Source: Hydrogenophaga sp. (lineage in GTDB: Bacteria > Pseudomonadota > Gammaproteobacteria > Burkholderiales > Burkholderiaceae_C). From it: DNA of 64,000 nt. The notes under the pieces are model-generated. The model was given only the letters and a program-made list of their open reading frames with translations. It had not been told where the DNA came from and searched no databases. Shown here in pieces: positions 1 to 64,000 of the stretch; position 1 is the first letter of the stretch; each line of letters begins with the position of its first letter. The position numbers and the translations under genes are program-made. The DNA lies in contig JACVCO010000008.1 of NCBI GenBank assembly GCA_016741995.1, positions 62,001 through 126,000 on the forward strand, read 5' to 3'.

Positions 1-1421
1 CGGTAATAGAACTCCTCCACCTCACGCGGGTACACGTTCTCGCCGCCGCGGATCACCATGTCCTTCAGGCGGCCCACGATGTTGACGAAGCCCTCGGCGT
101 CCATGGTGGCGAGGTCGCCGGTGTGCATCCAGCCCTCGCTGTCGATGGCCTCGGCGGTCTTCTCCGGGTCGCCCCAATAGCCGTTCATGACCGAGTAGCC
201 GCGCGTGCAGAACTCGCCCACCGCGCCGCGCGGCACGGTGTGGCCATCGGCATTGACGATCTTGATCTCCAAGTGCGGCTGCACGCGGCCCACGGTGGAC
301 ACGCGCCGCTCCAGCGGGTCGTCCACCGCGCTCTGGGTGGAGACGGGCGAGGTCTCGGTCATGCCGTAGGCGATGGTGACTTCGCGCATGTTCATCTGGC
401 TCTGCACACGCTTCATCACCTCGATCGGGCAGGGCGAGCCGGCCATGATGCCGGTGCGCAGCGAGCCCAGGTCGGTGGCGGCGAAGTCGGGGTGGTCGAG
501 CACGGCGATGAACATGGTGGGCACGCCGTAGAGCGCGGTGCAGCGCTCGGCCTGCACGGTGCGCAGCACAGCCGCGGGGTCGAAGGCCTCGCTCGGGTAG
601 ACCATGGTGCTGCCGTGCGTGACGCAGGCCAGGTTGCCCATCACCATGCCGAAGCAGTGGTACAGCGGCACGGGGATGCACAAGCGGTCGTGCGCCTGCA
701 GGCGGATCGCCTCGCCCACGAAGAAGCCGTTGTTGAGGATGTTGCGGTGCGTGAGCGTGGCCCCCTTGGGGTGGCCGGTGGTGCCGCTGGTGAACTGGAT
801 GTTGATCGGGTCCGTGGCCTTGAGCGTGGGGCCGATGGCCGCGAGCTGCGCGCGCGAGGCGGGCGTGGCGCGCGCGGGCACATCGTCGAAATTGAGCATG
901 CCCGGTGTGCGTTGCGCGCCCAGGCGCACCACCCAGCGCAGTTCGGGCAGCGCGGCCGACGTCAGTTCGCCGGGTTCGCTGGCATCGATCTCGGGCGCGA
1001 TGCCGCGCAGGATGGCGAGGTAGTCGCTGGTCTTGAGCGCGGGCGCGAGCACCAGCGCGCGGCAGCCCACCTTGTTGAGCGCGTAGGCGAGTTCGCTCGC
1101 GCGGTAGGCGGGGTTGATGTTCACGAGCACGAGGCCGGCGCGCGCGGTGGCGAACTGCGTCAATGTCCACGCGCTGCAGTTGGGCGCCCAGATGCCCACG
1201 CGGTCGCCGGGCTGCAGGCCCATGGCGAGCAGGCCGGCGGCCACCGCGTCGGCGCGCTCGCGCAGCTCGGCCCAGCTCCAGCGCACACCCTCGTTCGGGA
1301 TCACCAGCGCTTCGCGGTTGGCGTGTTCGCGCGCCGTGGCGGCCAACGTGGCGCCGATGGTGTCCTCGCGCAGCGGTGGCATGCTGGCGCCGCGGGCCAG
1401 GGATTCGGTGGCGGTGTTCAT
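1..1421 (-). CDS. AMP-binding acyl-CoA synthetase (partial, C-terminus off the left edge)
   Basis: Activates a carboxylic acid to its acyl-AMP and then to the CoA thioester in the cytoplasm (ANL superfamily). The visible part is about 473 residues. It carries the P-loop [11 protein letters not shown] near residue 210, the AYGMTETSP adenine-binding motif, and near the edge the A8 hinge region [16 protein letters not shown], typical of medium/long-chain fatty-acid CoA ligases (FadD/AcsA type). The ATG at 1421 is preceded by GGAG at good spacing. The acid substrate cannot be read from the sequence. A second CoA ligase (11758-13584) lies in a separate catabolic operon. The last ~70 residues are outside the window. 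Confidence 0.9.
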
Positions 1422-1626
1422 GGGGTTTCTCCGGAGCGGGCCCGCATGGTCGCGCCGATCGCACCGCGTTGCACCCTCGGGCAATCCCCGACGCAGGGTG
1501 TTCCAGCGCGGAACAACGGCACGGGCGACGCGCGGTTGCGACACACGCGTGGCTGCACCCCCCGTGGCACCCACGCGCGCGCAGGTCCCGTGCTAACGTC
1601 TCGCCCTGCTTCGCGCACCCCCCACC

Positions 1627-2187
1627 ATGTCGTCCAGCCCCCCCACCTCTCCGCCGCCGCGCGTCGCGCTGGGCACCGGTCTGGCCGCCCTGCCCACGGG
1701 CCAGTCCGGTGTGGTGTTCACGCTGGAGCTGCAGGATGCCCAGCCCGCCCGGTTGAAGCGGTGTGCGCGCGACCTGCTGCACATCTCGGACAACGTGGCG
1801 TGCACCGAGCAACTCACCGGCCGCATGTTCTTCGCCTTCAACGGGCTGGAACGCGACCCGCGGCAGGTGCACACCATCCCGGAATGCCGCGAGGTTCTGC
1901 GCAGTTTGCACCGGCGTTGGCCGTACTGGATGCATTTCCTCGCGCCGGAGCCCGATCTGTGGTCGGTGCTGCTGCTGTGCCTGCTCCCGCTGGGGCCCGG
2001 CGTGCGGCTGCCCAACGGGCGCATCGCCCACGAGCTCGACCACGAGGCGCTCCAGGGCCTGGTGACGGAGCTCACCGTGGCCGTGAACGAGCTGCACTAC
2101 CACCACAAGGTGGAGGCGACAGCGAGCAAGCGCATCCAGGCGCGCGCCATGCGCGCGATGGGGCGCGCCACCGGCGCACGAAACTGA
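1627..2187 (+). CDS. conserved hypothetical protein, 186 aa
   Basis: I do not recognise this family. It starts with a Ser/Pro-rich stretch (residues 1-12), then a mixed alpha/beta body with two closely spaced Cys-containing turns (near residues 44 and 57), a hydrophobic stretch LLLCLLPLGPG near residue 115, and a basic C-terminal helix. No signal peptide or clear membrane segment is seen. Codon use is typical of the window. It is divergent from the acyl-CoA ligase and converges on the acetyltransferase gene with a 22-nt gap. It may be a lineage-specific Comamonadaceae protein; no function is proposed. Confidence 0.7.
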   Translation: MSSSPPTSPPPRVALGTGLAALPTGQSGVVFTLELQDAQPARLKRCARDLLHISDNVACTEQLTGRMFFAFNGLERDPRQVHTIPECREVLRSLHRRWPYWMHFLAPEPDLWSVLLLCLLPLGPGVRLPNGRIAHELDHEALQGLVTELTVAVNELHYHHKVEATASKRIQARAMRAMGRATGARN

Positions 2188-2209
2188 ACGCGGCGCCTGC
2201 GCGCGTGCC

Positions 2210-2677
2210 CTAGGGCGCCAGCGGCAGGTCGAAATGCATCACGTCCTCGCGCACGCCGAGCTTGGTGTACAGCGCCACCGCCGGGTCGTCCCCGTGATCC
2301 GCCTGCACGTACACCACCCAGGCCCCCTGTTCGCGCGCGATGGCGCGCAGCCGGTCGATGAGCCGGGTGGCGATGCCCTGGCGGCGGTGGGTCTCGGCCA
2401 CGGCCAGGTCGTACAGGTAGACCTCGCTGCGCCGGCGTTCGAGCTTGGGCAGCTCGTAGGCCACCAGGCCGCCCACCACCTCGCTGCCTTGTTCGGCCAC
2501 CAGCGCGATCACGCGCGGGCTGGCCAGCGTTTCGCGCACCCAGGCCCCGTCGGGCGGTTGGGCGAGGTAGCTCTCGGTGTCGTCGAAGGCCCACGCGAAC
2601 AGGGCGTTGAGCCGGCGCAGGCGCTCGTCGTCCGCGGGGCCGAGGCGGTGCAGCGTGAAGGGGTCGGGCGGGGTCAT
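2210..2677 (-). CDS. GNAT acetyltransferase of the AAC(3)-I (aminoglycoside 3-N-acetyltransferase) type
   Basis: A 155-residue single-domain GNAT protein. The acetyl-CoA pyrophosphate loop is HRRQGIA at residues 97-103. The flanking blocks (SEVYLYDLAV, YVQADHGDDPAVALYTKLG and the ending REDVMHFD) are the diagnostic blocks I remember from AAC(3)-I enzymes, and length matches the usual ~154-177 residues. AAC(3)-I enzymes acetylate the 3-amino group of gentamicin-type aminoglycosides. This is a chromosomal homologue with no integron, cassette attC or mobile element nearby, so resistance is possible but its native role may differ. Divergent from ndh with an 80-nt gap. Confidence 0.85.
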   Translation of the reverse strand: MTPPDPFTLHRLGPADDERLRRLNALFAWAFDDTESYLAQPPDGAWVRETLASPRVIALVAEQGSEVVGGLVAYELPKLERRRSEVYLYDLAVAETHRRQGIATRLIDRLRAIAREQGAWVVYVQADHGDDPAVALYTKLGVREDVMHFDLPLAP

Positions 2678-2757
2678 GGCGTCGGGGGGATGGATGGCGC
2701 TGAAACACTGTAGCGCCCGTCGGCGCGGTTACGCTGCGGGCTGAAAGCGAGGAAACG

Positions 2758-4074
2758 ATGAACCACCCCCCGGATTCCACCCGCCCCATCGTCATCGTGG
2801 GCGGCGGCGCAGGCGGCCTGGAGCTCGCCTGCAAGCTCGGCCGCCAGCTCGGGCCGCAACGCGTCACGCTGGTGGACCGCCAGCTCTTCCACATCTGGAA
2901 ACCCTCGCTGCACGAGGTGGCCGCGGGCACGCTGGACATCCACCAGGAGGGCCTGTCCTACGAGATGCTCGCGCACGACAACGGCTTCGTGTTCTGCTAT
3001 GGCGCGCTCACCGGGCTCGACGCCGGGCAGCGCCAGGTGCAGGTGGCCGCGGTGCACGACGACAACGGCGAGGAGCTGATCCCCGCGCGCACGCTGGGCT
3101 ACAGCGAACTGGTGCTCTCACTGGGCAGCACGGCCAACCACTTCAACGTGCCGGGCGCGGCCGAGCACACCGTCTCGCTCAACCAGCCGGCCGACGCCGA
3201 GCACTTCCGCTTGCGCCTGCTCAAGCTGCTCACCGCGGCCGAGCTGCGCAAGAGCGCGGGCGGCGAGGGCAAGGTGAACGTGGTCATCATCGGCGGTGGC
3301 GCCACCGGCGTGGAACTGGCGGCCGAGCTGCGCGAGGCCAGCCAGGTGCATGCGCGCTACGGATTTCGCCGGCTCGATGCGCGCGAGGACGTGCGGCTCA
3401 CGCTGCTCGAAGGCGCCGAGCGCATCCTCGCGCCGCTGCCCGAGAAGGTGTCGGCCTCGGCCACCGCGCTGCTGCGCGAGCGCGGGGTGGATGTGGTGAC
3501 GCGCTGCCGCGTCGCGCGCATCACGCCCACGCAGGTGGAGGACAGCGAAGGCCGCGTGTTCCCGGCCGATGTGGTGGTCTGGGCCGCGGGCATCCAGGCG
3601 CCGCGGCTGCTGGGCGAACTGGGCCTGCCCGTGAACCGGTCGGGCCAGGTGGAGGTGGAGCCCACGCTGGCGGTGAAGGGCGTGCCGGGCGTGTACGCGC
3701 TGGGCGATTGCGCGGCCTGCCCGCAGCCCGACGGCCGCCTGGTGCCGCCGCGCGCGCAGGCGGCGCACCAGCAGGCCAGCTACCTGGCGGCGCGCATGTT
3801 GCGCGCGGCGAAAGGGCGGGCGCTCGACGACAAGCCCTACGCGTACCGCGACCACGGCTCGCTGGTGTCGCTGGGCACGGGCAGCTCGGTCGGCAACCTC
3901 ATGGGCAACCTGTTCGGTTCCGCCTGGTTCGTGCAGGGCCTGCTGGCGCGCACCATGTACGTGAGCCTGCATCTGATGCACCACCAGGCGGTACTGGGCA
4001 CGCTGCGCACGGGCGTGCTGGCCTTCGCGCGCTACCTCGTGAAACGCGCCACGCCGCTGGTCAAGCTGCACTGA
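2758..4074 (+). CDS. ndh: type II NADH dehydrogenase (NDH-2), FAD-dependent
   Basis: Single-subunit, non-proton-pumping NADH:quinone oxidoreductase at the inner face of the membrane. Length 438 residues is normal. It has two Rossmann motifs: the FAD site IVIVGGGAGG at residues 11-20 and the NADH site VVIIGGGATG near residue 178. Further marks are FHIWKPSLHEVAAG after the first Rossmann fold and the C-terminal GVYALGDCA FAD motif. The C-terminus is hydrophobic/amphipathic, as expected for membrane anchoring. The start has GAGGAAACG directly before ATG. Its last 14 nt overlap the 3' end of the convergent acyl-CoA dehydrogenase gene. A sulfide:quinone reductase is less likely because its redox Cys pattern is not obvious. 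Confidence 0.9.
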   Translation: MNHPPDSTRPIVIVGGGAGGLELACKLGRQLGPQRVTLVDRQLFHIWKPSLHEVAAGTLDIHQEGLSYEMLAHDNGFVFCYGALTGLDAGQRQVQVAAVHDDNGEELIPARTLGYSELVLSLGSTANHFNVPGAAEHTVSLNQPADAEHFRLRLLKLLTAAELRKSAGGEGKVNVVIIGGGATGVELAAELREASQVHARYGFRRLDAREDVRLTLLEGAERILAPLPEKVSASATALLRERGVDVVTRCRVARITPTQVEDSEGRVFPADVVVWAAGIQAPRLLGELGLPVNRSGQVEVEPTLAVKGVPGVYALGDCAACPQPDGRLVPPRAQAAHQQASYLAARMLRAAKGRALDDKPYAYRDHGSLVSLGTGSSVGNLMGNLFGSAWFVQGLLARTMYVSLHLMHHQAVLGTLRTGVLAFARYLVKRATPLVKLH

Positions 4075-5716
4075 GCGCGCCGGCCAGCGCGGCCTTCACG
4101 CGCGACCAGTGCATCAGGCCCTCGGGCACGGCCTCGCGCTCGAACACCGCGGTGTGTGATTCGCCGGCCGCGTCGAGCCGCGCCACCGCCCAGGCCAGCA
4201 GCGCCAGTGCCAGGCCATGCAGCAGGTCGTCGGCGGTGTCGAGCACGAAGGCCGGTTCTTTCGCGGCGCGCGCCACCCAGGCGGGCAGCACCGCGCGCGC
4301 TTCGACGAACAGGGCGCGCAGGCCGGGCGCATTGCCCAGTTCGCGCTGCAGGCCATCAAGCAGCTCGGCCGCCGCCACGCCCCCGTCGGCCAGCAGCTTG
4401 CGTTGTGCGAGGTCGATCGCCTGGATCTGGTTCGTGCCTTCGTAAATCATCGCGATGCGCGCGTCGCGCACGCTTTGTTCGATGCCGTATTCGTGCACGT
4501 AGCCATAGCCGCCCCACACGCCCAGCGCCTCGGCCGGGCCATGGAAGCCGTGGTGCGTGCAGAAGGCCTTGACGACCGGCGTGAGCAGCGCGGCAAAGCG
4601 CTTCTCGCGAGCGCGCACGGCGTCGTCGCGGTGGTGCTCGGCCAGATCGAGCGCGAGCGCGGCGCGGTAGGCCAGCACGCGCTGGGCTTGCGTATAGGTG
4701 CGCAGGCGTTGCAGTGTGCGGCGCACCGCGGGGTGCTGTGCAATGGGCTTGCCCATCTGCACGCGTTCTTCGGCGTAGCGCTGCGCGTTCTGGGCCGCCA
4801 TCTCCTGGTGGCCCAGGCCCTGCAGGCCCACGTGCAGGCGCGCCGAGTTCATCATCAGGAACATCGCCGCCAGGCCGCGGTGCGGCTCGCCGACCAGCCA
4901 GCCGGTGGCGCCTTCGTAGCGCATGGCGCAGGTGGCGCTGGCCTTGATGCCCATCTTCTTCTCGACGCCGTCGCAGAACAGGGCGTTGCGCGAACCGTCG
5001 GGCAAGACCTTGGGCACCAGCGCGAGCGACAGGCCCTTGGTGCCGGGTGGCGCATCGGGCAATCGGCACAGCACCAGGTGCACGATGTTGTCGGTGAGGT
5101 CGTGCTCGCCGCCGCTGATGAAGATCTTGTTGCCGCTCACGCGCAGGCTGCCGTCGGCCTGCGGCTCGGCGCGCGTGCGCAGCTGGCCCAGGTCGCTGCC
5201 GGCCTGCGGTTCGGTGAGCGCCATGGCAGCGAGCCATTCGCCGCTGGCGAGCTTGTGCAGGTAGCGGGCCTTCAGTTCGTCGCTGCCGTGGTGCTTGAGC
5301 GTTTCGTAGGCGCCGTGCAGCAGGTCCGGGTACATGTTCCAGCCGTGGTTGCAGGCGTCGAGCATCTCGCGCATGGCCGCGTCCAGCAGCAACGGCAGGC
5401 CCTGGCCGCCCCAGGCCGGGTCGCAGGGCAGGGCGGGCCAGCCGCCTTGCACGAAGGCCTGGTAGGCGGCGCGAAAGCCGGGCGGCGTGGTCACCGACCC
5501 ATCGGCGTGGCGCGTGCAGCCGGCCAGGTCGCCCGGGCCGTTGAGGGGCTGCAGCACCTCGCTCGCAAAGCGCGCGGCCTCCTGCAGCACGGCGTCCGCG
5601 GTGTCAATGTCGAGCTCGTCGAACGCGGGGCATTCGGCCCAGAGCGCGGGCGCACCCAGCACGTCGTCGATCACCCGCCGCATCGAGGTGAGCGGCGCTT
5701 CGTACGCCCAGCTCAT
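4061..5716 (-). CDS. acyl-CoA dehydrogenase, FadE/DmdC-like
   Basis: Flavoprotein that introduces a 2,3-double bond into an acyl-CoA and passes electrons to ETF. It is 551 residues, longer than the ~380-residue short/medium-chain enzymes and closer to the ~590-residue subgroup with an extra C-terminal helical domain (DmdC-type). Motifs: MALTEPQAGSDLG near residue 164, the FAD-contacting KIFISGG, and the signature IYEGTNQIQAIDL near residue 419. Its ATG overlaps the TGA of livF (ATGA at 5713-5716), so it is the last gene of the minus-strand catabolic operon with the CoA ligase, thiolase and importer. The acyl substrate is unknown, but context points to an imported aromatic or branched acid. 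Confidence 0.88.
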   Translation of the reverse strand: MSWAYEAPLTSMRRVIDDVLGAPALWAECPAFDELDIDTADAVLQEAARFASEVLQPLNGPGDLAGCTRHADGSVTTPPGFRAAYQAFVQGGWPALPCDPAWGGQGLPLLLDAAMREMLDACNHGWNMYPDLLHGAYETLKHHGSDELKARYLHKLASGEWLAAMALTEPQAGSDLGQLRTRAEPQADGSLRVSGNKIFISGGEHDLTDNIVHLVLCRLPDAPPGTKGLSLALVPKVLPDGSRNALFCDGVEKKMGIKASATCAMRYEGATGWLVGEPHRGLAAMFLMMNSARLHVGLQGLGHQEMAAQNAQRYAEERVQMGKPIAQHPAVRRTLQRLRTYTQAQRVLAYRAALALDLAEHHRDDAVRAREKRFAALLTPVVKAFCTHHGFHGPAEALGVWGGYGYVHEYGIEQSVRDARIAMIYEGTNQIQAIDLAQRKLLADGGVAAAELLDGLQRELGNAPGLRALFVEARAVLPAWVARAAKEPAFVLDTADDLLHGLALALLAWAVARLDAAGESHTAVFEREAVPEGLMHWSRVKAALAGALSAA

Positions 5717-6441
5717 GCTTTTTTCGCGCCCAGGTAGGTCTCGATCACGCGCGGGTCGGTGGCGAGTTGCGCGGCCGGGCCGCTGAGCACCATGTCGCCG
5801 GTTTCAAGCACGTGGCCTTCGTCGGCCACCTGCAGCGCGGCGCGCGCGTTCTGCTCCACCAGCAGGATGCTCACGCCGCGATCGCGCAGCGTTTCGATGA
5901 TGCGGAAGATGTCGCGCACGATCAGCGGGGCCAGGCCCAGGCTGGGTTCGTCGAGCATCAACAGCTTGGGCTGGCCCATGAGCGCACGGCCGATGGCGAG
6001 CATCTGGCGCTCGCCGCCCGAGAGCGTGCCCGCGGCCTGGGTGCGGCGCTCCTTCAGGCGCGGGAACAGCTCGAAGACCTGCTCCAGGCCCTCGCGCCAG
6101 CGCGGTGCGCGCTGTTTCATGGGGCGCCAGCCCCCCAGCACCAGGTTGTCTTCCACCGTCATGGTGCCGAACAGCTCGCGCTTTTCGGGCACCAGCGCCA
6201 GGCCGGTCATCACGCGCTCTTCGAGCGTGAGGCGCGCCACGTCTTCGCCGTTGAAGCGCAGGCCACCGCGTTGCGGCAGCAGGCCCATGAGGGCGTTGAG
6301 CAGCGTGGACTTGCCCGCGCCGTTGGGCCCGATGACGGTGACCACCTGGCCGGCGCGCACGTTCAGCGTGATGCCGCGCAGCACCTCGGCCTTGCCGTAG
6401 CCGGCGTGCAGGTCCTTCACTTCCAGCAGCAGTTCGCTCAT
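5713..6441 (-). CDS. livF: ABC transporter ATP-binding protein, LivF family
   Basis: Second ATPase of a hydrophobic/branched-chain amino acid (HAAT)-type importer, acting at the cytoplasmic face. 242 residues, normal for LivF. Walker A GPNGAGKS is at residues 38-45, the signature LSGGERQ at 140-146 and Walker B LLMLDEP at about 157-163. The LivF hallmark GLALVPEKRELFG is present. It starts 2 nt after the livM-livG fusion gene and its stop overlaps the start of the acyl-CoA dehydrogenase, indicating translational coupling. HAAT systems in Burkholderiales often carry aromatic acids rather than amino acids, and here the neighbours are CoA-dependent catabolic enzymes. Confidence 0.92.
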   Translation of the reverse strand: MSELLLEVKDLHAGYGKAEVLRGITLNVRAGQVVTVIGPNGAGKSTLLNALMGLLPQRGGLRFNGEDVARLTLEERVMTGLALVPEKRELFGTMTVEDNLVLGGWRPMKQRAPRWREGLEQVFELFPRLKERRTQAAGTLSGGERQMLAIGRALMGQPKLLMLDEPSLGLAPLIVRDIFRIIETLRDRGVSILLVEQNARAALQVADEGHVLETGDMVLSGPAAQLATDPRVIETYLGAKKA

Positions 6442-6443
6442 GG

Positions 6444-8237
6444 TCAGTGCTCCGTGCCGAGGTAGGCCGCGCGCACCTTTTCGCTGGCCTGGATTTCCGC
6501 CGGCGTGCCTTCGAGCAGCGGCGTGCCGAACTCCATCACCAGGATGCGGTCGGTCAGGTTCATCACGAAGTCCATGTCGTGTTCCACCAGCAGCAGGCTC
6601 AGGCCCTCGGCCTTGAGCTGGCGCAGCACCTCGGCCAGCGCCTGTTTCTCGCGGTGGCGCAGGCCGGCCGCGGGTTCGTCGAGCAGCAGCAGGGCCGGGT
6701 CGCTGGCCAGGGCGCGCGCGATTTCCACCAGGCGCTGCTGGCCGAGCGCGAGGTTGCCCGCGAGCTCGTGGATGTGCTCGCCCAGGCCCACGCGGCGCAA
6801 CTGGCGCTCGGCCTCGGCCAGGGCGCGCGCTTCTTCGGCGCGGTCCAGCCGCAGCATGGCGGCCAGGGTGCCGCTGCGCGTGCGCAGGTAGGTGCCCAGC
6901 GCCACGTTTTCGAGCACGGTCATGTCGGGCACCAGCTTGACGTGCTGGAAAGTGCGCGAGAGGCCGCGGCGCGCGATCTCGCGCGAGCCCTTGCCGTCCA
7001 CGCGCTCGCCACGCAGCCAGACCTCGCCACCCGAGAGCGGCAGCAGGCCCGAGATGAGGTTGAAGGTGGTGGACTTGCCCGCGCCGTTGGGGCCGATGAG
7101 CCCGAAGATCTCGCCCGCGCGGATGGCAAAGCCCACGCCGTTGACGGCGACAAGGCCACCGAAGGTGCGCCGCGCGTTCTTCACCTCCAGCAGCGTGCTG
7201 CCCATGGCGGGCTTGTCGCGCGCGGGCAGGCTCTCGGCGGGCGCAGAGCCGGTGGTGCCGGTGACATGGGCGCGGCGGCGCGCGGGCAGCAGGCGCTCGA
7301 TCGAGGGCCACAGGCCATCGGGCGCGAACTTGAGCACCAGCACCAGCACGACGCCGAAGACGATGATTTCGTAGCTGCCCGAGGTGCCCAGCAGCGCGGG
7401 CAGCCAGGTCTGCAGCTGGTCTTCGGCGAGCTTCACGAGCGCGGCGCCGGTGAACGCGCCCCACACGTGGCCCACGCCGCCCAGCACGGCCATGAACAGG
7501 TATTCGATGCCGAACTTGATGCCGAAAGGCGAGGGGTTGACGCTGCGCTGCATGTGCGCGAACAGCCAGCCCGAGATCGCCGCCAGCAGCGCCGCGATGA
7601 GGAACATGAGCAGCTTGTGGCGGAAGGCAGATGCACCCATGGCCTCGGGCATGGTGCTGCCGCCACCGCGGTTGACGTTGAGCGCACGCATGACACGGCC
7701 CGGCCGCGAATCGAGCAGCCGCGTGACGGCGATGGCCGCCGCGATGGCGACGAGCCAGATCAGCAGGTAGATGCGACGCTCTTCCTGCAGGCTGATGCCG
7801 AAGAGGTTGATGGCGGGCACACCGAGCAGGCCGTCGTACTTGCCCAGCGCGTCGAGGTTGCCCATGGTGTAGAAGAGCGCGAGGCTCCAGGCGATGGTGG
7901 CCAGCGGCAGGTAGTGGCCCGACATGCGCAGCGTGATCCAGCCCAGCACCAGCGCCACCACCAGGGTGATGGCCAGCCCCGCGAGCAGGCCGATCCAGGG
8001 CGAGATGCCCAGCTTCACGCTGAGGTAGGCACTGGCGTAGGCGCCCAGGCCTGCGAAGGCCGCCTGGCCGAACGAGGTGAGGCCCCCGATGCCGGTGAGC
8101 AGCACCAGGCCCAGCGACACCAGCCCGAACAGGCCGATGTAGTTGAGCTTGGTGATCCAGTAGTCGGGCACCGGCAGGAAGGGCACGGCGACCATGAACA
8201 CGGTGAAGGCCAGCAGGCCGTAACGGCGCCAATCCAT
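6444..8237 (-). CDS. fused ABC transporter permease/ATPase, LivM-LivG
   Basis: One 597-residue chain combining a LivM-type permease (about residues 1-300, many hydrophobic helices) with a LivG-type ATPase (about 345-597). The ATPase has Walker A GPNGAGKS near residue 380, the signature-like LALGQQRLVEIARAL near 497, and Walker B LLLLDEPAAGLRH. A linker of about 40 residues rich in Arg/Ala/Gly joins the halves. I chose ATG 8237 because GAGGAG lies 8 nt upstream; an in-frame ATG at 8255 inside livH lacks this. In many bacteria livM and livG are separate; the fusion is seen in Burkholderiales. It lies 1 nt after the livH stop codon. Confidence 0.9.
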   Translation of the reverse strand: MDWRRYGLLAFTVFMVAVPFLPVPDYWITKLNYIGLFGLVSLGLVLLTGIGGLTSFGQAAFAGLGAYASAYLSVKLGISPWIGLLAGLAITLVVALVLGWITLRMSGHYLPLATIAWSLALFYTMGNLDALGKYDGLLGVPAINLFGISLQEERRIYLLIWLVAIAAAIAVTRLLDSRPGRVMRALNVNRGGGSTMPEAMGASAFRHKLLMFLIAALLAAISGWLFAHMQRSVNPSPFGIKFGIEYLFMAVLGGVGHVWGAFTGAALVKLAEDQLQTWLPALLGTSGSYEIIVFGVVLVLVLKFAPDGLWPSIERLLPARRRAHVTGTTGSAPAESLPARDKPAMGSTLLEVKNARRTFGGLVAVNGVGFAIRAGEIFGLIGPNGAGKSTTFNLISGLLPLSGGEVWLRGERVDGKGSREIARRGLSRTFQHVKLVPDMTVLENVALGTYLRTRSGTLAAMLRLDRAEEARALAEAERQLRRVGLGEHIHELAGNLALGQQRLVEIARALASDPALLLLDEPAAGLRHREKQALAEVLRQLKAEGLSLLLVEHDMDFVMNLTDRILVMEFGTPLLEGTPAEIQASEKVRAAYLGTEH

Positions 8238-8238
8238 G

Positions 8239-9276
8239 TCAGTGCTCCTCGTCATGCGGGTCGACGAAGGAGCGCCACAGCAGCACCGGCAGGATGGCGG
8301 TGAACACGATCACTTCCTTGAACGCACTGGCCCAGAACGAGCCGAAGGCTTCGATCAGGCCCACGCCGAGCGCGCCCACGAGCGCGAGCGGAAAACTCGT
8401 GAGGCCGGCGAACACGGCGGCCACGAAGCCCTTGAGGCCGATGAGGAAGCCGCTGTCGAAGAACACGGTGGTGGTGGGCCCGATGAGCAGGCCCGAGAGC
8501 GCGCCGATGAAGGCCGCGAGCGTGAAACTGAGCGAGCCCGCGGCGTCGGTGGAGATGCCCATGAGGCGCGCGCCGGTCTGGTTGACCGAGGTGGCGCGCA
8601 AGGCCTTGCCGGTGAGCGTGCGGTCGAACAGCACGAACAGCGCCACGATGAGCGCGATGGACACGCCGACGATGATGACGGCCTGGCCGCTGAGCGTGAC
8701 CGGCCCGAGGCTCAGGCGCGTGTCCCAGAAGCTGGGGTTGCGGAAGCCTTCGGCGCCGAAGAACACCAGGCCCAGCCCGGTGAGCGCGAAGTGCACGCCC
8801 ACCGAGACGATGAGCAGCACCAGCACGCTGGCGCTGGCCAGCGAGCGGTAGGCGAGGCGGTACACCAGCGGGCCCATGGGCGTGACCAGGGCCAGCGTGA
8901 GCAGGGCCTGCACCAGCATGGGCGGCTGTTGCGGCACCAGCCAGGCCGTGAGGCCGCTGGCCACCAATGGGAGCGCGGCGGTGCGCACGGCGAGCTTCGC
9001 CCAGCGCGCGAGCGGCCAGGCTTCGCGCCAGGCGCGCACGGCGTCGAGCAACAGCACCAGCGCCACCATGAGCAGCAGCAGCCAGACCGTGCCCGGCAGG
9101 GCGCCGGTCTGGAACAGCGCCATGGTGAGCGCCGCGAAGGCGACGAACTCACCCTGCGGGATGAAGACGATGCGGGTGACCGCGAACACCAGGACGAGGG
9201 CGATCGCCACCAGCGCGTAGATCGCGCCGTTGATGACGCCATCGACCCCGAGGATCGCGGCAATGGTCAGGTCCAT
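8239..9276 (-). CDS. livH: branched-chain amino acid-type ABC transporter permease, LivH family
   Basis: Inner-membrane permease of the HAAT importer. It is 345 residues, longer than the usual ~290-310, because of an insertion of about 50 residues after the second hydrophobic segment. It opens with the typical LivH start (GVINGAIYALVAIALVLVFAVTR) shortened here to the first helix at residues 12-34, followed by the conserved IPQGEFVAFAA. The later EAA-like GLLIGPTTTVFFDSGF and KGFVAAVFAGLTSFPLA blocks are present. It sits between livK (36-nt gap) and the LivM-LivG fusion, completing a binding protein-permease-ATPase set. Confidence 0.88.
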   Translation of the reverse strand: MDLTIAAILGVDGVINGAIYALVAIALVLVFAVTRIVFIPQGEFVAFAALTMALFQTGALPGTVWLLLLMVALVLLLDAVRAWREAWPLARWAKLAVRTAALPLVASGLTAWLVPQQPPMLVQALLTLALVTPMGPLVYRLAYRSLASASVLVLLIVSVGVHFALTGLGLVFFGAEGFRNPSFWDTRLSLGPVTLSGQAVIIVGVSIALIVALFVLFDRTLTGKALRATSVNQTGARLMGISTDAAGSLSFTLAAFIGALSGLLIGPTTTVFFDSGFLIGLKGFVAAVFAGLTSFPLALVGALGVGLIEAFGSFWASAFKEVIVFTAILPVLLWRSFVDPHDEEH

Positions 9277-9312
9277 GGGTTGCGGTCTCCCGTCTCGTTC
9301 ATCGCCTGTCGA

Positions 9313-10455
9313 TCAGTTCTCGAGCTTCCAGTCGCCGTTGACGACTTTCATGACGACGCCGGAGCCCGACTTGAAGCCCCAGTGGTCGGTGGCGGTGAAG
9401 TCGATGATGCCGTGCGTGACGGGCATGGCGTCGGCGTCTTCCAGTGCGGCCTTCAGCGCGGCGCGGAACTCGGGCGTGCCGGGCTTGGCCTTCTTGGCGG
9501 CCACGGGCACCAGCTTGTCGAGCAGCAGGAAGGCGTCGAACGAGTGCGCGCCGAACTGGTTGCGCGTGCCGGCACCGTAGATCTTTTCGTAGTCGGCGTT
9601 GAACTTCACGCCCAGGGCCTTGCTGGGGTGGTTGTCGGGCAACTGCTCGGCCACCACCACCGGGCCGGTGGTCACGAAGGTGCCTTCGACGGCCTTGCCG
9701 CCGACGCGCATCAGGTCGCGCGTGGCCGCGGCGTGCGTTTGATAGAACTTGCCCTTGTAGCCGCGCTCGACCAGGCCGAGCTGGGGCATGGCGGCGCCGC
9801 TGCCGGAAGCCACGATGACCATGGCGTCGGGGTTGGCCGAGGCGAGCTTGAGGGCCTGCGCGGTCACGCTGGTGTCGGGGCGCGCGAAGCGCTCGGTGCC
9901 CACGAGCTTGATGTTGGCCTTCTCCAGCAGCGGGATCAGGGCCTGCAGCCACTGTTCGCCGTAGGCGTCGGTGTAGCCCAGGAAGCCGACGCTCTTGACG
10001 CCCTGCTTCTTCATGTGCTCGACCATGGCCTCGGCCATCACGCCGTTGCTCTGCGGCATGCGGAAGCTCCAGGTGTCCTTGCCGGGCGGCAGGCCGATGG
10101 GCGAGAGCGCCAGGTGCGGCGTGCCCGATTCGGTGGCGACGTCGGCCATGGGGATGGCGACCGGCGTGGCGCCCGAGCCCACGATCACGTCGACCTTGTC
10201 CTGGTTGACGAAGCGGCGCGCGTTCTGCACGCCCTTGGTCGGGTCGGTCGCGTCGTCGAGGATGATGACGTTGACCTTCTCACCGCCGATGGTGGCGGGC
10301 CACATCTTCACGCCGTTGCTCATGGGAATGCCCAGGCCGGAGGCGGGGCCGGTGAGCGGCACGCTCACGCCGATGGTGAGGTCGGCCAGGGCGGCGCTGG
10401 CAAAGCCGGCCAGGACGGCGCTGGCCAGGATCTGGCGGGCAAAGGTCTTCTTCAT
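9313..10455 (-). CDS. livK: periplasmic substrate-binding protein of the Liv-type ABC importer
   Basis: Periplasmic binding protein type I (Peripla_BP_6) that delivers substrate to LivH and the LivM-LivG fusion. 380 residues with a clear Sec signal peptide: basic MKK, a hydrophobic stretch, then ASAALA with cleavage near residue 22. The mature part opens with the typical LTIGVSVPLTGPASGLG. ATG 10455 is supported by AGGAGA 9 nt upstream; in-frame starts further upstream would break the signal peptide. Ligand is not readable. Because it lies between a thiolase and the permease genes in a CoA-catabolic operon, an aromatic or phenylpropanoid acid is more likely than leucine, but this is inference. 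Confidence 0.88.
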   Translation of the reverse strand: MKKTFARQILASAVLAGFASAALADLTIGVSVPLTGPASGLGIPMSNGVKMWPATIGGEKVNVIILDDATDPTKGVQNARRFVNQDKVDVIVGSGATPVAIPMADVATESGTPHLALSPIGLPPGKDTWSFRMPQSNGVMAEAMVEHMKKQGVKSVGFLGYTDAYGEQWLQALIPLLEKANIKLVGTERFARPDTSVTAQALKLASANPDAMVIVASGSGAAMPQLGLVERGYKGKFYQTHAAATRDLMRVGGKAVEGTFVTTGPVVVAEQLPDNHPSKALGVKFNADYEKIYGAGTRNQFGAHSFDAFLLLDKLVPVAAKKAKPGTPEFRAALKAALEDADAMPVTHGIIDFTATDHWGFKSGSGVVMKVVNGDWKLEN

Positions 10456-10513
10456 GCGGGTGTCTCCTGTGGTGTTGCGTGTGCTCGTGGCCCGCACACG
10501 CGAGGGCTTGAAA

Positions 10514-11761
10514 TCAGGCGGCAGCGGGGTTCTCGATCAGCAGCGCAATGCCCTGGCCCCCGCCCACGCAGGCCGAGGCGATGCCCCAGCGCGCGCCGAT
10601 GTCGCGCAGCTGGCGCGCGCAGGTGATCGTCAGGCGCACGCCGGTGGCGGCCAGGGGGTGGCCCAGCGCGATCGCACCGCCGTGCACGTTGAGCTTGTCT
10701 TCGTCGAGCTGCAGCTCGCGCGCCACGGCCAGCGCCTGCGCGCCCTGCGCTTCGTTGATCTCGAAGCGCGCGATGTCGCTCAAGGCCAGGCCCGCGCGCT
10801 CGAGCAGCAGGCGGATCGCCGGGGCCGGGCCGATGCCCATGATCTCGGGCGGCACGCCCACCACGGCCGCGGCCACCAGGCGCGCGAGCGCGGGCTTTCC
10901 TGCGGCCTTCAAACCAGCGCCGTTGGTGACGATCGCCGCCGCGGCGGCGTCGGTGAGGGCCGAGCTGTTGCCGCCGGTCTGCACGCCGTCCTTGAACACG
11001 GTGCGCAGCTTGGCCAGCACCTCGGGCGGCGTGGGGCGCGGGTGCGTGTCGCGGTCGGCCACGGTGGCCTTGCCGCTCAGGCGCAGCTTGCGCGGGCGGT
11101 AGCCCTCTCGCTCGAAATCCTCATTGCCCACCGGCACGGTCTCGCCATCGAACCAGCCCGCGGCCTGCGCGGCCACGGCGCGCTCGAAGCTGCGCGCGGC
11201 GAAGGCGTCGACGGCTTCGCGCGTGAGGCCGTAGCGCTGCGCCAGGTTTTCGGCGGTGCGGATCATGCTGATGTCGGCGGCCGGGTCGGTGAGGGCCTCC
11301 CACATGTAGTCCTTGAAGCCGATCGGCGCGCCGAGGCGGAAACCGCCGCGGTGGTCGAAGGCCGCGATGGGGTTGCGCGTCATCGATTCGGTGCCGACGA
11401 CGAGCACGTTCGTCGCCACGCCGGCACCGATCTGCTCACCGGCCTGGCGGAACAGCTCGAAGCCGGTGCCGCAGATGCGCTGCGCCATGAGCGCGGGCAC
11501 CTCGACCGGCACGCCCGCGTAGAGGCCGATGTGGCGCGGCACGTAGAACTGGTCGAAGCCGCCGGGGGCCATGTTGCCGGCGATCACGGAGTCGATCGAT
11601 TCGGCCGAGACGCCGGTGCGCGCGATAACTTCGCGCGCGACCTTGATGCCCAGGTCGATCGGGTTGGCGTCGGCAAAAGCGCCCATGTAATCGACCATGG
11701 GCGTGCGCACACCATCGAGGATGAAGACGTCGTTGAAGAGCAGGCTCTGGCCGCGGGTCAT
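10514..11761 (-). CDS. thiolase (acetyl-CoA acyltransferase family)
   Basis: Cleaves a 3-ketoacyl-CoA with CoA, releasing acetyl-CoA, or runs the reverse condensation. 415 residues, slightly above the ~390-400 norm. Nucleophilic Cys lies in RICGTGFE near residue 95, which departs from the common CSSG/CASG form. The C-terminal catalytic His is in GGAIALGHPLAATG and the second Cys in CVGGGQG near residue 396. Its start overlaps the stop of the CoA ligase (ATGA at 11758-11761). It is the second gene of the operon and presumably finishes side-chain beta-oxidation of the acid activated by the ligase. Confidence 0.9.
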   Translation of the reverse strand: MTRGQSLLFNDVFILDGVRTPMVDYMGAFADANPIDLGIKVAREVIARTGVSAESIDSVIAGNMAPGGFDQFYVPRHIGLYAGVPVEVPALMAQRICGTGFELFRQAGEQIGAGVATNVLVVGTESMTRNPIAAFDHRGGFRLGAPIGFKDYMWEALTDPAADISMIRTAENLAQRYGLTREAVDAFAARSFERAVAAQAAGWFDGETVPVGNEDFEREGYRPRKLRLSGKATVADRDTHPRPTPPEVLAKLRTVFKDGVQTGGNSSALTDAAAAAIVTNGAGLKAAGKPALARLVAAAVVGVPPEIMGIGPAPAIRLLLERAGLALSDIARFEINEAQGAQALAVARELQLDEDKLNVHGGAIALGHPLAATGVRLTITCARQLRDIGARWGIASACVGGGQGIALLIENPAAA

Positions 11762-13584
11762 CGGGCAACTTTCTCGGGGGTGGCAGGGCGGATCACGCCG
11801 GGCGCGTCGGCGTGCAGCGCCTCGACCTGCGCGGCGCGGCGATGCAACACCGCGCGCTGGTTGAGGTAGCCCTTGTCGGTGATCTCGCCGGCGTCGGCGC
11901 TGGGGGGCTCGTCGAGCACGAGCGCACGCGCGGGCGATTGCGAGGAGCCGCCGCCGTCGGCGCAGAGCGTGGCGAGGCCGCGCGCGATGTGCGCGTGCAG
12001 CGCCTCGCGCGGCAGTTGCGCGGCCGCGGGTGTGGGGAACACCAGCACGCCGATCTGGTCGCGGTCGTGGCCGGTGATCACCACGTCCTGCGCGTGCGGC
12101 GCGAAGGCCGAGACCACGCGCAGGCGCAGCGTGCCCACCGACACCCAGGTGCCGGTGGTGAGCTTGAAGTCCTCGGCCACGCGGCCGTTGAAGACCACGC
12201 CGGCCTCGGGCCGCTGCGGGTCGGCCAGAAAGCCGGCATCGCCGATGCAGTAATAGCCTTCCCCATCGAAGGCCTGCGCGGAGAGCGCGGGCGCGTTGCG
12301 GTAGCCCGGGAAGATGTTCACGCCGCGGATGCGCAGCTCCTGCTTCTCGCCGTTGGACACGAACTTGAGCTCCACGCCGGGCAACACACCGCCGATGACG
12401 CCCGCGCGTTCCATGCGCCAGTGCGCGCTCGTGACGGCGGGCGCGGTTTCGGTCGAGCCCCAGGACGTGGTGAGCCAGATCTCGCGCCCGAGCACGCGGC
12501 GCGCGAGGGTCTGCAGGCGCTCCCAGCTGGCCTGGGGCAGGGCCGCCCCGGCGTAGAACACGGCGCGAAGGCGCCCGAGCACGCGGCGCGCGAGCGCGTC
12601 GTCCGCCTCGAGCAACGGCAGCACCATGTCGAAGCCGCGCGGCACGTTGAACCAGATGGTGGGCTGCTCGGCGGCCAGGTTGGCGACGGTCTTCTCGACC
12701 AGGCCGGGCGCGGGCCGGCCCTCGTCGATCACCAGCGTGCCGCCGTGGCACATCACCATGTGGAGGTTGTGGTTGCCACCGAAGGTGTGGCTCCAGGGCA
12801 GCCAGTCCACCAGCACCGGCTTCTCACGGCGCAGAAAGCGCCAGGCCTGCGCAATCATCTGCTGGTTCGCGCACAGCATGCGGTGCGTGTTGATGACCAC
12901 CTTGGGCGTGCCGGTGGAGCCCGAGGTGAGCAGGTATTTCGCGGTGGTGTCGGGTGTGATGGCCGCGAACGCCGCGCGCACCGCGGGCGTTTCGTCGGAG
13001 GCCAGCAGCTGCGCGAAGGGCAGGGCGCCAGGCACCATGTCAGCGCCCTGGCTGAACACCACGGGCACGTTCAGGCCGCTGCCGGCAATGGCCGGGCCAT
13101 AGACCGCGGCGTCGCTGGCGTAAACCAGCGCGGGCTGCAGCGTCTGCAGGATGCCGTGGACCTTGCTGTATTCCTTCGTCAGGCGGCAATAGGCGCTGGA
13201 GACGGTGCAGCTCGCGCGGCCGATGTGCTGCGTGGCCAGCACCAGCAGCAGGTGGTCGATCGCGTTGTCGGACAGCACCACCACCGGCGCATCGGCCGGC
13301 AACTTCATATCGAGCAGCGATTGCGCGACGCGGCCCACCTGCGCGCGCAATTCGCCCCACGTCAGGCGGCGCCAGCCCGCGCCCGCGCGCTCGGCCACGG
13401 CCGGGGCCTCGGGCGTGTGCGCGGCCCAGTGCTCCAGCCATTCGCCCACGCAGCGCGCGTACGCGCCAAGCGGCTCGGGCGAGCGCAGCACGGCGCTGCC
13501 ATCGGCGCGGTGTTCCACCGTGGCCGCGGGCGGGGCGAGCCAGTCCGGATCATTGAGCCAGTCGAGGGTGCGCATTGTCTCCAT
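11758..13584 (-). CDS. fcs: feruloyl-CoA synthase-type acyl-CoA ligase
   Basis: ANL-superfamily ligase of 608 residues, the size of feruloyl-CoA synthases (Fcs). The P-loop LTSGSTGTPKVVINTH, the LPWSHTFGGNHN block, TSWGSTETAPAVTS and the C-terminal EITDKGYLNQ follow the Fcs subfamily pattern. The product would be a hydroxycinnamoyl- or related aryl-CoA. First gene of the operon fcs-thiolase-livK-livH-livMG-livF-acyl-CoA dehydrogenase. Start is uncertain: ATG 13584 lies inside a palindrome, while ATG 13575 (three codons later) follows GGAG by only 3 nt. A divergent TetR gene and two palindromes upstream suggest ligand-controlled induction. The exact acid is not proven; no enoyl-CoA hydratase/aldolase (ech) is in this window. 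Confidence 0.82.
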   Translation of the reverse strand: METMRTLDWLNDPDWLAPPAATVEHRADGSAVLRSPEPLGAYARCVGEWLEHWAAHTPEAPAVAERAGAGWRRLTWGELRAQVGRVAQSLLDMKLPADAPVVVLSDNAIDHLLLVLATQHIGRASCTVSSAYCRLTKEYSKVHGILQTLQPALVYASDAAVYGPAIAGSGLNVPVVFSQGADMVPGALPFAQLLASDETPAVRAAFAAITPDTTAKYLLTSGSTGTPKVVINTHRMLCANQQMIAQAWRFLRREKPVLVDWLPWSHTFGGNHNLHMVMCHGGTLVIDEGRPAPGLVEKTVANLAAEQPTIWFNVPRGFDMVLPLLEADDALARRVLGRLRAVFYAGAALPQASWERLQTLARRVLGREIWLTTSWGSTETAPAVTSAHWRMERAGVIGGVLPGVELKFVSNGEKQELRIRGVNIFPGYRNAPALSAQAFDGEGYYCIGDAGFLADPQRPEAGVVFNGRVAEDFKLTTGTWVSVGTLRLRVVSAFAPHAQDVVITGHDRDQIGVLVFPTPAAAQLPREALHAHIARGLATLCADGGGSSQSPARALVLDEPPSADAGEITDKGYLNQRAVLHRRAAQVEALHADAPGVIRPATPEKVAR

Positions 13585-13597
13585 ACAGTTGTGTATG
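13582..13597. promoter_or_regulatory. imperfect palindromic operator at the fcs start
   Basis: CATACAG-TT-GTGTATG, two 7-bp arms with one mismatched pair, overlapping the first possible fcs start codon. It resembles the perfect palindrome at 13657-13674 in having a central TT and a TACAG half-site. A TetR repressor bound here would block fcs operon transcription or its earliest elongation. Binding is inferred. Confidence 0.5.
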
Positions 13598-13656
13598 TTT
13601 GATAACGAATGCTATCGAGGGTTTTCACCAGGGATGTACAGGGTTTTTCCCTAGAT

Positions 13657-13674
13657 CCGTACAGTTCTGTACGG
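13657..13674. promoter_or_regulatory. 18-bp perfect palindrome, probable TetR operator
   Basis: CCGTACAG-TT-CTGTACGG, a perfect 8+2+8 palindrome in the 125-nt fcs/tetR intergenic region. A further half-site GTACAG lies at 13636-13641. Palindromes of this size next to a divergent TetR gene are typical self-regulating operators. It lies about 22-40 nt upstream of the tetR -10-like hexamer, so it would cover the -35 region of that promoter. Confidence 0.7.
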
Positions 13675-13709
13675 CGCTTGCGCGGCAGCCCGTCGATAGA
13701 ATCCCGAGC

Positions 13710-14336
13710 GTGAGTTCGACCGCCGCCGCCCCCGACCGCCCCGCACGCAAGGCCCGCGTCGCCGGCGAGGCCGCGCGCCATTCGCTCACCCCCGAAACCT
13801 GGATCGAGGCCGCGACCGGCGTGCTGGTGGACCAGGGCATCGACCACGTGCGCGTGGACCTGCTCGCGCAGCGCCTGGGCGTCACGCGCGGCAGCTTCTA
13901 CTGGCACTTCAAGGACCGCGAGGACCTGTTGCGTCGCGTGCTGCAGGCCTGGCGCGAGACCGCCACCGAGAACCTCACCGCGCGCCTGGAGTCGGCACAC
14001 GAAGACCCGGTGGCGCAGTTGCGCGACGTGATTTCGCTGCCGTTTCGCGGCCGCGCGGCGGCGCGCGCGGCGCGCATCGAACTCGCGATCCGCGCGTGGG
14101 CGCGGCGCGACCAGATGGCGCGCTTTGCCGTGGACGAGGCCGACGCCAGCCGCATCGGTTACATCGCCCAGGTGTTCTCGTCGCAGGGGTTTCCGGTGAT
14201 GGAAGCGCGCTCGCGCGCCTTCCTGCTCTACAGCTACGTGGTGTCGGAATCGCTCATGCCCACGCTGAGCACCAAAGCCCAGAAGGACGAGCACCGCCGC
14301 TTCGCCGAGCGGCTGTTCACGCAGAAGCTCGCGTGA
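13710..14336 (+). CDS. TetR/AcrR family transcriptional regulator
   Basis: DNA-binding repressor, 208 residues. The helix-turn-helix lies at about residues 35-60 (LAQRLGVTRGSFYWHFKDRE), and the rest is the alpha-helical ligand-binding domain. I chose GTG 13710: a -10-like TAGAAT (13697-13702) ends 7 nt before it and no ribosome site is seen, so the mRNA may be leaderless. An upstream in-frame extension would run through the operator region. Divergent from the fcs operon, with palindromes between, so it most likely represses fcs-liv genes until an acyl-CoA or aromatic ligand is present. Its stop abuts the stop of the convergent LysE gene. Confidence 0.88.
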   Translation: MSSTAAAPDRPARKARVAGEAARHSLTPETWIEAATGVLVDQGIDHVRVDLLAQRLGVTRGSFYWHFKDREDLLRRVLQAWRETATENLTARLESAHEDPVAQLRDVISLPFRGRAAARAARIELAIRAWARRDQMARFAVDEADASRIGYIAQVFSSQGFPVMEARSRAFLLYSYVVSESLMPTLSTKAQKDEHRRFAERLFTQKLA

Positions 14337-14966
14337 TCAGGCGCTGCGCTTGAACAGCGCGAGCAAGCCCCCCGCCACCACGAAGAGCGAGCCGAACACG
14401 CGGTTCAGCGCGCGCACGTGCGCGGTGGATTTGAGCGTGCGCAGCAGGCGCGCGGCCAGCGCGGTGTAGCCCGCCATCACCACCAGGTCGGTGAAGCCCA
14501 GCGTGAGGGCGATCACCCCGTACTGTGGGGCCAGGGGTTGCGAGAGATCGAGGAACTGCGGCACCACCGCGAGCAGGAACACCGTGCCCTTGGGGTTGAG
14601 CGCGTTGATGATCCAGCCGCGCACGATGAGGTCGCGCGCGCGCTGCGGCACGGCATCGGCGCTGGCCTGGGCAATGGGCCGCGCGGGCGCGCGCCACTGC
14701 TGGACGCCCAGCCACACCAGGTAGGCCACGCCGGCCCACTTGATGACCGCGAAGGCCGTGGCCGACGTGGCCACGAGCGCGCCCAGGCCCACGCCCACCA
14801 CCACGATCTGCGTCCAGATGCCGAGCACCAGGCCGAGGGTGGTGAGGTAACCACGGCGAAAACCGTGCGTGAGGCCGGCGCTCATGGCGGCCACGGCGCC
14901 CGCGCCGGGCGAAATGCTGATGGCCCAGGAGGCGGCGAAGAAGGCGAGCCAGGTGGCGAAGTCCAT
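14337..14966 (-). CDS. LysE/RhtB family exporter
   Basis: Inner-membrane amino acid or metabolite exporter of 209 residues with about six hydrophobic segments. The family start is visible: FAASWAISISPGAGAVAAMSAG in the first helix (the usual form is PGPxxxxV; here PGAGAV), then the conserved IKWAGVAYLVWLG near residue 75 and INALNPKGTVFLLAVVPQF near 125. I use ATG 14966; a TTG seven codons upstream is possible. No clear Shine-Dalgarno. Substrate unknown. It converges on the tetR gene with no gap between stop codons. Confidence 0.85.
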   Translation of the reverse strand: MDFATWLAFFAASWAISISPGAGAVAAMSAGLTHGFRRGYLTTLGLVLGIWTQIVVVGVGLGALVATSATAFAVIKWAGVAYLVWLGVQQWRAPARPIAQASADAVPQRARDLIVRGWIINALNPKGTVFLLAVVPQFLDLSQPLAPQYGVIALTLGFTDLVVMAGYTALAARLLRTLKSTAHVRALNRVFGSLFVVAGGLLALFKRSA

Positions 14967-15056
14967 GGGGGTGCGCGGCGAGCGCAAGGCAAAGGGGGTG
15001 CCGATGCTAGCGCGCGCCGGGTGCCCGGGAAGGCACCAGGGGCGTCACATGAACGA

Positions 15057-15560
15057 TCACATGAGCCGGATCTTGAACTGCAGCAGCACCGCACCGTCGA
15101 CGTTTTTCATCGACGGGATCAGGCCGAGGTTGATGCCGAAGCGCTTGCCTTCGATCGAGGCCATGGGCAGGGCGGCAAAGAAGGTGCCGCCTCGTTCGAT
15201 GCCCGGGTAACCGTTGAGCAGGCCCAGGGCCGCGCCCAGCTTGACCGGGCCGATCTGCCAGGGTTGCCAGTTGACCGCCGCGTACTGCGAGGGCTTGCCC
15301 AGGCTGTTGTCGTAGACACCGGCCATCACCGCGACTTCGGGCGAATGGCGCCATTCGATGCCGAAGCCGAAGTTGCGCTCGTTGTATTGCGAGCTGCGAT
15401 CGAAATGCCGCGAGAAGCCACCGACGTTGATCCAGACCTCGGGCTTGTCCGCGACCGGCGCGGCTTCGTCGGCCCGAGCCGAGAAAGCGGCCAGGGGCAA
15501 CGCCAGGGCGAGCAGCAGCGCCGGGGTGGAAACGCGGGTGGAAAGAGCGAGCGGGAACAT
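15057..15560 (-). CDS. exported protein, possible small outer-membrane beta-barrel
   Basis: 167 residues with a Sec signal peptide (hydrophobic core ALLLALALPLAAF, cleavage after about residue 30 at SARA). The mature part is rich in alternating polar/hydrophobic strands with Gly and aromatic residues (NERNFGFGIEWRHS, AGVYDNSLGKPSQYAAVNWQP, GTFFAALP), as in small outer-membrane barrels. I recall similar NExNxGxGxEyR proteins in proteobacteria and phages, some loosely compared with PagP, but no catalytic set can be assigned. ATG 15560 has GAGG 6 nt upstream. A stable hairpin (15571-15603) lies just before the ribosome site. Confidence 0.75.
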   Translation of the reverse strand: MFPLALSTRVSTPALLLALALPLAAFSARADEAAPVADKPEVWINVGGFSRHFDRSSQYNERNFGFGIEWRHSPEVAVMAGVYDNSLGKPSQYAAVNWQPWQIGPVKLGAALGLLNGYPGIERGGTFFAALPMASIEGKRFGINLGLIPSMKNVDGAVLLQFKIRLM

Positions 15561-15570
15561 CGGGGGCCTC

Positions 15571-15603
15571 GAGCAGGTGGCCCCGGCTGGGGCCCTGTCC
15601 TGC
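15571..15603. other. two-part hairpin in the leader of the 15057-15560 gene
   Basis: GGCCCC-ggct-GGGGCC forms a 6-bp GC stem at 15579-15594. It is enclosed by GCAGG (15573-15577) pairing with CCTGC (15599-15603). It lies 11-43 nt upstream of the start codon, so it would sit in the 5' untranslated region of the exported-protein gene and could affect translation or mRNA stability. There is no T-tract, so it is not a typical terminator. Confidence 0.4.
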
Positions 15604-15692
15604 TTCTCGGCCGATGTTCAACCGGCTGAATGCCTCCGGTCAGGCGAGAACGCCCAACGGTGACAAGCGTGTGACGAATGTCAGGGGATGTG

Positions 15693-15713
15693 AAAAAAAG
15701 CCCGCATCAGCGG
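15693..15713 (-). terminator. short intrinsic terminator overlapping the infA stop
   Basis: On the minus strand CCGC-TGAT-GCGG (15713-15702) is followed after GC by seven T residues (15699-15693). The infA stop codon is in the loop. The stem is only 4 bp, so it may be weak. Confidence 0.5.
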
Positions 15714-15958
15714 CGGCGCGGCGTGGCCGGCCCGCGGCCTTCCAGGTGGCGGAAGTTGATCCGGCCCTTGGTCAGGTCGTAAGGCGAAAGTTCAAGCGAG
15801 ACCCGGTCACCCGCGAGGATGCGGATGTGGTTCTTTTTCATCTTGCCGGCGGAATAGGCAATGAGCTGGTGCCCGTTGTCCAGGGTCACGCGAAAACGCG
15901 TGTCGGGCAACACCTCGTTGACGATACCCATCATGTCGATCAGTTCTTCCTTGGCCAT
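15707..15958 (-). CDS. infA: translation initiation factor IF-1 (stand-alone copy)
   Basis: S1/OB-fold protein of 83 residues that binds the ribosomal A site during initiation. It opens with [19 protein letters not shown], then the OB-fold core [21 protein letters not shown] split over residues 21-41, and [22 protein letters not shown] basic tail ends the protein. The ATG has AAGGA 6 nt upstream. It is not in a ribosomal-protein operon (rpmJ-rpsM); it lies alone downstream of minCDE. Burkholderiales often have a second infA of this type, so this is likely the paralogue, but the rest of the genome is not visible. Confidence 0.93.
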
Positions 15959-16113
15959 GCGGTTCCTTTGCAGTGACGTGGTTCGTCCACGCCGCACAGG
16001 CCGCCGGCAAACGAGGCCGTTGGATGCGGGAAGACGAGGAAAAGGCCATCAGGGTGATGGCCAGCGGGAGGGGCCCGGACGCGGAGCCCGGGCGGGCGCG
16101 CAGCAGAGCGCGG

Positions 16114-16135
16114 AAAAACCGGGATTTTACCCGGT
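16114..16135 (-). terminator. intrinsic terminator of the minCDE operon
   Basis: Read on the minus strand, ACCGGG-TAAAAT-CCCGGT is followed by TTTTT. The 6-bp stem spans 16135-16118 and the T-run 16118-16114. It begins 5 nt after the minE stop codon. Confidence 0.75.
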
Positions 16136-16139
16136 GGCC

Positions 16140-16400
16140 TCAGCGCCGCTCGGGCAGCTCGATCTTGACCTCGAGCACGTCGAGGTTGTCCTGGCGCTCC
16201 AGCTGCACCTTGATGTCGTTCGGATCGATGCGGATGTACTTGCCGATCACGGCCACCAGTTCACGCTGCAGCGCGGGCAGGTAGTCGGGTTCGGCCGCGC
16301 CGCGCCCGGCGCGTTCGTGCGCCAGGATGATCTGCAGCCGCTCCTTGGCGACGCTGGCGGTCTTTTTCTTCTCGCCGAGCAGAAAGGACAGCAGCGACAT
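16140..16400 (-). CDS. minE: cell division topological specificity factor MinE
   Basis: 86-residue protein that stimulates MinD ATPase and drives pole-to-pole oscillation, keeping the MinC inhibitor away from midcell. The N-terminus [16 protein letters not shown] is the amphipathic membrane-binding segment. The anti-MinCD helix [15 protein letters not shown] follows (about residues 17-32), then the dimerisation domain with [13 protein letters not shown] and a C-terminal beta strand. Two nucleotides separate it from minD. An intrinsic terminator follows, so it closes the minCDE operon. Confidence 0.96.
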
Positions 16401-16402
16401 GC

Positions 16403-17218
16403 TCACTTCCCTCCGAACAGGCGCTTGAAGAAGCCGGCCTTCTCGGCCTCGATGAAGCGCAGCGGCTTGTCGGCACCCAGGAAACGGTCGATCACGTCGC
16501 CATAGGTCTCGGCCACGTCGCTGCCCTTGAGGTGGATGGCCGGCGTGCCTTGGTTGGACGCGGTGAGCACGCTTTCGCTCTCGGGAATCACGCCGATCAG
16601 CGGAATGCGCAGGATGTCCTGGATGTCCTGCAGCGAGAGCATCTGGCCGTCGGCCACGCGGCTGGGGTTGTAACGCGTGATGAGCAGGTGCTCCTTGATC
16701 GGGTCCTTGCCGTCGATGGCGCGCTGCGTCTTGCTCGCGAGCATGCCCAGGATGCGATCGGAATCGCGCACGCTGGAGACCTCGGGGTTGGTCACCACCA
16801 GGGCCTCGTCGGCGTAGTGCATGGCCATGAGCGCGCCGGTTTCTATGCCGGCGGGCGAATCGCACACGATGTAGTCGAAGCCCTGTTCGGTGAGTTCGTC
16901 GAGCACGCGCTTGACACCGTCCTGCGTGAGCGCGTCCTTGTCGCGCGTCTGGCTCGCGGCCAGCACATGCAGGGTCTCGACCTGCTTGTCCTTGATCAGC
17001 GCCTGGCCGAGCTTGGCCTCGCCGTGGATCACGTTGATGAGGTCGTACACCACGCGGCGCTCGCAACCCATGATCAGGTCGAGGTTGCGCAGGCCGACGT
17101 CGAAATCGATCACGGCCGTTTTGTGGCCACGCAGGGCGAGGCCGGTGGCGAAGCTGGCGCTGGTGGTGGTCTTGCCCACCCCACCCTTGCCGGAGGTGAC
17201 GACGACGATACGGGTCAT
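16403..17218 (-). CDS. minD: septum site-determining ATPase MinD
   Basis: Membrane-associated ParA/MinD ATPase, 271 residues, that recruits MinC and is stimulated by MinE. Deviant Walker A KGGVGKTT is at residues 11-18. The switch region [13 protein letters not shown] lies near residue 115. The C-terminal amphipathic membrane-targeting helix ends in [17 protein letters not shown] lies 8 nt before ATG 17218. Part of minC-minD-minE in the usual order with short gaps (18 nt and 2 nt). Confidence 0.97.
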
Positions 17219-17236
17219 GGAAGACTTCCTTCGAGT

Positions 17237-17977
17237 TCAGGCGGACAGGGGATCGATGACGAGCTTTTCGCCCTCGGGAGTGCGTTGCAGGCGCACCTGT
17301 GCGGGCTTGCCCTGCAGGGCCGCGGGCAAGGGCACTTCGCTCGTGCGGTAGACACCCGCGATGGACACCAGCTCGGGCGCCATCGCAAGCGAGAAGATGC
17401 GGGCTTCGTCGAAACCGCGCGCCCCCGCGATGGCCTTGCCACGCAGCGGCGCATAAACGTGGATGTGGCCATCGGCGATGACCTCGGCACCCGGGTTCAC
17501 CGGGGCCAGCACCACCAGGTCGCGGCCACGCGCATAGACCTGCTGGCCCGAGCGTAGGGGTTTGTCGACCACCAGGGCCGCAGGGTTCACGGGGGGTGGC
17601 GCGGGGGCGGCCACCGGGGCCTTCTTCGTGGCCACATCGGCACGGGCCAGGGTCAGCCCGTCGGCAAGGGGCAGCCCGGCCGCATGTGCCGCGGTCCGAT
17701 GTGCCTCGTCGCGCGCGTGCACAGCCACCGCACGCAAGCGGTGCTCACGCAACAGCGCCGCCACGGCGGACAAATCCGGCGCCACATCGGACACACCCTG
17801 CAGGTCGATCAGCAAGGGATCGTGATCGAAAAAATCGGGCTGGTCGCCGTAGCGTTCACCGAGTTCGCGGCGCAGCAGATCGAGGTCGTTCGACTTGAGC
17901 AGCAGGGCCAGCAGGGGGAGGTGGGCGCTCTTGAGATCGAAGCTGGCGGGCACTTGGCCGCCCAGGGACACGGGCAT
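17237..17977 (-). CDS. minC: septum site-determining protein MinC
   Basis: FtsZ-ring inhibitor, 246 residues. The N-terminal FtsZ-binding domain (residues 1-~110) includes [19 protein letters not shown]. It is followed by a Pro/Ala-rich linker ([15 protein letters not shown]), and the C-terminal beta-helix starts with [30 protein letters not shown] split over residues ~140-170, which binds MinD and the septum. ATG 17977 gives the usual family start; longer in-frame extensions would run into the repeat-bearing intergenic region. No strong ribosome site is visible. It heads the min operon. Confidence 0.94.
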
Positions 17978-18295
17978 GGACGAAGTCGGGCACGGCGAGA
18001 AAGGCGCGCAGTGTAGCAGCGCGTTTCGACGCCATCGGTGAGCGAACGTGACCGGATGTTGAACAAGTCTGTGGACATCGCTGGCACAACCATGGGCTTG
18101 TCCACAGCGGTGGCGCCGATCGCCGATTTGTCCCCACCGGCGAACACCGGGAAGGGTGCGCTTCACACAGGCTTGTCCGGTTCGCCAAGCCCTTGTCACA
18201 GCAAGAGAAAGGGCGCTTGTCCACAGCGGACAGCGCCCTTCTACTAACTACCACTATCTTTAAAAAGAAAACCAGTTGAAGACAGTGGACAGCGT
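17978..18295. other. 318-nt intergenic region between minC and the spy-like gene, with repeats
   Basis: No gene is seen here. It holds the minCDE promoter region, the terminator at 18209-18240, and a set of related motifs. A 15-nt direct repeat GCTTGTCCACAGCGG occurs at 18096-18110 and 18215-18229. An inverted near-copy of its core, TGTGGACAT, lies at 18070-18078, and partial copies lie near 18131 and 18172. The core TTGTCCACA differs by one base from the DnaA box TTATCCACA. Function unknown. Confidence 0.6.
18209..18240 (-). terminator. intrinsic terminator after the copZ-cueR-spy-like operon
   Basis: A 13-bp inverted repeat, AAGGGCGCTGTCC on the minus strand pairing with GGACAAGCGCCCTT across the loop GCTGT, with one bulged base. 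On the minus strand it is followed by TTTCTCTT. It starts 56 nt after the spy-like stop codon. Confidence 0.65.
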
Positions 18296-18862
18296 TCACA
18301 TGCGGGGTTGGCCGCCGTGGCGGTGCCCGTGCGGGTGTTTGCCATGGGCGTTCATGCCGGTGGGCATCGGGCCGAAACCACGTTGGGCGTCGAAGGCCTT
18401 CTGTTGGGCCGGGTTGAGCTGGGCATAGAAGCCGCGGATGGCGTCGTGGCGCTGGGCCATGGCGCGGTCGCGCTCGGCCTTCAGTGCTTCCAGGCGGTCC
18501 AGGCGCTCGGGGGTGCTGAGCTTGGCCAGGGCCTCGCGGTCGAGGCGGGGCTGGGCCGGGCGCTGAGCGGGCTGCATGCGGGCCACGAACGCGTTCCACG
18601 CGGGTTCCTGTGCGGGGGTGAGTTGCAGGCTGGCTTTCAGGCGGGCCTGGTGGTCGGCGGCGCGTTGTTCCATGCGTTTGGCGTGTTCGGCGCGGCGCTG
18701 CGTACCGTCGGGGCGATGGGCGCGTTGCTCCGGTGCGGCCGTGGTGGCTGCGGGGGCGGCCGCCGGGGCCGGGGCGTTCTGCGCAAAGGCGGTGAATGCC
18801 CCGGCGCTGATGGCGAGGGCGATGGCGGTGGCCGGCAGGGCGCGGGTGAACAGGGTTTTCAT
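18296..18862 (-). CDS. Spy/CpxP-like periplasmic LTXXQ-motif protein with His-rich tail
   Basis: 188 residues. A signal peptide (MKTLFTRALPATAIALAISA, cleavage near residue 28 at AFA) is followed by an Ala/Pro linker and an Arg/Glu/Gln-rich helical domain carrying the two LTxxQ-type motifs, LQLTPAQEPAW and LNPAQQKAF. The last ~20 residues hold a His/Gly-rich tail (HGKHPHGHRHGG) that could bind metal. Spy/CpxP proteins are periplasmic chaperones or stress sensors; related ones accompany metal resistance. It lies 46 nt after cueR on the same strand, so it is probably the third gene of a copper-induced copZ-cueR-spy operon. The metal role is inference. Confidence 0.8.
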   Translation of the reverse strand: MKTLFTRALPATAIALAISAGAFTAFAQNAPAPAAAPAATTAAPEQRAHRPDGTQRRAEHAKRMEQRAADHQARLKASLQLTPAQEPAWNAFVARMQPAQRPAQPRLDREALAKLSTPERLDRLEALKAERDRAMAQRHDAIRGFYAQLNPAQQKAFDAQRGFGPMPTGMNAHGKHPHGHRHGGQPRM

Positions 18863-18908
18863 GAGGCACTCCTTGCAGTGAGGGCACCACCGGGCTGGTG
18901 GCGTGGGG

Positions 18909-19385
18909 TCACTGTGCGCCGCATCTGTGCAGCAACTGGGGAGCTTCTGTGGACGGGTTGTAAAGATGTTTGTCGCTTGCGCCGCCGAGGTCGTCGAGGA
19001 TGGGGCAATCGGGGCGCTGGTTGCCGGGGCAACGCTGCACCAGGTCCTGCAGGGTGCGGCGCATGGCTTGCAAGGCCGCGATGCGTTCGTCCAGGTCGTC
19101 GATGTGGCGCTGCGCGATGCGCTTGACGGTTTCGCTGCTGCGACGGCGGTTGTGCCAGAGGTTGACGAGCGTGCGGATCTCGTCGAGTGTGAAACCCATG
19201 TCGCGCGCACGGCGGACGAATCGCAGCGTGTGCACCTCCGCCTCGCCGTACTGGCGGTAGTTGCCTTCGGTGCGTGGCACGTCGCCCAGCAGGCCCAGGC
19301 CTTCGTAGTGGCGCAGCATCTTCGGCGAGATGCCACTGAGGTGGGCGGCTTGGCCGATGTTCACCGGCCATGTGGTGGCGCTCAT
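18909..19385 (-). CDS. cueR: MerR-family copper(I)-responsive regulator, CueR-like
   Basis: 158-residue MerR protein: N-terminal winged helix (residues ~9-70, NIGQAAHLSGISPKMLRHYE), a coiled-coil dimerisation helix (~80-118) and the metal-binding loop. Cys119 and Cys127 in CPGNQRPDC have the same 7-residue spacing as the copper-binding Cys112/Cys120 of E. coli CueR. Its ATG overlaps the copZ stop (ATGA at 19382-19385). It would activate the two divergent promoters in 19583-19703 by untwisting their 19-bp spacers. The C-terminal tail after Cys127 is longer than in E. coli and carries one more Cys near the end. Confidence 0.9.
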   Translation of the reverse strand: MSATTWPVNIGQAAHLSGISPKMLRHYEGLGLLGDVPRTEGNYRQYGEAEVHTLRFVRRARDMGFTLDEIRTLVNLWHNRRRSSETVKRIAQRHIDDLDERIAALQAMRRTLQDLVQRCPGNQRPDCPILDDLGGASDKHLYNPSTEAPQLLHRCGAQ

Positions 19386-19582
19386 GGCGCCGACACCGCG
19401 TAGCCTTCTTCGCGGATGGCCTCGGCAATCTTGTCGCGCGCTTGTTGGCTGTCCACTTCCACGCGGTTCTGCGGTCGGTCGATGCGCACCTCCGCCTGCG
19501 GATCGAGTTGTTTGATGGCGGTGGTGACGGCGCGTTCGCAGTGGCCGCAGGTCATGCCCTGCACGGTGAAGATCTGGTTCAT
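19382..19582 (-). CDS. copZ: copper chaperone, heavy-metal-associated domain protein (CopZ)
   Basis: 66-residue ferredoxin-like HMA domain. The metal site is MTCGHC with Cys12 and Cys15, followed by the usual beta-alpha-beta pattern ending in GYAV. It delivers Cu(I) to the CopA ATPase or to CueR in the cytoplasm. GGAG lies 8 nt before the ATG. First gene of the minus-strand operon, divergent from copA, under a MerR-type promoter (-35 TTGACC, 19-bp spacer, -10 GAGAAT). Confidence 0.93.
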   Translation of the reverse strand: MNQIFTVQGMTCGHCERAVTTAIKQLDPQAEVRIDRPQNRVEVDSQQARDKIAEAIREEGYAVSAP

Positions 19583-19610
19583 GGTGGTGCTCCGGGTTCG
19601 GTGACGCGCC

Positions 19611-19641
19611 ATTCTCAAGCTTGACACGGTGTCAAGGTCAA
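19611..19641 (-). promoter_or_regulatory. copZ-cueR promoter with CueR-type operator
   Basis: On the minus strand, -35 TTGACC (19641-19636) and -10 GAGAAT (19616-19611) are separated by 19 bp instead of 17, the mark of MerR-activated promoters. A perfect palindrome, CTTGACAC-G-GTGTCAAG (19620-19636), fills the spacer. Confidence 0.8.
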
Positions 19642-19665
19642 GGGAATGGGTTTGTTCGAGCGGGC

Positions 19666-19696
19666 TTGACCTTGCCATGGTGTCAAGGTGCACCAT
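19666..19696 (+). promoter_or_regulatory. copA promoter with CueR-type operator
   Basis: -35 TTGACC (19666-19671), a 19-bp spacer and a weak -10, CACCAT (19691-19696). The dyad ACCTTG-N9-CAAGGT occupies 19669-19689. Transcription would begin about at the ATG at 19704, giving a leaderless copA mRNA. Confidence 0.75.
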
Positions 19697-19703
19697 GCCG
19701 GCC

Positions 19704-21950
19704 ATGAACACGAACACCCTGCCGGGCAGCACCGGCTTTCAAGCCATCGATCTGGGCATCGGTGGCATGACCTGCGCATCGTGCGTGGGCCGTGTGGAAC
19801 GGGCCTTGCGCAAGCAGCCCGGTGTGGTGGAGGCCAGCGTGAACCTGGCGACCGAAACCGCGCGCGTGACGGTGAACGGAGCCGACGACGCGATGGCCGC
19901 GCGTTTGAAGCGCGCCGTGCGCGATGCGGGCTATGAGCCGCGGGCTGTCGAGTCAGATGCCGATCCCGGTGCGGTGCGTTGGCTGGGTGTGCCGCGCCAT
20001 GCGTGGCCTGTGCTCCTGGCCGCCTTGCTGTCGGCGCCGTTGGTGGTGCCCATGGTGGGTGACCTGCTGGGTAAACACTGGATGTTGCCGGCGCTGTGGC
20101 AGTTTCTGCTGGCCACGCCGGTGCAGTTCGTGCTGGGCGCGCGTTTCTACCGCGGTGCGTGGCACGCGCTGAAGGCGCGCACCGGCAACATGGAACTGTT
20201 GGTGGCCATCGGCACCACGGCGGGTTGGGCGCTGTCCACCTGGTTGTGGTGGCGCGCCGAACCGGGCGAGATGGTTCATCTGTATTACGAAGGATCGGCC
20301 GTCATCGTCACCCTGGTGTTGTTCGGCAAATGGCTCGAGGCGCGCGCCAAGCGCCAGACGACCGAAGCGATCCGTGCGTTGCAGGCCTTGCGGCCCGAGC
20401 GCGCGCGCCTGTTGCCTGACGGTGTGCGCCGCACGGCGGTGGTGGAGGTTCCGGTGGACGAGCTGCTGCCGGGCGATCACATCCAGGTGTTGCCGGGCGA
20501 GCGTTTCGCGGCCGATGGCGAGGTGATCGATGGCCACACGCAGGCCGACGAATCCATGCTCACGGGCGAAGCCATGCCGGTGGCCAAGGCGCCGGGCAGT
20601 GTGGTCACCGGCGGCTCGCTCAACGGCGAAGGACTGGTGACGGTGAAGGTGCGCGCCAGTGGCGCCCGATCGGTGCTGGCGCACATCATCGCGCTGGTGC
20701 AGGACGCACAGGCCGGCAAGGCGCCGGTGCAGCGCCTGGTGGACCGCGTGGCCGCGGTGTTCGTGCCGGTGGTGCTGTCGATCGGTGTGGTCACCTTACT
20801 GGCCTGGCTGTGGGCCGGTGCGCCACTGGAAGAGGCGATGCAGCACGCCGTGGCGGTGCTGGTGATTGCCTGCCCTTGTGCCCTGGGCCTGGCCACGCCC
20901 GCGGCGATCATGGCGGGCACAGGTGTGGCTGCGAAACACGGCATCCTGATCCGCGACGCCGAGGCGCTGGAGGTGGCCCACCGCGTGCAGGCCGTGGCCT
21001 TCGACAAGACCGGCACGCTCACGGAGGGTCGCGCGCGCCTGCTCTCGTTGCAGGCGGCACCGGGGCGCGACGATGCGGTGCTGCTGGCGCAGGCGGCGGC
21101 GTTGCAATCGGGCAGTGCGCACCCGTTGGCGCAGGCCGTGATGAACGCGGCACGCGAGCGCGGCCTCGCGTGGCCGCAGGCGCAAGGCCTGCAATCGGTG
21201 ACGGGCCGCGGCGTGCAGGCCACCGTGGCAGAACAGGCCTTGTTGCTGGGCAGCCTGCGCTGGATGGAGTCGCTGGGCATCTCCCTGGGGGCACTCGAAC
21301 CTGCGGCACACGCTGCGCTGGCCCGGGGGGCCTCGGTGTCGGTGCTCGCGCAGGCCGGTGGCCCGGCGCTTGCGGTGCTGGCTTTCGGTGACGAGCCCAA
21401 GGCCGGTGCGGCCGATGCGATCGCCGCGCTGCGCGAACGCGGCCTGCAACTCTCGCTGGTGTCGGGCGACAACCGCGCCGCCGCCGAGGCCATGGCCGGG
21501 CGCCTGGGCCTGCACACCCACGAGGTGCTGGCCGAGGTGCTGCCGGCCGACAAGGCGGCCGCGATCCGTCACCTGCAGCGGGGCGAAGGGCACCCGCGTG
21601 TGGTGGCCATGGTGGGCGATGGCGTGAACGATGCACCCGCGCTGGCCGCGGCCGACGTGGGCCTGGCCATGGGACACACCGATGGCGCCAGCGCCGACGT
21701 GGCGATGCACGCCGCCGGCATCACGCTGATGCGGGGTGATCCGCGGCTGGTGGGGGCGGCGCTGGACATCTCGCGCCGCACCGTGCGCAAGATCCGGCAG
21801 AACCTGTTCTGGGCCTTCGTCTACAACGTGGCCGGCATTCCGCTCGCGGCGCTGGGTTTCCTGAACCCGGTGGTGGCCGGCGCGGCCATGGCCTTGAGCT
21901 CGGTGAGCGTGATGGCCAACGCCTTGCTGCTCAAGCGCTGGCGGCCTTGA
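19704..21950 (+). CDS. copA: copper-translocating P1B-type ATPase CopA
   Basis: Cu(I) efflux pump in the inner membrane, 748 residues from ATG 19704. One N-terminal HMA domain has GMTCASC (Cys24, Cys27). The TGE actuator motif is in LTGEAMP, the membrane CPC metal motif is Cys390-Pro-Cys392, the phosphorylated Asp is Asp434 in DKTGTLT, HP is in SAHPLA, and the hinge is [10 protein letters not shown]. An in-frame ATG at 19695 is possible, but the predicted transcription start lies at 19703-19704, favouring a leaderless start at 19704. Divergent from copZ-cueR and preceded by a CueR-type operator, so copper-inducible. Confidence 0.95.
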
Positions 21951-21980
21951 CGCGGGATGCCGCGTGCCAGGGCAGCACGC

Positions 21981-23342
21981 TCAGCCGCGCAGCGCCACCA
22001 GCAGTTCATCGAACACCGAGAGCAGCGTCGCCACGTCGGCCGCTGTGGTTTCGGGGCTCACCAGCATCATGCTGTGGAAGGGCGTGAGCAGCACGCCGCG
22101 GTTGAGCATGAACAGGTGCGTGAGCGCCTCGAGTTCGCCTTGCGCGAGGTCGCGCACGTCCTGCGCGTGGCGCGGGGTGTGCGGCATGAACTGCAGCTCC
22201 AGGCGCGCACCCAGGCGTGTCACCGTCCAGGGCCGCTGCGCTGCGCCGATGCGGCGCACCAGGCCGTCTTCGAGCGTGGTGGCGAGCGCGAGCATGTGGC
22301 GGTAGTTGGGTTCGGTGTGCAGGTGCGTGAGCGCGGCGTCGAGCGCGGCCAGGGCCAGCGGGTTGCCCGCGAGCGTGGTGCCGATGCCGCTGTGGCCTTC
22401 GGGCGCTGCGTCCTTGGCCACGGCCATGCGCGCGCCGAGGGCGTGCGTGAAGCCGTACACCGCGCAGGGCAGGCCACCGGCCACGGCCTTGCCCACCACC
22501 AGCACGTCGGGCGCAAGGCCGTGCGCGCGCGCGTAGCCGCCGAGCGCGGTGGAGATGGTGTGGGTCTCGTCCATCACGAACAGCGCGCCGTGGCGGTGGC
22601 ACAGGTCGCGCGCGGCGGGCCAGAAGCCGTCGGCCGGGGGCACCAGGCCGAAGTTCGTGAGCGCGGGCTCGGCCAGCAGGCAGGCCACGTCGCCGTGCGA
22701 GAGCGCGGCCTCGAGTGCGGCGATGTCGTTGAACGGCACCACGCGCGTGTGGGCGTGGTGGTCGTGCACCTGGCCCAGCACCGAGGGGCGCCGCACCGTG
22801 GACCCTGTGGCTGGATCGAGATCCACCAGCGTGTCGTCGACCGCACCGTGGTAGCAGCCGTCGAACACCAGCAGCGTGGGCCGCTGCGTGATGGCGCGTG
22901 CCCAGCGCAGCACGAAGCGGTTGGCGTCGCTGGCGGTGAGGGCCATCTGCCACAGCGGCAGGCCGAACACGCGTTCGAGCGCGTCGCCCACCGCCACCGC
23001 GCGCGTGGACGGCAGCATGCAGGTGAGGCCCTGCACGGCCTGCTCGGCAATGGCCCGCGCCAACGGCGCCGGGCTGTGGCCGAACATGGCGCCGGTGTCG
23101 CCGAGGCAGAAGTCGGCGTGGCGCAGGCCGTCGGCGCAGATGAGCGTGGCGCCCTGCGCGTGCCGCACCGCCAGCGTGGCGGGTGTGGGCCAGTCGCGCA
23201 TCCAGTGCAGTGGCACGCCGAACAGGTAGTGCGCGCGCGCCGCGTCGGCCTGTGCCACGGAACGCGGGTGGGTGGCGATGAAGCGCTCGCGCTCGGCCTG
23301 TTGCAAGGCCGCGATGCGTGGCGGGGCGATGGCGTCGTTCAT
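21981..23342 (-). CDS. class III PLP aminotransferase, glutamate-1-semialdehyde aminomutase-like
   Basis: 453-residue fold-type I PLP enzyme. HemL-like features: TLICADGLRHADFCLGDTGAMFGHSP split over residues ~65-90, GCYHGAVDDTL where the PLP phosphate-binding segment lies, the cofactor Asp in FVMDETHT, and the Schiff-base Lys in VGKAVAGGLP near residue 285. It is not HemL itself: sequence and length differ and no heme genes are near. It may be a transaminase or aminomutase of unknown substrate. A -10-like TAGAGT ends 6 nt before the ATG, suggesting a leaderless mRNA. Divergent from the MFS transporter at 23448, which could move its substrate or product. Confidence 0.82.
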   Translation of the reverse strand: MNDAIAPPRIAALQQAERERFIATHPRSVAQADAARAHYLFGVPLHWMRDWPTPATLAVRHAQGATLICADGLRHADFCLGDTGAMFGHSPAPLARAIAEQAVQGLTCMLPSTRAVAVGDALERVFGLPLWQMALTASDANRFVLRWARAITQRPTLLVFDGCYHGAVDDTLVDLDPATGSTVRRPSVLGQVHDHHAHTRVVPFNDIAALEAALSHGDVACLLAEPALTNFGLVPPADGFWPAARDLCHRHGALFVMDETHTISTALGGYARAHGLAPDVLVVGKAVAGGLPCAVYGFTHALGARMAVAKDAAPEGHSGIGTTLAGNPLALAALDAALTHLHTEPNYRHMLALATTLEDGLVRRIGAAQRPWTVTRLGARLELQFMPHTPRHAQDVRDLAQGELEALTHLFMLNRGVLLTPFHSMMLVSPETTAADVATLLSVFDELLVALRG

Positions 23343-23447
23343 GAAGCCACTCTAAGGCGCGACACGGGAACACAGAGGGCCAGTGCGCGCGCGCTGCGGT
23401 GGACCGGCGCGACAGGCCGGGCCCGGGATCGTGCCGACAATCGCCCC

Positions 23448-24638
23448 ATGCCGGCCGACACCCCGACCCACCTGCTGCGCCTGGCGCTGGCCTTGTCGCT
23501 CGGCGCGGCGGTCTCGCTGGGCATCACGCGCTTCTCTTACGGCCTGCTGCTGCCGCCGATGCGTGCGGACCTGGGTTGGAGCTACACGCTCGCCGGCGCA
23601 ATGAACACGGCCAATGCGGTGGGCTACCTGCTCGGGGCCTTGCTGGTGCCGCGGCTGTTGGCGGCGGGGCAGGCGGCGCGGGTGTTCGTGCTCGCGGGCT
23701 GGGCGGGGGCGCTGGTGATGGCCTCCAGCGGCTTCTTCACCGCCGCCCCTGCGTTGCTCGCGCAGCGCGTGGTGGCGGGCACGTTGAGCGCGCTGGTGTT
23801 CGTGGCCGGCGGTTTGCTGGCGGCACGCCTGGCCGCGCGCGACGCCGGACGCGGCAGCCTGTTGCTGGGGCTGTACTACGGCGGCACGGGTTTCGGCATC
23901 GCGGCCTCCGCGCTGGCCGTGCCCCCGTTGCTGCACGCCGCGGGCGGCGCCCCGCACGCCTGGGCCTGGGCGTGGTGGGGCCTGGCGTTGCTGTGCGCGT
24001 TGGCCGCCTGGGGCATGGCCTGGCCCGCGCGGGCTCTGGCGGATGGCCCGGCGGCGGCCACGGCGGGCCCAGGGGCGCCGGACCGTGTGGCGCGCGCCGC
24101 CGACATGGGCTGGGCGCTGGCGGGGTACGCGCTGTTCGGCGTGGGCTACATCGGCTACATGACCTTCTCGATCGCGCTGCTGCGCGAGCAGGGCCTGTCG
24201 GCCACGGGCATCACGGTCTACTACACGCTGCTCGGCGCGGCGGTGGTGGTGGCGCCGCGCCTGTGGGCCGGCCTGCTCGATCGCGAGCGCGGCGGTGGCG
24301 CGCTGGCGCGACTCAACGCCTGGCTCGCGCTGGCGGCGCTGCTGCCGGTGTTGGGCGGTGGCTGGCCACTGGCCATGTTGTCGGGCCTGTTGTTCGGGGC
24401 GGTGTTTCTCTCGGTGGTGGCTTCCACCACGGCCTTCGTGCGCCACAACCTGCCGAGCGCGCAATGGGCGCGCGGCATCGGGGCCTTCACCGTGTGTTTT
24501 GCGCTGGGCCAGATCGTGGGCCCGGTGGTGGTGGGCCTGATCAGCGACGGCCCCGGCGGCCTGGCGCGCGGCCTGGTGTTCTCGGCCGCGGCGCTGGCCC
24601 TGGGGGCGGTGTTCGCCTGGCGCCAGCGCCCGCTGTGA
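23448..24638 (+). CDS. MFS transporter, YbfB/YjiJ-like
   Basis: 396-residue inner-membrane carrier with about 12 hydrophobic segments. The start LGAAVSLGITRFSYGLLLPPMRADLGW split over residues ~18-45, followed by AGAMNTANAVGYLLGA, is typical of the YbfB/YjiJ branch of the major facilitator superfamily. Substrate unknown. GACAAT (23436-23441) ends 6 nt before the ATG and there is no ribosome site, so translation may begin on a leaderless message. Divergent from the aminomutase-like gene. Base composition is extremely G+C-rich. Confidence 0.85.
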   Translation: MPADTPTHLLRLALALSLGAAVSLGITRFSYGLLLPPMRADLGWSYTLAGAMNTANAVGYLLGALLVPRLLAAGQAARVFVLAGWAGALVMASSGFFTAAPALLAQRVVAGTLSALVFVAGGLLAARLAARDAGRGSLLLGLYYGGTGFGIAASALAVPPLLHAAGGAPHAWAWAWWGLALLCALAAWGMAWPARALADGPAAATAGPGAPDRVARAADMGWALAGYALFGVGYIGYMTFSIALLREQGLSATGITVYYTLLGAAVVVAPRLWAGLLDRERGGGALARLNAWLALAALLPVLGGGWPLAMLSGLLFGAVFLSVVASTTAFVRHNLPSAQWARGIGAFTVCFALGQIVGPVVVGLISDGPGGLARGLVFSAAALALGAVFAWRQRPL

Positions 24639-24708
24639 GGGCGCGGCGGCGCCTCGAACGGCGGGCCGCGCCCCTGGCCGTTCCCTGTTCGCTGGGCACA
24701 ATTTCGGC

Positions 24709-26028
24709 ATGCGCCGACCGCTTCGCCTCGCCCTCTGGTTCGCCGTGCCCGCGCTGTTGCTGGCCGCGGCCGGCGTGGCCCTGAACCGCTGGATCGCGAG
24801 CGACGATTTCCGCGCGCGGCTGGGCGCGGTGGCGAGCGAGGCGCTGGGTGCGCCGGTGCGCGCGCAAGGCCTGTCGCTCGCGCTGTGGCCCCTGCCGGCG
24901 GTGGCGGTCGACGGGCTGAGCATCCAGGCGCACACGCCGCTGTCGCTGCAGCGCGTGGAGTTGCGCCCGCGCTGGTTGCCGCTGCTCTCCGGGCAGCTGC
25001 GCGTGCAGACGCTGGTGGTGCGCCAGGCCGTTTTGCCCGAGGCCACGATCGCGCTGCTGGGCGCCCGCGCGAGCGAGCGCAACGGCGGCGCGGCCGGTGG
25101 GCCCGGCGACAGCGAGGACGCCCTCGATTTCTCGCTGCTGCCGCGCGAGCTGGTGCTCGACGAAGTGACCTGGCTCGCGGCCGACGGCGCGCGCACCACG
25201 GTGAATGCGCAACTGCGCCTGGACGCCGATGGCTGGCCGCGCGAGGCCGAGATGAGCATCGTGGTCGGGGCCCTGCGTGGCACCACCCTGCGCCTGGCGC
25301 GCGAGGGCGATGCCACGGCCTGGAACCTGGACGCGAGGCTCGGCGGCGGCCGCATCCGCGGGCCGCTGAACGTGGGCCTGCCCGCGCCCGACGCGAAGCA
25401 ACGCCGTGTGGCATTGACGGGCCACCTGCAGACGGAGGGCGTGGAGGTGTCGGCGCTCACCGCGCCGCGCCGCACGCTCACCGGGCGGCTGCAGGCGCGC
25501 ACCGAGATCGCGGCGCAGTTCCCCGAGCGCGTGAGCGCCGACGCTCTGGTGGCCGCGCTGCGCACCGAGACCACCTTCACGGTGAACGACGCGGTCATCA
25601 ACGGCCTGGACCTGGCCCGCGCGGTGAGCACCGTGGGCCTGTCGCACGGCGGCAGCACGTCGCTGGACACGCTGGCCGGCCAGGTGAGCACACGCGGCAA
25701 GGCGATCGCGCTGACGAACCTGGTGGCCAGCTCGGGCGTGCTGGCCGCCACCGGCGACGTGAACATCTCGCCCGCGCGCGCCCTCTCGGGCCGCGTGCGC
25801 GTGGACATGACGCGCGGCGCCGCGGGCCAGGTGGTGGGTGTGCCGCTGGCCGTGGGCGGCACGCTCGATGACCCCCAGGTCACGCTCACGCGCGCGGCGC
25901 TGCTGGGTGCGGCCATCGGCACCGCGGTGATGCCGGGCGTGGGTACGGGCGCGGGCGCCAACCTGGGTGACCGCCTGGGCGAAGGCCTCAAGGGCCTGTT
26001 CGGTGGCGGGCGCGAAGGGAAGCGCTGA
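24709..26028 (+). CDS. AsmA-like envelope protein
   Basis: 439 residues with an N-terminal membrane anchor (LALWFAVPALLLAAAGVAL, residues ~6-24) and a large periplasmic part. The region after the anchor (LGAPVRAQGLSLALWPLPAVAVDGLSI split over ~47-75) and the later TLTGRLQARTEIAAQFPER and VTLTRAALLGAAIGTAVMPG blocks fit the AsmA family, proteins that affect outer-membrane or phospholipid homeostasis. Shorter than E. coli AsmA (617). CACAAT (24697-24702) ends 6 nt before the ATG. Converges with the ATP-grasp gene with a 9-nt gap. Confidence 0.82.
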   Translation: MRRPLRLALWFAVPALLLAAAGVALNRWIASDDFRARLGAVASEALGAPVRAQGLSLALWPLPAVAVDGLSIQAHTPLSLQRVELRPRWLPLLSGQLRVQTLVVRQAVLPEATIALLGARASERNGGAAGGPGDSEDALDFSLLPRELVLDEVTWLAADGARTTVNAQLRLDADGWPREAEMSIVVGALRGTTLRLAREGDATAWNLDARLGGGRIRGPLNVGLPAPDAKQRRVALTGHLQTEGVEVSALTAPRRTLTGRLQARTEIAAQFPERVSADALVAALRTETTFTVNDAVINGLDLARAVSTVGLSHGGSTSLDTLAGQVSTRGKAIALTNLVASSGVLAATGDVNISPARALSGRVRVDMTRGAAGQVVGVPLAVGGTLDDPQVTLTRAALLGAAIGTAVMPGVGTGAGANLGDRLGEGLKGLFGGGREGKR

Positions 26029-26037
26029 CCGGATCGA

Positions 26038-27369
26038 TCAGGCCGGTGCGGCCGCGCGGGCGTCGGTGTCGATGTACTTGGCGGTTTCCACGCCCAGCAG
26101 GGTGTCGAGGTCCTGCAGGAAACGGTGGCCTCGGGCCTTGCTGGTCTCGGGGTCGGGCCCGGGAACGATGGCGTGGCCGAGCACCGACACGTTGCCATCG
26201 AAGCGGCGCAGCGGCATGCCCGCGGCCAGCTTCAGGGTACAGAAGCCGATGCCGTGGCGTTGCAGCAGGGCGTCCAGACGGCCCTGGGTGAACGTGGCCG
26301 ACACGGTGCCGCCGGTTCGTGCACCAATGAGCACCACGGTGGCCGCGCGCCGGATGCTGGCGGGATCGGGTGAGATGGGTTCGCCCAGGTGGAGCCGCAG
26401 CAGCCATTCGAAGGCGTCCAGACCGGACACCGTGGTGTAGGCCTGCGGGCCGACGCCGCCCATCATGCGGCCATTGATCTCCACCAGACAGGGCCCCCCG
26501 TCGCCGAAGAGCAGTTCCACGTGGTACAGCCCGAAGCGCAGGCCGATGGCACCGAACACGGCGCGCACGTGCTCTTCGAGCGCGGCCTGCTCGGGCGCCG
26601 CGAGCCCCGAAGGCATGGCGTAACCCATCTCCAGCAGATCGTTGTGCGAGGCGCGGTAACGCGTGGTGCCGGCGTAGAAGCGGACGTCGCCGTTCACCAC
26701 CACGACCTCACAGGAGTGCAGGCTGCCGGTGATGTAGGTCTCGATGATGTAGTCGTGGCTGACGATGCGGTTGATCATCGGGTCGCTCTGCCCGCGCGCG
26801 GCCTTCAGCGCGGCGACGAAGTGGTCGAATTCTTCGTCGGTGTGGCACACGGCAGAAAACTGTTTGCCGAAACCGCGCGTGGGCTTGACCACCAGCGGGA
26901 CCGGAATGCGCCGGGTGTGGCCCGCGATGAGCCTGTCTTCGCTCACGACCTCGAAGTCGGGTGAGCGCAGACCGGCGGCGCGCACGGCGGCGCGGCAGCG
27001 GTCTTTGAAGACGGCCCGCTCCAGGGCGGCCCGCCCCGGGCCTGGAACACCCAGGGCTTCGGCGGCGCGCGCCACCGGCAGGATGGCCGCTTCGGAGGTG
27101 GTGATCAGCGCGTTCACCGGGCCGTGGCGCCGGGCGAGATCGCGCAGGCCGCGATCAACGGCGTCGTTCTGCAGGCTGGGAATGCGGAGGTGTTCGTGCG
27201 CGTGCTCCAGGTGGGGCAGAACGCGGGATGCGTCCGAGGTGGAGATGGCGAGGAACGAGTTGTCCTGGGGTTCGATGAAGCTGACGCGGCAGCCCATCTC
27301 GCGCGCGGTGCGCAGGGCCAGCAAGCCGGCCAGGGTGGAATCGACGAAGACGACGTGGGGGGTGCTCAT
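26038..27369 (-). CDS. ATP-grasp ligase (L-amino-acid ligase/carboxylate-amine ligase type)
   Basis: 443 residues. An N-terminal Rossmann-like domain (VVFVDSTLAGLLALRTARE, residues ~4-24) precedes the ATP-grasp fold, with VPLVVKPTRGFGK near residue 160 and the Mg-binding CLVEINGRMMGG near 300, followed by a C-terminal lobe. Such enzymes make an acyl-phosphate and join it to an amine, as in BacD/RizA-type dipeptide synthesis. Its ATG overlaps the stop of the MFS gene (ATGA at 27366-27369). Last gene of the LuxR-transaminase-dioxygenase-MFS-ligase cluster, so it probably makes the final amide bond. Substrates unknown. Confidence 0.85.
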   Translation of the reverse strand: MSTPHVVFVDSTLAGLLALRTAREMGCRVSFIEPQDNSFLAISTSDASRVLPHLEHAHEHLRIPSLQNDAVDRGLRDLARRHGPVNALITTSEAAILPVARAAEALGVPGPGRAALERAVFKDRCRAAVRAAGLRSPDFEVVSEDRLIAGHTRRIPVPLVVKPTRGFGKQFSAVCHTDEEFDHFVAALKAARGQSDPMINRIVSHDYIIETYITGSLHSCEVVVVNGDVRFYAGTTRYRASHNDLLEMGYAMPSGLAAPEQAALEEHVRAVFGAIGLRFGLYHVELLFGDGGPCLVEINGRMMGGVGPQAYTTVSGLDAFEWLLRLHLGEPISPDPASIRRAATVVLIGARTGGTVSATFTQGRLDALLQRHGIGFCTLKLAAGMPLRRFDGNVSVLGHAIVPGPDPETSKARGHRFLQDLDTLLGVETAKYIDTDARAAAPA

Positions 27370-28571
27370 GGGATGTGGGTGCTTGCCGTGGCGGCGCCGC
27401 GCTGCCGGCGCAGGGCGGTGCACAGAAAGAAAAACAGCACGAACGCCAGTGCCGTGGCCGTGAGGCCGTGGGTCTCGATGAGCACGGCGCCGATGGCGAT
27501 GGCCAGCATCATTCCGGCGTACACCAGCGCGTATTGCAGCGTGGCCACGAGTGGCATGTCGTTTGCCGGGGTGGCGAGCATGATGTCGCCCTGCAGCCGG
27601 AAGAAGGCCAGCTCGAAGCAGAAGAAATAGATGAAGTAGCTGGTGAAGCTCGCGGGCACGCCGGGCAGCACGCAGGCGCCCACCATGGCGATCGCGCTGA
27701 GCGGATAGATCCAGCCGAGACGGAAGGCCCAGTGCCGACGGCTCAAGGCGTAGTACGTGAGTGCGCCGGCCACGGCCGACAGACTGGCGACGATTTGCAG
27801 CAGCCCGACCTGCGATTGACCCAGACCGAGGTGGTGCGCGGGCAGCGCCACGCGTGAGAGGTTGTAGAAGCCCTGGAAGACGGCACCCAGCAACACGAAG
27901 GCGAACAGGCTTTCGCGCAAGGCCGGCGTGTCCCGCAGCAGGCCCACGCAGCGCCGCAGGCCCGCCTGGTCGGCGGGGGCCGCGGCCCGTTGCTCGGCCA
28001 GGCGGGGCAACAACACCGCGCAAGCGGCCGCGAGGCCCATCAAGCTGATGGTGGCGATGGCCGCGCTGGCGTGCGTCAACCGCCCCGGAAAGAAAGCCAG
28101 GATGGCGCCGGCCATGGCACCGGCGATGAACTGTGCGGTCAAGGTGAGCGGAACGGTGAAGCGCACCTCGCTGGCCGAGAAGAAGCGCTTGATGGCCACG
28201 ATGCGCGCGACACGTTGCACCGCATCCAGTGTGCCGACAAGCGCTGCGCCGACCAGCACGGCGGTGGCCGTGAGGTCGACGAGGAGGAACAGCACGGTGC
28301 AGACCAGGGCGCCGAGCACGTTGCTCACCCACAGCAGGCGCCGCGGGTCGACCCGGCTCGCCACCTGGTGCAGCTGGAACGCGAACACCACCGGCATGAC
28401 CATGGGCGCCAGGAGCACGAACTCGGAGACCAGCAGGCTGTCCAGCACGCGGTAGGCGTGGTGGGCCAGATAGAGGTAGACCAGCACGCTGGCCGAGATG
28501 GAGGCCAGGTTGATGGCCCACAGCAGCCCGGTGAGGCGACGCCGGCCGTGCAGATGCGGGTTCGGTTCCAT
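27366..28571 (-). CDS. MFS-type multidrug/metabolite transporter
   Basis: 401 residues with 10-12 hydrophobic segments (for example LLWAINLASISASVLVYLYL near the start and FAFVLLGAVFQGFYNLS in the middle). No specific substrate motif is recognised. It lies between the dioxygenase (26-nt gap) and the ATP-grasp ligase (4-nt overlap). In small natural-product clusters this position usually belongs to the product exporter. The ribosome site before ATG 28571 is weak, suggesting coupling to the upstream gene. Export of the cluster product is inference. Confidence 0.8.
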   Translation of the reverse strand: MEPNPHLHGRRRLTGLLWAINLASISASVLVYLYLAHHAYRVLDSLLVSEFVLLAPMVMPVVFAFQLHQVASRVDPRRLLWVSNVLGALVCTVLFLLVDLTATAVLVGAALVGTLDAVQRVARIVAIKRFFSASEVRFTVPLTLTAQFIAGAMAGAILAFFPGRLTHASAAIATISLMGLAAACAVLLPRLAEQRAAAPADQAGLRRCVGLLRDTPALRESLFAFVLLGAVFQGFYNLSRVALPAHHLGLGQSQVGLLQIVASLSAVAGALTYYALSRRHWAFRLGWIYPLSAIAMVGACVLPGVPASFTSYFIYFFCFELAFFRLQGDIMLATPANDMPLVATLQYALVYAGMMLAIAIGAVLIETHGLTATALAFVLFFFLCTALRRQRGAATASTHIP

Positions 28572-28597
28572 GTGCGCGAGTGGCGGGCCGGTCGGGT

Positions 28598-29302
28598 TCA
28601 AGCCGTCGCCATGTGCTCGTTGCCGATGGCGCCTTGCCGCTTCTCGAACTCCTCGCCGTAGCGACGACGCGCCCACGCGTTGAAAGACACGATCATGATG
28701 TCGCGGTGCCCGGGCGCGTCGCCCGCCGGAAGGATGTCCGTGGCGTGGTGCCACATCCTGTCGTCGGCCACCACGATGGCATCGAGCGGTTGCAGCACGT
28801 CTTCGAAGAAGCACGGCCCGCCACCCGTGGGCATGAGCTGGCTGACGCCGCCCGTGATGTTGTGGCGCGCGAAGATGGCGTTCATGACGAAGTCGTGTCC
28901 GTCGCGGTGGGGGCCTTCCGGTACCGCGATGCCTTTGATGTCGTTGGAGGTGATCACCCGCACCTGGTGGACGTTGATCTGGTAGGCCTGCGCGGTGTCG
29001 AGCCGGGCCGCCTGCGCACCCGCCGCGACTTGCGGCGTCGGGTCGAACCGGATGGGTTGGAACTCGCGCTGCACACCGCCGACGACCCCGTTGTAGTTTC
29101 GTGACTGGATGAATGGCCGGTGGGGAAGCAGCTCGGTGCGCCATTCGCCGGTGCCGAACCACAGCTTGAATTGCGAGAAGCGGCGGTAGCGTTGCTTGCC
29201 GCCGGTGTATGGGTCGAAAGCGAGGGTGTCGAACTCGCGCATGGCTTGCGCAGACAGGGCGGGAACCGTGAAGCGGGCGTAGTGGCGGGTATGAAAGTCC
29301 AT
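28598..29302 (-). CDS. 2-oxoglutarate/Fe(II) dioxygenase, L-isoleucine-dioxygenase (2OG-Fe_Oxy_2) family
   Basis: 234 residues. The Fe(II) ligands are visible as HRD in PEGPHRDGHDF (HxD) with the distal His in MWHHATDI; the 2-oxoglutarate-binding Arg is likely in GHRDIMIVSFNAW. This family includes enzymes that hydroxylate free amino acids such as isoleucine, using O2 and 2-oxoglutarate. GGAG lies 8 nt before ATG 29302. It follows the transaminase by 28 nt. The two genes together suggest that a diamino or other amino acid is made and then hydroxylated. The exact substrate cannot be read. Confidence 0.85.
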   Translation of the reverse strand: MDFHTRHYARFTVPALSAQAMREFDTLAFDPYTGGKQRYRRFSQFKLWFGTGEWRTELLPHRPFIQSRNYNGVVGGVQREFQPIRFDPTPQVAAGAQAARLDTAQAYQINVHQVRVITSNDIKGIAVPEGPHRDGHDFVMNAIFARHNITGGVSQLMPTGGGPCFFEDVLQPLDAIVVADDRMWHHATDILPAGDAPGHRDIMIVSFNAWARRRYGEEFEKRQGAIGNEHMATA

Positions 29303-29330
29303 GAGAAATCTCCGTGGGTGTTGAAACCGT

Positions 29331-30686
29331 TCAGGCCGCGACGGATGCGTCGCTCGGCGCGCGATCGAGACATGCGCCCATGGCCTTGCCGATGCGTTCC
29401 ACCGCCTCGTCGATCTCGCGCTCGGTGATGGTCAGGGCGGGCAGGAAGCGCATGACCGCGCCGTGGCGGCCACCGGTCTCGACGATGACGCCGTGTTCGA
29501 AGCACGCGCGCTTGATGCGCCTGGCGAGCGCGCCATCGGCCGGGCCGCCGTCGCCTTGGGGCGACCGGATGTCCATGCCCAGCATGAGGCCGCGGCCCCG
29601 GATCTCGCCGATGCAGGGCAGTGAGCCGGAGAGCGCCCGCAGCCGCTGCTCCAGGTAGGCGCCGCAGGCTGTTGCGCGGGCCGGCAGGCCGTGCATGCGC
29701 AGGTAGCGCATGGTGGCGGCGCCGGCGGCGAGGGCGATCTGGTTGCCGCGGAAGGTTCCGGCGTGGGCGCCCGGCAGCCAGCGGTCGTAGCGTTGGTGGT
29801 AGGCCAGCGCCGCCAGAGGAAAGCCGCCGCCGAGCGCCTTGGACATGACGATGGCGTCGGGCACGATGTCTGCGACTTCGTGCGCGAACATGTGGCCGGT
29901 GCGACCGAACCCGGTCTGCACTTCGTCCATCACGAGCGGGATGTCGTGCCGCTGCGTGACGTCGCGCAGGCCCCGAAGCCAGTTCGCGGAAGCCGGTATG
30001 CATCCCCCTTCGCCTTGCACGGGCTCCAGCAGGATCAAGGCCGGTTTGGTGATGCCACTTTCCGGGTCGCCGAGCGCGTTGTCGAGGTATCTCAGCGCGA
30101 GGGCTTCGCCTTCCGCGCCGCCGATGCCGAACATGCAGTGGCTGTCACTGGGGTAGGGAAAGAAGTGCACGTTGCCCTGGACGCCACCCACCGGGGTCTT
30201 GGGCCCGAGGTTGCCCATGAGCGCCAGCGACCCCGACGTCATGCCGTGGTAGGCGCCATGGAATGCGATGACCGATTGGCGCCCGGTGACGGTCTTGAAC
30301 AGCTTGAGTGCGGCCTCGACGGCGTCTGATCCGGTGGGGCCGCAGAACTGGATGCGGCATTCCTGCGAGAACCGCGTGGGCAGGGTCTGCCAGAGTTGCT
30401 CGATGAACTCCAGCTTGGCCGGTGTGGCCATGTCCAGACCCTGCAACACCTGGCCCGAACCGAGGAAGGCGTTCACGTGGTCCATCACGTAAGGGTGGTT
30501 GTGCCCCAGGGGAAGGGCACCGGCGCAGGCGAGGAGGTCGATGTATTCGCGGCCCTGCGCATCCCAGATCTTCGACAGCGATCCGCGGGTGAACATGGCA
30601 TCGAAGGTCCGGGCATAGGTGCGGGCGTTCGATTCGCGTGCGGTGATGAAACCGACGGCATCGGTGGGCGTGAGCGTGGTCTTCAT
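29331..30686 (-). CDS. class III transaminase, diaminobutyrate:2-oxoglutarate type
   Basis: 451-residue PLP enzyme. Motifs: GPTGSDAVEAALKLFKTVTG near residue 115, HGAYHGMTSGSLALMG, the cofactor Asp in MDEVQTGFGRTG, the Schiff-base Lys in VMSKALGGGFPLAAL near residue 281, and WLPGAHAGTFRGNQIALAAG, which matches the EctB/RhbA/PvdH group that makes L-2,4-diaminobutyrate from aspartate semialdehyde. No ectA or ectC is present, so it is not an ectoine locus. First enzyme after luxR (65-nt gap) and followed by the dioxygenase. A 13-bp palindrome lies 32-44 nt upstream of the ATG, which has no clear Shine-Dalgarno. Confidence 0.85.
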   Translation of the reverse strand: MKTTLTPTDAVGFITARESNARTYARTFDAMFTRGSLSKIWDAQGREYIDLLACAGALPLGHNHPYVMDHVNAFLGSGQVLQGLDMATPAKLEFIEQLWQTLPTRFSQECRIQFCGPTGSDAVEAALKLFKTVTGRQSVIAFHGAYHGMTSGSLALMGNLGPKTPVGGVQGNVHFFPYPSDSHCMFGIGGAEGEALALRYLDNALGDPESGITKPALILLEPVQGEGGCIPASANWLRGLRDVTQRHDIPLVMDEVQTGFGRTGHMFAHEVADIVPDAIVMSKALGGGFPLAALAYHQRYDRWLPGAHAGTFRGNQIALAAGAATMRYLRMHGLPARATACGAYLEQRLRALSGSLPCIGEIRGRGLMLGMDIRSPQGDGGPADGALARRIKRACFEHGVIVETGGRHGAVMRFLPALTITEREIDEAVERIGKAMGACLDRAPSDASVAA

Positions 30687-30717
30687 GGTGGGTGTTGGGG
30701 CGGCTTGCTGGGAAAGG

Positions 30718-30730
30718 GCTGGATTCCAGC
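30718..30730. promoter_or_regulatory. 13-bp palindrome upstream of the transaminase gene
   Basis: GCTGGA-T-TCCAGC lies in the 65-nt luxR/transaminase gap. It could be an operator or a short hairpin in the message. It does not resemble the dyad upstream of luxR at 31504-31524. Confidence 0.35.
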
Positions 30731-30751
30731 ACCGCGTGTTGGCGCTGCCTA

Positions 30752-31453
30752 CTACCCGTTCGGGCGGGGCCGCCACTGCAGCAAACCCAGCAGGGCCGCC
30801 TTGACGGCCGCGGCCGTTTTGTTGCTCACCCCCAGCTTGACGGTGACGTTCTTGAGGTGAAACTTGACCGTGTTCTCGGAGACCCGAAGGATCTGTGCCA
30901 CCTCCGGCGTGGTCTTGCCTGCCGCGCTCCATCGCAGCACCTCACGCTCCCGCTGGGTGAGGTGCGTGTCGGACAAACGAAGGGCGGCGGCGTGGATCGC
31001 GTGCGCGATCCGGCTCAGAAAGGGCTCAATGCTGCTCAGTTCGCCGGCCGTCAATTCCGAAGAGCGGCGAAAGAGCATGAACATGCCCCGGGAGCCCAGG
31101 CCATGTGGAGCGGGCACCCCCCGGGCCCATCCCATGGCGGAGCCATGCCCGTGGGTGGGCGTCCACGGCGGGTGTTCGGACCAGATCACGGGTTCTTCGG
31201 AGCACCAGCAGTGGGCGAAGACGGGATCCGTGCTGACGTGGTGCTCGGCCACCTGGTGGCGCTGCCAGTCGTGCGGCAGGCTGGTGAGGGTGGCGGCCGT
31301 GGGATGACAGCCAGCCAGCCAGATGCTCTGGATGTACGAGAAATGTTCGAAGCCCGTGGTGCGCGCAGCGGCTTGTGCGATGTCGCAGATCTCGTGCTGA
31401 TCGGTGGCGTGGTGCGCCTGTTGCAACAGCCGGTCTTTCCGTTCGGATTCCAA
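30752..31453 (-). CDS. LuxR-family regulator with autoinducer-binding domain (LuxR solo)
   Basis: 233 residues. The N-terminal acyl-homoserine-lactone-binding domain covers residues ~10-155, and the C-terminal GerE-type helix-turn-helix ~168-228 (LTQREREVLRWSAAGKTTPE, NTVKFHLKNV). Of the pocket residues known from LasR/TraR, Trp57 (HDW), Asp70-Pro71 (STDPV) and Trp85 are kept, but the Tyr61 position is Gln (WQRHQ). The start is TTG 31453, supported by AGGAG 9 nt upstream; no ATG gives a complete domain. No luxI synthase is in the window. It heads the transaminase-dioxygenase-MFS-ATP-grasp cluster on the same strand and probably controls it. Confidence 0.88.
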   Translation of the reverse strand: MESERKDRLLQQAHHATDQHEICDIAQAAARTTGFEHFSYIQSIWLAGCHPTAATLTSLPHDWQRHQVAEHHVSTDPVFAHCWCSEEPVIWSEHPPWTPTHGHGSAMGWARGVPAPHGLGSRGMFMLFRRSSELTAGELSSIEPFLSRIAHAIHAAALRLSDTHLTQREREVLRWSAAGKTTPEVAQILRVSENTVKFHLKNVTVKLGVSNKTAAAVKAALLGLLQWRPRPNG

Positions 31454-31503
31454 CGCCTCTCTCCTGCCCGCAGGGCTCGGCGCAGTCTATGCAGGCATGG
31501 CCG

Positions 31504-31524
31504 CCATACCTGTGGAGGGTATGG
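31504..31524. promoter_or_regulatory. lux-box-like inverted repeat upstream of luxR
   Basis: CCATACC-N7-GGTATGG, a perfect 7-bp inverted repeat, 51-71 nt before the luxR start. A -10-like TAGACT (minus strand, 31489-31484) would put the dyad centre near -37 to -42, where LuxR-type activators bind. The sequence is not the Vibrio lux-box consensus, so binding is inferred from position and symmetry. Confidence 0.5.
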
Positions 31525-31544
31525 AAGCCGCGCGCCTTGGGTGC

Positions 31545-33296
31545 TCAGGCGACGAGGGCCCCGAGCGCCCGGCGCAGCGCCGCGGGGTCGACCGGTTTGT
31601 AGAGCACGGGCACGCCCGCGTCGCGCACGCGTTGCAGGCGCTCGGGCGCGGTTTCGCCGGTGATCAGCAGCAGGGGCAGGCCGGGCGCGTGGCGTTCGCG
31701 CAGGCGCTGCGCGGCGAGCAGGCCGTCGGCGCCATCGGCGAGGCGGAAGTCGCAGATGAGTGCGTCGAAGGGTTCGCCGGTGCGCCCGGCTTGTGCCAGC
31801 GCGTCGTCGGCGTGGGTTTCGCCGTCCACCGCGGTGATCGAAACCCCCCAGCCGCCGAGCAACGCCACCGTGGCGTGGGCGATGTCGGCCTCGTCGTCGA
31901 TGAGCAGCACGCGCCGTGGCAGGTGTGGAGTTTCGGCGGGCTCGGGCGGTGGCGGGGTGGCCGCGCTGGGGGGCGGCGCCTCGGCGGCGGGCAGCACGAG
32001 CCGGAAGCGGCTGCCGCGCCCGACGCGCGAGCGCAGCGAGATGGGGTGCCCCAGCAGCGCCGCGAGCCGACGCACGATGGCCAGGCCCATGCCCAGGCCG
32101 CGCGATCGGTCGCGGCCCGGGTTGTCCACCTGGTAGAACTCGTCGAACACGCGCTCGGCGTGCTCGGGCGCGATGCCCACGCCGGTGTCGATCACCTCGA
32201 CCCACACCTGCGTGCCGCGCGCCCGCGCGACGACGAGCACGCCACCCTGCGGCGTGTACTTGATGGCGTTCTCGACCAGGTTGGCCAGCAGGCGCTGCAG
32301 CAACTGCGGATCGCTGTGCACCCACTGGGGCGTGGCGCGGATGCGCAGCTGCAGGCCGGCCTCCTCGGCGCGTGTGCCGAACAGGGGCAGCAATGCGGTG
32401 AACACGTCGGCCAGGGCGATGGTGTGTCGCTCGGGGGCGATGACGCCCGCGTCCAGGCGCGAGACGTCGAGCATGGTGTCGAGCGAGGTGCCGAGCGCGC
32501 GCACCGCGCCCATCAGGCGCTGCGCGTGCACCAGGGCCGGGCGGCTCTGCAGTTCGCGTTCGATCACCGCGCCGAACAGGGCGATGGCGTGCAGCGGCTG
32601 GCGCAGGTCGTGGCTGGCGGCGGCGAAGAAGCGGGTTTTCTCCTCGCTGGCGCGTCGCGTGATCGCCATCTGCTCGGCCAGTTGTTCGGCCAGCACCTCT
32701 TTCTCGAAGCGCATCTGCAGCGATTCGGCCAGCAGCAGGTGCTGGCGTCGCGCGAAGAGCAGCATGGCGCCGGTGTAGATGACGACGCAGGCGGCCAGGA
32801 AGAGGTGGGTGAGGTCGCGCAGCCACAGCAGCGCGCTGGCCAGGCCCGCCATCATGGGCAGCACGAAGGCCAGCACCGAGGCCCAGCGCGGCGCCACGGA
32901 GGGCACGCCGCCACTGACCAGGCCGAGCATGACGAGCATGAGCAGCGTGGTCATGGGGGTGTCGTTGGCGGGCATGAAGAGCCAGGGCGCCAGACCCCAG
33001 GTGGCGCTGTAGTACAGCAGCTCGCGCCATTGGCGCCGGGCCCAGAAGGCGCTGCGCGTGGCGGCCAGCGGGTCCTTGAAGTAGGCGTGGACGAGCGGGT
33101 AGCGCAGCACCTGCACGGTGTGCAGCGCCAGCCACACGAACACCATTGGGTCTTTCAGCTGCCACCAGAACAGCGCGCACAGGCCCCAGGCCAGCACGGC
33201 GTCGGCGATGGTGGAGCTCAGCGAGGTGGCGTAGAGGGCGGCGACCTGCGCGCGCAGCACGCGCTGCTGCGTCGATTCGGCGCCCGGCCCGCTCAT
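31545..33296 (-). CDS. hybrid sensor histidine kinase/response regulator
   Basis: 583 residues. The N-terminal membrane part has about six hydrophobic segments (residues ~20-180). HisKA has the phosphorylated His229 in SHDLRQPLHA. The HATPase domain shows NLVENAIKYTP (N box), DTGVGIAP (G1), FDEFYQVDNPG and GLGMGLAIVRRLA. A Pro-rich linker (PPPSAATPPPPEP) leads to a C-terminal receiver domain of ~120 residues with LLIDDEAD and LICDFRL carrying the acceptor Asp. Its ATG overlaps the stop of the response regulator (ATGA at 33293-33296). No periplasmic sensor domain is obvious; the membrane segments may sense the signal. Confidence 0.92.
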   Translation of the reverse strand: MSGPGAESTQQRVLRAQVAALYATSLSSTIADAVLAWGLCALFWWQLKDPMVFVWLALHTVQVLRYPLVHAYFKDPLAATRSAFWARRQWRELLYYSATWGLAPWLFMPANDTPMTTLLMLVMLGLVSGGVPSVAPRWASVLAFVLPMMAGLASALLWLRDLTHLFLAACVVIYTGAMLLFARRQHLLLAESLQMRFEKEVLAEQLAEQMAITRRASEEKTRFFAAASHDLRQPLHAIALFGAVIERELQSRPALVHAQRLMGAVRALGTSLDTMLDVSRLDAGVIAPERHTIALADVFTALLPLFGTRAEEAGLQLRIRATPQWVHSDPQLLQRLLANLVENAIKYTPQGGVLVVARARGTQVWVEVIDTGVGIAPEHAERVFDEFYQVDNPGRDRSRGLGMGLAIVRRLAALLGHPISLRSRVGRGSRFRLVLPAAEAPPPSAATPPPPEPAETPHLPRRVLLIDDEADIAHATVALLGGWGVSITAVDGETHADDALAQAGRTGEPFDALICDFRLADGADGLLAAQRLRERHAPGLPLLLITGETAPERLQRVRDAGVPVLYKPVDPAALRRALGALVA

Positions 33297-33976
33297 CGCA
33301 GGCTGCTGATCAGTTGCGCGCGCGAACGCACGCCGAATAGCAGCAGCAGGGCCGAAACGTGGTTCTTGACGGTGCCTTCGCTGAGGTGGGCACGCGTGGC
33401 GATCTCGCGGTTGGACGCGCCGGCCAGCACCCATTCGAGCACCTGGGTCTGGCGCTCGGTGAGCGACAGGCGCTGGCCGTTGGCGCCGTGCCAGGTGGAC
33501 AGCGTGGTCTGGTCGGGGCCGAGCGGGGTGATGTCGAGGCGGTCCTGCGGGCCGAAGGTGCCGCGCGAGCGGATGAAGCCGATCACGTGCTGCAGGTCGC
33601 CCGCCTTGGGCAGGTAGGCCAGCGCGCCGCGCGCCACCACGTGGCGCACCAGGCCGGGGTCGTTCACGCCGGAGAGCACCACCACCGGCGCCCGGGGCCA
33701 GGCGCGCAGGAAGTCATCGAGACCGCTCATGCCGTGGGCGTCGGGCAGGTGCAGGTCGAGCAGCACCAGGCCGATGCGGTGGCGTTGCTCGCGGTAGAGC
33801 TCCAGCGCCTCGGCCAGCGTGCGGGCCTCGAACACCGGCACGTCCTGGCCGGTGTCGGCGGCGTGCGATTGCACCAGCGTGAGCAGGCCCAGGCGCACGA
33901 GGTCGTGGTCGTCAACGACGAGCAGGCCGGAGGCGGCGGTGGTGGTGGGTGCGGGGAGCTCGGCAACGGAATCCAT
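33293..33976 (-). CDS. NarL/FixJ-type response regulator
   Basis: 227 residues. The receiver domain (~17-140) has the acidic pair DDH at 22-24, the phospho-acceptor Asp74 in LLDLHLPDAHG and Lys in YLPKAGD. The LuxR-type helix-turn-helix is at the C-terminus (LTERQTQVLEWVLAGASNRE, EGTVKNHVSALL). It is cotranscribed with the hybrid kinase and is probably its partner. TAACAT on the minus strand (33989-33984) ends 7 nt before the ATG, so the message may be leaderless. A dyad TGAC-CAAA-GTCA at 34014-34025 lies upstream and could be its own binding site. Confidence 0.9.
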   Translation of the reverse strand: MDSVAELPAPTTTAASGLLVVDDHDLVRLGLLTLVQSHAADTGQDVPVFEARTLAEALELYREQRHRIGLVLLDLHLPDAHGMSGLDDFLRAWPRAPVVVLSGVNDPGLVRHVVARGALAYLPKAGDLQHVIGFIRSRGTFGPQDRLDITPLGPDQTTLSTWHGANGQRLSLTERQTQVLEWVLAGASNREIATRAHLSEGTVKNHVSALLLLFGVRSRAQLISSLR

Positions 33977-34013
33977 GGCCCGGATGTTAGGCAGCGGCCG
34001 CGCCGGCTGGAAG

Positions 34014-34025
34014 TGACCAAAGTCA
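34014..34025. promoter_or_regulatory. TGAC-CAAA-GTCA dyad between the response regulator and speB
   Basis: A 4-bp inverted repeat with a 4-nt spacer, 25 nt upstream of the -10-like TAACAT of the response-regulator gene, so it overlaps the -35 area. Short arms make it only suggestive. The rest of the 173-nt divergent intergenic region shows no other clear site. Confidence 0.3.
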
Positions 34026-34149
34026 TTCGTATCCCCCAACCGGGCGGTGGACGCCGGGCGGCGCGCCCAAGTGGCCCTGTGCCGGGCCACCGCGCGGCGC
34101 CATCATCCCGCCTCGCTTTTCCCGTCCCACCTTTTCCGCACCGCACGCC

Positions 34150-35076
34150 ATGGCCCTTGGTCAGTTCGCCTACGCCAACAACAGCAATCGCTTCCTCGCC
34201 TGCGCGCCCCTGGCGGGGCAGCCCTATGCCGTGTGCGGCGTGCCGTATGACGGCGTGGTGACGAACCGGCCGGGCGCGCGCTTCGGGCCGCAGGCCATTC
34301 GCGCGGCCAGCCTGATGCTGTGCGACGGCATCCACCCGGTGTTCGACGTTTCGCCGCTGGAGCACGTGGGCGACGCGCTCGACATGCGCCTGCCCAATGC
34401 CTCGCCGCTGCCCGAGGTGCGCGCCCACATCGAGCGCCAGGCCGCCGAGCTGATGGCCAAGCACCACTGCGTGTTTCTTGGCGGGGATCACTCCGTCACC
34501 CTGTCGCTGCTGCGCGCGGCGCGGGCGCGCCACGGCCAGCCGCTGGCGCTGCTGCACTTCGACGCGCACTGCGACACCTGGGTCGACCACTTCGGCGAGC
34601 CCTCGGGCCACGGCACCTGGACGTACGAAGCGATCCAGGAAGGCCTGGTGAGCCCGGCGCACACGGTGCAGATCGGCATCCGCTCCAGCGGCGAGCGCGC
34701 CGCGCGCGATTACGTGGCCGATCAGGGCGGGCAGATCTTCAACGCGCGCGCGCTGCGCGGGCTCGATGGCGCGGGGCTGGAGCCCGCGTTGCAGGCGATC
34801 CGCGCGCGCCTGGGCGAGCGGCCCGCCTACCTCACGCTCGACATCGACGTGCTCGACCCGGCCTTCGCGCCCGGCACCGGCACGCCCGAACCGGGCGGGC
34901 TCACGAGCTCGCAGGTGCTGACCTTCCTGGAAGGGCTGGCCGACCTCAACTGGATCGGCATGGATTGCGTGGAGGTGGCCCCGGCCTACGACCACGCCGA
35001 GCTCACGAGCAACGCCGCGGCCTGCTTCGTCTGGACGTATCTCGCGGGCCGCGTGGCGCGCAGCCAGGGGCGCTGA
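34150..35076 (+). CDS. speB: agmatinase (arginase/ureohydrolase family)
   Basis: Mn-dependent hydrolase that splits agmatine into putrescine and urea. 308 residues, normal for SpeB. The binuclear metal motifs are all present: GGDHSVT near residue 112, HFDAHCDTW near 134 (DAHxD) and LDIDVLDPAFAPGTGTPEPG near 236. An SpeB paralogue acting on guanidinobutyrate is possible. Two nucleotides separate it from the oxidase gene downstream. As the first gene of the polyamine cluster it feeds putrescine into the glutamylation and transaminase routes. Confidence 0.88.
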   Translation: MALGQFAYANNSNRFLACAPLAGQPYAVCGVPYDGVVTNRPGARFGPQAIRAASLMLCDGIHPVFDVSPLEHVGDALDMRLPNASPLPEVRAHIERQAAELMAKHHCVFLGGDHSVTLSLLRAARARHGQPLALLHFDAHCDTWVDHFGEPSGHGTWTYEAIQEGLVSPAHTVQIGIRSSGERAARDYVADQGGQIFNARALRGLDGAGLEPALQAIRARLGERPAYLTLDIDVLDPAFAPGTGTPEPGGLTSSQVLTFLEGLADLNWIGMDCVEVAPAYDHAELTSNAAACFVWTYLAGRVARSQGR

Positions 35077-35078
35077 GC

Positions 35079-36389
35079 ATGTGGGGGCGTTCGCTGGTGG
35101 GTTCCGACACACAGCTCAATCAGCGCAGCTATTACGAGGCCAGCGTGGAGCGCGGCCCTGTGCGTGTGCCGCTGCAGGAGCACCTCAAGGTCGATGCGGT
35201 GGTGGTCGGTGCCGGCTTCACCGGCTTGTCGGCCGCGCTGGAGATGGCGCAACGTGGCCTGTCGGTGGTGGTGCTCGAGGCCGATCGCATCGGCAGCGGC
35301 GCGAGCGGGCGCAATGGCGGCCAGGCCATCGTGGGCTATGCGAGCGGGCAGGGCCCGTTCGAGGAGCAGCTCGGCCAGGCCGACGCCGACCGCGCCTGGG
35401 CCATGTCGCTGGAGGCGATCGACCTGATCGATCGCCGCATCGCCGAACACGGCATCGACTGCGACCGCCGTTTCGGCTACGTGTACGTGGCCGAGTCGGC
35501 GCGCAAGGCGCGCGAGCTGCGCGCCGAGATGGACGGCCTGGTCGCGCGCGGTATTGCGGTCGACTGGGCCGAGGGCGAGGGGGTGCGGCGCCATGTGGAC
35601 AGCGGCCGCTACCAGGCCGCGGCGCGCGAAACCCGCAGCGGCCACCTGCACCCGCTGAAGTACGCGCTGGGCCTGGCGCGCGCGGCCGAAGCCGCGGGCG
35701 TGCGCATCTTCGAACACTCGGCCGTGACGGCGCTGCAACGCGGCGACACGCTGATCGCGCGCACCGCGCGGGGCCAGGTCTCGGCGCGCTTCGGCGTGCT
35801 CGCCGGCAACTGCATGCTGCCCGAGTACGGGCCCGCGGTGGCGCCCGAGATCGCGCCGCGCATCATGCCGGTGGGCACCTACATCGTCGGCACCGCGCCG
35901 GTGGACGCCGCGGTGGCCGAACGCCTGATCCCCGGCGACGCGGCGGTGTGCGACAACAACTTCGTGCTCGACTACTTCCGCTTCGGTGCCGACCACCGCA
36001 TGCTCTTCGGTGGCCGCGTGAGCTACACCACCATGACCCCGCACAACCTGCAGGCCACGATGCAGGCCCGCATGGCGCAGGTGTTCCCTGCGCTGGGCGC
36101 CGTGCCGATCGAATTCGTGTGGGGCGGCTTCGTCGACATCAGCATGAACCGCGCGCCCGATTTCGGCCGCCTGGGCCACAACCTGTATTACCTGCAGGGC
36201 TTCAGCGGGCACGGTGTGGCGCTCACCGGGCTGGCCGGCCAGCTCGTGGCCGAATCCGTGCTCGGCCAGGCGGGCCGCTTCGACGTGTTTGCGCGCCTGC
36301 GCCACCACCGCTTCCCCGGTGGGCGGCTGCTGCGCACGCCCAGCCTGGCGCTGGGCATGCTGTGGCACCGCTTGCGCGACGTGGTGTGA
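35079..36389 (+). CDS. puuB: gamma-glutamylputrescine oxidase (FAD-dependent, PuuB/OrdL)
   Basis: 436-residue DAO-type flavoprotein. The FAD Rossmann motif is VVVGAGFTGLSAAL near residue 42, followed by VVVLEADRIGSGASGRNGGQ, the signature of PuuB/OrdL. The C-terminal block is YYLQGFSGHGVALTGLAGQL. It oxidises gamma-glutamylputrescine to gamma-glutamyl-aminobutyraldehyde with release of NH3 and H2O2. It begins 2 nt after the speB stop codon. Converges on the MocR gene with a 7-nt gap. Confidence 0.88.
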   Translation: MWGRSLVGSDTQLNQRSYYEASVERGPVRVPLQEHLKVDAVVVGAGFTGLSAALEMAQRGLSVVVLEADRIGSGASGRNGGQAIVGYASGQGPFEEQLGQADADRAWAMSLEAIDLIDRRIAEHGIDCDRRFGYVYVAESARKARELRAEMDGLVARGIAVDWAEGEGVRRHVDSGRYQAAARETRSGHLHPLKYALGLARAAEAAGVRIFEHSAVTALQRGDTLIARTARGQVSARFGVLAGNCMLPEYGPAVAPEIAPRIMPVGTYIVGTAPVDAAVAERLIPGDAAVCDNNFVLDYFRFGADHRMLFGGRVSYTTMTPHNLQATMQARMAQVFPALGAVPIEFVWGGFVDISMNRAPDFGRLGHNLYYLQGFSGHGVALTGLAGQLVAESVLGQAGRFDVFARLRHHRFPGGRLLRTPSLALGMLWHRLRDVV

Positions 36390-36396
36390 GCGGGCT

Positions 36397-37884
36397 TCAG
36401 CCCACCGCCTTCTTCACCGCCGCCGCCACCAGCGGCCCGCAGCGCTGGATCTCGCTCAGCGCGGCGTAGCCGTAGCCGATGACGAGGCCGCGCATGTCCT
36501 GGCGGCGCAGGCAGTAGGCGGAGAGCGGGCGCACGATCAGGCCCTGCTGGGCCAGGCGCTGCGCGATGGCCTGGTCGTCGAGGTGCGCCGGCAGGCGCAG
36601 GCACAGGTGCAGGCCTTGTTCGGCGCCGCTGATGCGCGGTGCGTCGGGGCCGTCGCCCAGCACGGGTTTGAGGCCTTCGAGCAGGCACTGGCGGCGCTCG
36701 GCGTAGGTCTGGCGCGCGCGGCGCAGCGAACTCGCGAAGTGGCCCATCTCGATGAACTCGGCCAGCGCGGCCTGCGTGGGCATGTGGCCGGGGCGGTGCA
36801 GGTCGTAGTGGGCCTGGCGGAAGGGCTCGACGAGTCCCTTGGGCACGACGAGGTAGCCGAGCTTGAGGCCGGGGTAGAGCACCTTGGAGAAGGTGCCCAT
36901 GTAGAGCACGCGGCCGTCGAGGTCCAGGCCTTCGAGGCTGGAGAGGGGCGGGCCGCTGAAGCGGTACTCGCTGTCGTAGTCGTCCTCCAGCACCCAGGCG
37001 CCGTGCGTGCGCGCGGTGGCCAGCAGCTGGTGGCGCCGCGCCAGCGACATCACCGCGCCGGTGGGGTACTGGTGCGAGGGCGTGACGTAGATCAGCTTCG
37101 GCGGCTGGGCGTCGTCGGCCTCGGTGGGGCGGATGCCTTCGTCGTCGGTGGCCACAGGGTGCACGCGCTGGCCGTTGGCGATGAAGGCCTTCATCGCGCC
37201 CCAGTAGGCCGGGTCTTCCACCCACACGGTGTCGCCGTGGTCGGCAAGCAGGCGCGCGCAGAGTTCGAGCGATTGCTGCGTGCCGGTGGTGACGATCACC
37301 TGGTCGGCCTCGAGCTGCACGCTGCGGAACACGCGCAGGTAGTCTGCGATGGCGCGGCGCAGCGGCGCGTAGCCGCCCGAGGTGTTGTAGTCGAGCATGT
37401 CCGGGTAGGTCATGCGCCAGTGCTTGTTCTGCAGGCGCTGCCACAGCGCGAGCGGGAAGGCACTGAAATCCGCGATGCCCGGGGTGAAGGGCTGCACCTC
37501 CAGCTCGGTGGCGCTGAAGCGGTGGGCCAACGCCTCGCCCCGTGTCGACAGGCGCGGCGACTGGTGGTGCGGGGCCTGCGCCAGCGCGCCGCGCGCCGCG
37601 CGCACGCCACTGGCGCGTGGCACGTGGTCGTTTACATAGGTGCCGCTGCCCACGCGGCTGGCCAGGTAGCCCTCCACGCTGAGCTGGTTGATGGCGGCCA
37701 CCACGGTGTTGCGCGAGAGGTTCAGGTCTTGCGCGAGGTCGCGGCTGGAGGGCAGGCGTTCGCCGGCGCCGAGCTTGCCGTCGAGCATGGCGCGGCGCAG
37801 CGCTTCATAGAGCTGGCGGTGCAGCGGCAGGGCGTCTTGCGCGCCCAGGCGGTTCATCTCGGCCAGCAGGTATTCGGAGAGCAT
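36397..37884 (-). CDS. MocR/PdxR-type regulator (GntR helix-turn-helix fused to aminotransferase domain)
   Basis: 495 residues. The N-terminal GntR winged helix (residues ~20-85, LPSSRDLAQDLNLSRNTVVAAINQL split across it) is followed by a linker and a fold-type I aminotransferase-like domain (~130-490) with the PLP Lys in GTFSKVLYPGLKLGY near 336. MocR regulators sense PLP and an amine or amino acid. It sits between two halves of the polyamine cluster and is divergent from puuD, so it probably controls puuD-puuA-spuC. Three direct repeats in the intergenic region are candidate sites. ATG 37884 is chosen over a TTG three codons upstream. Confidence 0.9.
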   Translation of the reverse strand: MLSEYLLAEMNRLGAQDALPLHRQLYEALRRAMLDGKLGAGERLPSSRDLAQDLNLSRNTVVAAINQLSVEGYLASRVGSGTYVNDHVPRASGVRAARGALAQAPHHQSPRLSTRGEALAHRFSATELEVQPFTPGIADFSAFPLALWQRLQNKHWRMTYPDMLDYNTSGGYAPLRRAIADYLRVFRSVQLEADQVIVTTGTQQSLELCARLLADHGDTVWVEDPAYWGAMKAFIANGQRVHPVATDDEGIRPTEADDAQPPKLIYVTPSHQYPTGAVMSLARRHQLLATARTHGAWVLEDDYDSEYRFSGPPLSSLEGLDLDGRVLYMGTFSKVLYPGLKLGYLVVPKGLVEPFRQAHYDLHRPGHMPTQAALAEFIEMGHFASSLRRARQTYAERRQCLLEGLKPVLGDGPDAPRISGAEQGLHLCLRLPAHLDDQAIAQRLAQQGLIVRPLSAYCLRRQDMRGLVIGYGYAALSEIQRCGPLVAAAVKKAVG

Positions 37885-37913
37885 GAAAAGCAAAGACGCC
37901 GGGGCGCGTTAAG

Positions 37914-37971
37914 TGGCACCATGCGGGGGGCGCAACTGGCCCTCATTGTCATCCAATTCCCTGGCCACAAT
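37914..37971. promoter_or_regulatory. three TGGCNC-type direct repeats, candidate MocR sites
   Basis: TGGCACCAT (37914-37922), TGGCCCTCAT (37937-37946) and TGGCCACAAT (37962-37971) are spaced 23 and 25 nt, about two helical turns, in the MocR/puuD intergenic region. MocR proteins commonly bind direct repeats. The motif is short and GC-biased, so it could be chance. Confidence 0.4.
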
Positions 37972-37995
37972 GGCCGCTGACCGTCAGGAGATTCC

Positions 37996-38796
37996 ATGAA
38001 CAAGCCGCCATGCATGGTCTGGCTGCCGGCCGACCATCGCCTGCTGGGCGATCACGGGCACCAGATGCCCTTTCTGCTGCTGGGCGACAAGTACGCGCGG
38101 GCCGTGAAGGTCGGCGCGCAGGCCCAGCCGGTGATGTTTCCCCTGGCCGACGCCGAGCAGATCGACGAACTGATCGCGATGGTGGACGGCGTGATGCTGA
38201 CTGGCTCGCCCTCGAACGTGCACCCCTCGCACTTTCAGGAAGAGGTGGCCGACCCGAGCCTGCCGCTGGACGCCGAGCGCGACCGGCTCACGCTGGCGCT
38301 GGTGAAGGCGTGCGTGCACCAGGGCGTGCCGCTGCTGGGCATCTGCCGTGGCTTCCAGGAAATCAACGTGGCCCTGGGTGGTGCGCTGTACCAGCAGGTG
38401 CAGAACGTGCCCGGCATGAACGACCACCGCGAACCCAAGGGCGCGCCGCCCGACGAGCAGTACGCGCCGCGCCACCCGATCCGCATCGCCGAGGACAGCG
38501 CCTTCGCCGAGTGGGCGCAGGGCACCACGGCGCAGGTGAATTCGCTGCATGGCCAGGGCATTGCGCGCCTGGCCGATGGCCTGACGCCGCTGGCCTGGGC
38601 GCCCGATGGCCTGGTGGAGGCGTTCTCGGTGAAGGGCGCTCGCACCTTCGCCTACGCCATGCAGTGGCACCCCGAGTGGCGCTGCTGGGAAACGCCGTTC
38701 TATTCCGCGATCTTCGAGGCCTTCGGCCGCGCCTGCCGCCAACGCATGAGCCTGCGCCTGCAGGCCAGCGACCTGGCGCGCAGCCAGCCTGGTTAG
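37996..38796 (+). CDS. puuD: gamma-glutamyl-gamma-aminobutyrate hydrolase
   Basis: Class I glutamine amidotransferase-like hydrolase (peptidase C26), 266 residues, that releases GABA from gamma-glutamyl-GABA. The nucleophile is Cys117 in LLGICRGFQE, and the catalytic His/Glu are in YAMQWHPEW near residue 222. The VMLTGSPSNVHP block is typical of PuuD. CAGGAG lies 7 nt before the ATG. Divergent from the MocR gene and 58 nt before puuA. It completes the glutamylated (Puu) route with PuuA, PuuB and PuuC, all encoded within 16 kb. Confidence 0.93.
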   Translation: MNKPPCMVWLPADHRLLGDHGHQMPFLLLGDKYARAVKVGAQAQPVMFPLADAEQIDELIAMVDGVMLTGSPSNVHPSHFQEEVADPSLPLDAERDRLTLALVKACVHQGVPLLGICRGFQEINVALGGALYQQVQNVPGMNDHREPKGAPPDEQYAPRHPIRIAEDSAFAEWAQGTTAQVNSLHGQGIARLADGLTPLAWAPDGLVEAFSVKGARTFAYAMQWHPEWRCWETPFYSAIFEAFGRACRQRMSLRLQASDLARSQPG

Positions 38797-38854
38797 GTTC
38801 GCTCGCCTTCCCCCGAAAACGAACGAACCCCCAACGCAAAACCAGGAGCAGGCC

Positions 38855-40216
38855 ATGAGCGCCCCCAAGAATTTCAACGAGCTGGAAAGCTGGCTCAACG
38901 AGCACCGCGTCACCGAAGTCGAATGCCTGGTGCCCGACCTGACCGGCGTGGCGCGCGGCAAGATCCTGCCGCGCGTGAAGTTCACCGAAGACCGCGGCAT
39001 GCGCCTGCCGCACGCCATCGTGGCGATGAGCGTGACCGGGGAGCAGCCCCCCAGCGGGCCGTATTACGACGTGGTGGAGCCCACCGACCGCGACATGCAG
39101 CTGCGCCCGGACCCGACCACGGTGCGCATCGTGCCCTGGGCCACCGACCCCACGGCGCAGGTGATCCACGACTGCTTCGACCACAAGGGCCAGCTCGTGC
39201 CCTACGCGCCGCGCAGCGTGCTGCGCCGCATCTGCGACCTGTACGCCGCCGAGGGCTGGGATCCGATCATCGCGCCCGAGCTCGAGTTCTACCTGACCGC
39301 GCGCAACACCGACCCGAACACGCTGCTGCGCCCACCCATCGGCCGCAGCGGCCGCGCCGAGACCTCGCGCCAGGCTTATTCCATCGACGCGGTGAACGAG
39401 TTCGACCCGCTGTTCGAGGAGATCTACGAGTACTGCAACGTGATGGGCCTGAACGTGGACACGCTGATTCACGAGATCGGCGCCGGGCAGATGGAGATCA
39501 ACTTCTTCCACGACCACCCGCTGGGGCTGGCCGACGAGGTGTTCTTCTTCAAGCGCACGGTGCGCGAGTGCGCGCTGCGCCACGACATGTACGCCACCTT
39601 CATGGCCAAGCCCATCGCGGGCGAGCCGGGCAGTGCCATGCACATGCACCAGAGCGTGGTGCACAAGGAAACCGGCAAGAACATCTTCAGCAACGAAGAC
39701 GGCACCGCGTCGGAGGCCTTCTCCCACTACATCGGCGGTCTGCAGCGCTACATCCCGGCCGCCATGGCGCTGGTGGCGCCGTACGTGAACAGCTACCGGC
39801 GCCTCAGCCGCCACACCGCCGCGCCGATCAACATCGAGTGGGGCCACGACAACCGCACCGTGGGCATCCGCTCGCCCATCGCCTCGCCCGAGGCGCGGCG
39901 CATCGAGAACCGCGTGATCGGCGCCGATGCCAACCCCTATGTGGCGATGGCGATGACGCTGGCCTGCGGCTACCTGGGCATGAAGAACAAGATCAAGCCC
40001 AAGCCCGAAATGAAGGGCGACGCCTACCTCTCGCCTTACGCGCTGCCGCGCAGCCTGGGCGAAGCGCTCGACTGGCTGCGCCGCGAACCCGACCTGCACG
40101 ACGTGCTGGGCCAGGAGTTCGTGACCATCTACACCGAGATCAAGGAGCTCGAATTCGACGAGTTCATGAAAGTGATCTCGCCCTGGGAGCGCGAGCACCT
40201 GCTTCTCCATGTCTGA
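38855..40216 (+). CDS. puuA: gamma-glutamylputrescine synthetase (glutamine synthetase family)
   Basis: 453 residues. It joins glutamate to putrescine with ATP. The glutamine-synthetase fold is clear: N-terminal VECLVPDLTGVARGKILPR split over residues ~25-45, the metal-binding EIGAGQMEINFF, MHMHQSVV, and the active-site WGHDNRTVGIRSP. Sequence is closest to the PuuA/GlnA-like polyamine subgroup, and the neighbouring puuD, spuC and pot genes support the role. GGAG lies 12 nt upstream and GCAGG 7 nt upstream of the ATG. Fifteen nucleotides separate it from spuC. Confidence 0.92.
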   Translation: MSAPKNFNELESWLNEHRVTEVECLVPDLTGVARGKILPRVKFTEDRGMRLPHAIVAMSVTGEQPPSGPYYDVVEPTDRDMQLRPDPTTVRIVPWATDPTAQVIHDCFDHKGQLVPYAPRSVLRRICDLYAAEGWDPIIAPELEFYLTARNTDPNTLLRPPIGRSGRAETSRQAYSIDAVNEFDPLFEEIYEYCNVMGLNVDTLIHEIGAGQMEINFFHDHPLGLADEVFFFKRTVRECALRHDMYATFMAKPIAGEPGSAMHMHQSVVHKETGKNIFSNEDGTASEAFSHYIGGLQRYIPAAMALVAPYVNSYRRLSRHTAAPINIEWGHDNRTVGIRSPIASPEARRIENRVIGADANPYVAMAMTLACGYLGMKNKIKPKPEMKGDAYLSPYALPRSLGEALDWLRREPDLHDVLGQEFVTIYTEIKELEFDEFMKVISPWEREHLLLHV

Positions 40217-40231
40217 CCTGGAACACCCGCG

Positions 40232-41671
40232 ATGAACACCTCCACCCTGATCGCCCCGCCGGCCCTGGTGCGCCGTGCCGAACAACACGACACCCAGGCC
40301 GTGCAGGCGCTGGACAGCGCGCACTACATCCACCCCTTCACCGACCACGGTGACCTGGCCACCCGCGGCGCGCGCGTGATCACGCGCAGCGAGGGCATCC
40401 ACATCTGGGACAGCGAAGGCCACAAGATCCTCGACGCCATGAGCGGGCTGTGGTGCGTGAACGCGGGTTACGGGCGCAAGGAGCTGGCCGACGCCGCGTA
40501 CCAGCAGCTCATGACGCTGCCCTACTACAACAGCTTCTTCCAGACCACCAACGTGCCCGCGGTGCAGCTCGCCGCGAAGCTGGCCGCGCTGGCACCCGAG
40601 GTGGGTGGCCGCCGTTTCGAGCACGTGTTCTTCTCCAGCAGCGGCTCCGAAAGCAACGACACCAACGTGCGCCTCGTGCGCCGCTACTGGGACCTGCTGG
40701 GCCAGCCGCAGCGCAAGACCATCATCGGCCGCCACAACGCGTACCACGGTTCCACCATGGCCGGCGCTTCGCTGGGGGGCATGAGCGGCATGCACGCGCA
40801 GGGCGACCTGCCGATCCCGGGCATCACCCACGTGATGCAGCCCTACTACCTGGAAAACGCCCGGCCCGGCGAGAGCGAGGCCGATTTCGGCCTGCGCGCG
40901 GCGCGCGCGCTCGAAGAGAAGATCCTCGAGATCGGTGCCGACCAGGTGGCGGCCTTTATTGCCGAGCCGGTGCAGGGCGCGGGTGGTGTGATCATCCCGC
41001 CGGCCACCTACTGGCCCGAGATCCAGCGCATCGTCGATCAGTACGGCATCCTGCTCATCTCCGACGAGGTGATCTGCGCCTTCGGCCGCCTGGGCCACTG
41101 GTTCGCCTACGAGAAGTTCGGCTACCGCCCCGACCTGGTGACCTTCGCCAAGGGCGTGACCAGCGGCTACGTGCCGTTGGGTGGCGTGATGGTGGGCGAC
41201 CGTGTGGCCAAGGTGCTGATCGAGCAGGGCGGCGAGTTCAACCACGGCTACACCTACAGCGGCCACCCCGTGGCCTGCGCCGTGGCGCTGGCCAACCTGG
41301 AACTGATGGAGCGCGAGGAGCTGCCGCGCAAGGTGCGCGAGGACATCGGGCCCTACCTGGCGCAACGGTTCGTCGAGGTCGGCCAGCACCCGCTGGTGGG
41401 CTTGGCCGAAACCTGCGGCTTCGTCGGTGGCCTGGTGCTGGTGAAGGACAAGGCGAGCCGGGCGATGTACGACCCCGAACTCGCCGTCGGCATGATGTGC
41501 CGCGCCCATTGCTTCAAGAACGGCCTGATCATGCGCGCCGTGGGCGACCGCATGATCATCGCGCCGCCGCTGGTGATGACACGGGCCCAGATCGACGAGA
41601 TGGTGGCGCTGATCCTGAAATGCCTGGACGCCACGCTCGCGGAACTGCGCCAAAAAGGTTTGCACGCTTGA
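40232..41671 (+). CDS. spuC: putrescine:pyruvate-type aminotransferase (class III)
   Basis: 479-residue PLP transaminase. Family marks: ILDAMSGLWCVNAGYG near residue 70, FFSSSGSESNDTNVRL near 131, ARNAYHGST-like GRHNAYHGSTMAGASLGG, LLISDEVICAFGRLG near 270, and the PLP Lys in TFAKGVTSGYVPLGGV near 307. It transfers the amino group of putrescine to pyruvate, giving 4-aminobutyraldehyde, the non-glutamylated branch. It lies between puuA and the transporter operon, so this strain can use both branches. Related omega-transaminases accept many amines, so the exact donor range is unknown. Confidence 0.9.
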   Translation: MNTSTLIAPPALVRRAEQHDTQAVQALDSAHYIHPFTDHGDLATRGARVITRSEGIHIWDSEGHKILDAMSGLWCVNAGYGRKELADAAYQQLMTLPYYNSFFQTTNVPAVQLAAKLAALAPEVGGRRFEHVFFSSSGSESNDTNVRLVRRYWDLLGQPQRKTIIGRHNAYHGSTMAGASLGGMSGMHAQGDLPIPGITHVMQPYYLENARPGESEADFGLRAARALEEKILEIGADQVAAFIAEPVQGAGGVIIPPATYWPEIQRIVDQYGILLISDEVICAFGRLGHWFAYEKFGYRPDLVTFAKGVTSGYVPLGGVMVGDRVAKVLIEQGGEFNHGYTYSGHPVACAVALANLELMEREELPRKVREDIGPYLAQRFVEVGQHPLVGLAETCGFVGGLVLVKDKASRAMYDPELAVGMMCRAHCFKNGLIMRAVGDRMIIAPPLVMTRAQIDEMVALILKCLDATLAELRQKGLHA

Positions 41672-41819
41672 CTAGAATGACCGCCGATCCCGAATTTGGG
41701 GCACGGCGGTCGCCGGAAACGGGCTTCCCGGGTCTGGAACTTGCATGCCTCGGCCGGGTCTTCAGCCCCTCGGTTGAGCTGTTTTTTGGTCCCAACCCTC
41801 CCTTGGAGTGAGCATCACC

Positions 41820-42995
41820 ATGAAGAAGCACGTTCTGGTTCTCGCGATGGCGGCCGTGATGGTCGCCGCCTGCGGCAAGAAGGAGGAGCCCGCTCCTGCC
41901 CCTGCACCCGCCCCCGTGGCCACCGCGCCTGCCCCGGCACCCGCCCCCGCGGGCCCGGTGCTGGACGACGAGAAGGTTCTCAACGTCTACAACTGGCCCG
42001 ACTACATCACCGAAACCATGGTGGCCGACTTCGAGAAGGAGTTCGGCGTCAAGGTCAACTACGACACCTTCGAGAACAACGAAGCGCTGCACGCCAAGCT
42101 GGTGGCCGGCAATTCGGGCTACGACATCGTGATCCCCACCGCCGGCTTCGCCAAGAAGCAGATCGATGGCGGCCTGTACCAGCCGATCGACAAGAGCAAG
42201 CTCACGAACTACGGCAACCTCGACCCCGACTTCCTGGCCAAGATCGCCGGTGTCGACCCCGAGAACAAGCACCTGGTGCCGTGGGCCTGGGGCTTCACCA
42301 CCGTGGGCATCAACAAGCAGAAGGTCGAGAAGGCGCTGGGCGGCATGCCCATGCCCGAGAACGCATGGGACCTGGTGTTCAAGCCCGAGTACTCCAGCAA
42401 GCTGCGCTCGTGCGGCATCGCCTACCTGGATTCGCCGAGCGAGATCCTGCCCGTGGCGCTGCACTACGTCGGCAAGCCCGCGTACAGCGAGAACCCCGAG
42501 GACTTCAAGGCCGCGCTGGACATGCTGAAGAAGGTGCGCCGTGACGTGCGCCTGTTCTCCAGCACCATGATCGACGACATCGCCAGCGGCAAGGCCTGCG
42601 CCTTCATCGGCTGGTCGGGCGACATCAACATCGCCGGCGACCGCGTGAAGGAAACCGGTGGCAAGGACGAGATCGTGCCCCTGCTGCCCACCGGCGGCGG
42701 CCTGGTGTTCATCGACACCATGGCGATCCCGAAAGACGCCAAGCACGTGAACAACGCGCACGCGTTCATCGACTTCTACCTGCGCGCTGCCAACGCCGCC
42801 GCGATGGCCAACGAGCTCAACTACCCGACCGGCAACAAGGCCGCTCTGGCCGACATCAAGGACGAGGTGAAGAACAACAACACCATCTTCCTGGGCCCGG
42901 AAGACACGGCGCGCCTGATCGCCACCGGCGGCTTCTCCAACGAGATCGCCAGCACGCTCAACGACACGTACAACGCGTTCAAACGCGGCAAATAA
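41820..42995 (+). CDS. potF: polyamine ABC transporter substrate-binding lipoprotein (PotF/SpuD family)
   Basis: 391 residues. The lipoprotein signal ends in VMVAAC with the lipidated Cys18, followed by an unusual ~28-residue Ala/Pro linker before the binding domain starts at LNVYNWPDYITETMV, the PotF signature. Most PotF proteins are soluble; here the linker would tether the binding domain to the inner-membrane surface or let it reach outward. Start ATG 41820 has GGAG 11 nt upstream; the in-frame GTG at 41808 has none. The 148 nt upstream of it hold no gene. An intrinsic terminator follows, before potG, so potF can be made in excess. Confidence 0.92.
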   Translation: MKKHVLVLAMAAVMVAACGKKEEPAPAPAPAPVATAPAPAPAPAGPVLDDEKVLNVYNWPDYITETMVADFEKEFGVKVNYDTFENNEALHAKLVAGNSGYDIVIPTAGFAKKQIDGGLYQPIDKSKLTNYGNLDPDFLAKIAGVDPENKHLVPWAWGFTTVGINKQKVEKALGGMPMPENAWDLVFKPEYSSKLRSCGIAYLDSPSEILPVALHYVGKPAYSENPEDFKAALDMLKKVRRDVRLFSSTMIDDIASGKACAFIGWSGDINIAGDRVKETGGKDEIVPLLPTGGGLVFIDTMAIPKDAKHVNNAHAFIDFYLRAANAAAMANELNYPTGNKAALADIKDEVKNNNTIFLGPEDTARLIATGGFSNEIASTLNDTYNAFKRGK

Positions 42996-43019
42996 GTCCG
43001 GCATCGCTCGGGCACACCG

Positions 43020-43060
43020 GGGCTGTTCATCCTCCAGGGACGAACAGCCCTTTTTCTTTT
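43020..43060 (+). terminator. intrinsic terminator/attenuator between potF and potG
   Basis: GGGCTGTTC (43020-43028) pairs with GAACAGCCC (43042-43050), a perfect 9-bp stem, followed by TTTTTCTTTT. It lies 24 nt after the potF stop and 13 nt before the potG start. Partial termination here would give more binding protein than membrane complex. Confidence 0.85.
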
Positions 43061-43073
43061 GAGGGCCTCTTCC

Positions 43074-44171
43074 ATGACCGACACCACCGGCTTCCTGGTG
43101 ACCGAAAAACTGGTCAAGCGCTTCGACGAAGCGCTGGCCGTCGACGAAGTCTCACTGTCCATCCGCAAGGGCGAGATCTTTGCCTTGCTGGGCAGCTCGG
43201 GCTGCGGCAAGTCCACCTTGCTGCGCATGCTCGCGGGCTTCGAGACGCCGACCTCCGGGCGCATCCTGCTCGGGGGCCAGGACGTGGCCGCGGTGCCGCC
43301 CTACGAGCGGCCGGTGAACATGATGTTCCAGAGCTACGCGCTGTTTCCGCACCTGACGGTGTGGGAGAACGTGGCCTTCGGTCTCAAGCGCGAGGGCCTG
43401 CCCGGCGCCGAGATCCAGCAGCGCACCGACGAGATGCTGGGCCTGGTGCAGCTCACGCCGTTCGCCAAGCGCAAGCCGCACCAGCTCTCGGGCGGCCAGC
43501 AGCAGCGCGTCGCGCTGGCGCGCAGCCTGGCCAAGCGGCCCAAGCTGCTGCTGCTCGACGAACCGCTGGGCGCGCTGGACAAGAAGCTGCGCGAGCAGAC
43601 GCAGTTCGAGCTGGTGAACATCGTCGAGAAGGTGGGCGTGACCTGTGTGATGGTGACGCACGATCAGGAAGAGGCCATGACCATGGCCAGCCGCATCGCG
43701 ATCATGAGCAAGGGCCGCGTGCTGCAGGTGGGCTCGCCGTCCGAAATCTACGAGCACCCGGTGAACCGCTTCGTGGCCGACTTCATCGGCAACGTGAACC
43801 TGTTCGAAGGCAAGCTCAGCCTCGATCAGCCCGACCGCTGCGCCGTGGCCAGCGCCATCGGCGAGATCCATGTGGGCCACGGCATACCGGGCACGCTGGA
43901 CATGCCGGTGGCCTTTGCCGTGCGGCCCGAGAAGATCGAGGTCAGCAAGACGCCGCCGCCGGCCGACGCCGGCCCCAACGTGTTCAAGGGCAAGGTGAAG
44001 GAGATCGCCTACTTCGGCTCCTACAACACGTTCATCGTGCAGGCCAGCAACGGGCAGCGCGTGAAGATCACCGAGGCCAACACCTCGCGCCACGACCTCT
44101 CCGACATCACCTGGGAGGACGACGTGCACTTCTGGTGGTCCGACATGGCCGGCGTCGTGCTCCGGGACTGA
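43074..44171 (+). CDS. potG: polyamine ABC transporter ATP-binding protein
   Basis: 365 residues, the PotA/PotG length. Walker A GSSGCGKS is at residues 40-47, the Q-loop is in [12 protein letters not shown], the signature is [14 protein letters not shown], and Walker B is [12 protein letters not shown]. The C-terminal TOBE domain (~270-365) includes [12 protein letters not shown]. It energises putrescine or spermidine import by PotH and PotI. ATG 43074 is used; the TTG five codons upstream would lie in the terminator tail. Confidence 0.93.
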
Positions 44172-44183
44172 GGGAGGACCACC

Positions 44184-45089
44184 ATGAGCCTTCCCATGCC
44201 TGGCAAGCGCTTCGTCATCGGCGTGCCCTTCGGGTGGCTGCTGCTGTTCTTCTTCCTGCCCTTCCTGATCCTGCTGTACATCAGCTTCGTGGACATGGGC
44301 TCGGACATCAGCCCATTCAAGGCGCTGTGGGACCCGGTCGCGGGCGTGCTGCACCTCAAGTACGAGAACTACCTCGCGATCTTCCGCACGGAGGAGGGCG
44401 CACCGCTGTTCCGCACGCTCTACATCGATGCCTACCTGCGCTCGATCTGGTACGCGCTGCTCACCGCCATCTTCTGCCTGGCGATCGGCTACCCGTTCGC
44501 GTACTTCATCGCGCGCTCGCCGGCGAGCATTCGCCCGGCGCTGCTGCTGCTGGTGATGCTGCCGTTCTGGACCTCCTTCCTGCTGCGCGTCTACGCATGG
44601 AAAGGCCTGCTGGCCGACCAGGGCGTGATCAACCGCTTCATGATGTTCCTTGGCATCACCGACGGCCCCATCCCCATGCTCTACACCAACGTGTCGATGC
44701 TGGTGGGCATGACCTACGTGTACCTGCCCTTCATGGTGCTGCCGCTTTACGCCAACCTGGTGAAGATGGACTTCCGCCTGCTCGAGGCCGCGTACGACCT
44801 GGGCACCACGCCGTTCAAGGCCTTCTGGCTGGTCACGGTGCCGCTGTCCAAGGCGGGCATCGTCGCGGGCTTCATGCTGGTGTTCATCCCGTGCGTGGGC
44901 GAGTTCGTGATCCCCTCGCTGCTGGGTGGGCCCGAGAACTACATGATCGGCCGCGTGGTGTGGGACGAAATGTTCACCGCCAACGACTGGCCCAAGGCCA
45001 CCGCGCTGGCCGTGGTGATGATCGCCATCATCGTGATCCCGCTCGCGTTCTATTACAAGTACGCGGGCGATCAGGCCGAGAAACGCTGA
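44184..45089 (+). CDS. potH: polyamine ABC transporter permease
   Basis: 301-residue inner-membrane permease with six hydrophobic segments. The BPD-type EAA loop is seen at LLEAAYDLGTTPFKAFWLVTVPLS, which contacts the ATPase; quoted here in part as EAAYDLGTTPFKAF. The first helix is WLLLFFFLPFLILLYISF. GAGGACCACC precedes the ATG. Eleven nucleotides separate it from potI. Confidence 0.93.
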   Translation: MSLPMPGKRFVIGVPFGWLLLFFFLPFLILLYISFVDMGSDISPFKALWDPVAGVLHLKYENYLAIFRTEEGAPLFRTLYIDAYLRSIWYALLTAIFCLAIGYPFAYFIARSPASIRPALLLLVMLPFWTSFLLRVYAWKGLLADQGVINRFMMFLGITDGPIPMLYTNVSMLVGMTYVYLPFMVLPLYANLVKMDFRLLEAAYDLGTTPFKAFWLVTVPLSKAGIVAGFMLVFIPCVGEFVIPSLLGGPENYMIGRVVWDEMFTANDWPKATALAVVMIAIIVIPLAFYYKYAGDQAEKR

Positions 45090-45100
45090 AGGAGCCCGAC

Positions 45101-45937
45101 ATGAAAGCCTTTCTCGAAAAGCACTTCGGCAAGTTCTGGATCCTGATCGTCTTCGGCTTCCTGTACCTGCCGCTGGCCTTCATGATCCTGTTCTCGTTCA
45201 ACAGCACGCGGCAGGACGCGCGCTTCACCGGCTTCTCGCTGCGCTGGTACGAGGCCCTGCTCAACGACAGCAAGATCGTCGACGGCTTCTTCCTCTCGCT
45301 CAAGATCGCGGGCATCACGGGCGCGCTGTCGGCCACGCTGGCCACCTTCTCGGCCTTCGTGCTGGTGCGCTACCGGCGCTTCCTGGGCCGCACGGTGTTC
45401 AGCGGCATGGTGAACGCGCCGCTGGTCATGCCCGAGGTGATCATCGGCCTGTCGCTGCTGCTGCTGTTCGTGGGCTCGCAGAACTTCTTCGGCTGGCCGC
45501 AGCGCGGCATGCTCACCATCATCCTGGGCCACACGCTGGTGGGCATGGCTTACGGCATGGTCGTCATCCAGAGCCGCCTGATGGAGATGGACCGCTCGAT
45601 CGAGCAGGCCGCGATGGACCTGGGCGCCAAGCCGCACCAGGTGTTCTTCCTGGTCACGCTGCCCAACATCTTCCAGGCCATCCTCGCGGCCTTCCTGCTG
45701 GCCTTCACGCTGTCGTTCGACGACGTGGTGATCACCGAATTCCTGAGTGGCCCGGGCGTGAGCACGCTGCCGCAGGTGATCTTCGGCTACGCCCGCCGCG
45801 GCATCAACCCGACGATCTACGCCGCGGCCACGATCCTGATCGTGACCGTGACCATCGTGGTCATCAGCTACGCGGTGTGGGTGGCGCGCCAGACGCGCCG
45901 GCGGGAACGGGAAATGGCGGCCGCGATCCGCGGTTGA
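45101..45937 (+). CDS. potI: polyamine ABC transporter permease
   Basis: 278-residue partner of PotH with six hydrophobic segments. The EAA loop EQAAMDLGAKPHQVFFLVTL lies near residue 168. FSFNSTRQDARFTGFSLRWY after the first helix is typical of PotI/PotC. Ribosome site GGAG 7 nt before the ATG. It ends the importer set, 95 nt before puuC. Confidence 0.93.
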   Translation: MKAFLEKHFGKFWILIVFGFLYLPLAFMILFSFNSTRQDARFTGFSLRWYEALLNDSKIVDGFFLSLKIAGITGALSATLATFSAFVLVRYRRFLGRTVFSGMVNAPLVMPEVIIGLSLLLLFVGSQNFFGWPQRGMLTIILGHTLVGMAYGMVVIQSRLMEMDRSIEQAAMDLGAKPHQVFFLVTLPNIFQAILAAFLLAFTLSFDDVVITEFLSGPGVSTLPQVIFGYARRGINPTIYAAATILIVTVTIVVISYAVWVARQTRRREREMAAAIRG

Positions 45938-45957
45938 TCGGGCCAGTGGATGGCCGG

Positions 45958-45986
45958 CCGCCGGGGAAAGTGGCTGTTCCCGGCGG
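45958..45986. other. GC-rich hairpin between potI and puuC
   Basis: CCGCCGGGGAA (45958-45968) pairs with TTCCCGGCGG (45977-45986) with one bulged G and the loop AGTGGCTG. No T-tract follows, so it is not a classical terminator. It may stabilise the 3' end of the pot mRNA or support factor-dependent ending. Confidence 0.4.
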
Positions 45987-46032
45987 CAGGCAAGGGGCGT
46001 AGCATGGGGCCACTTTTTGCTCCGCCCCTGCC

Positions 46033-47520
<1,488 letters not shown>

Positions 47521-47536
47521 TCCGCAGGAGACACCC

Positions 47537-48844
47537 ATGAATGCCCCGCAGAAACCCGAGAACCTGAACGCGCCGCACACCAACGGCGCCTGGCACCAGC
47601 GCCGGCTCGCGGCCACGCCGCGCGGCGTGGGCGTGTTCGGCGATTTCTTCATCGAGCGCGCGAAGAACGCCGAGTTCTGGGACATCGAAGGCCGCCGCTT
47701 CATCGATTTCGCGGGGGGCATCGCGGTGCTCAACACCGGGCACGTGCACCCCAAGGTGCAGGCGGCCATCGCGGCGCAGCTGCAGCGCTTCACGCACAGC
47801 TGCTACCAGGTGGTGCCGTACACCGAGTATGTGTCGCTGGCCGAGCGCATCAACGCCATGGTGCCGATCGACGGCCCGGTGAAGACGGCCTTCTTCTCCA
47901 CCGGCGCCGAGGCGATCGAGAACGCGATGAAGATCGCGCGCGCGGCCACCGGGCGCAGCGGCATCGTGGCCTTTGGCGGCGCGTTCCATGGCCGCAGCCT
48001 GTTTGCCGTTTCGCTCACCGGCAAGGTGCAGCCCTACAAGGCCGGCTTCGGGCCGTTCCCGCCCGAGGTCTATCACGTGCCTTTCCCGATGGGCGCCGAG
48101 AGCTTCGAGGACGCGAAGAAGGCGATGGAGCACCTCTTCAAGGCCGACATCGAGCCCAGCCGTGTGGCGGCCATCGTGTTCGAGCCGGTGCAGGGCGAGG
48201 GCGGTTTCAACCCCATCCTGCCCGCGGCGGCCAAGTGGCTGCGCGAGCTGTGCGACCAGCACGGCATTCTGCTGATTGCCGACGAGGTGCAGACCGGCTT
48301 TGCGCGCACCGGCAAGATGTTCGCGATGGAGCACTACGGCGTGAAGCCCGACCTGATGACGCTGGCCAAGAGCATGGCCGGCGGCACCACGCTGTCGGCC
48401 GTGTGCGGCCGTGCGGCCGTGATGGACGGCCCCGCGCCGGGCGGCCTGGGCGGCACCTACGCGGGCAACCCGCTGGCCATCGCCGCGGCGCACGCGGTGA
48501 TCGACGTGATGGAAGAAGAGAAGCTGTGCGAGCGCGCGCAGCGGCTGGGCGACAAGCTGATCGCGCACCTGATCGCCAAGCGCGCCGTGTTCAAGCGCAT
48601 CGGGGATATCCGCGGCCTGGGGGCGATGGTGGCCTGCGAGTTCGTGGACCCGAAGACCGGCGCGCCCGACGCCGACCTGACCAAGCGCGTGCAGATGGCG
48701 GCGCTCAAGCGCGGCCTGCTGCTGCTCACCTGCGGGGTGTACGGCAACGTGATCCGCTACCTGTTCCCGCTCACCGTGGAAGACGCGCTGTTCGACGAGG
48801 CACTGACCATCCTGGACGCGGCGCTGGCCGAGGTGGCCGCGTGA
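47537..48844 (+). CDS. gabT: 4-aminobutyrate:2-oxoglutarate transaminase (GabT/PuuE)
   Basis: 435-residue class III PLP enzyme. GabT blocks are present: IDFAGGIAVLNTGHVHPKV, FFSTGAEAIENAMKIAR near residue 112, GAFHGRSLFAVSLTGK, the cofactor Asp in LIADEVQTGFARTG, and the PLP Lys in TLAKSMAGGTTLSA near 277. It converts GABA to succinate semialdehyde. CAGGAG precedes the ATG. Its TGA overlaps the GTG start of the next gene (GTGA at 48841-48844). No succinate-semialdehyde dehydrogenase (gabD) gene lies in the window; the PuuC-type dehydrogenase might serve. Confidence 0.93.
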   Translation: MNAPQKPENLNAPHTNGAWHQRRLAATPRGVGVFGDFFIERAKNAEFWDIEGRRFIDFAGGIAVLNTGHVHPKVQAAIAAQLQRFTHSCYQVVPYTEYVSLAERINAMVPIDGPVKTAFFSTGAEAIENAMKIARAATGRSGIVAFGGAFHGRSLFAVSLTGKVQPYKAGFGPFPPEVYHVPFPMGAESFEDAKKAMEHLFKADIEPSRVAAIVFEPVQGEGGFNPILPAAAKWLRELCDQHGILLIADEVQTGFARTGKMFAMEHYGVKPDLMTLAKSMAGGTTLSAVCGRAAVMDGPAPGGLGGTYAGNPLAIAAAHAVIDVMEEEKLCERAQRLGDKLIAHLIAKRAVFKRIGDIRGLGAMVACEFVDPKTGAPDADLTKRVQMAALKRGLLLLTCGVYGNVIRYLFPLTVEDALFDEALTILDAALAEVAA

Positions 48845-50190
48845 ACGACCGCAGTGCGGTGCTGAGCGAGCTGGATGCCCGCGCCGCTGCATTGCGCGCG
48901 CAGGGCGTGCACTCGGTGCTGGCCACCTTCACCGACCTGGAGGGCAGCCCCAAGGGCAAGCTGGTGCCGCTGGATGCCCTGGCCGACGCGGTGGCCGTGG
49001 GTGCGGGCTTCTCGGGCCCGAGCATCGTGGGCACCGGCCTGCCGCGCATGGGCGCGCGCAGCGAGTACATGGGCCGCGTGTTGCCCGACACGCTGCGGCC
49101 CTTGCCCTTCATGCCCGGCGTGGCGCACGCGGTGTGCGACGGCTTTGCCGGTGGCGAGCCCTTCGAGGGCGACCCGCGCCAGGTGCTCAAGCGCCAGGTG
49201 GCCCGGCTGCGCGAGCGCGGCTGGACGCTGTGGGTCGGCATCGAGCCCGAGTTTTTCCTGTTGAAGCGCGGCGCCGACGGCCGCTGGGGCGTGGCCGACG
49301 CGAACGACCGCCTGGCCAAGCCCTCGTACGACCTCAAATCCATCGGCCGCAACCTGGGCTTCCTCGACGACATGCGCGAGGCGCTGGGCGCCCTGGGCTT
49401 TGCGCTGCAGCAGATGGACCACGAGGACGCCTGCGGCCAGTACGAGATCAACTACCGCCACGACGACGCGCTCGCTGCGGCCGACCGCTACCAGCTCTTC
49501 AAGCTCACCGCGCACGCCATCGCCGAGCGCCACGGCAGCGTGTTCTCGACCATGCCCAAGCCGTTGTCGGGCGCGCCGGGCAGCGGCCTGCATTTCCACA
49601 TCAGCCTCACCGACGCCAGCGGCGTGCCCGTGATGGCCGACGCTGCGGGCGCTCTGGGCCTGAGCGAGGCCGGCTGGTGTTTTGCGGCCGGCCTCTTGCA
49701 GCACGCCGACGCGCTGGCCGCGCTGAGCGCGCCCACCGTCAACAGCTACAAGCGCCTGGCCGCGAGCCGCAGCGCGTCGGGCACCACCTGGTCGCCGGTG
49801 TGGAAGGCCATCGGCGACAACAACCGCACCTGCGTGTTGCGCACCGTGGCCGGCCGGCTTGAGTGGCGCCTGCCCGATCCGTCGTGCAACGTGTACCTGG
49901 CGCTGGCCGCGCTCATCGCGGCCGGGCTGGATGGCGTTGACCGCCAACTGCGCGCGCCCAAGCCCTGCAAGGACGATCTCTACGAACGCCACGCCGCGGG
50001 CGAGCCTTTGCCCGCGCGCCTGCCGCGCGATCTGCACGACGCGCTGGCCGCGCTCGAACACGACGCCGTGGTGCGCGAGGCCCTGGGCGCGGTGGCGAGC
50101 GAACAGTTCCTCGCGCTCAAGCACGCCGAGTGGGCGACCTTCCACGCGCACGTGAGCGACTGGGAACTGCAGCGCTACGCCGAACAGTAG
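48841..50190 (+). CDS. glutamine synthetase-family ligase, type III GlnT-like
   Basis: 449 residues starting at GTG 48841, which overlaps the gabT stop. Glutamine-synthetase motifs: ATFTDLEGSPKGKLVPLDAL, EPEFFLLKR, QYEINYRHDDALAAADRYQL, TMPKPLSGAPGSGLHFHISL and the adenylate region KAIGDNNRTCVLR, quoted in parts. It is distinct from PuuA at 38855 and closer to GlnT/type III enzymes; relatives include gamma-glutamylmethylamide synthetase. Being coupled to gabT, it may glutamylate another amine (agmatine, cadaverine or ethanolamine-type) or reassimilate the ammonium freed by PuuB. Substrate uncertain. Confidence 0.82.
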   Translation: MNDRSAVLSELDARAAALRAQGVHSVLATFTDLEGSPKGKLVPLDALADAVAVGAGFSGPSIVGTGLPRMGARSEYMGRVLPDTLRPLPFMPGVAHAVCDGFAGGEPFEGDPRQVLKRQVARLRERGWTLWVGIEPEFFLLKRGADGRWGVADANDRLAKPSYDLKSIGRNLGFLDDMREALGALGFALQQMDHEDACGQYEINYRHDDALAAADRYQLFKLTAHAIAERHGSVFSTMPKPLSGAPGSGLHFHISLTDASGVPVMADAAGALGLSEAGWCFAAGLLQHADALAALSAPTVNSYKRLAASRSASGTTWSPVWKAIGDNNRTCVLRTVAGRLEWRLPDPSCNVYLALAALIAAGLDGVDRQLRAPKPCKDDLYERHAAGEPLPARLPRDLHDALAALEHDAVVREALGAVASEQFLALKHAEWATFHAHVSDWELQRYAEQ

Positions 50191-50233
50191 GAACGCCCCC
50201 GCCGCGCTGCGCGCGATCGGGATAATGCGCCGC

Positions 50234-50980
50234 GTGAGCGAGCCCACCACCGCCGACAACGGCACCCGAACCTGGACCAAGACCACCGACCGACCGCTGC
50301 GCAGCGCGCGCAAGTCGCTCGGCATCTGGTTGTTCGCGCGCGTCGTGGGCATGCCCGTGCCCTGGGCCGCCACGCGGCAGACCGATGCGGTGGCCCTGTT
50401 GGCCTTCGAGCACCAGCGCCTGCGCGAGCTGGCCGCGGCCGGCGAACACGTGCCCGCGGTGCTGGCCTTCGACGGCCACGCACTCACCACCAGCGACATC
50501 GGCACCACGCTGGACTACCTGCTGTTCCAGCGCGCGCCCGAAGAACGCCTGCCGCTGATGAGCGCGGCCGCGGCCGACCTGGCGCGCTTTCACGCGCGCG
50601 GCCACTGGCACGGCGGGGCGCAGGCGCGCAACATCACCTGGGACGGTGCGCGCTTTGCGCGGCTCGACTTCGAAGAGCGCCTGGTGCCTGGCCTGCCGCT
50701 GGCCATGGTGCAGCGCTACGACGTGCTGCAGCTCGTGCTGTCGCTGGCGCGGCTGATCGAGCCGCTGGGGCCCACCGCCGTGTACGAGGTGCTGCGCGCG
50801 TATGCCGCGGTGGACGCGGCGCAGGGTGAGGCCCTGCGCGGCTTCATCGCGCGCCTGTTGCCGCGCTTGCTGCGCATCTCGCGCATGGCGGCCTGGTCGA
50901 AGCGGCTCGATACGTCCCGCGAGCTGATGCGCTTGCGCACCGTGCTGGCGGGCATGCAGGCCTTCGTCGACGCTCGCTGA
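50234..50980 (+). CDS. LPS-kinase/InaA-like kinase-fold protein with altered catalytic loop
   Basis: 248 residues from GTG 50234; an ATG at 50225 is also in frame. The fold has an N-terminal region with SARKSLGIWLFARVVG, a hinge near LTTSDIGTTLDYLLF and the catalytic-loop region HWHGGAQARNITW followed by RLDFEE. In InaA/Kdo-kinase/aminoglycoside-phosphotransferase relatives the loop reads HGDxxxxN; here the Asp is Gly (HGGAQARN), while the metal-binding Asn and the DF(G/E) Asp remain. It may be an atypical kinase or a pseudokinase. GATAAT (50221-50226) ends 7 nt before the GTG, suggesting a leaderless mRNA. It may act on the envelope, by family analogy only. Confidence 0.7.
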   Translation: MSEPTTADNGTRTWTKTTDRPLRSARKSLGIWLFARVVGMPVPWAATRQTDAVALLAFEHQRLRELAAAGEHVPAVLAFDGHALTTSDIGTTLDYLLFQRAPEERLPLMSAAAADLARFHARGHWHGGAQARNITWDGARFARLDFEERLVPGLPLAMVQRYDVLQLVLSLARLIEPLGPTAVYEVLRAYAAVDAAQGEALRGFIARLLPRLLRISRMAAWSKRLDTSRELMRLRTVLAGMQAFVDAR

Positions 50981-51751
50981 TCAGGTCTTGTACGACGGAT
51001 CGCTGCGCTCGAGTTTGCGCAGCAGTGCGGGCCACGCAATCTGCGCGCCCTGGCCCGCGGTGGCCACGCGCATCACGTCGGCCATGCCGGCGAGGATGCG
51101 TGGGTCGACCTGCGTGAGTTCGCTGCCACCCGCCAGCGCGTCGATCTGGATGCGGCAGGTGTTCTCGAAGGTGTACATGGCCAGGAAGGCGTTCGGGATG
51201 GAGCTGCCCACGGTGAGCAGGCCGTGGTTGCGCAGCACCAGGTGGTTGGCCTTGCCGAGGTCGGCCTGCAGGCGCGGCTTCTCGTCCGGGCGGAAGGCCA
51301 CGCCTTCGTAGCCGTGGTACGCGAGCGAGGCCAGCACGAAGGTGCTCTGCTGGCTGATCGGCAGGATGCCGTGCTTTTGCGCGCTCACCGCCACGCCGGC
51401 GCGCGTGTGGGTGTGCAGCACGCACTGCGCTTCGGGCCGCGCCTCGTGCACGGCGCTGTGGATCACGAAGCCCGCGGGGTTCACGGGGAAGGGCGAGTCG
51501 AGCAGCTTGTTGCAGGCCATGTCGACCTTCACCAGGCTGCTCGCGGTGATCTCGTCGAACATCAGCCCGTAGGGGTTGATGAGGAACTGGTGTTCGCCGC
51601 CGGTGACGCTGTCCGGCAACTTGGCGCTGATGTGGGTGAAGACCAGATCGCTCCAGCCGTAGGCCGCCACCAGGCGGTAACAGGCCGCGAGCTCGCAGCG
51701 CAGCGCCCATTCTTCGGCGCTGACGACTTCTTTCAAGGAGGGGATGTGCAT
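50981..51751 (-). CDS. class II aldolase/adducin family protein
   Basis: 256 residues. The zinc site of this family is visible as VLHTHTRAGVAVS (two His) near residue 113 and a third His in LVLRNHGLLTVG near 175; FTHISAKLP near residue 38 is the usual N-terminal motif. Members include fuculose- and ribulose-phosphate aldolases and decarboxylases; the substrate here is unknown. ATG 51751 has GGAG at good spacing. Its stop directly abuts the stop of the kinase-like gene. Confidence 0.85.
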   Translation of the reverse strand: MHIPSLKEVVSAEEWALRCELAACYRLVAAYGWSDLVFTHISAKLPDSVTGGEHQFLINPYGLMFDEITASSLVKVDMACNKLLDSPFPVNPAGFVIHSAVHEARPEAQCVLHTHTRAGVAVSAQKHGILPISQQSTFVLASLAYHGYEGVAFRPDEKPRLQADLGKANHLVLRNHGLLTVGSSIPNAFLAMYTFENTCRIQIDALAGGSELTQVDPRILAGMADVMRVATAGQGAQIAWPALLRKLERSDPSYKT

Positions 51752-51864
51752 GGCATGTCTCCGGGGCCACCTCGGATTGGGTGGCCTGCCCGCACTCTAG
51801 GCGCTGTCGTGCGGCCTGTGCTGTCCGAGCAGCGACAGATCCCGCCGGGCCATGGGTGGCCCGG

Positions 51865-52119
51865 TCAGGGCCGTGTCGAGGCTTCGAGCCGGGTCAGCCA
51901 GCGCATGGCATGTGAGCGCTCGCTGCCGCACATGTCGTTGCCAGGCTTGAGCGAGCCGCACACCGCCGGCCGCTCAGGAAGGCCGAACAGGCGGCAGCGC
52001 AAGGCGTCGTCCAGGTGTGGGCAAGGTTGGCCGGCGGGTTTGCCGAGTGGCAGGCCCGGCATCGGGCTGCTGATCGAGGGCGCGATGCAGCAGGCTGCGC
52101 AGCCGGGGCGGCAGTCCAT
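51865..52119 (-). CDS. YkgJ-like Cys-cluster protein (zinc/iron-chelating domain)
   Basis: 84 residues starting MDCRPGCAACCIAPSIS, the Cys-rich start of the YkgJ family, with further Cys at CPHLDDALRCRLFG and AVCGS and a final CGSERSHAM. Seven to eight Cys residues suggest binding of a metal or Fe-S cluster. Role unknown. It starts 2 nt after the stop of the FMN reductase gene and is probably cotranscribed. The gap to the class II aldolase start (51752-51864) shows no gene. Confidence 0.8.
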   Translation of the reverse strand: MDCRPGCAACCIAPSISSPMPGLPLGKPAGQPCPHLDDALRCRLFGLPERPAVCGSLKPGNDMCGSERSHAMRWLTRLEASTRP

Positions 52120-52121
52120 GC

Positions 52122-52721
52122 TCAGTCGGGGGTGTTGAGCTTTCGTGCGGCGCGCATGGCCTGTTCGACCACGCCCTGCACGGCGGCCTGGGCGGTGGCG
52201 TTCGCGAGCTGGCCGTTGTCGTCGAAGGCCTCGGCCGCCTTGCTGAGGGCGAACTGCTTCGGCGTGACCCAGCATTGCAGGTTGAGCAGCAGCGGCGTGA
52301 GGTGCGACAGGCTGCGCAGCCCGCCCAGTGCACCGGGCGAGGCGCTGAGCAGGCCCACCACCTTGCCCGCGAAGGGCTTGGTGCCGCTGGACCAGTCGGG
52401 GTCGCCCTTGATGGGGCTGGACACCCAGTCGATGGTGTTCTTGAGCAGGCCGGTGTAGCTGCCGTTGTATTCGGGCGAGCAGACGACCCAGGCCGGGTGG
52501 GCGTGGAAGATTTCTTTCAGGCGGCGCGCCGCGGCGGGCGTGCCGCGGGCTTCGAGGTCGGCGTTGTAGAGCGGCAGTTCGTGCTCGGCCAGTTCGAGCA
52601 GGGTGACCTGGGCGCCGGCGGCGCGCGCCAGGTCGGCGGCCACGCGGGCGAGTTTGCGGTTGTGCGATTGCGCGCGGGTGCTGCCGGCGAAGACGAGGAC
52701 GGGGAGGGGGGTGGCGTTCAT
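52122..52721 (-). CDS. NADPH-dependent FMN reductase (ChrR/ArsH-like flavodoxin fold)
   Basis: 199 residues. The flavin phosphate loop is [16 protein letters not shown] near residue 9. The [18 protein letters not shown] motif near residue 90 is the FMN-ring-binding signature of the NAD(P)H quinone/FMN reductase family. It reduces FMN, quinones or metal ions such as chromate. CACAAT on the minus strand ends 8 nt before ATG 52721, again without a ribosome site. Divergent from mnmG. Confidence 0.88.
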
Positions 52722-52846
52722 GGGCCGGGATTGTGGCCCAGCGCCCGGCGCGACGCCCCTGCGCGCTACCGGCCACGCCCCTTGGTGGGACAATCGCGGG
52801 CTCGCCCGCGGCGGCCCCTGTGCTGCCGCGGGCTTCGGAGTTCAAG

Positions 52847-54829
52847 ATGCTGTATCCCCAGGAATTCGACGTCATCGTGGTGGGCGGCGGCCACGCCGGC
52901 ACCGAGGCCGCGCTGGCCGCGGCCCGCATGGGCTGCGCCACGCTGCTGCTCACGCACAACATCGAGACGCTGGGCCAGATGAGCTGCAACCCCAGCATCG
53001 GCGGCATCGGCAAGGGCCACCTGGTGAAAGAGGTCGACGCACTGGGCGGCGCCATGGCCATCGCCACGGACGAAGGCGGCATCCAGTTCCGCATCCTCAA
53101 CGGCAGCAAGGGCCCGGCGGTGCGCGCCACGCGGGCGCAGGCCGATCGCATCCTCTACAAGGCGGCGATCCGCCACCGGCTGGAGAACCAGCCGAATCTG
53201 TGGCTGTTCCAGCAGGCGGTGGACGACCTGATGGTGGAGGGCGACCGCGTGGTGGGGGCTGTGACGCAAGTGGGGGTTCGCTTCCGCTCGCGCACGGTGG
53301 TGCTCACGGCCGGCACTTTCCTGGACGGCAAGATCCATGTGGGCCTGAACAACTACAGCGCCGGGCGCGCGGGCGATCCGCCGGCGGTGTCGCTGTCGGC
53401 GCGGCTGAAGGAACTGAACCTGCCGCAGGGGCGCCTGAAAACCGGCACGCCGCCGCGGCTGGATGGGCGGACGATCGATTGGTCGAGGTGCACTGAACAA
53501 CCGGGCGATGGCGTGCCCGCGGCCGACGGCACGCCCGCCAGTTCGCCGATGCCGGTGTTCAGCTTCATGGGCAGCGCCGCCATGCACCCGCGCCAGGTGC
53601 CGTGCTGGATCACGCACACCAACGAGCGCACGCACGAGATCATCCGCAGCGGCTTCGACCGCAGCCCCATGTTCACCGGCAAGATCGAGGGCGTGGGCCC
53701 GCGCTACTGCCCGAGCGTGGAGGACAAGATCAACCGCTTCGCCGACAAGGACAGCCACCAGATCTTCCTGGAGCCCGAGGGCCTGACCACGCACGAGGTC
53801 TACCCCAACGGCATTTCCACCAGCCTGCCGTTCGACATCCAGTACGCGCTGGTGCGCAGCATGGCCGGGTTGGAGAACGCGCACATCCTGCGCCCGGGCT
53901 ACGCGATCGAGTACGACTACTTCGACCCGCGCTCGCTCAAGAACAGCTTCGAGACCCGGCAGATCGCCGGCCTGTTCTTCGCCGGCCAGATCAACGGCAC
54001 CACGGGTTACGAAGAGGCGGCGGCGCAAGGCCTGTTTGCGGGCATCAATGCGGCGCTGCAATGTCGGGGCGATGCGCCCTGGCTGCCCTCGCGCGACCAG
54101 GCCTACCTGGGGGTGCTGGTCGACGACCTCGTGACCCAGGGCGTGACCGAGCCCTACCGCATGTTCACCAGCCGCGCCGAGTTCCGCCTGCAGCTGCGCG
54201 AGGACAACGCCGACATGCGCCTGACCGAAGACGGCCGGCGCCTGGGCCTGGTGGACGACGCCCGCTGGGACGCCTTCAGCCGCAAGCGCGACGCGGTTTC
54301 ACGTGAAACCGAGCGCCTCAAGTCGACCTGGGTGAACCCCAGGGTGTTGCCGGCCGAGGAGGGCGAACGCGTGCTGGGCAAGGCCATCGAGCACGAGCAC
54401 AACCTGTTCGATCTGTTGCGCCGGCCGGGGGTGTCGTACGCGGCCCTCATCGGCATGAACGGCGGTGCGTACGCCGCCGAGGCGGTGTCGCCCGACGCCC
54501 TGGGCGAGCTGGCGGGGCCGGTGATCGAGCAGGTGGAGATTGCGGCCAAGTACAGCGGCTACATCGATCGGCAGAAGGCCGACGTGGAGCGCACGGCCGG
54601 GTTCGAGCACCTGCGCCTGCCGGCCGACATCGACTACCTGCAGGTCACCTCGCTGTCGTTCGAGGCGCGGCAGAAGCTGGCCCGGTACCGGCCCGAGACC
54701 CTGGGCCAGGCGGCGCGGATCTCCGGCATCACGCCCGCGAGCATCTCGCTGCTGCTGATTCACCTCAAGAAGCGCGGCTTCAAAGGGTTCGCCACGCTGA
54801 GCGCGCCGGCCGAGGCGGCCGCGCCATGA
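52847..54829 (+). CDS. mnmG: tRNA uridine-5-carboxymethylaminomethyl modification enzyme MnmG (GidA)
   Basis: 660-residue FAD enzyme that works with MnmE to modify the wobble uridine of certain tRNAs. The FAD site is [14 protein letters not shown] near residue 9. The GidA signature blocks [20 protein letters not shown] and [16 protein letters not shown] are present, quoted in full at 20 residues or fewer. The C-terminal MnmE-binding helical domain ends in [15 protein letters not shown] lies 8 nt before ATG 52847. A perfect parS palindrome is embedded at 54294-54311, encoding AVSRETER. Its stop overlaps rsmG by ATGA (54826-54829). Confidence 0.97.
54294..54311. promoter_or_regulatory. parS centromere site 1 (inside mnmG)
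   Basis: CGGTTTCACGTGAAACCG, an 18-bp perfect palindrome. It contains the core GTTTCACGTGAAAC of the bacterial parS consensus TGTTTCACGTGAAACA. ParB (57535-58452) is expected to load here. Confidence 0.92.
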
Positions 54830-55509
54830 GCAAGTTGCCGGAGGCGATGCGCAACGAGCTGCGCCAGGACCTCAAGCTCGGCCTGCGCGCGCTCGACCTC
54901 GCGTTCGACGAGGTCCAGATCGAGTTGCTGCTCGACTACCTGGGCCTGATCGAGAAATGGAACCGGGTCTACAACCTGACGGCGGTGCGCGAGCCGATGG
55001 AGATGCTCAGCCACCACCTGCTCGACAGCCTCGCCGTGGTCGGCCCGCTGGTGCGCGAAACCGACGGGCGCCCGGTGCGCCTGCTCGACGTGGGCTCGGG
55101 CGCCGGCCTGCCGGGGGTGGTGATCGCCATCGCCTGTCCGCACATCGAGGTGACCTGCGTGGACGCGGTGGCCAAGAAGGCCGCGTTCATCCAGCAGGTG
55201 GCATCAGAGCTGGCGCTGGTCAACCTGCACGGGCTGCACAGCCGGGTGGAGACGCTGGACCGCCGCCGGGGTGAGGAGGGCTTTGACGTGATCGCCTCGC
55301 GCGCCTTCGCCTCGCTCGTGGATTTCGTGAACTGGTCGCACCGGGCGCTGCAGATCGGGGGCGTCTGGATGGCGCTCAAGGGCAAGCACCCGCAGGCCGA
55401 GCTGCACGCGCTGCCGCCAGGCATCGAGGTGTTTCACGTGGAACCGGTGGCCGTGCCCGGCCTGAAGGCCGACCGCTGCGTCGTCTGGATGCGCGACCGC
55501 CGCGCTTGA
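54826..55509 (+). CDS. rsmG: 16S rRNA (guanine527-N7)-methyltransferase RsmG (GidB)
   Basis: 227-residue SAM-dependent methyltransferase. The N-terminal family motif is [15 protein letters not shown] near residue 44. The SAM-binding loop is [17 protein letters not shown] near residue 85, and the later [12 protein letters not shown] is conserved. It is coupled to mnmG by a 4-nt overlap. A parS-like site lies in its 3' part (55430-55445). Loss of RsmG is known to give low-level streptomycin resistance in other bacteria. Confidence 0.96.
55430..55445. promoter_or_regulatory. parS-like site 2 (inside rsmG)
   Basis: TGTTTCACGTGGAACC, differing from the consensus TGTTTCACGTGAAACA at two positions, one of them the last outer base. 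It lies 1.1 kb from site 1. Confidence 0.75.
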
Positions 55510-55581
55510 TGGCGTTCGCGTCGGCCTGATTCGCGCAGGCCCTCACGTACACTCGACCCCTGCTTTTTCGGGGGCTCCACC

Positions 55582-56196
55582 ATGTTCGGCATTGCGGATT
55601 ACGGCGCGTTCGTCGTCGCCATCGTCGTGTTTCTCGCCATCCCCGGGCCGGGCAACCTGGCTCTCATCACCTCCACCAGCAAGGGTGGGGTGCGGGGCGG
55701 CCTGGCCGCCACCCTGGGTGTGATCGCGGGCGACCAGGTGCTGATGTGGGCGGCGGTGGCCGGCGTGGCCGCACTGCTGGCCGCCACCCCGGCGCTATTC
55801 GGCGCGGTGCAGTGGGTGGGTGCCGCCTACCTGGCCTGGCTGGGCTGGAAGATGCTCAGCGCCAAACCGGGCGACGCCCCGGTGCTCAACATCCGCCCGC
55901 GCCAGTATTTCCAGCAGGCCGCGGCCATCACCCTGCTCAACCCAAAGGCCATCGTGTTCTACATGGCCTTTTTCCCGCTGTTCGTGGACCCGGCCCGTCA
56001 CCAGGGCCTGGTCACCTTCGGCGCCATGGCCGCCACCATCGCTGCGCTCACTTTCCTCTATGGCCTGGGCATGACGCTGTTGGTGCATTTCCTGGCAGAG
56101 CGCTTGCGTGCGAACCCGGTGATCGGCCGCACGCTGGAAAAAATCGCCGGCGTGTTCCTCATCGGCTTCGGCGTGAAGCTGGCCCTCTCGAAATAA
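55582..56196 (+). CDS. LysE/RhtB family exporter
   Basis: 204-residue inner-membrane exporter with about six hydrophobic segments. Family marks: VFLAIPGPGNLALITSTSKG in the first helix (the PGPxxL motif is intact, unlike the copy at 14337), GAAYLAWLGWKML near residue 80 and LLNPKAIVFYMAFFPLFVD near 120. Likely exports an amino acid or similar metabolite; substrate unknown. It is inserted between rsmG and parA on the same strand, 6 nt before parA, so it may share their transcript. Confidence 0.88.
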   Translation: MFGIADYGAFVVAIVVFLAIPGPGNLALITSTSKGGVRGGLAATLGVIAGDQVLMWAAVAGVAALLAATPALFGAVQWVGAAYLAWLGWKMLSAKPGDAPVLNIRPRQYFQQAAAITLLNPKAIVFYMAFFPLFVDPARHQGLVTFGAMAATIAALTFLYGLGMTLLVHFLAERLRANPVIGRTLEKIAGVFLIGFGVKLALSK

Positions 56197-56202
56197 AACC
56201 CC

Positions 56203-56973
56203 ATGGCGAAGATCTTTTGTGTGGCCAACCAGAAGGGCGGCGTCGGCAAGACCACCACCACGGTGAACCTGGCCGCCGGCCTGGCCAAGGTGGGGCAGCG
56301 CGTGTTGATGGTCGACCTCGACCCCCAGGGCAATGCCACCATGGGCTCGGGCGTGGACAAGCGCTCGATGAAGCTCTCGGTCTACGACGTGCTGCTCGAA
56401 TCCGCCTCGGTCAATGAGGCGGCCGTCTTCTCGGAAAAGTGCGGCTACCACGTGCTTGGCGCCAACCGCGAACTCGCGGGCGCCGAGGTGGAGCTGGTGG
56501 AGGTGGAGCGCCGCGAGCGCCGGCTCAAGCAGGCCCTGGCCGCGGTGAGCGAGCAGTTCGATTTCGTGCTGATCGACTGCCCGCCGTCCCTGAGCATGCT
56601 CACCCTCAACGGCCTGTGCTCGGCGCACGGCGTGATCGTGCCCATGCAGTGCGAGTACTTCGCGCTCGAAGGGCTGACGGACCTGGTCAACACCATCAAG
56701 CAGGTGCACGCCAACCTCAACAAGGATCTGCAGATCATCGGCCTGCTGCGCGTGATGTTCGACCCGCGCATCACCCTGCAACAGCAGGTGAGCGACCAGC
56801 TCAAGGCCCACTTCGGCGACAAGGTGTTCGACACCGTGATTCCGCGCAACGTGCGCCTGGCGGAAGCGCCCAGCTACGGCCTGCCCGGCGTGGTGTTCGA
56901 TCCGTCCGCGCGCGGCAGCCAGGCCTTCCTCACCTTCGCCGAGGAGATGGTCCAGCGCATCAAGACGATGTGA
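56203..56973 (+). CDS. parA: chromosome partitioning ATPase ParA (Soj)
   Basis: 256-residue Walker-type ATPase that binds DNA non-specifically and moves ParB-parS complexes. Deviant Walker A KGGVGKTT is at residues 11-18, Walker A' is in VLMVDLDPQGNAT near 40, and the switch FVLIDCPPSLSMLT lies near 121. No N-terminal helix-turn-helix, so it is chromosomal type Ib. No Shine-Dalgarno is evident; it may be coupled to the LysE gene 6 nt upstream. parS-like site 3 lies just after its stop codon. Confidence 0.96.
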   Translation: MAKIFCVANQKGGVGKTTTTVNLAAGLAKVGQRVLMVDLDPQGNATMGSGVDKRSMKLSVYDVLLESASVNEAAVFSEKCGYHVLGANRELAGAEVELVEVERRERRLKQALAAVSEQFDFVLIDCPPSLSMLTLNGLCSAHGVIVPMQCEYFALEGLTDLVNTIKQVHANLNKDLQIIGLLRVMFDPRITLQQQVSDQLKAHFGDKVFDTVIPRNVRLAEAPSYGLPGVVFDPSARGSQAFLTFAEEMVQRIKTM

Positions 56974-56981
56974 GCCGGGGC

Positions 56982-56997
56982 TGTTCCACGTGAAACC
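56982..56997. promoter_or_regulatory. parS-like site 3 (between parA and parB, over a start codon)
   Basis: TGTTCCACGTGAAACC, two mismatches to the consensus TGTTTCACGTGAAACA. The GTG in its CACGTG core is the start codon of the hydrolase gene at 56990. Confidence 0.8.
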
Positions 56998-57535
56998 CGA
57001 GAACGTCCTGATCCTGCCCGGCTGGCAGAACAGCGGGCCCGAACATTGGCAAAGCCGCTGGGAGAAAGCCCATGGCTACCAGCGCGTCGAGCAGCACGAC
57101 TGGATGACGCCGCAGCGCGGCGACTGGATGGCGCGGCTCGAAGACGTGGTGCTGGCCGCCGATGGCCCGGTGGTGCTGGTGGCGCACAGCCTGGGCTGCA
57201 TCCTCACGGCGGCCTGGGCCGCGCACTCGAAGAACACCGCGCGCGTGCGCGGCGCGCTGCTGGTGGCGCCGGGCGATGCCGAGCGCGATGACTTGCGCGA
57301 TCAGCTGCCGAGCTGGTCGCCCATCGTGCGCCAGCGCCTGCCGTTCCCGTCGCACCTGATCGGCAGCCACGACGACCCGTACTGCCGCTTCGACCGCGCC
57401 CAGGGCTTTGCCGCCGATTGGGGCGCCCGCTTCACCGATCTCGGCAACGCCGGGCACATCAACGCCGATTCCGGCCTGGGCGACTGGCCCGAGGGCCACG
57501 CCTGGCTCCAGGCATTCACGAAAGACACGCACTGA
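56990..57535 (+). CDS. RBBP9/YdeN-type alpha/beta hydrolase
   Basis: 181-residue serine hydrolase. The N-terminal family block is LILPGWQNSGPEHWQSRWE near residue 7. The nucleophile Ser lies in LVAHSLGCI near residue 68, the Asp in GSHDDPYC near 126 and the His in GNAGHINADSG near 154. The natural substrate is unknown. It lies inside the segregation block, 16 nt after parA and overlapping parB by 1 nt (TGATG). The only good start is GTG 56990 within a parS-like site, without a clear ribosome site. Confidence 0.88.
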   Translation: MKPENVLILPGWQNSGPEHWQSRWEKAHGYQRVEQHDWMTPQRGDWMARLEDVVLAADGPVVLVAHSLGCILTAAWAAHSKNTARVRGALLVAPGDAERDDLRDQLPSWSPIVRQRLPFPSHLIGSHDDPYCRFDRAQGFAADWGARFTDLGNAGHINADSGLGDWPEGHAWLQAFTKDTH

Positions 57536-58452
57536 TGGTCAACAAGAAACCCAAAGGCCTGGGCCGTGGGCTCGAAGCGCTGCTCGGCCCCAAGGTCGAA
57601 GACCGGCCCGCCACCGAGGCGCCGGCCGGTGCGCCGTCCAGCCTGTCGCTCGACGAGCTGGTGCCCGGCCAGTACCAGCCGCGCACCCGCATGGACGAGG
57701 GCGCGCTGTACGAGCTGGCCGAGAGCATCAAGGCGCAGGGCATCATGCAGCCGATCCTGGTGCGCAAGCTCACCAGCGGCCCGAACGCCGGCAAGCACGA
57801 GATCATTGCGGGCGAGCGGCGCTTCCGCGCCTCGAAGCTGGCCGGCCTGAACGCCGTGCCGGTGCTGGTGCGCGAGGTGCCCGACGAGGCCGCCGCGGCC
57901 ATGGCGCTGATCGAGAACATCCAGCGCGAAGACCTCAACCCGCTCGAAGAGGCCCATGGCCTGCAACGGCTGGTGAAAGAGTTTGGGCTCACTCACGAAC
58001 AGGCCGCGCAGGCCGTGGGCCGCTCGCGCAGCGCCGCCAGCAACCTGCTGCGCCTGCTGCAGCTTGCCGACCCGGTGCAGACCATGCTCATGGCTGGCGA
58101 CATCGACATGGGCCATGCGCGCGCGCTGCTGCCGCTGGACAAGGCGGCGCAGATCACCACGGCGAACCAGATCGCCACGAAAAAGCTGTCGGTGCGCGAG
58201 GCCGAAAGCCTGGTGAAGAAGCTCTCGGCCGAGTTCGCGCTCGCGCCGCAGAAGCCACGCAAGGAAAAGTCGCGCGACATCCGGCGGGTGGAAGAAGAAC
58301 TGGCCGACCTGCTGACCGCCGAGGTCGAGGTGCGCGTGAAGAAGCGCGTCAAGCGCCACGGCCGGACCGAGGAGATGGGCGAACTCGCCATCCAGTTCGG
58401 CTCGCTCGACGCGCTCAACGGCCTCATCGAGCGCTTGCGCGCCGGCGGCTGA
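57535..58452 (+). CDS. parB: chromosome partitioning protein ParB (Spo0J)
   Basis: 305-residue CTP-dependent DNA clamp that loads at parS and spreads. The N-terminal ParA-stimulating peptide is KKPKGLGRGLEALLG. The CTP-binding motifs are GERRFR at residues 93-98 and ENIQRE at 127-132. The helix-turn-helix for parS is near residues 150-175 (LTHEQAAQAVGRSRSAASNL). The C-terminal dimerisation domain ends in LDALNGLIERLRAGG. Coupled to the hydrolase gene by TGATG. Three parS-like sites lie within 3.3 kb upstream. Confidence 0.96.
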   Translation: MVNKKPKGLGRGLEALLGPKVEDRPATEAPAGAPSSLSLDELVPGQYQPRTRMDEGALYELAESIKAQGIMQPILVRKLTSGPNAGKHEIIAGERRFRASKLAGLNAVPVLVREVPDEAAAAMALIENIQREDLNPLEEAHGLQRLVKEFGLTHEQAAQAVGRSRSAASNLLRLLQLADPVQTMLMAGDIDMGHARALLPLDKAAQITTANQIATKKLSVREAESLVKKLSAEFALAPQKPRKEKSRDIRRVEEELADLLTAEVEVRVKKRVKRHGRTEEMGELAIQFGSLDALNGLIERLRAGG

Positions 58453-58479
58453 GGCCGCTCCCCGGCGCGGCACCGGCGA

Positions 58480-58983
58480 TCAGTTGATCGCGGGCGCCGC
58501 TTCCATCGACGGCCGGTGGATGTGGCCGGCCGCGCCGTTGGCCTTGGCCGTCTGGTAGTGCCACTCGATGTCGAGCACGCCCGCGAGCGTGCCATCGTCC
58601 GCAAAGCCGCCGATGGGGCCGAACATGAAGCCGAGCAGGATCAGCCCGTTTGGCCCGGTGAATGGTTGGTGCGTGATGCCGCCGGCCTCGACCATGTAGT
58701 CGCCCGGGAACACCTCGCCGTGCTCGTAGCCGAAGCCGCCTTCCAGGATGTAGGCGTGCGCGGCACCGAAGTGCTTGTGCACGCCGGCCACGGTGCCCGG
58801 CTCCACCTTGAGCAGGATCACCAGCAGGCTGGAGGCGTCGTCGCAGTGCAGCAGCTTGAAGTGCGTGCCCGGCATGCCCCAGGGCGTCCAGGGGATCTCT
58901 TTGCTGCGCACGATGAGCGAGCCGTCGGGGTAGCGCAGGGAAACGCGCGGGTCGGTGCCGGTCTTGGCGTGGGTGATGGGCAT
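58480..58983 (-). CDS. cupin-domain protein, 2,4'-dihydroxyacetophenone dioxygenase-like
   Basis: 167 residues. The cupin core has the metal-ligand motif VHKHFGAAHAYILEG near residue 68 (HxH, then a further His and the Glu of the second ligand set) and GDYMVEAGGITHQPF as the second cupin motif. Length and layout match the DAD-dioxygenase/ChrR-like cupins (~165-180 residues), some of which cleave aryl ketones. Activity is unproven. GGAG lies 8 nt before ATG 58983. Divergent from an AraC regulator (175-nt gap, no gene seen), which may control it. Confidence 0.8.
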   Translation of the reverse strand: MPITHAKTGTDPRVSLRYPDGSLIVRSKEIPWTPWGMPGTHFKLLHCDDASSLLVILLKVEPGTVAGVHKHFGAAHAYILEGGFGYEHGEVFPGDYMVEAGGITHQPFTGPNGLILLGFMFGPIGGFADDGTLAGVLDIEWHYQTAKANGAAGHIHRPSMEAAPAIN

Positions 58984-59158
58984 GGGGTGTCTCCGTGGGG
59001 GTGAACGCGGCTTCGGTGGCCGCGAGCGCATGCTCGGCACGCAGCCCCGCGCGGCCCTGCGGGTAAGCCCTCGAACCGCGGCGCACCGCCCGGCGCAATG
59101 CCGGTTTTTCGACAGAAACCCGCTAGGACGACAGCGGCACGCGCCCTAGCATCGCGCC

Positions 59159-60061
59159 ATGACGCCCGCCCACGCCAGCGCCTGGACCACCGCCGAAACC
59201 ATCGGCCGCTTCGCGCACGCCGAACCCGAGCGCGTGCTGCGCACGCAGGCCGGCGAGGTGGTGGGCGCGGTGTGGTCGCACCCGCCCACGCACACGCGCG
59301 TGCAGGGCCTGGACCACCACGCGCTCGCCCTGCACCTGTCGGGTTGCACGCTGGTGGAGAAGTGGGCCGACGGCCGCCTGGTGGGCCACCGCTCGCGCGT
59401 GGGCAGTGTGAGCCTGGTGCCCGCCGGGCGCGATTCGGAATGGCTCATTGGCGGCCACTGCCGCGTGGCACACGCCTACGTGCACCCGGTGGCGCTGGCC
59501 GAAGCCGCCGAGCGCCTGGAGCGCCGCTGGCCGCACGACGGGCTGGGCGACTTCTTCGCGCGGGAAGACGCGCAACTGGCGCGCCTGCTGCAATGGCTCG
59601 TGCACGAGGCGCTGCACGACCGGCTCGACCCCTTCGCGCAAGAGCAGTGGCAGGCCCTGCTGCTGGGGCATCTGGTGCGGCTCGGCACCGGGGCCGATGC
59701 CGGTGCGGGAGACCCCGATGCGCGCCGCCTGACCCTCACCGGCGCCACGCTGCGCCGGCTGTTCGCGCACGTGGACGACCACCTCGCCGGCGGCCTCACG
59801 CTGCGCGCGCTGGCCGCCATCGCCCACCTTTCGCCTGACCACTTCCTGCGCGCCTTCAAGCTCGCGGTGGGCCAGACGCCGCACCGCTACGTGCTCGACC
59901 GGCGCCTGGTGCGCGCCCAGGAATTGCTGGCGCGCAGCGAGCGCGCGGTGGCCGAGGTGGCGCGCGAGACGGGCTTTCGGGGTGCGAGCCATTTCTCGGC
60001 CGCGTTCCGGCGCCAGTACGGGCTCACGCCCAGCGCCTGGCGGGCGCAACGCCGGCGCTGA
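59159..60061 (+). CDS. AraC family transcriptional regulator
   Basis: 300 residues. The N-terminal effector domain has LDHHALALHLSGCTLVEKW and SVSLVPAGRDSEWLIG. The C-terminal double helix-turn-helix (~195-295) has LRALAAIAHLSPDHFLRAFK and the second motif VAEVARETGFRGASHFSAAF with RRQYGLTPSAWR, the AraC signature. Probably regulates the divergent cupin gene. TAGCAT (59147-59152) ends 6 nt before the ATG without a ribosome site. Confidence 0.92.
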   Translation: MTPAHASAWTTAETIGRFAHAEPERVLRTQAGEVVGAVWSHPPTHTRVQGLDHHALALHLSGCTLVEKWADGRLVGHRSRVGSVSLVPAGRDSEWLIGGHCRVAHAYVHPVALAEAAERLERRWPHDGLGDFFAREDAQLARLLQWLVHEALHDRLDPFAQEQWQALLLGHLVRLGTGADAGAGDPDARRLTLTGATLRRLFAHVDDHLAGGLTLRALAAIAHLSPDHFLRAFKLAVGQTPHRYVLDRRLVRAQELLARSERAVAEVARETGFRGASHFSAAFRRQYGLTPSAWRAQRRR

Positions 60062-60168
60062 ACCCGCGCCGGGCGTGCCCGCCGATTGAACCGAAACCGC
60101 GCCGGCCCCGACCCAGGGGAGCCGGCGGACATGGGGTTTGCCGGCATCCACCCGAACCGGAGACCGAC

Positions 60169-60501
60169 ATGAACCTCACCCCGACCCACGCCGCCGCCGC
60201 GGTGCTGCTGGCCGCCCTCATGACGCTGGGCGGTGCCGCCCACGCGCGTGGCGCCTCGGACACGCTGGCCCATTGCCCCTGGGGCGACCTCGGTTGCCGC
60301 AACCCGCCGCCCGCCACCGCGCTGAAAGGCCTCTCCGCCCAGCCCGCCCAGGCGCGCCTGGCCTGCGACCCGGACCTCTCGACGCCCGACGAGTGCTGGA
60401 CGAACTGCAAGACCGAAGACGACATCACCATCTGCGACATCATCAAGCTCGACACCTTCTGGCCCGAAAGCCCGCGCCAGGGCGGCTTCAAGACGCGGTG
60501 A
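60169..60501 (+). CDS. small exported Cys-rich protein, unknown
   Basis: 110 residues with a clear signal peptide (hydrophobic AAAAVLLAALMTLGGAA, cleavage near HARG at residue ~27). The mature ~83 residues hold six Cys in two groups (CPWGDLGC; then C-x11-C-x3-C-x8-C), enough for three disulfides. No known family is recognised. GGAG lies 7 nt before the ATG. It stands alone between the AraC gene and a convergent flavoprotein gene; a hairpin separates the two stop codons. A periplasmic or secreted role is inferred from the signal peptide. Confidence 0.75.
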   Translation: MNLTPTHAAAAVLLAALMTLGGAAHARGASDTLAHCPWGDLGCRNPPPATALKGLSAQPAQARLACDPDLSTPDECWTNCKTEDDITICDIIKLDTFWPESPRQGGFKTR

Positions 60502-60508
60502 GCGAGGC

Positions 60509-60528
60509 CCCGCGCAACGCGGCGCGGG
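60509..60528. terminator. GC hairpin between convergent genes
   Basis: CCCGCGC-AACGCG-GCGCGGG lies in the 36-nt gap between the two convergent stop codons. No T-run follows on either strand, so it could act only as a weak or factor-assisted bidirectional terminator. Confidence 0.4.
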
Positions 60529-60537
60529 CCGGCTGCT

Positions 60538-61962
60538 TCAGATCGCGAAGATCTTGCCCGGGTTGAGGATGTTGTCCGGGTCGAGTGCGCGCTTGACGGT
60601 GCGCATCATGTCCACCGCGCCCGCGCCGGCTTCGTCGAGCAGGAAGCCCATCTTGTGCAGGCCCACGCCGTGCTCGCCGGTGCAGGTGCCTTCGAGCTGC
60701 AGCGCGCGCGTCACCAGCTTGACGTTGAGCTCCTCGGCCACGCGGCGCTCGTCCGCGTTGTCGGGGTCGATCAGGTAGCCGAAGTGGAAGTTGCCGTCGC
60801 CCACGTGGCCGACGAGGAAGTAGGGCAGGCCCGCCGCGTCGGCCTCGGCCACGGAGTCGAGCAGGCAGTCGGCCAGGCGGCTGATGGGCACGCAGGTGTC
60901 GGTGCTCACGGCGCGGCAGCCGGGCTTGCTCTGGATGGCCGCGAAATAGGCGTTGTGCCGCGCGGTCCACAGGCGCGTGCGCTCTTCGGGCGTCACGGCC
61001 CACTCGAACGCGTTGCCACCGAACTCGCTGGCGATCTCCTGCACCGTCTCGGCCTGTTCCTTCACGCTCGCGGGCGAGCCGTGGAACTCCATCAGCAGCA
61101 TGTGTTCTTCGCGCAGGCCGAGCTTGCTGTGCGCGTTGACCATGCGCACGGTGTTGGCGTCGATCAGCTCGCAGCGCGCGATCGGCACGCCGAGCTGGAT
61201 CACCTGGATCACGGTGCGCACCGCGGCCTCGATGGTCGGGAAGGAGCAGATCGCGGCCGAGATCGCCTCGGGCAACGGATAGAGCTTGAGCGTGACCTCG
61301 GTGATCACACCGAGCGTGCCCTCGCTGCCCACCATCAGGCGCGTGAGGTCGTAGCCCGCGCTGCTCTTTTTGGCGCGCGTGCCGGTGCGGATGACGTCGC
61401 CTTTGGCCGTGACCACCTCGAGCGCGAGCACGTTCTCGCGCATGGTGCCGTAGCGCACGGCGTTGGTGCCGCTGGCGCGCGTGGCCGCCATGCCGCCGAG
61501 GGACGCATCGGCGCCCGGGTCGATGGGGAAGAACAGGCCCTCGCTCTTCACGGCCTCGTTGAGCGCCTTGCGCGTCACGCCGGGCTGCACCGTCACCGTC
61601 AGGTCTTCGGCGTTGATGGCCAGCACCTGGTTCATGCGGCCCACGTCGATGCTGATGCCGCCCTGCACCGCAAGCAGGTGGCCTTCCAGCGAAGAGCCCA
61701 CACCGAAAGGAATCACCGGCACCTTGTGCTGCGCGCACAGCGCCACGGCATCGGCCACGTCCTGCGTGCTTTCGGCGAAGACCACGGCGGCTGGCGGTGG
61801 CACCGTGAAGGTGGACTCGTCGCGCCCGTGTTGCTCGCGCACCGCGAGCGCCGTGGAGCACCGCGCACCGAAACGCGCCTGCAACGCAGCGAGGAATTCG
61901 GCGGGCACCGCGCGCTGATGAACCGTGGGCAGCAGGTGGGTGATGTCGGTGGGGGCGTTCAT
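60538..61962 (-). CDS. FAD-binding oxidase, D-lactate dehydrogenase/GlcD type
   Basis: 474 residues. The PCMH-type FAD domain (~40-220) has VIPFGVGSSLEGHLLAVQGG near residue 84 and PGADASLGGMAATRASGTNA near 150. The C-terminal FAD-oxidase cap ends with LVGHVGDGNFHFGYL and TGEHGVGLHKMGFL, then RALDPDNILNPGKIF. This pattern matches D-lactate dehydrogenase (cytochrome) and glycolate oxidase subunit GlcD. No glcE/glcF follow, so single-subunit D-lactate or D-2-hydroxyacid dehydrogenase is most likely. GGAG precedes ATG 61962. Confidence 0.88.
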   Translation of the reverse strand: MNAPTDITHLLPTVHQRAVPAEFLAALQARFGARCSTALAVREQHGRDESTFTVPPPAAVVFAESTQDVADAVALCAQHKVPVIPFGVGSSLEGHLLAVQGGISIDVGRMNQVLAINAEDLTVTVQPGVTRKALNEAVKSEGLFFPIDPGADASLGGMAATRASGTNAVRYGTMRENVLALEVVTAKGDVIRTGTRAKKSSAGYDLTRLMVGSEGTLGVITEVTLKLYPLPEAISAAICSFPTIEAAVRTVIQVIQLGVPIARCELIDANTVRMVNAHSKLGLREEHMLLMEFHGSPASVKEQAETVQEIASEFGGNAFEWAVTPEERTRLWTARHNAYFAAIQSKPGCRAVSTDTCVPISRLADCLLDSVAEADAAGLPYFLVGHVGDGNFHFGYLIDPDNADERRVAEELNVKLVTRALQLEGTCTGEHGVGLHKMGFLLDEAGAGAVDMMRTVKRALDPDNILNPGKIFAI

Positions 61963-62026
61963 GGGCGGTCTCCGGCGCGCGTTCTGTGGAACGCGGCAGT
62001 TTACGCCCGGGGGCCCCGGGGCGGGG

Positions 62027-62242
62027 TCATTGGCGGGTCAGGCGCGCTGTGAGCGGGGGCAGGCCGGTGGCGGGTGCCGACAGCGCCACGGCGTGGGAAG
62101 AGGCGGCCCCCGCGCCGCGCGCGGGCAGGGTGGTCTGGGCCGCACCCAGGCCGCCCATCACCAGCGTCCAGGCGGCGATGAGCTGCACGCTGCGGTTCTC
62201 GAAGTTCGGGCGGGTGCGGGCTTTGTCGGGCGATCGTCGCAT
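62027..62242 (-). CDS. small hypothetical protein, possible signal anchor
   Basis: 71 residues from ATG 62242: a basic, polar N-terminus (RRSPDKARTRPNFENR), a hydrophobic stretch LIAAWTLVMGGLGAAQT around residues 20-36, then an Ala/Pro/Leu-rich tail. A weak GGA lies upstream. It could be a small membrane-anchored or exported protein, or a chance open frame. Between the flavoprotein and the adenosyltransferase, divergent from the latter. Confidence 0.35.
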   Translation of the reverse strand: MRRSPDKARTRPNFENRSVQLIAAWTLVMGGLGAAQTTLPARGAGAASSHAVALSAPATGLPPLTARLTRQ

Positions 62243-62422
62243 CGGGCGTGTTCCATCCGGGGCATTGAAAGAAACCGCATTCCAGCCCGACCGACGCCAC
62301 AAGGCCAGCCTTTTTGCCCCGCGTTGCGGGCTTGACCTTCGCTTCACGCCGCTCACATTTGCCTGCCGATCGTTACCAGCCGCCCATCACTCACAATCGC
62401 GAATCGCTTGACAAGGAACACC

Positions 62423-63007
62423 ATGGGCAACCGACTCACGCAGATCGCCACCCGCACCGGCGACGCGGGCACCACCGGGCTCGGCGACAACACGCGCGTC
62501 TCGAAAGACAGCCTGCGCGTGCACGCCATGGGCGATGTCGACGAACTCAACTCGCACATCGGCGTGCTGCTGTGCGAAGAACTGCCGGCCGGGGTGCGCG
62601 ACTTGCTGGTGGAAATCCAGCACCAGCTCTTCAACCTCGGCGGCGAGCTGTCCATCCCCGGCTATCAACTGCTCAAGCCCGAGGCCGTGGCCGCGCTCGA
62701 CGACGCGCTGGCCCACCACAACGCGCAACTGCCGCGGTTGCAGGAATTCATCCTGCCCGCGGGCAACCGCGCCGCCAGCCAGGCGCACGTGTGCCGCACC
62801 GTGGCGCGCCGCGCCGAGCGCGCGGTGGTGGCGCTGGGCGACGCCGAGGCGGTGAACGACGCGCCGCGCCAGTACCTCAACCGCCTCTCCGACCTGATGT
62901 TCGTGCTCGCGCGCGTGCTCAACCGCATGCACGGGGGCGACGACGTGTACTGGAAGAGCGAGCGCCTGCAGCAACAGGCCGGCGACGCACCCGAGGCCGA
63001 CGCATGA
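62423..63007 (+). CDS. cob(I)alamin/cob(I)yrinic acid a,c-diamide adenosyltransferase, PduO type
   Basis: 194 residues. Adds the adenosyl group to reduced corrinoid, giving coenzyme B12 forms. The N-terminal ATP-binding motif is TRTGDAGTTGLGD near residue 10, with VDELNSHIGVLL and the C-terminal RTVARRAERAVV and LNRLSDLMFVLARV, all PduO-type. AAGGA lies 6 nt before ATG 62423. The 180 nt upstream to the divergent small frame show no cobalamin-riboswitch features. Its stop overlaps the start of the next gene (ATGA at 63004-63007). Confidence 0.93.
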   Translation: MGNRLTQIATRTGDAGTTGLGDNTRVSKDSLRVHAMGDVDELNSHIGVLLCEELPAGVRDLLVEIQHQLFNLGGELSIPGYQLLKPEAVAALDDALAHHNAQLPRLQEFILPAGNRAASQAHVCRTVARRAERAVVALGDAEAVNDAPRQYLNRLSDLMFVLARVLNRMHGGDDVYWKSERLQQQAGDAPEADA

Positions 63008-63336
63008 AGCGCGCCGCGCCGGCCCTGTTGCTGGCGCTTGCCACCGCGGCGGCGGTGGCCGACACGCCGGCGCCCGGGCAGGTGGTGCTCTCCTGCGAAG
63101 CCGTCTACATGCCGGCGCGCAGCACCTGGGTGCGCGAGGTGCGCTTCTCGCTCGACGAACGCCGCATCCGCGGTGTGGAGATCGATGGCGTGCCGGTCTA
63201 CACCTTCACCGTGTACGACACCCTGCTGCTCACGGCGCTGGACAACGAGCGCATCCAGCTCGACACCGCCACCCTCACCTGGCGCAGCGACTTCCGCGGG
63301 CAGGCCACATCGGAAGGCCGCTGCGAACGCCGCTGA
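63004..63336 (+). CDS. small exported hypothetical protein
   Basis: 110 residues with a signal peptide (RAAPALLLALATAAAVADT, cleavage near residue 20). The mature part is beta-rich with two Cys (LSCEAVYMP and GRCERR), which may form one disulfide linking the two ends. No family is recognised. It is coupled to the adenosyltransferase gene by a 4-nt overlap. Converges on the thioesterase with a 3-nt gap. Confidence 0.75.
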   Translation: MKRAAPALLLALATAAAVADTPAPGQVVLSCEAVYMPARSTWVREVRFSLDERRIRGVEIDGVPVYTFTVYDTLLLTALDNERIQLDTATLTWRSDFRGQATSEGRCERR

Positions 63337-63339
63337 GCC

Positions 63340-63765
63340 TCAGCGCGGCGCCAGGACGGACATCGTGATGCGCGAGACGCAGGTGAGCTCGCCCGCGTCG
63401 TTGCGCAGATCGATGTGCCACACCTGCGTGCTGCGGCCGATGTGCACCGGCCGCGTGACGCCCGTGACCCAGCCCTGCGTGGCGCCCTTGAGGTGGTTGG
63501 CGTTGATGTCCAGGCCGACCGCGCGGTGGCCGTCGGGGCAGCTGAAGGCCGCGCCGCAGGAGCCCAGCGTCTCGGCCAGTACCACGCTCACGCCGCCGTG
63601 CAGCAGGCCATAGGGTTGCCGGGTGCGCGTGTCCACCGGCACGCGCGCGGCGATGAAGTCGTCGCCCACCTCGGTGAACTCGATGCCCAGCTGCCGCACG
63701 GCGGTGTCGTCGTGCAGGCGGTGCAGGATTTCGCAGGAGATGGGGCGCGTCCAGATGCGTGCCAT
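63340..63765 (-). CDS. hotdog-fold thioesterase (PaaI/YdiI-like)
   Basis: 141 residues. The hotdog motif YGLLHGGVSVVLAETLGSCG near residue 52 has the catalytic-type Glu, and VGLDINANHLKGATQGWVTG is the second strand block. This matches YdiI/MenI-like acyl-CoA hydrolases of ~140 residues. It hydrolyses acyl- or aroyl-CoA; the exact substrate is unknown. It follows the permease gene on the same strand, with a 5-nt gap to its stop. Confidence 0.9.
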   Translation of the reverse strand: MARIWTRPISCEILHRLHDDTAVRQLGIEFTEVGDDFIAARVPVDTRTRQPYGLLHGGVSVVLAETLGSCGAAFSCPDGHRAVGLDINANHLKGATQGWVTGVTRPVHIGRSTQVWHIDLRNDAGELTCVSRITMSVLAPR

Positions 63766-63770
63766 GCCGC

Positions 63771-64000
63771 TCAGGCCTTGCTGCCGCGGCTGAGCAGCCA
63801 GTACAGCAGGATGGCACCGAAGGTGGCGGTGCCGATGCCGCCCAGGCCGAAGGCGCCGAACTTGAGCGTGTACTCGCCCGTGCCCAGGATGATGGGGATG
63901 GCGGCCACCAGCAGGTTGCGGTTGTCCGAGAAGTCGACCTTGTTGTCGACCCAGATCTTGGCGCCCGCGATCGCGATCAGGCCGAACACCACGATGGACA
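63771..64000 (-). CDS. NCS2 (uracil/xanthine) permease, C-terminal part
   Basis: Only the last ~76 residues are in the window; the gene runs off the right edge. VFGLIAIAGAKIWVDNKVDF, NLLVAAIPIILGTGEYTLKF and the last helix GTATFGAILLYWLLSRG match the C-terminal helices of UraA/RutG-type uracil or purine permeases (nucleobase:cation symporter-2). The closing Ser/Arg/Gly/Lys tail is cytoplasmic. Which nucleobase it carries cannot be told. Confidence 0.8.
   Translation of the reverse strand, partial: SIVVFGLIAIAGAKIWVDNKVDFSDNRNLLVAAIPIILGTGEYTLKFGAFGLGGIGTATFGAILLYWLLSRGSKA

What the first reader, a model, noticed from the sequence alone, without database searches (positions are those of the whole stretch)
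26038..31524. LuxR-solo-led five-gene cluster for a hydroxylated amino acid or dipeptide: candidate undescribed natural-product system
Seen: on one strand, with gaps of 65, 28, 26 and -4 nt, are an orphan LuxR receptor, a diaminobutyrate-type class III transaminase, an amino-acid 2OG/Fe dioxygenase, an MFS carrier and an ATP-grasp ligase. Known: these families respectively make 2,4-diaminobutyrate, hydroxylate free amino acids, export small molecules and form amide bonds without NRPS. Inference: acyl-homoserine-lactone (or plant-signal) control of a small modified diamino acid or dipeptide that is exported. I know of no described pathway with this gene set.
Basis: partly seen in the sequence, partly recalled or inferred. 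Interest (0 to 1): 0.82.

Follow-up and report, generated by a model that had tools for sequence, protein, structure and literature searches.

The report
Conserved five-gene oxygenase-ligase operon
A rare five-gene operon, also found in a Hydrogenophaga and a Variovorax genome, probably makes and exports a tiny peptide-like compound; its key oxygen-using enzyme is a cousin of enzymes that build nitrocyclopropane amino acids but lacks their usual partner, so its chemistry is probably different and can be tested.

Summary
In detail: LuxR (start corrected to 31453), a diaminobutyrate-type transaminase, a PF10014 Fe/2OG oxygenase, an MFS protein and an ATP-grasp ligase lie on one strand with the stated gaps. 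The set recurs in Hydrogenophaga sp. CS4-C022 in the same order, and in Variovorax sp. WDL1 with LuxR moved to the other end and strand; dN/dS is below 1 for all five. It is rare: the ligase is in 2 of 67 genus genomes, own included, and 1 of 399 family genomes, its own. The interpretation changes. The oxygenase's nearest solved relatives are HrmJ and BelL, cyclopropanases of a nitro-amino acid, but it lies outside their clade: an HDO partner lies near 48 of 87 family oxygenases and near 0 of the 25 at least 45% identical to this one. The Hydrogenophaga CS4-C022 genome has the cluster and no HDO-family match. The ligase folds like L-amino-acid ligases. Acyl-homoserine-lactone control is unsupported. 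Best reading: an undescribed NRPS-free operon for an exported short peptide with an oxidised amino acid; product unknown.

The parts
30752..31453 (-). LuxR-type regulator (autoinducer-binding + GerE HTH), TTG start; no luxI partner found
   Evidence: PF03472 58.5 bits, PF00196 69.7 bits; relatives beside the operon in L031 (46%) and L033 (37%); PF00765 not found in G000 and G329, found in control G165
29331..30686 (-). Class III aminotransferase of the diaminobutyrate--2-oxoglutarate transaminase subfamily
   Evidence: TIGR00709 475.1 bits, cut-off 401.6; below the PRK06938, PRK06931 and EctB cut-offs; 73% L031, 71% L033; 63% Mycetohabitans, beside a SidA/IucD/PvdA N-hydroxylase
28598..29302 (-). 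Fe(II)/2-oxoglutarate oxygenase of the BelL/HrmJ family (PF10014); H132, D134, H185 and R200 intact
   Evidence: PF10014 155.2 bits; model pLDDT 92.6; HrmJ 9dq0 TM 0.90, rmsd 1.4; BelL 8jms TM 0.79; own clade outside the HDO-linked clade
27366..28571 (-). MFS-type transporter, probably an exporter
   Evidence: PF07690 33.1 bits against cut-off 33.4; 66% L031, 62% L033 in the same place
26038..27369 (-). ATP-grasp carboxylate-amine ligase resembling L-amino-acid ligases
   Evidence: PF13535/PF18130; sequence and fold nearest to 3vot BL00235, with BacD and RizA also near the top; 71% L031, 60% L033
31504..31524 (.). 7-7-7 inverted repeat upstream of luxR, possible operator; not statistically significant
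   Evidence: an arm this long in 8.6% of 500 shuffles of 91 nt, 19.6% of 500 shuffles of 147 nt
24709..26028 (+). AsmA-like gene, left border of the variable site (not part of the operon)
   Evidence: AsmA next to the agmatinase-like gene with no cluster in L135, L137, L138
31545..33976 (-). Histidine kinase/response regulator pair on the other side; a separate module
   Evidence: Pfam; present without the cluster in L133 and L136, not found at this site in L031 and L032
34150..35076 (+). Agmatinase/arginase-family gene, right border of the variable site
   Evidence: PF00491

Best explanation
The five genes form one biosynthetic operon for a small, exported, NRPS-independent peptide-like metabolite. 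Proposed order: (1) the transaminase makes L-2,4-diaminobutyrate from aspartate semialdehyde and glutamate, or a close omega-amino acid (inferred from subfamily). (2) The Fe/2OG oxygenase abstracts a hydrogen from a free amino acid and either hydroxylates it or remodels it further (family and metal residues shown; substrate and outcome inferred). (3) The ATP-grasp enzyme activates a carboxylate with ATP and joins the modified amino acid to a second amino acid or acid (fold shown, reaction inferred). (4) The MFS protein exports the product (direction inferred). (5) The LuxR regulator controls the operon in response to an unknown ligand; in the window and L031 its ligand pocket has departed from the acyl-homoserine-lactone pattern. 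The nitro-forming HDO step of the BelL and HrmJ pathways has no gene here, so the oxygenase probably acts on a different substrate.
For: Conserved set: L031 LuxR/TA/OXY/MFS/ATPG at 46/73/83/66/71% in the same order; L033 TA/OXY/MFS/ATPG at 71/77/62/60% in the same order, with LuxR (37%) beside the far end on the other strand. dN/dS below 1 for all pairs within the five genes. Oxygenase fold nearest to HrmJ/BelL, ligase fold nearest to L-amino-acid ligases. An ATP-grasp protein lies within 8 kb in 16 of 25 loci whose oxygenase is at least 45% identical, against 3 of 48 HDO-linked loci and 0 of the other 14; an MFS match in 11 of 25 against 0 of 48. Plasmid relatives of the TA sit beside a SidA/IucD/PvdA-type N-hydroxylase in Mycetohabitans and one gene away from one in Robbsia, as expected if this branch supplies diaminobutyrate to secondary metabolism.
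Against: No product, expression or activity data. The TA fails the single-function (equivalog) cut-offs listed. In H. intermedia S1 the oxygenase survives alone and intact, dN/dS 0.22 against L031, so it may have a role without the other four, or be a recent remnant. In 16 of the 25 related loci the PLP partner is a LysA-type decarboxylase; the TA itself is found only in the window, L031 and L033, so the TA product need not be the oxygenase substrate. The ATP-grasp proteins of the HDO-less actinobacterial loci are only 20-26% identical to the window's, so they are fellow family members, not close orthologues. After the amino-acid ligases, the ligase fold search lists purine-type and many biotin-carboxylase structures with nearby E-values.
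Confidence: 0.62

Rival explanations
1. The oxygenase is a plain hydroxylase of diaminobutyrate (or Orn, Lys or a branched amino acid) and the product is a hydroxy-amino-acid dipeptide. (This is one form of the best explanation.)
For: IDO, described as an isoleucine hydroxylase, also matches by fold (6lnh, TM 0.63-0.69, 15-17% identity); a carboxylate analogue of the nitro substrate was only hydroxylated, according to PMC10764440 passages.
Against: The nearest characterised relatives are cyclopropanases rather than hydroxylases. No substrate evidence.
Confidence: 0.45
2. The operon makes nitro- or aminocyclopropyl-alanine like the bel/hrm cassettes, borrowing an HDO encoded elsewhere in the genome.
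For: Family relation to BelL/HrmJ. PF14518 proteins exist elsewhere: two in G000, one each in the genomes of L032 and of the Variovorax cluster L033.
Against: The PF14518 stretches of G000, L032 and L033 genomes gave no tblastn match to the two cassette HDOs tested. HDO-linked oxygenases are one clade that excludes this one, and positions fixed in 40 of 40 HDO-linked rows (Y64, Y81, I141, V187) are changed in the window clade.
Confidence: 0.06
3. The operon is catabolic or for uptake: it imports and degrades an external amino acid or peptide.
For: MFS direction is unknown; TAs also work catabolically; neighbouring variable genes in L031 (TctC-type receptor, TauE, amidohydrolase) look catabolic.
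Against: An ATP-grasp amide ligase and a BelL-family oxygenase are biosynthetic types (inference from families); those neighbours are not in the window cluster and are not part of the shared set.
Confidence: 0.15
4. Quorum sensing by acyl-homoserine lactones from neighbours switches the operon on (eavesdropping LuxR solo).
For: Autoinducer-binding domain; the Variovorax LuxR keeps the Trp/Tyr/Asp-Pro/Trp pattern seen in the Thiomonas LuxR that sits beside a luxI.
Against: The window LuxR has Gln where those two have Tyr, and L031 lacks both the first Trp and the Tyr; both are shorter in a stretch of the ligand domain. Residue roles are recalled, not tested.
Confidence: 0.25

Closest known systems
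BelL/HrmJ nitrocyclopropanase cassettes (belactosin, hormaomycin)
   Same: Oxygenase of the same PF10014 family and fold (TM 0.90 to 9dq0); belactosin also joins an amino acid with an ATP-grasp enzyme, BelU (PMC11427300 passages).
   Different: No HDO (BelK/HrmI) or DapF-like partner; separate oxygenase clade; a class III transaminase and a LuxR instead. A second structure deposited as HrmJ (9dqp) is much more distant (TM 0.64, 25%), so the name alone decides nothing.
Pbo cluster of Pseudomonas syringae pv. phaseolicola, pboGHI (PMC8473136, table 1 read)
   Same: Same neighbouring trio by annotation: ATP-grasp like the B. licheniformis ligase, '2OG-Fe dioxygenase' modelled on IDO (Pfam accession not printed), MFS.
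   Different: Sits in a 16-gene NRPS/PKS cluster with a lysine-2,3-aminomutase-like radical SAM protein; no transaminase or LuxR listed in that table. Sequences were not compared.
Streptomyces/Actinomadura-type loci with oxygenase, LysA-type decarboxylase and ATP-grasp (L024, L025, L028, L034-L038 and others)
   Same: Oxygenase 50-59% identical, ATP-grasp within 8 kb, no HDO found.
   Different: LysA-type decarboxylase in place of the transaminase; extra methyltransferase, FemAB-like or c22 (sulfotransferase-like by eye) genes. No described product known to me.
Dat transaminase + N-hydroxylase loci (Mycetohabitans, Robbsia)
   Same: Transaminase 49-63% identical.
   Different: No match there to the other four window proteins at E 1e-5.
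L-amino-acid ligases BL00235, BacD, RizA
   Same: Among the best solved matches by sequence and fold (ranks 1-5 and 7).
   Different: Only 16-20% identity in the fold alignments; substrates unknown here.

Membership tests
BelL/HrmJ nitrocyclopropanases | PF10014 jelly roll with HxD...H and Arg | tested here: met
   H132, D134, H185, R200 invariant in 37 of 37 aligned sequences; fold TM 0.90 to 9dq0; residue roles recalled
BelL/HrmJ nitrocyclopropanases | Partner HDO that makes 6-nitronorleucine | tested here: not met
   0 of 25 loci in the 45%-or-more group have a cassette-type HDO match within 8 kb (some of these loci are cut short by contig ends); no PF14518 match in the genome of L031
BelL/HrmJ nitrocyclopropanases | DapF-like gene nearby (belM/hrmT) | tested here: not met
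   DapF match within 8 kb in 46 of 48 HDO-linked loci and 0 of 25 in the 45%-or-more group
BelL/HrmJ nitrocyclopropanases | Falls inside the HDO-linked clade | tested here: not met
   40 HDO-linked rows lie on one side of a branch, 100/99, without the window row; window, L031, L032, L033 form one group 100/100 (74 rows, midpoint root)
BelL/HrmJ nitrocyclopropanases | Turns L-6-nitronorleucine into nitrocyclopropylalanine | not testable with these tools
   needs an enzyme assay
Diaminobutyrate--2-oxoglutarate transaminase (TIGR00709) | Score above the curated subfamily cut-off | tested here: met
   475.1 vs 401.6 bits
Diaminobutyrate--2-oxoglutarate transaminase (narrower models) | Score above PRK06938, PRK06931 or EctB cut-offs | tested here: not met
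   575.5 vs 671; 495.2 vs 753; 374.2 vs 552.2
ATP-grasp L-amino-acid ligase | ATP-grasp fold with its conserved Lys and Glu residues | tested here: met
   K122, K162, E285, E297 and R301 invariant in 17 of 17 rows; fold matches 3vot, 3vmm, 4wd3; residue roles recalled
ATP-grasp L-amino-acid ligase | Dipeptide formation from free amino acids | not testable with these tools
   needs an enzyme assay
LuxR solo | AHL-type LuxR without a luxI | tested here: met
   PF03472 + PF00196; PF00765 not found in G000 (82% complete) or G329 (97%), found in control G165
AHL-responsive LuxR | Conserved ligand-pocket residues (Trp57, Tyr61, Asp70, Pro71, Trp85 of TraR; recalled) | tested here: not met
   Tyr61 equivalent is not Tyr in the window or in L031; the other four are kept in the window (alignment of 4 proteins)
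Conserved biosynthetic operon | Genes kept together and under selection across genera | tested here: met
   three genomes (window, Hydrogenophaga CS4-C022, Variovorax WDL1)

The most novel reading that the evidence does not exclude
The window oxygenase does ring- or bond-forming radical chemistry (as BelL/HrmJ do) on a substrate without a nitro group, for example making a cyclopropane, aziridine or azetidine amino acid from diaminobutyrate or a relative. The ligase then turns this into a dipeptide antimetabolite, all under a LuxR that senses something other than a standard acyl-homoserine lactone.
Probability: 0.13. Interest if true: 0.82.

Novelty: new variant of a known kind. Interest (0 to 1): 0.52.

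Why it matters
BelL/HrmJ relatives are described as makers of nitrocyclopropanes fed by an HDO. This work separates a group of the same family in which that partner was found in 0 of 25 loci, which spans Pseudomonadota and Actinomycetota, and which often sits with an ATP-grasp ligase (16 of 25). The five-gene window version is small enough to express whole in E. coli, so its product, and the question of what these oxygenases do without a nitro substrate, are directly testable. If the product acts outside the cell, it would also be a regulator-linked compound in Hydrogenophaga and Variovorax.

Tried and rejected
Rejected: that the five genes are a chance neighbourhood. Rejected: that this is simply a bel/hrm nitrocyclopropane cassette. 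Considered and not supported: a lux-box operator. Perfect dyads with 5-7 nt arms exist in the eight intergenic stretches examined, but arms as long arose in 6-90% of 500 single-base shuffles. No sigma-70-like promoter was found; 6 terminator-like sites were found in the region against a shuffled mean of 2.8 (sd 1.7), five of them on the minus strand inside the MFS gene, and I draw nothing from them. Considered: that the histidine kinase/response regulator pair belongs to the system; it occurs at the same site without the cluster.

Led nowhere: paper searches by PDB code, by 'BsmA', by enzyme combination. The first PF00765 search was uninformative because no control rang, so it was repeated with G165 as positive control. 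My first ORF caller mis-called genes in high-GC loci and was replaced. One search covered a family unrelated to the question (PF03765) and served only to learn the genome handle and the window's place.

Dropped rows and limits: needs an exact short peptide pattern, so relatives without it are missed; it kept 80 of 127 relatives. One search used 87 loci: the window, 80, five plasmid loci, and L021, which is the same place as L052 (counted twice among the 48). For the tree, 8 of the 80 had no usable oxygenase call (L052, L053, L058, L060, L073, L093, L095, L102) and 5 calls that I judged truncated (L074, L081, L101, L106, L110) were left out, which with L021 gave 74 rows. Its deep forks are weak (63/39; the join of the window group with its actinobacterial neighbours 86/72), and L055-L057 sit on long branches. 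Only 6 of the 18 genus genomes with the AsmA anchor were fetched to look at the site.
Full report
What is there. On the minus strand: a LuxR-type regulator (31453-30752), a class III transaminase (30686-29331), a PF10014 Fe/2OG oxygenase (29302-28598), an MFS protein (28571-27366) and an ATP-grasp protein (27369-26038). The gaps are 65, 28, 26 and -4 nt. The LuxR frame is closed by a stop upstream, so its start is TTG 31453 rather than 31524. Two caveats: the MFS match is just under the Pfam cut-off (33.1 vs 33.4 bits), and the transaminase passes the diaminobutyrate transaminase subfamily cut-off but none of the narrower ones.

Is it a unit. A scan of the species-genome collection with an alignment of six oxygenases gave 127 relatives, of which the best 80 were kept. 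Three are close: Hydrogenophaga sp. CS4-C022 (L031, a MAG), Hydrogenophaga intermedia S1 (L032) and Variovorax sp. WDL1 (L033). L031 has all five genes in the same order. L033 has TA-OXY-MFS-ATPG in the same order, with the LuxR beside the far end on the opposite strand. The MFS/ATP-grasp overlap of 4 nt is the same in all three. That the LuxR moves but stays next to the operon speaks for a functional link. My own Nei-Gojobori dN/dS is 0.12-0.36 for the four non-regulatory genes and 0.48-0.66 for LuxR; dS is above 1 in many pairs with L033, so those values are rough. L032 keeps only the oxygenase, intact.

Rarity and site. The ATP-grasp gene was found at E 1e-20 in 2 of 67 genus genomes (the window's own and G329) and at E 1e-60 in 1 of 399 family genomes (its own). 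G329 is the L031 genome, since contig length and gene coordinates agree, so the two searches add no further cluster to L031 and L033. The cluster sits between an AsmA-like gene and an agmatinase-like gene. Of 18 genus genomes with the AsmA gene at E 1e-60 I fetched six. In G301, G114 and G347 the two genes are neighbours without the cluster. G307 and G341 have the kinase/regulator pair there (G307 with about 1.9 kb more that I did not study). G306, which is H. intermedia S1, has the oxygenase and three transport/hydrolase genes. L031 has the cluster plus those three. G+C is 66-69% in the window's cluster genes against 73-76% in two flanking genes. Synonymous divergence between the window and L031 is somewhat higher in the cluster (dS 0.68-0.95) than in those two genes (0.47-0.55). 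This fits an old gain at one site followed by losses, but does not prove it.

What the oxygenase is. Its model (pLDDT 92.6) matches HrmJ best (9dq0, TM 0.90, rmsd 1.4, 35% identity), then BelL (8jms, TM 0.79); sequence search gave the same two first. Another structure deposited as HrmJ (9dqp) is far more distant (TM 0.64, 25%). According to passages of the review PMC10764440, BelL and HrmJ turn L-6-nitronorleucine into nitrocyclopropylalanine after an HDO (BelK/HrmI) has made the nitro group from lysine, and both clusters hold a DapF-like gene. I tested whether the window enzyme is one of these. Of 87 loci, 48 have a cassette-type HDO match within 8 kb of the oxygenase, 46 of them also a DapF match. 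Of the 25 loci (window included) whose oxygenase is at least 45% identical to the window's, none has either; the remaining 14 have no HDO match. Some of the 25 are cut short by contig ends, so single absences are not secure. In a 74-row tree the 40 HDO-linked rows lie on one side of a branch (100/99), and the window, L031, L032 and L033 form another group (100/100) outside it. The L031 genome has the whole cluster and no PF14518 match. The window's genome has two PF14518 proteins elsewhere, and the genomes of L032 and L033 one each; those stretches gave no tblastn match to the two cassette HDOs tested. Positions fixed in 40 of 40 HDO-linked rows (Y64, Y81, I141, V187) are Phe, Phe, Asn and Ala in all four rows of the window group, while the metal and 2OG residues are intact. 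So it is of the BelL/HrmJ family but probably has a different substrate.

What the partners say. The ATP-grasp model (pLDDT 89.1) matches L-amino-acid ligases best (3vot and BacD fill ranks 1-5, RizA is 7th); a purine-type enzyme (rank 6) and many biotin carboxylases follow closely. An ATP-grasp match lies within 8 kb in 16 of the 25 HDO-less loci and in 3 of the 48 HDO-linked ones, an MFS match in 11 and 0. In 16 of the 25 the PLP partner is a LysA-type decarboxylase instead of the transaminase. So the oxygenase-ligase pairing is the wider theme, and the transaminase is special to this version. The transaminase's best plasmid relatives (63%, Mycetohabitans) sit beside a SidA/IucD/PvdA-type N-hydroxylase, and the 49% Robbsia one lies one gene away from one; of 321 records with a match I looked at three, one of them without annotation. 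This fits a supply of diaminobutyrate but does not prove it. The published pboGHI genes are the same trio by annotation (ATP-grasp, 2OG-Fe dioxygenase, MFS), inside an NRPS/PKS cluster (PMC8473136, table 1). In belactosin the ATP-grasp enzyme BelU adds L-alanine (PMC11427300 passages).

Regulation. No luxI match was found in G000 (82% complete) or G329 (97%), with G165 as positive control. The window LuxR keeps both Trp residues and the Asp-Pro of the ligand pocket but has Gln for the Tyr. L031 has lost the first Trp and the Tyr, while the Variovorax and Thiomonas proteins keep the pattern (residue roles and numbering recalled). Possible operators upstream were not significant. I therefore keep 'LuxR-linked' and drop 'acyl-homoserine-lactone controlled'.

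Mechanism and standing. Shown: gene set, conservation, selection, families, intact active-site residues, separation from the HDO-linked clade. Inferred: diaminobutyrate supply, hydroxylation or other oxidation, amide bond formation, export, and the regulator's ligand. In the held library (5.39 million open papers) the listings of searches showed no pathway with this gene set; I saw titles and abstract starts there, and subscription journals are largely not covered. Papers seen further: PMC8473136 (outline, abstract, tables), PMC10764440 and PMC11427300 (passages). I place it as a new variant of a known kind: an NRPS-free, ATP-grasp small-peptide pathway with a BelL/HrmJ-family oxygenase.

Noticed in passing
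L052 (Thiomonas bhubaneswarensis; read as L021 6196-16607): A BelK/BelL-type HDO-oxygenase pair with ThiF and class I aminotransferase (Pfam) and ArgC-like and DapF-like genes (by eye; DapF also by tblastn) lies next to a LuxR and a LuxI match: possibly a quorum-controlled nitrocyclopropane cassette. LuxR-like hits also lie in the loci L059, L074 and L093.
   Followed up: partly
L048, L051, L053, L058, L059, L060 (Halomonas, Glaciimonas, Billgrantia, Pantoea, Pseudomonas): HDO and a BelL-like oxygenase with a DapF-like match about 3.6-3.8 kb away; in L048, L051 and L059 the called genes share three more families, one of them annotated as a class I/II aminotransferase in L027. I recognised no known product.
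   Followed up: partly
L032 9986-10687 (Hydrogenophaga intermedia S1): The oxygenase survives alone and intact, with dN/dS 0.22 against L031 (two neighbouring genes 0.09 and 0.13), without the other four genes.
   Followed up: partly
L029 5679-11813 (Tistrella mobilis pTM3): An HDO match, an ATP-grasp protein 32% identical to the window's and two MFS-like genes lie together without an oxygenase match: similar parts recombined.
   Followed up: partly
L034-L038 and L055-L057: Oxygenase next to a LysA-type decarboxylase and a family (c22) that looks like a sulfotransferase by eye, with a glutamine-synthetase-like gene nearby in some; not confirmed by a domain search.
   Followed up: no
window 21981-23342 and 31545-33976: A second class III aminotransferase (PRK07046 subfamily, 670.7 bits) and a kinase/regulator pair flank the site; both occur without the cluster in related genomes.
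   Followed up: partly
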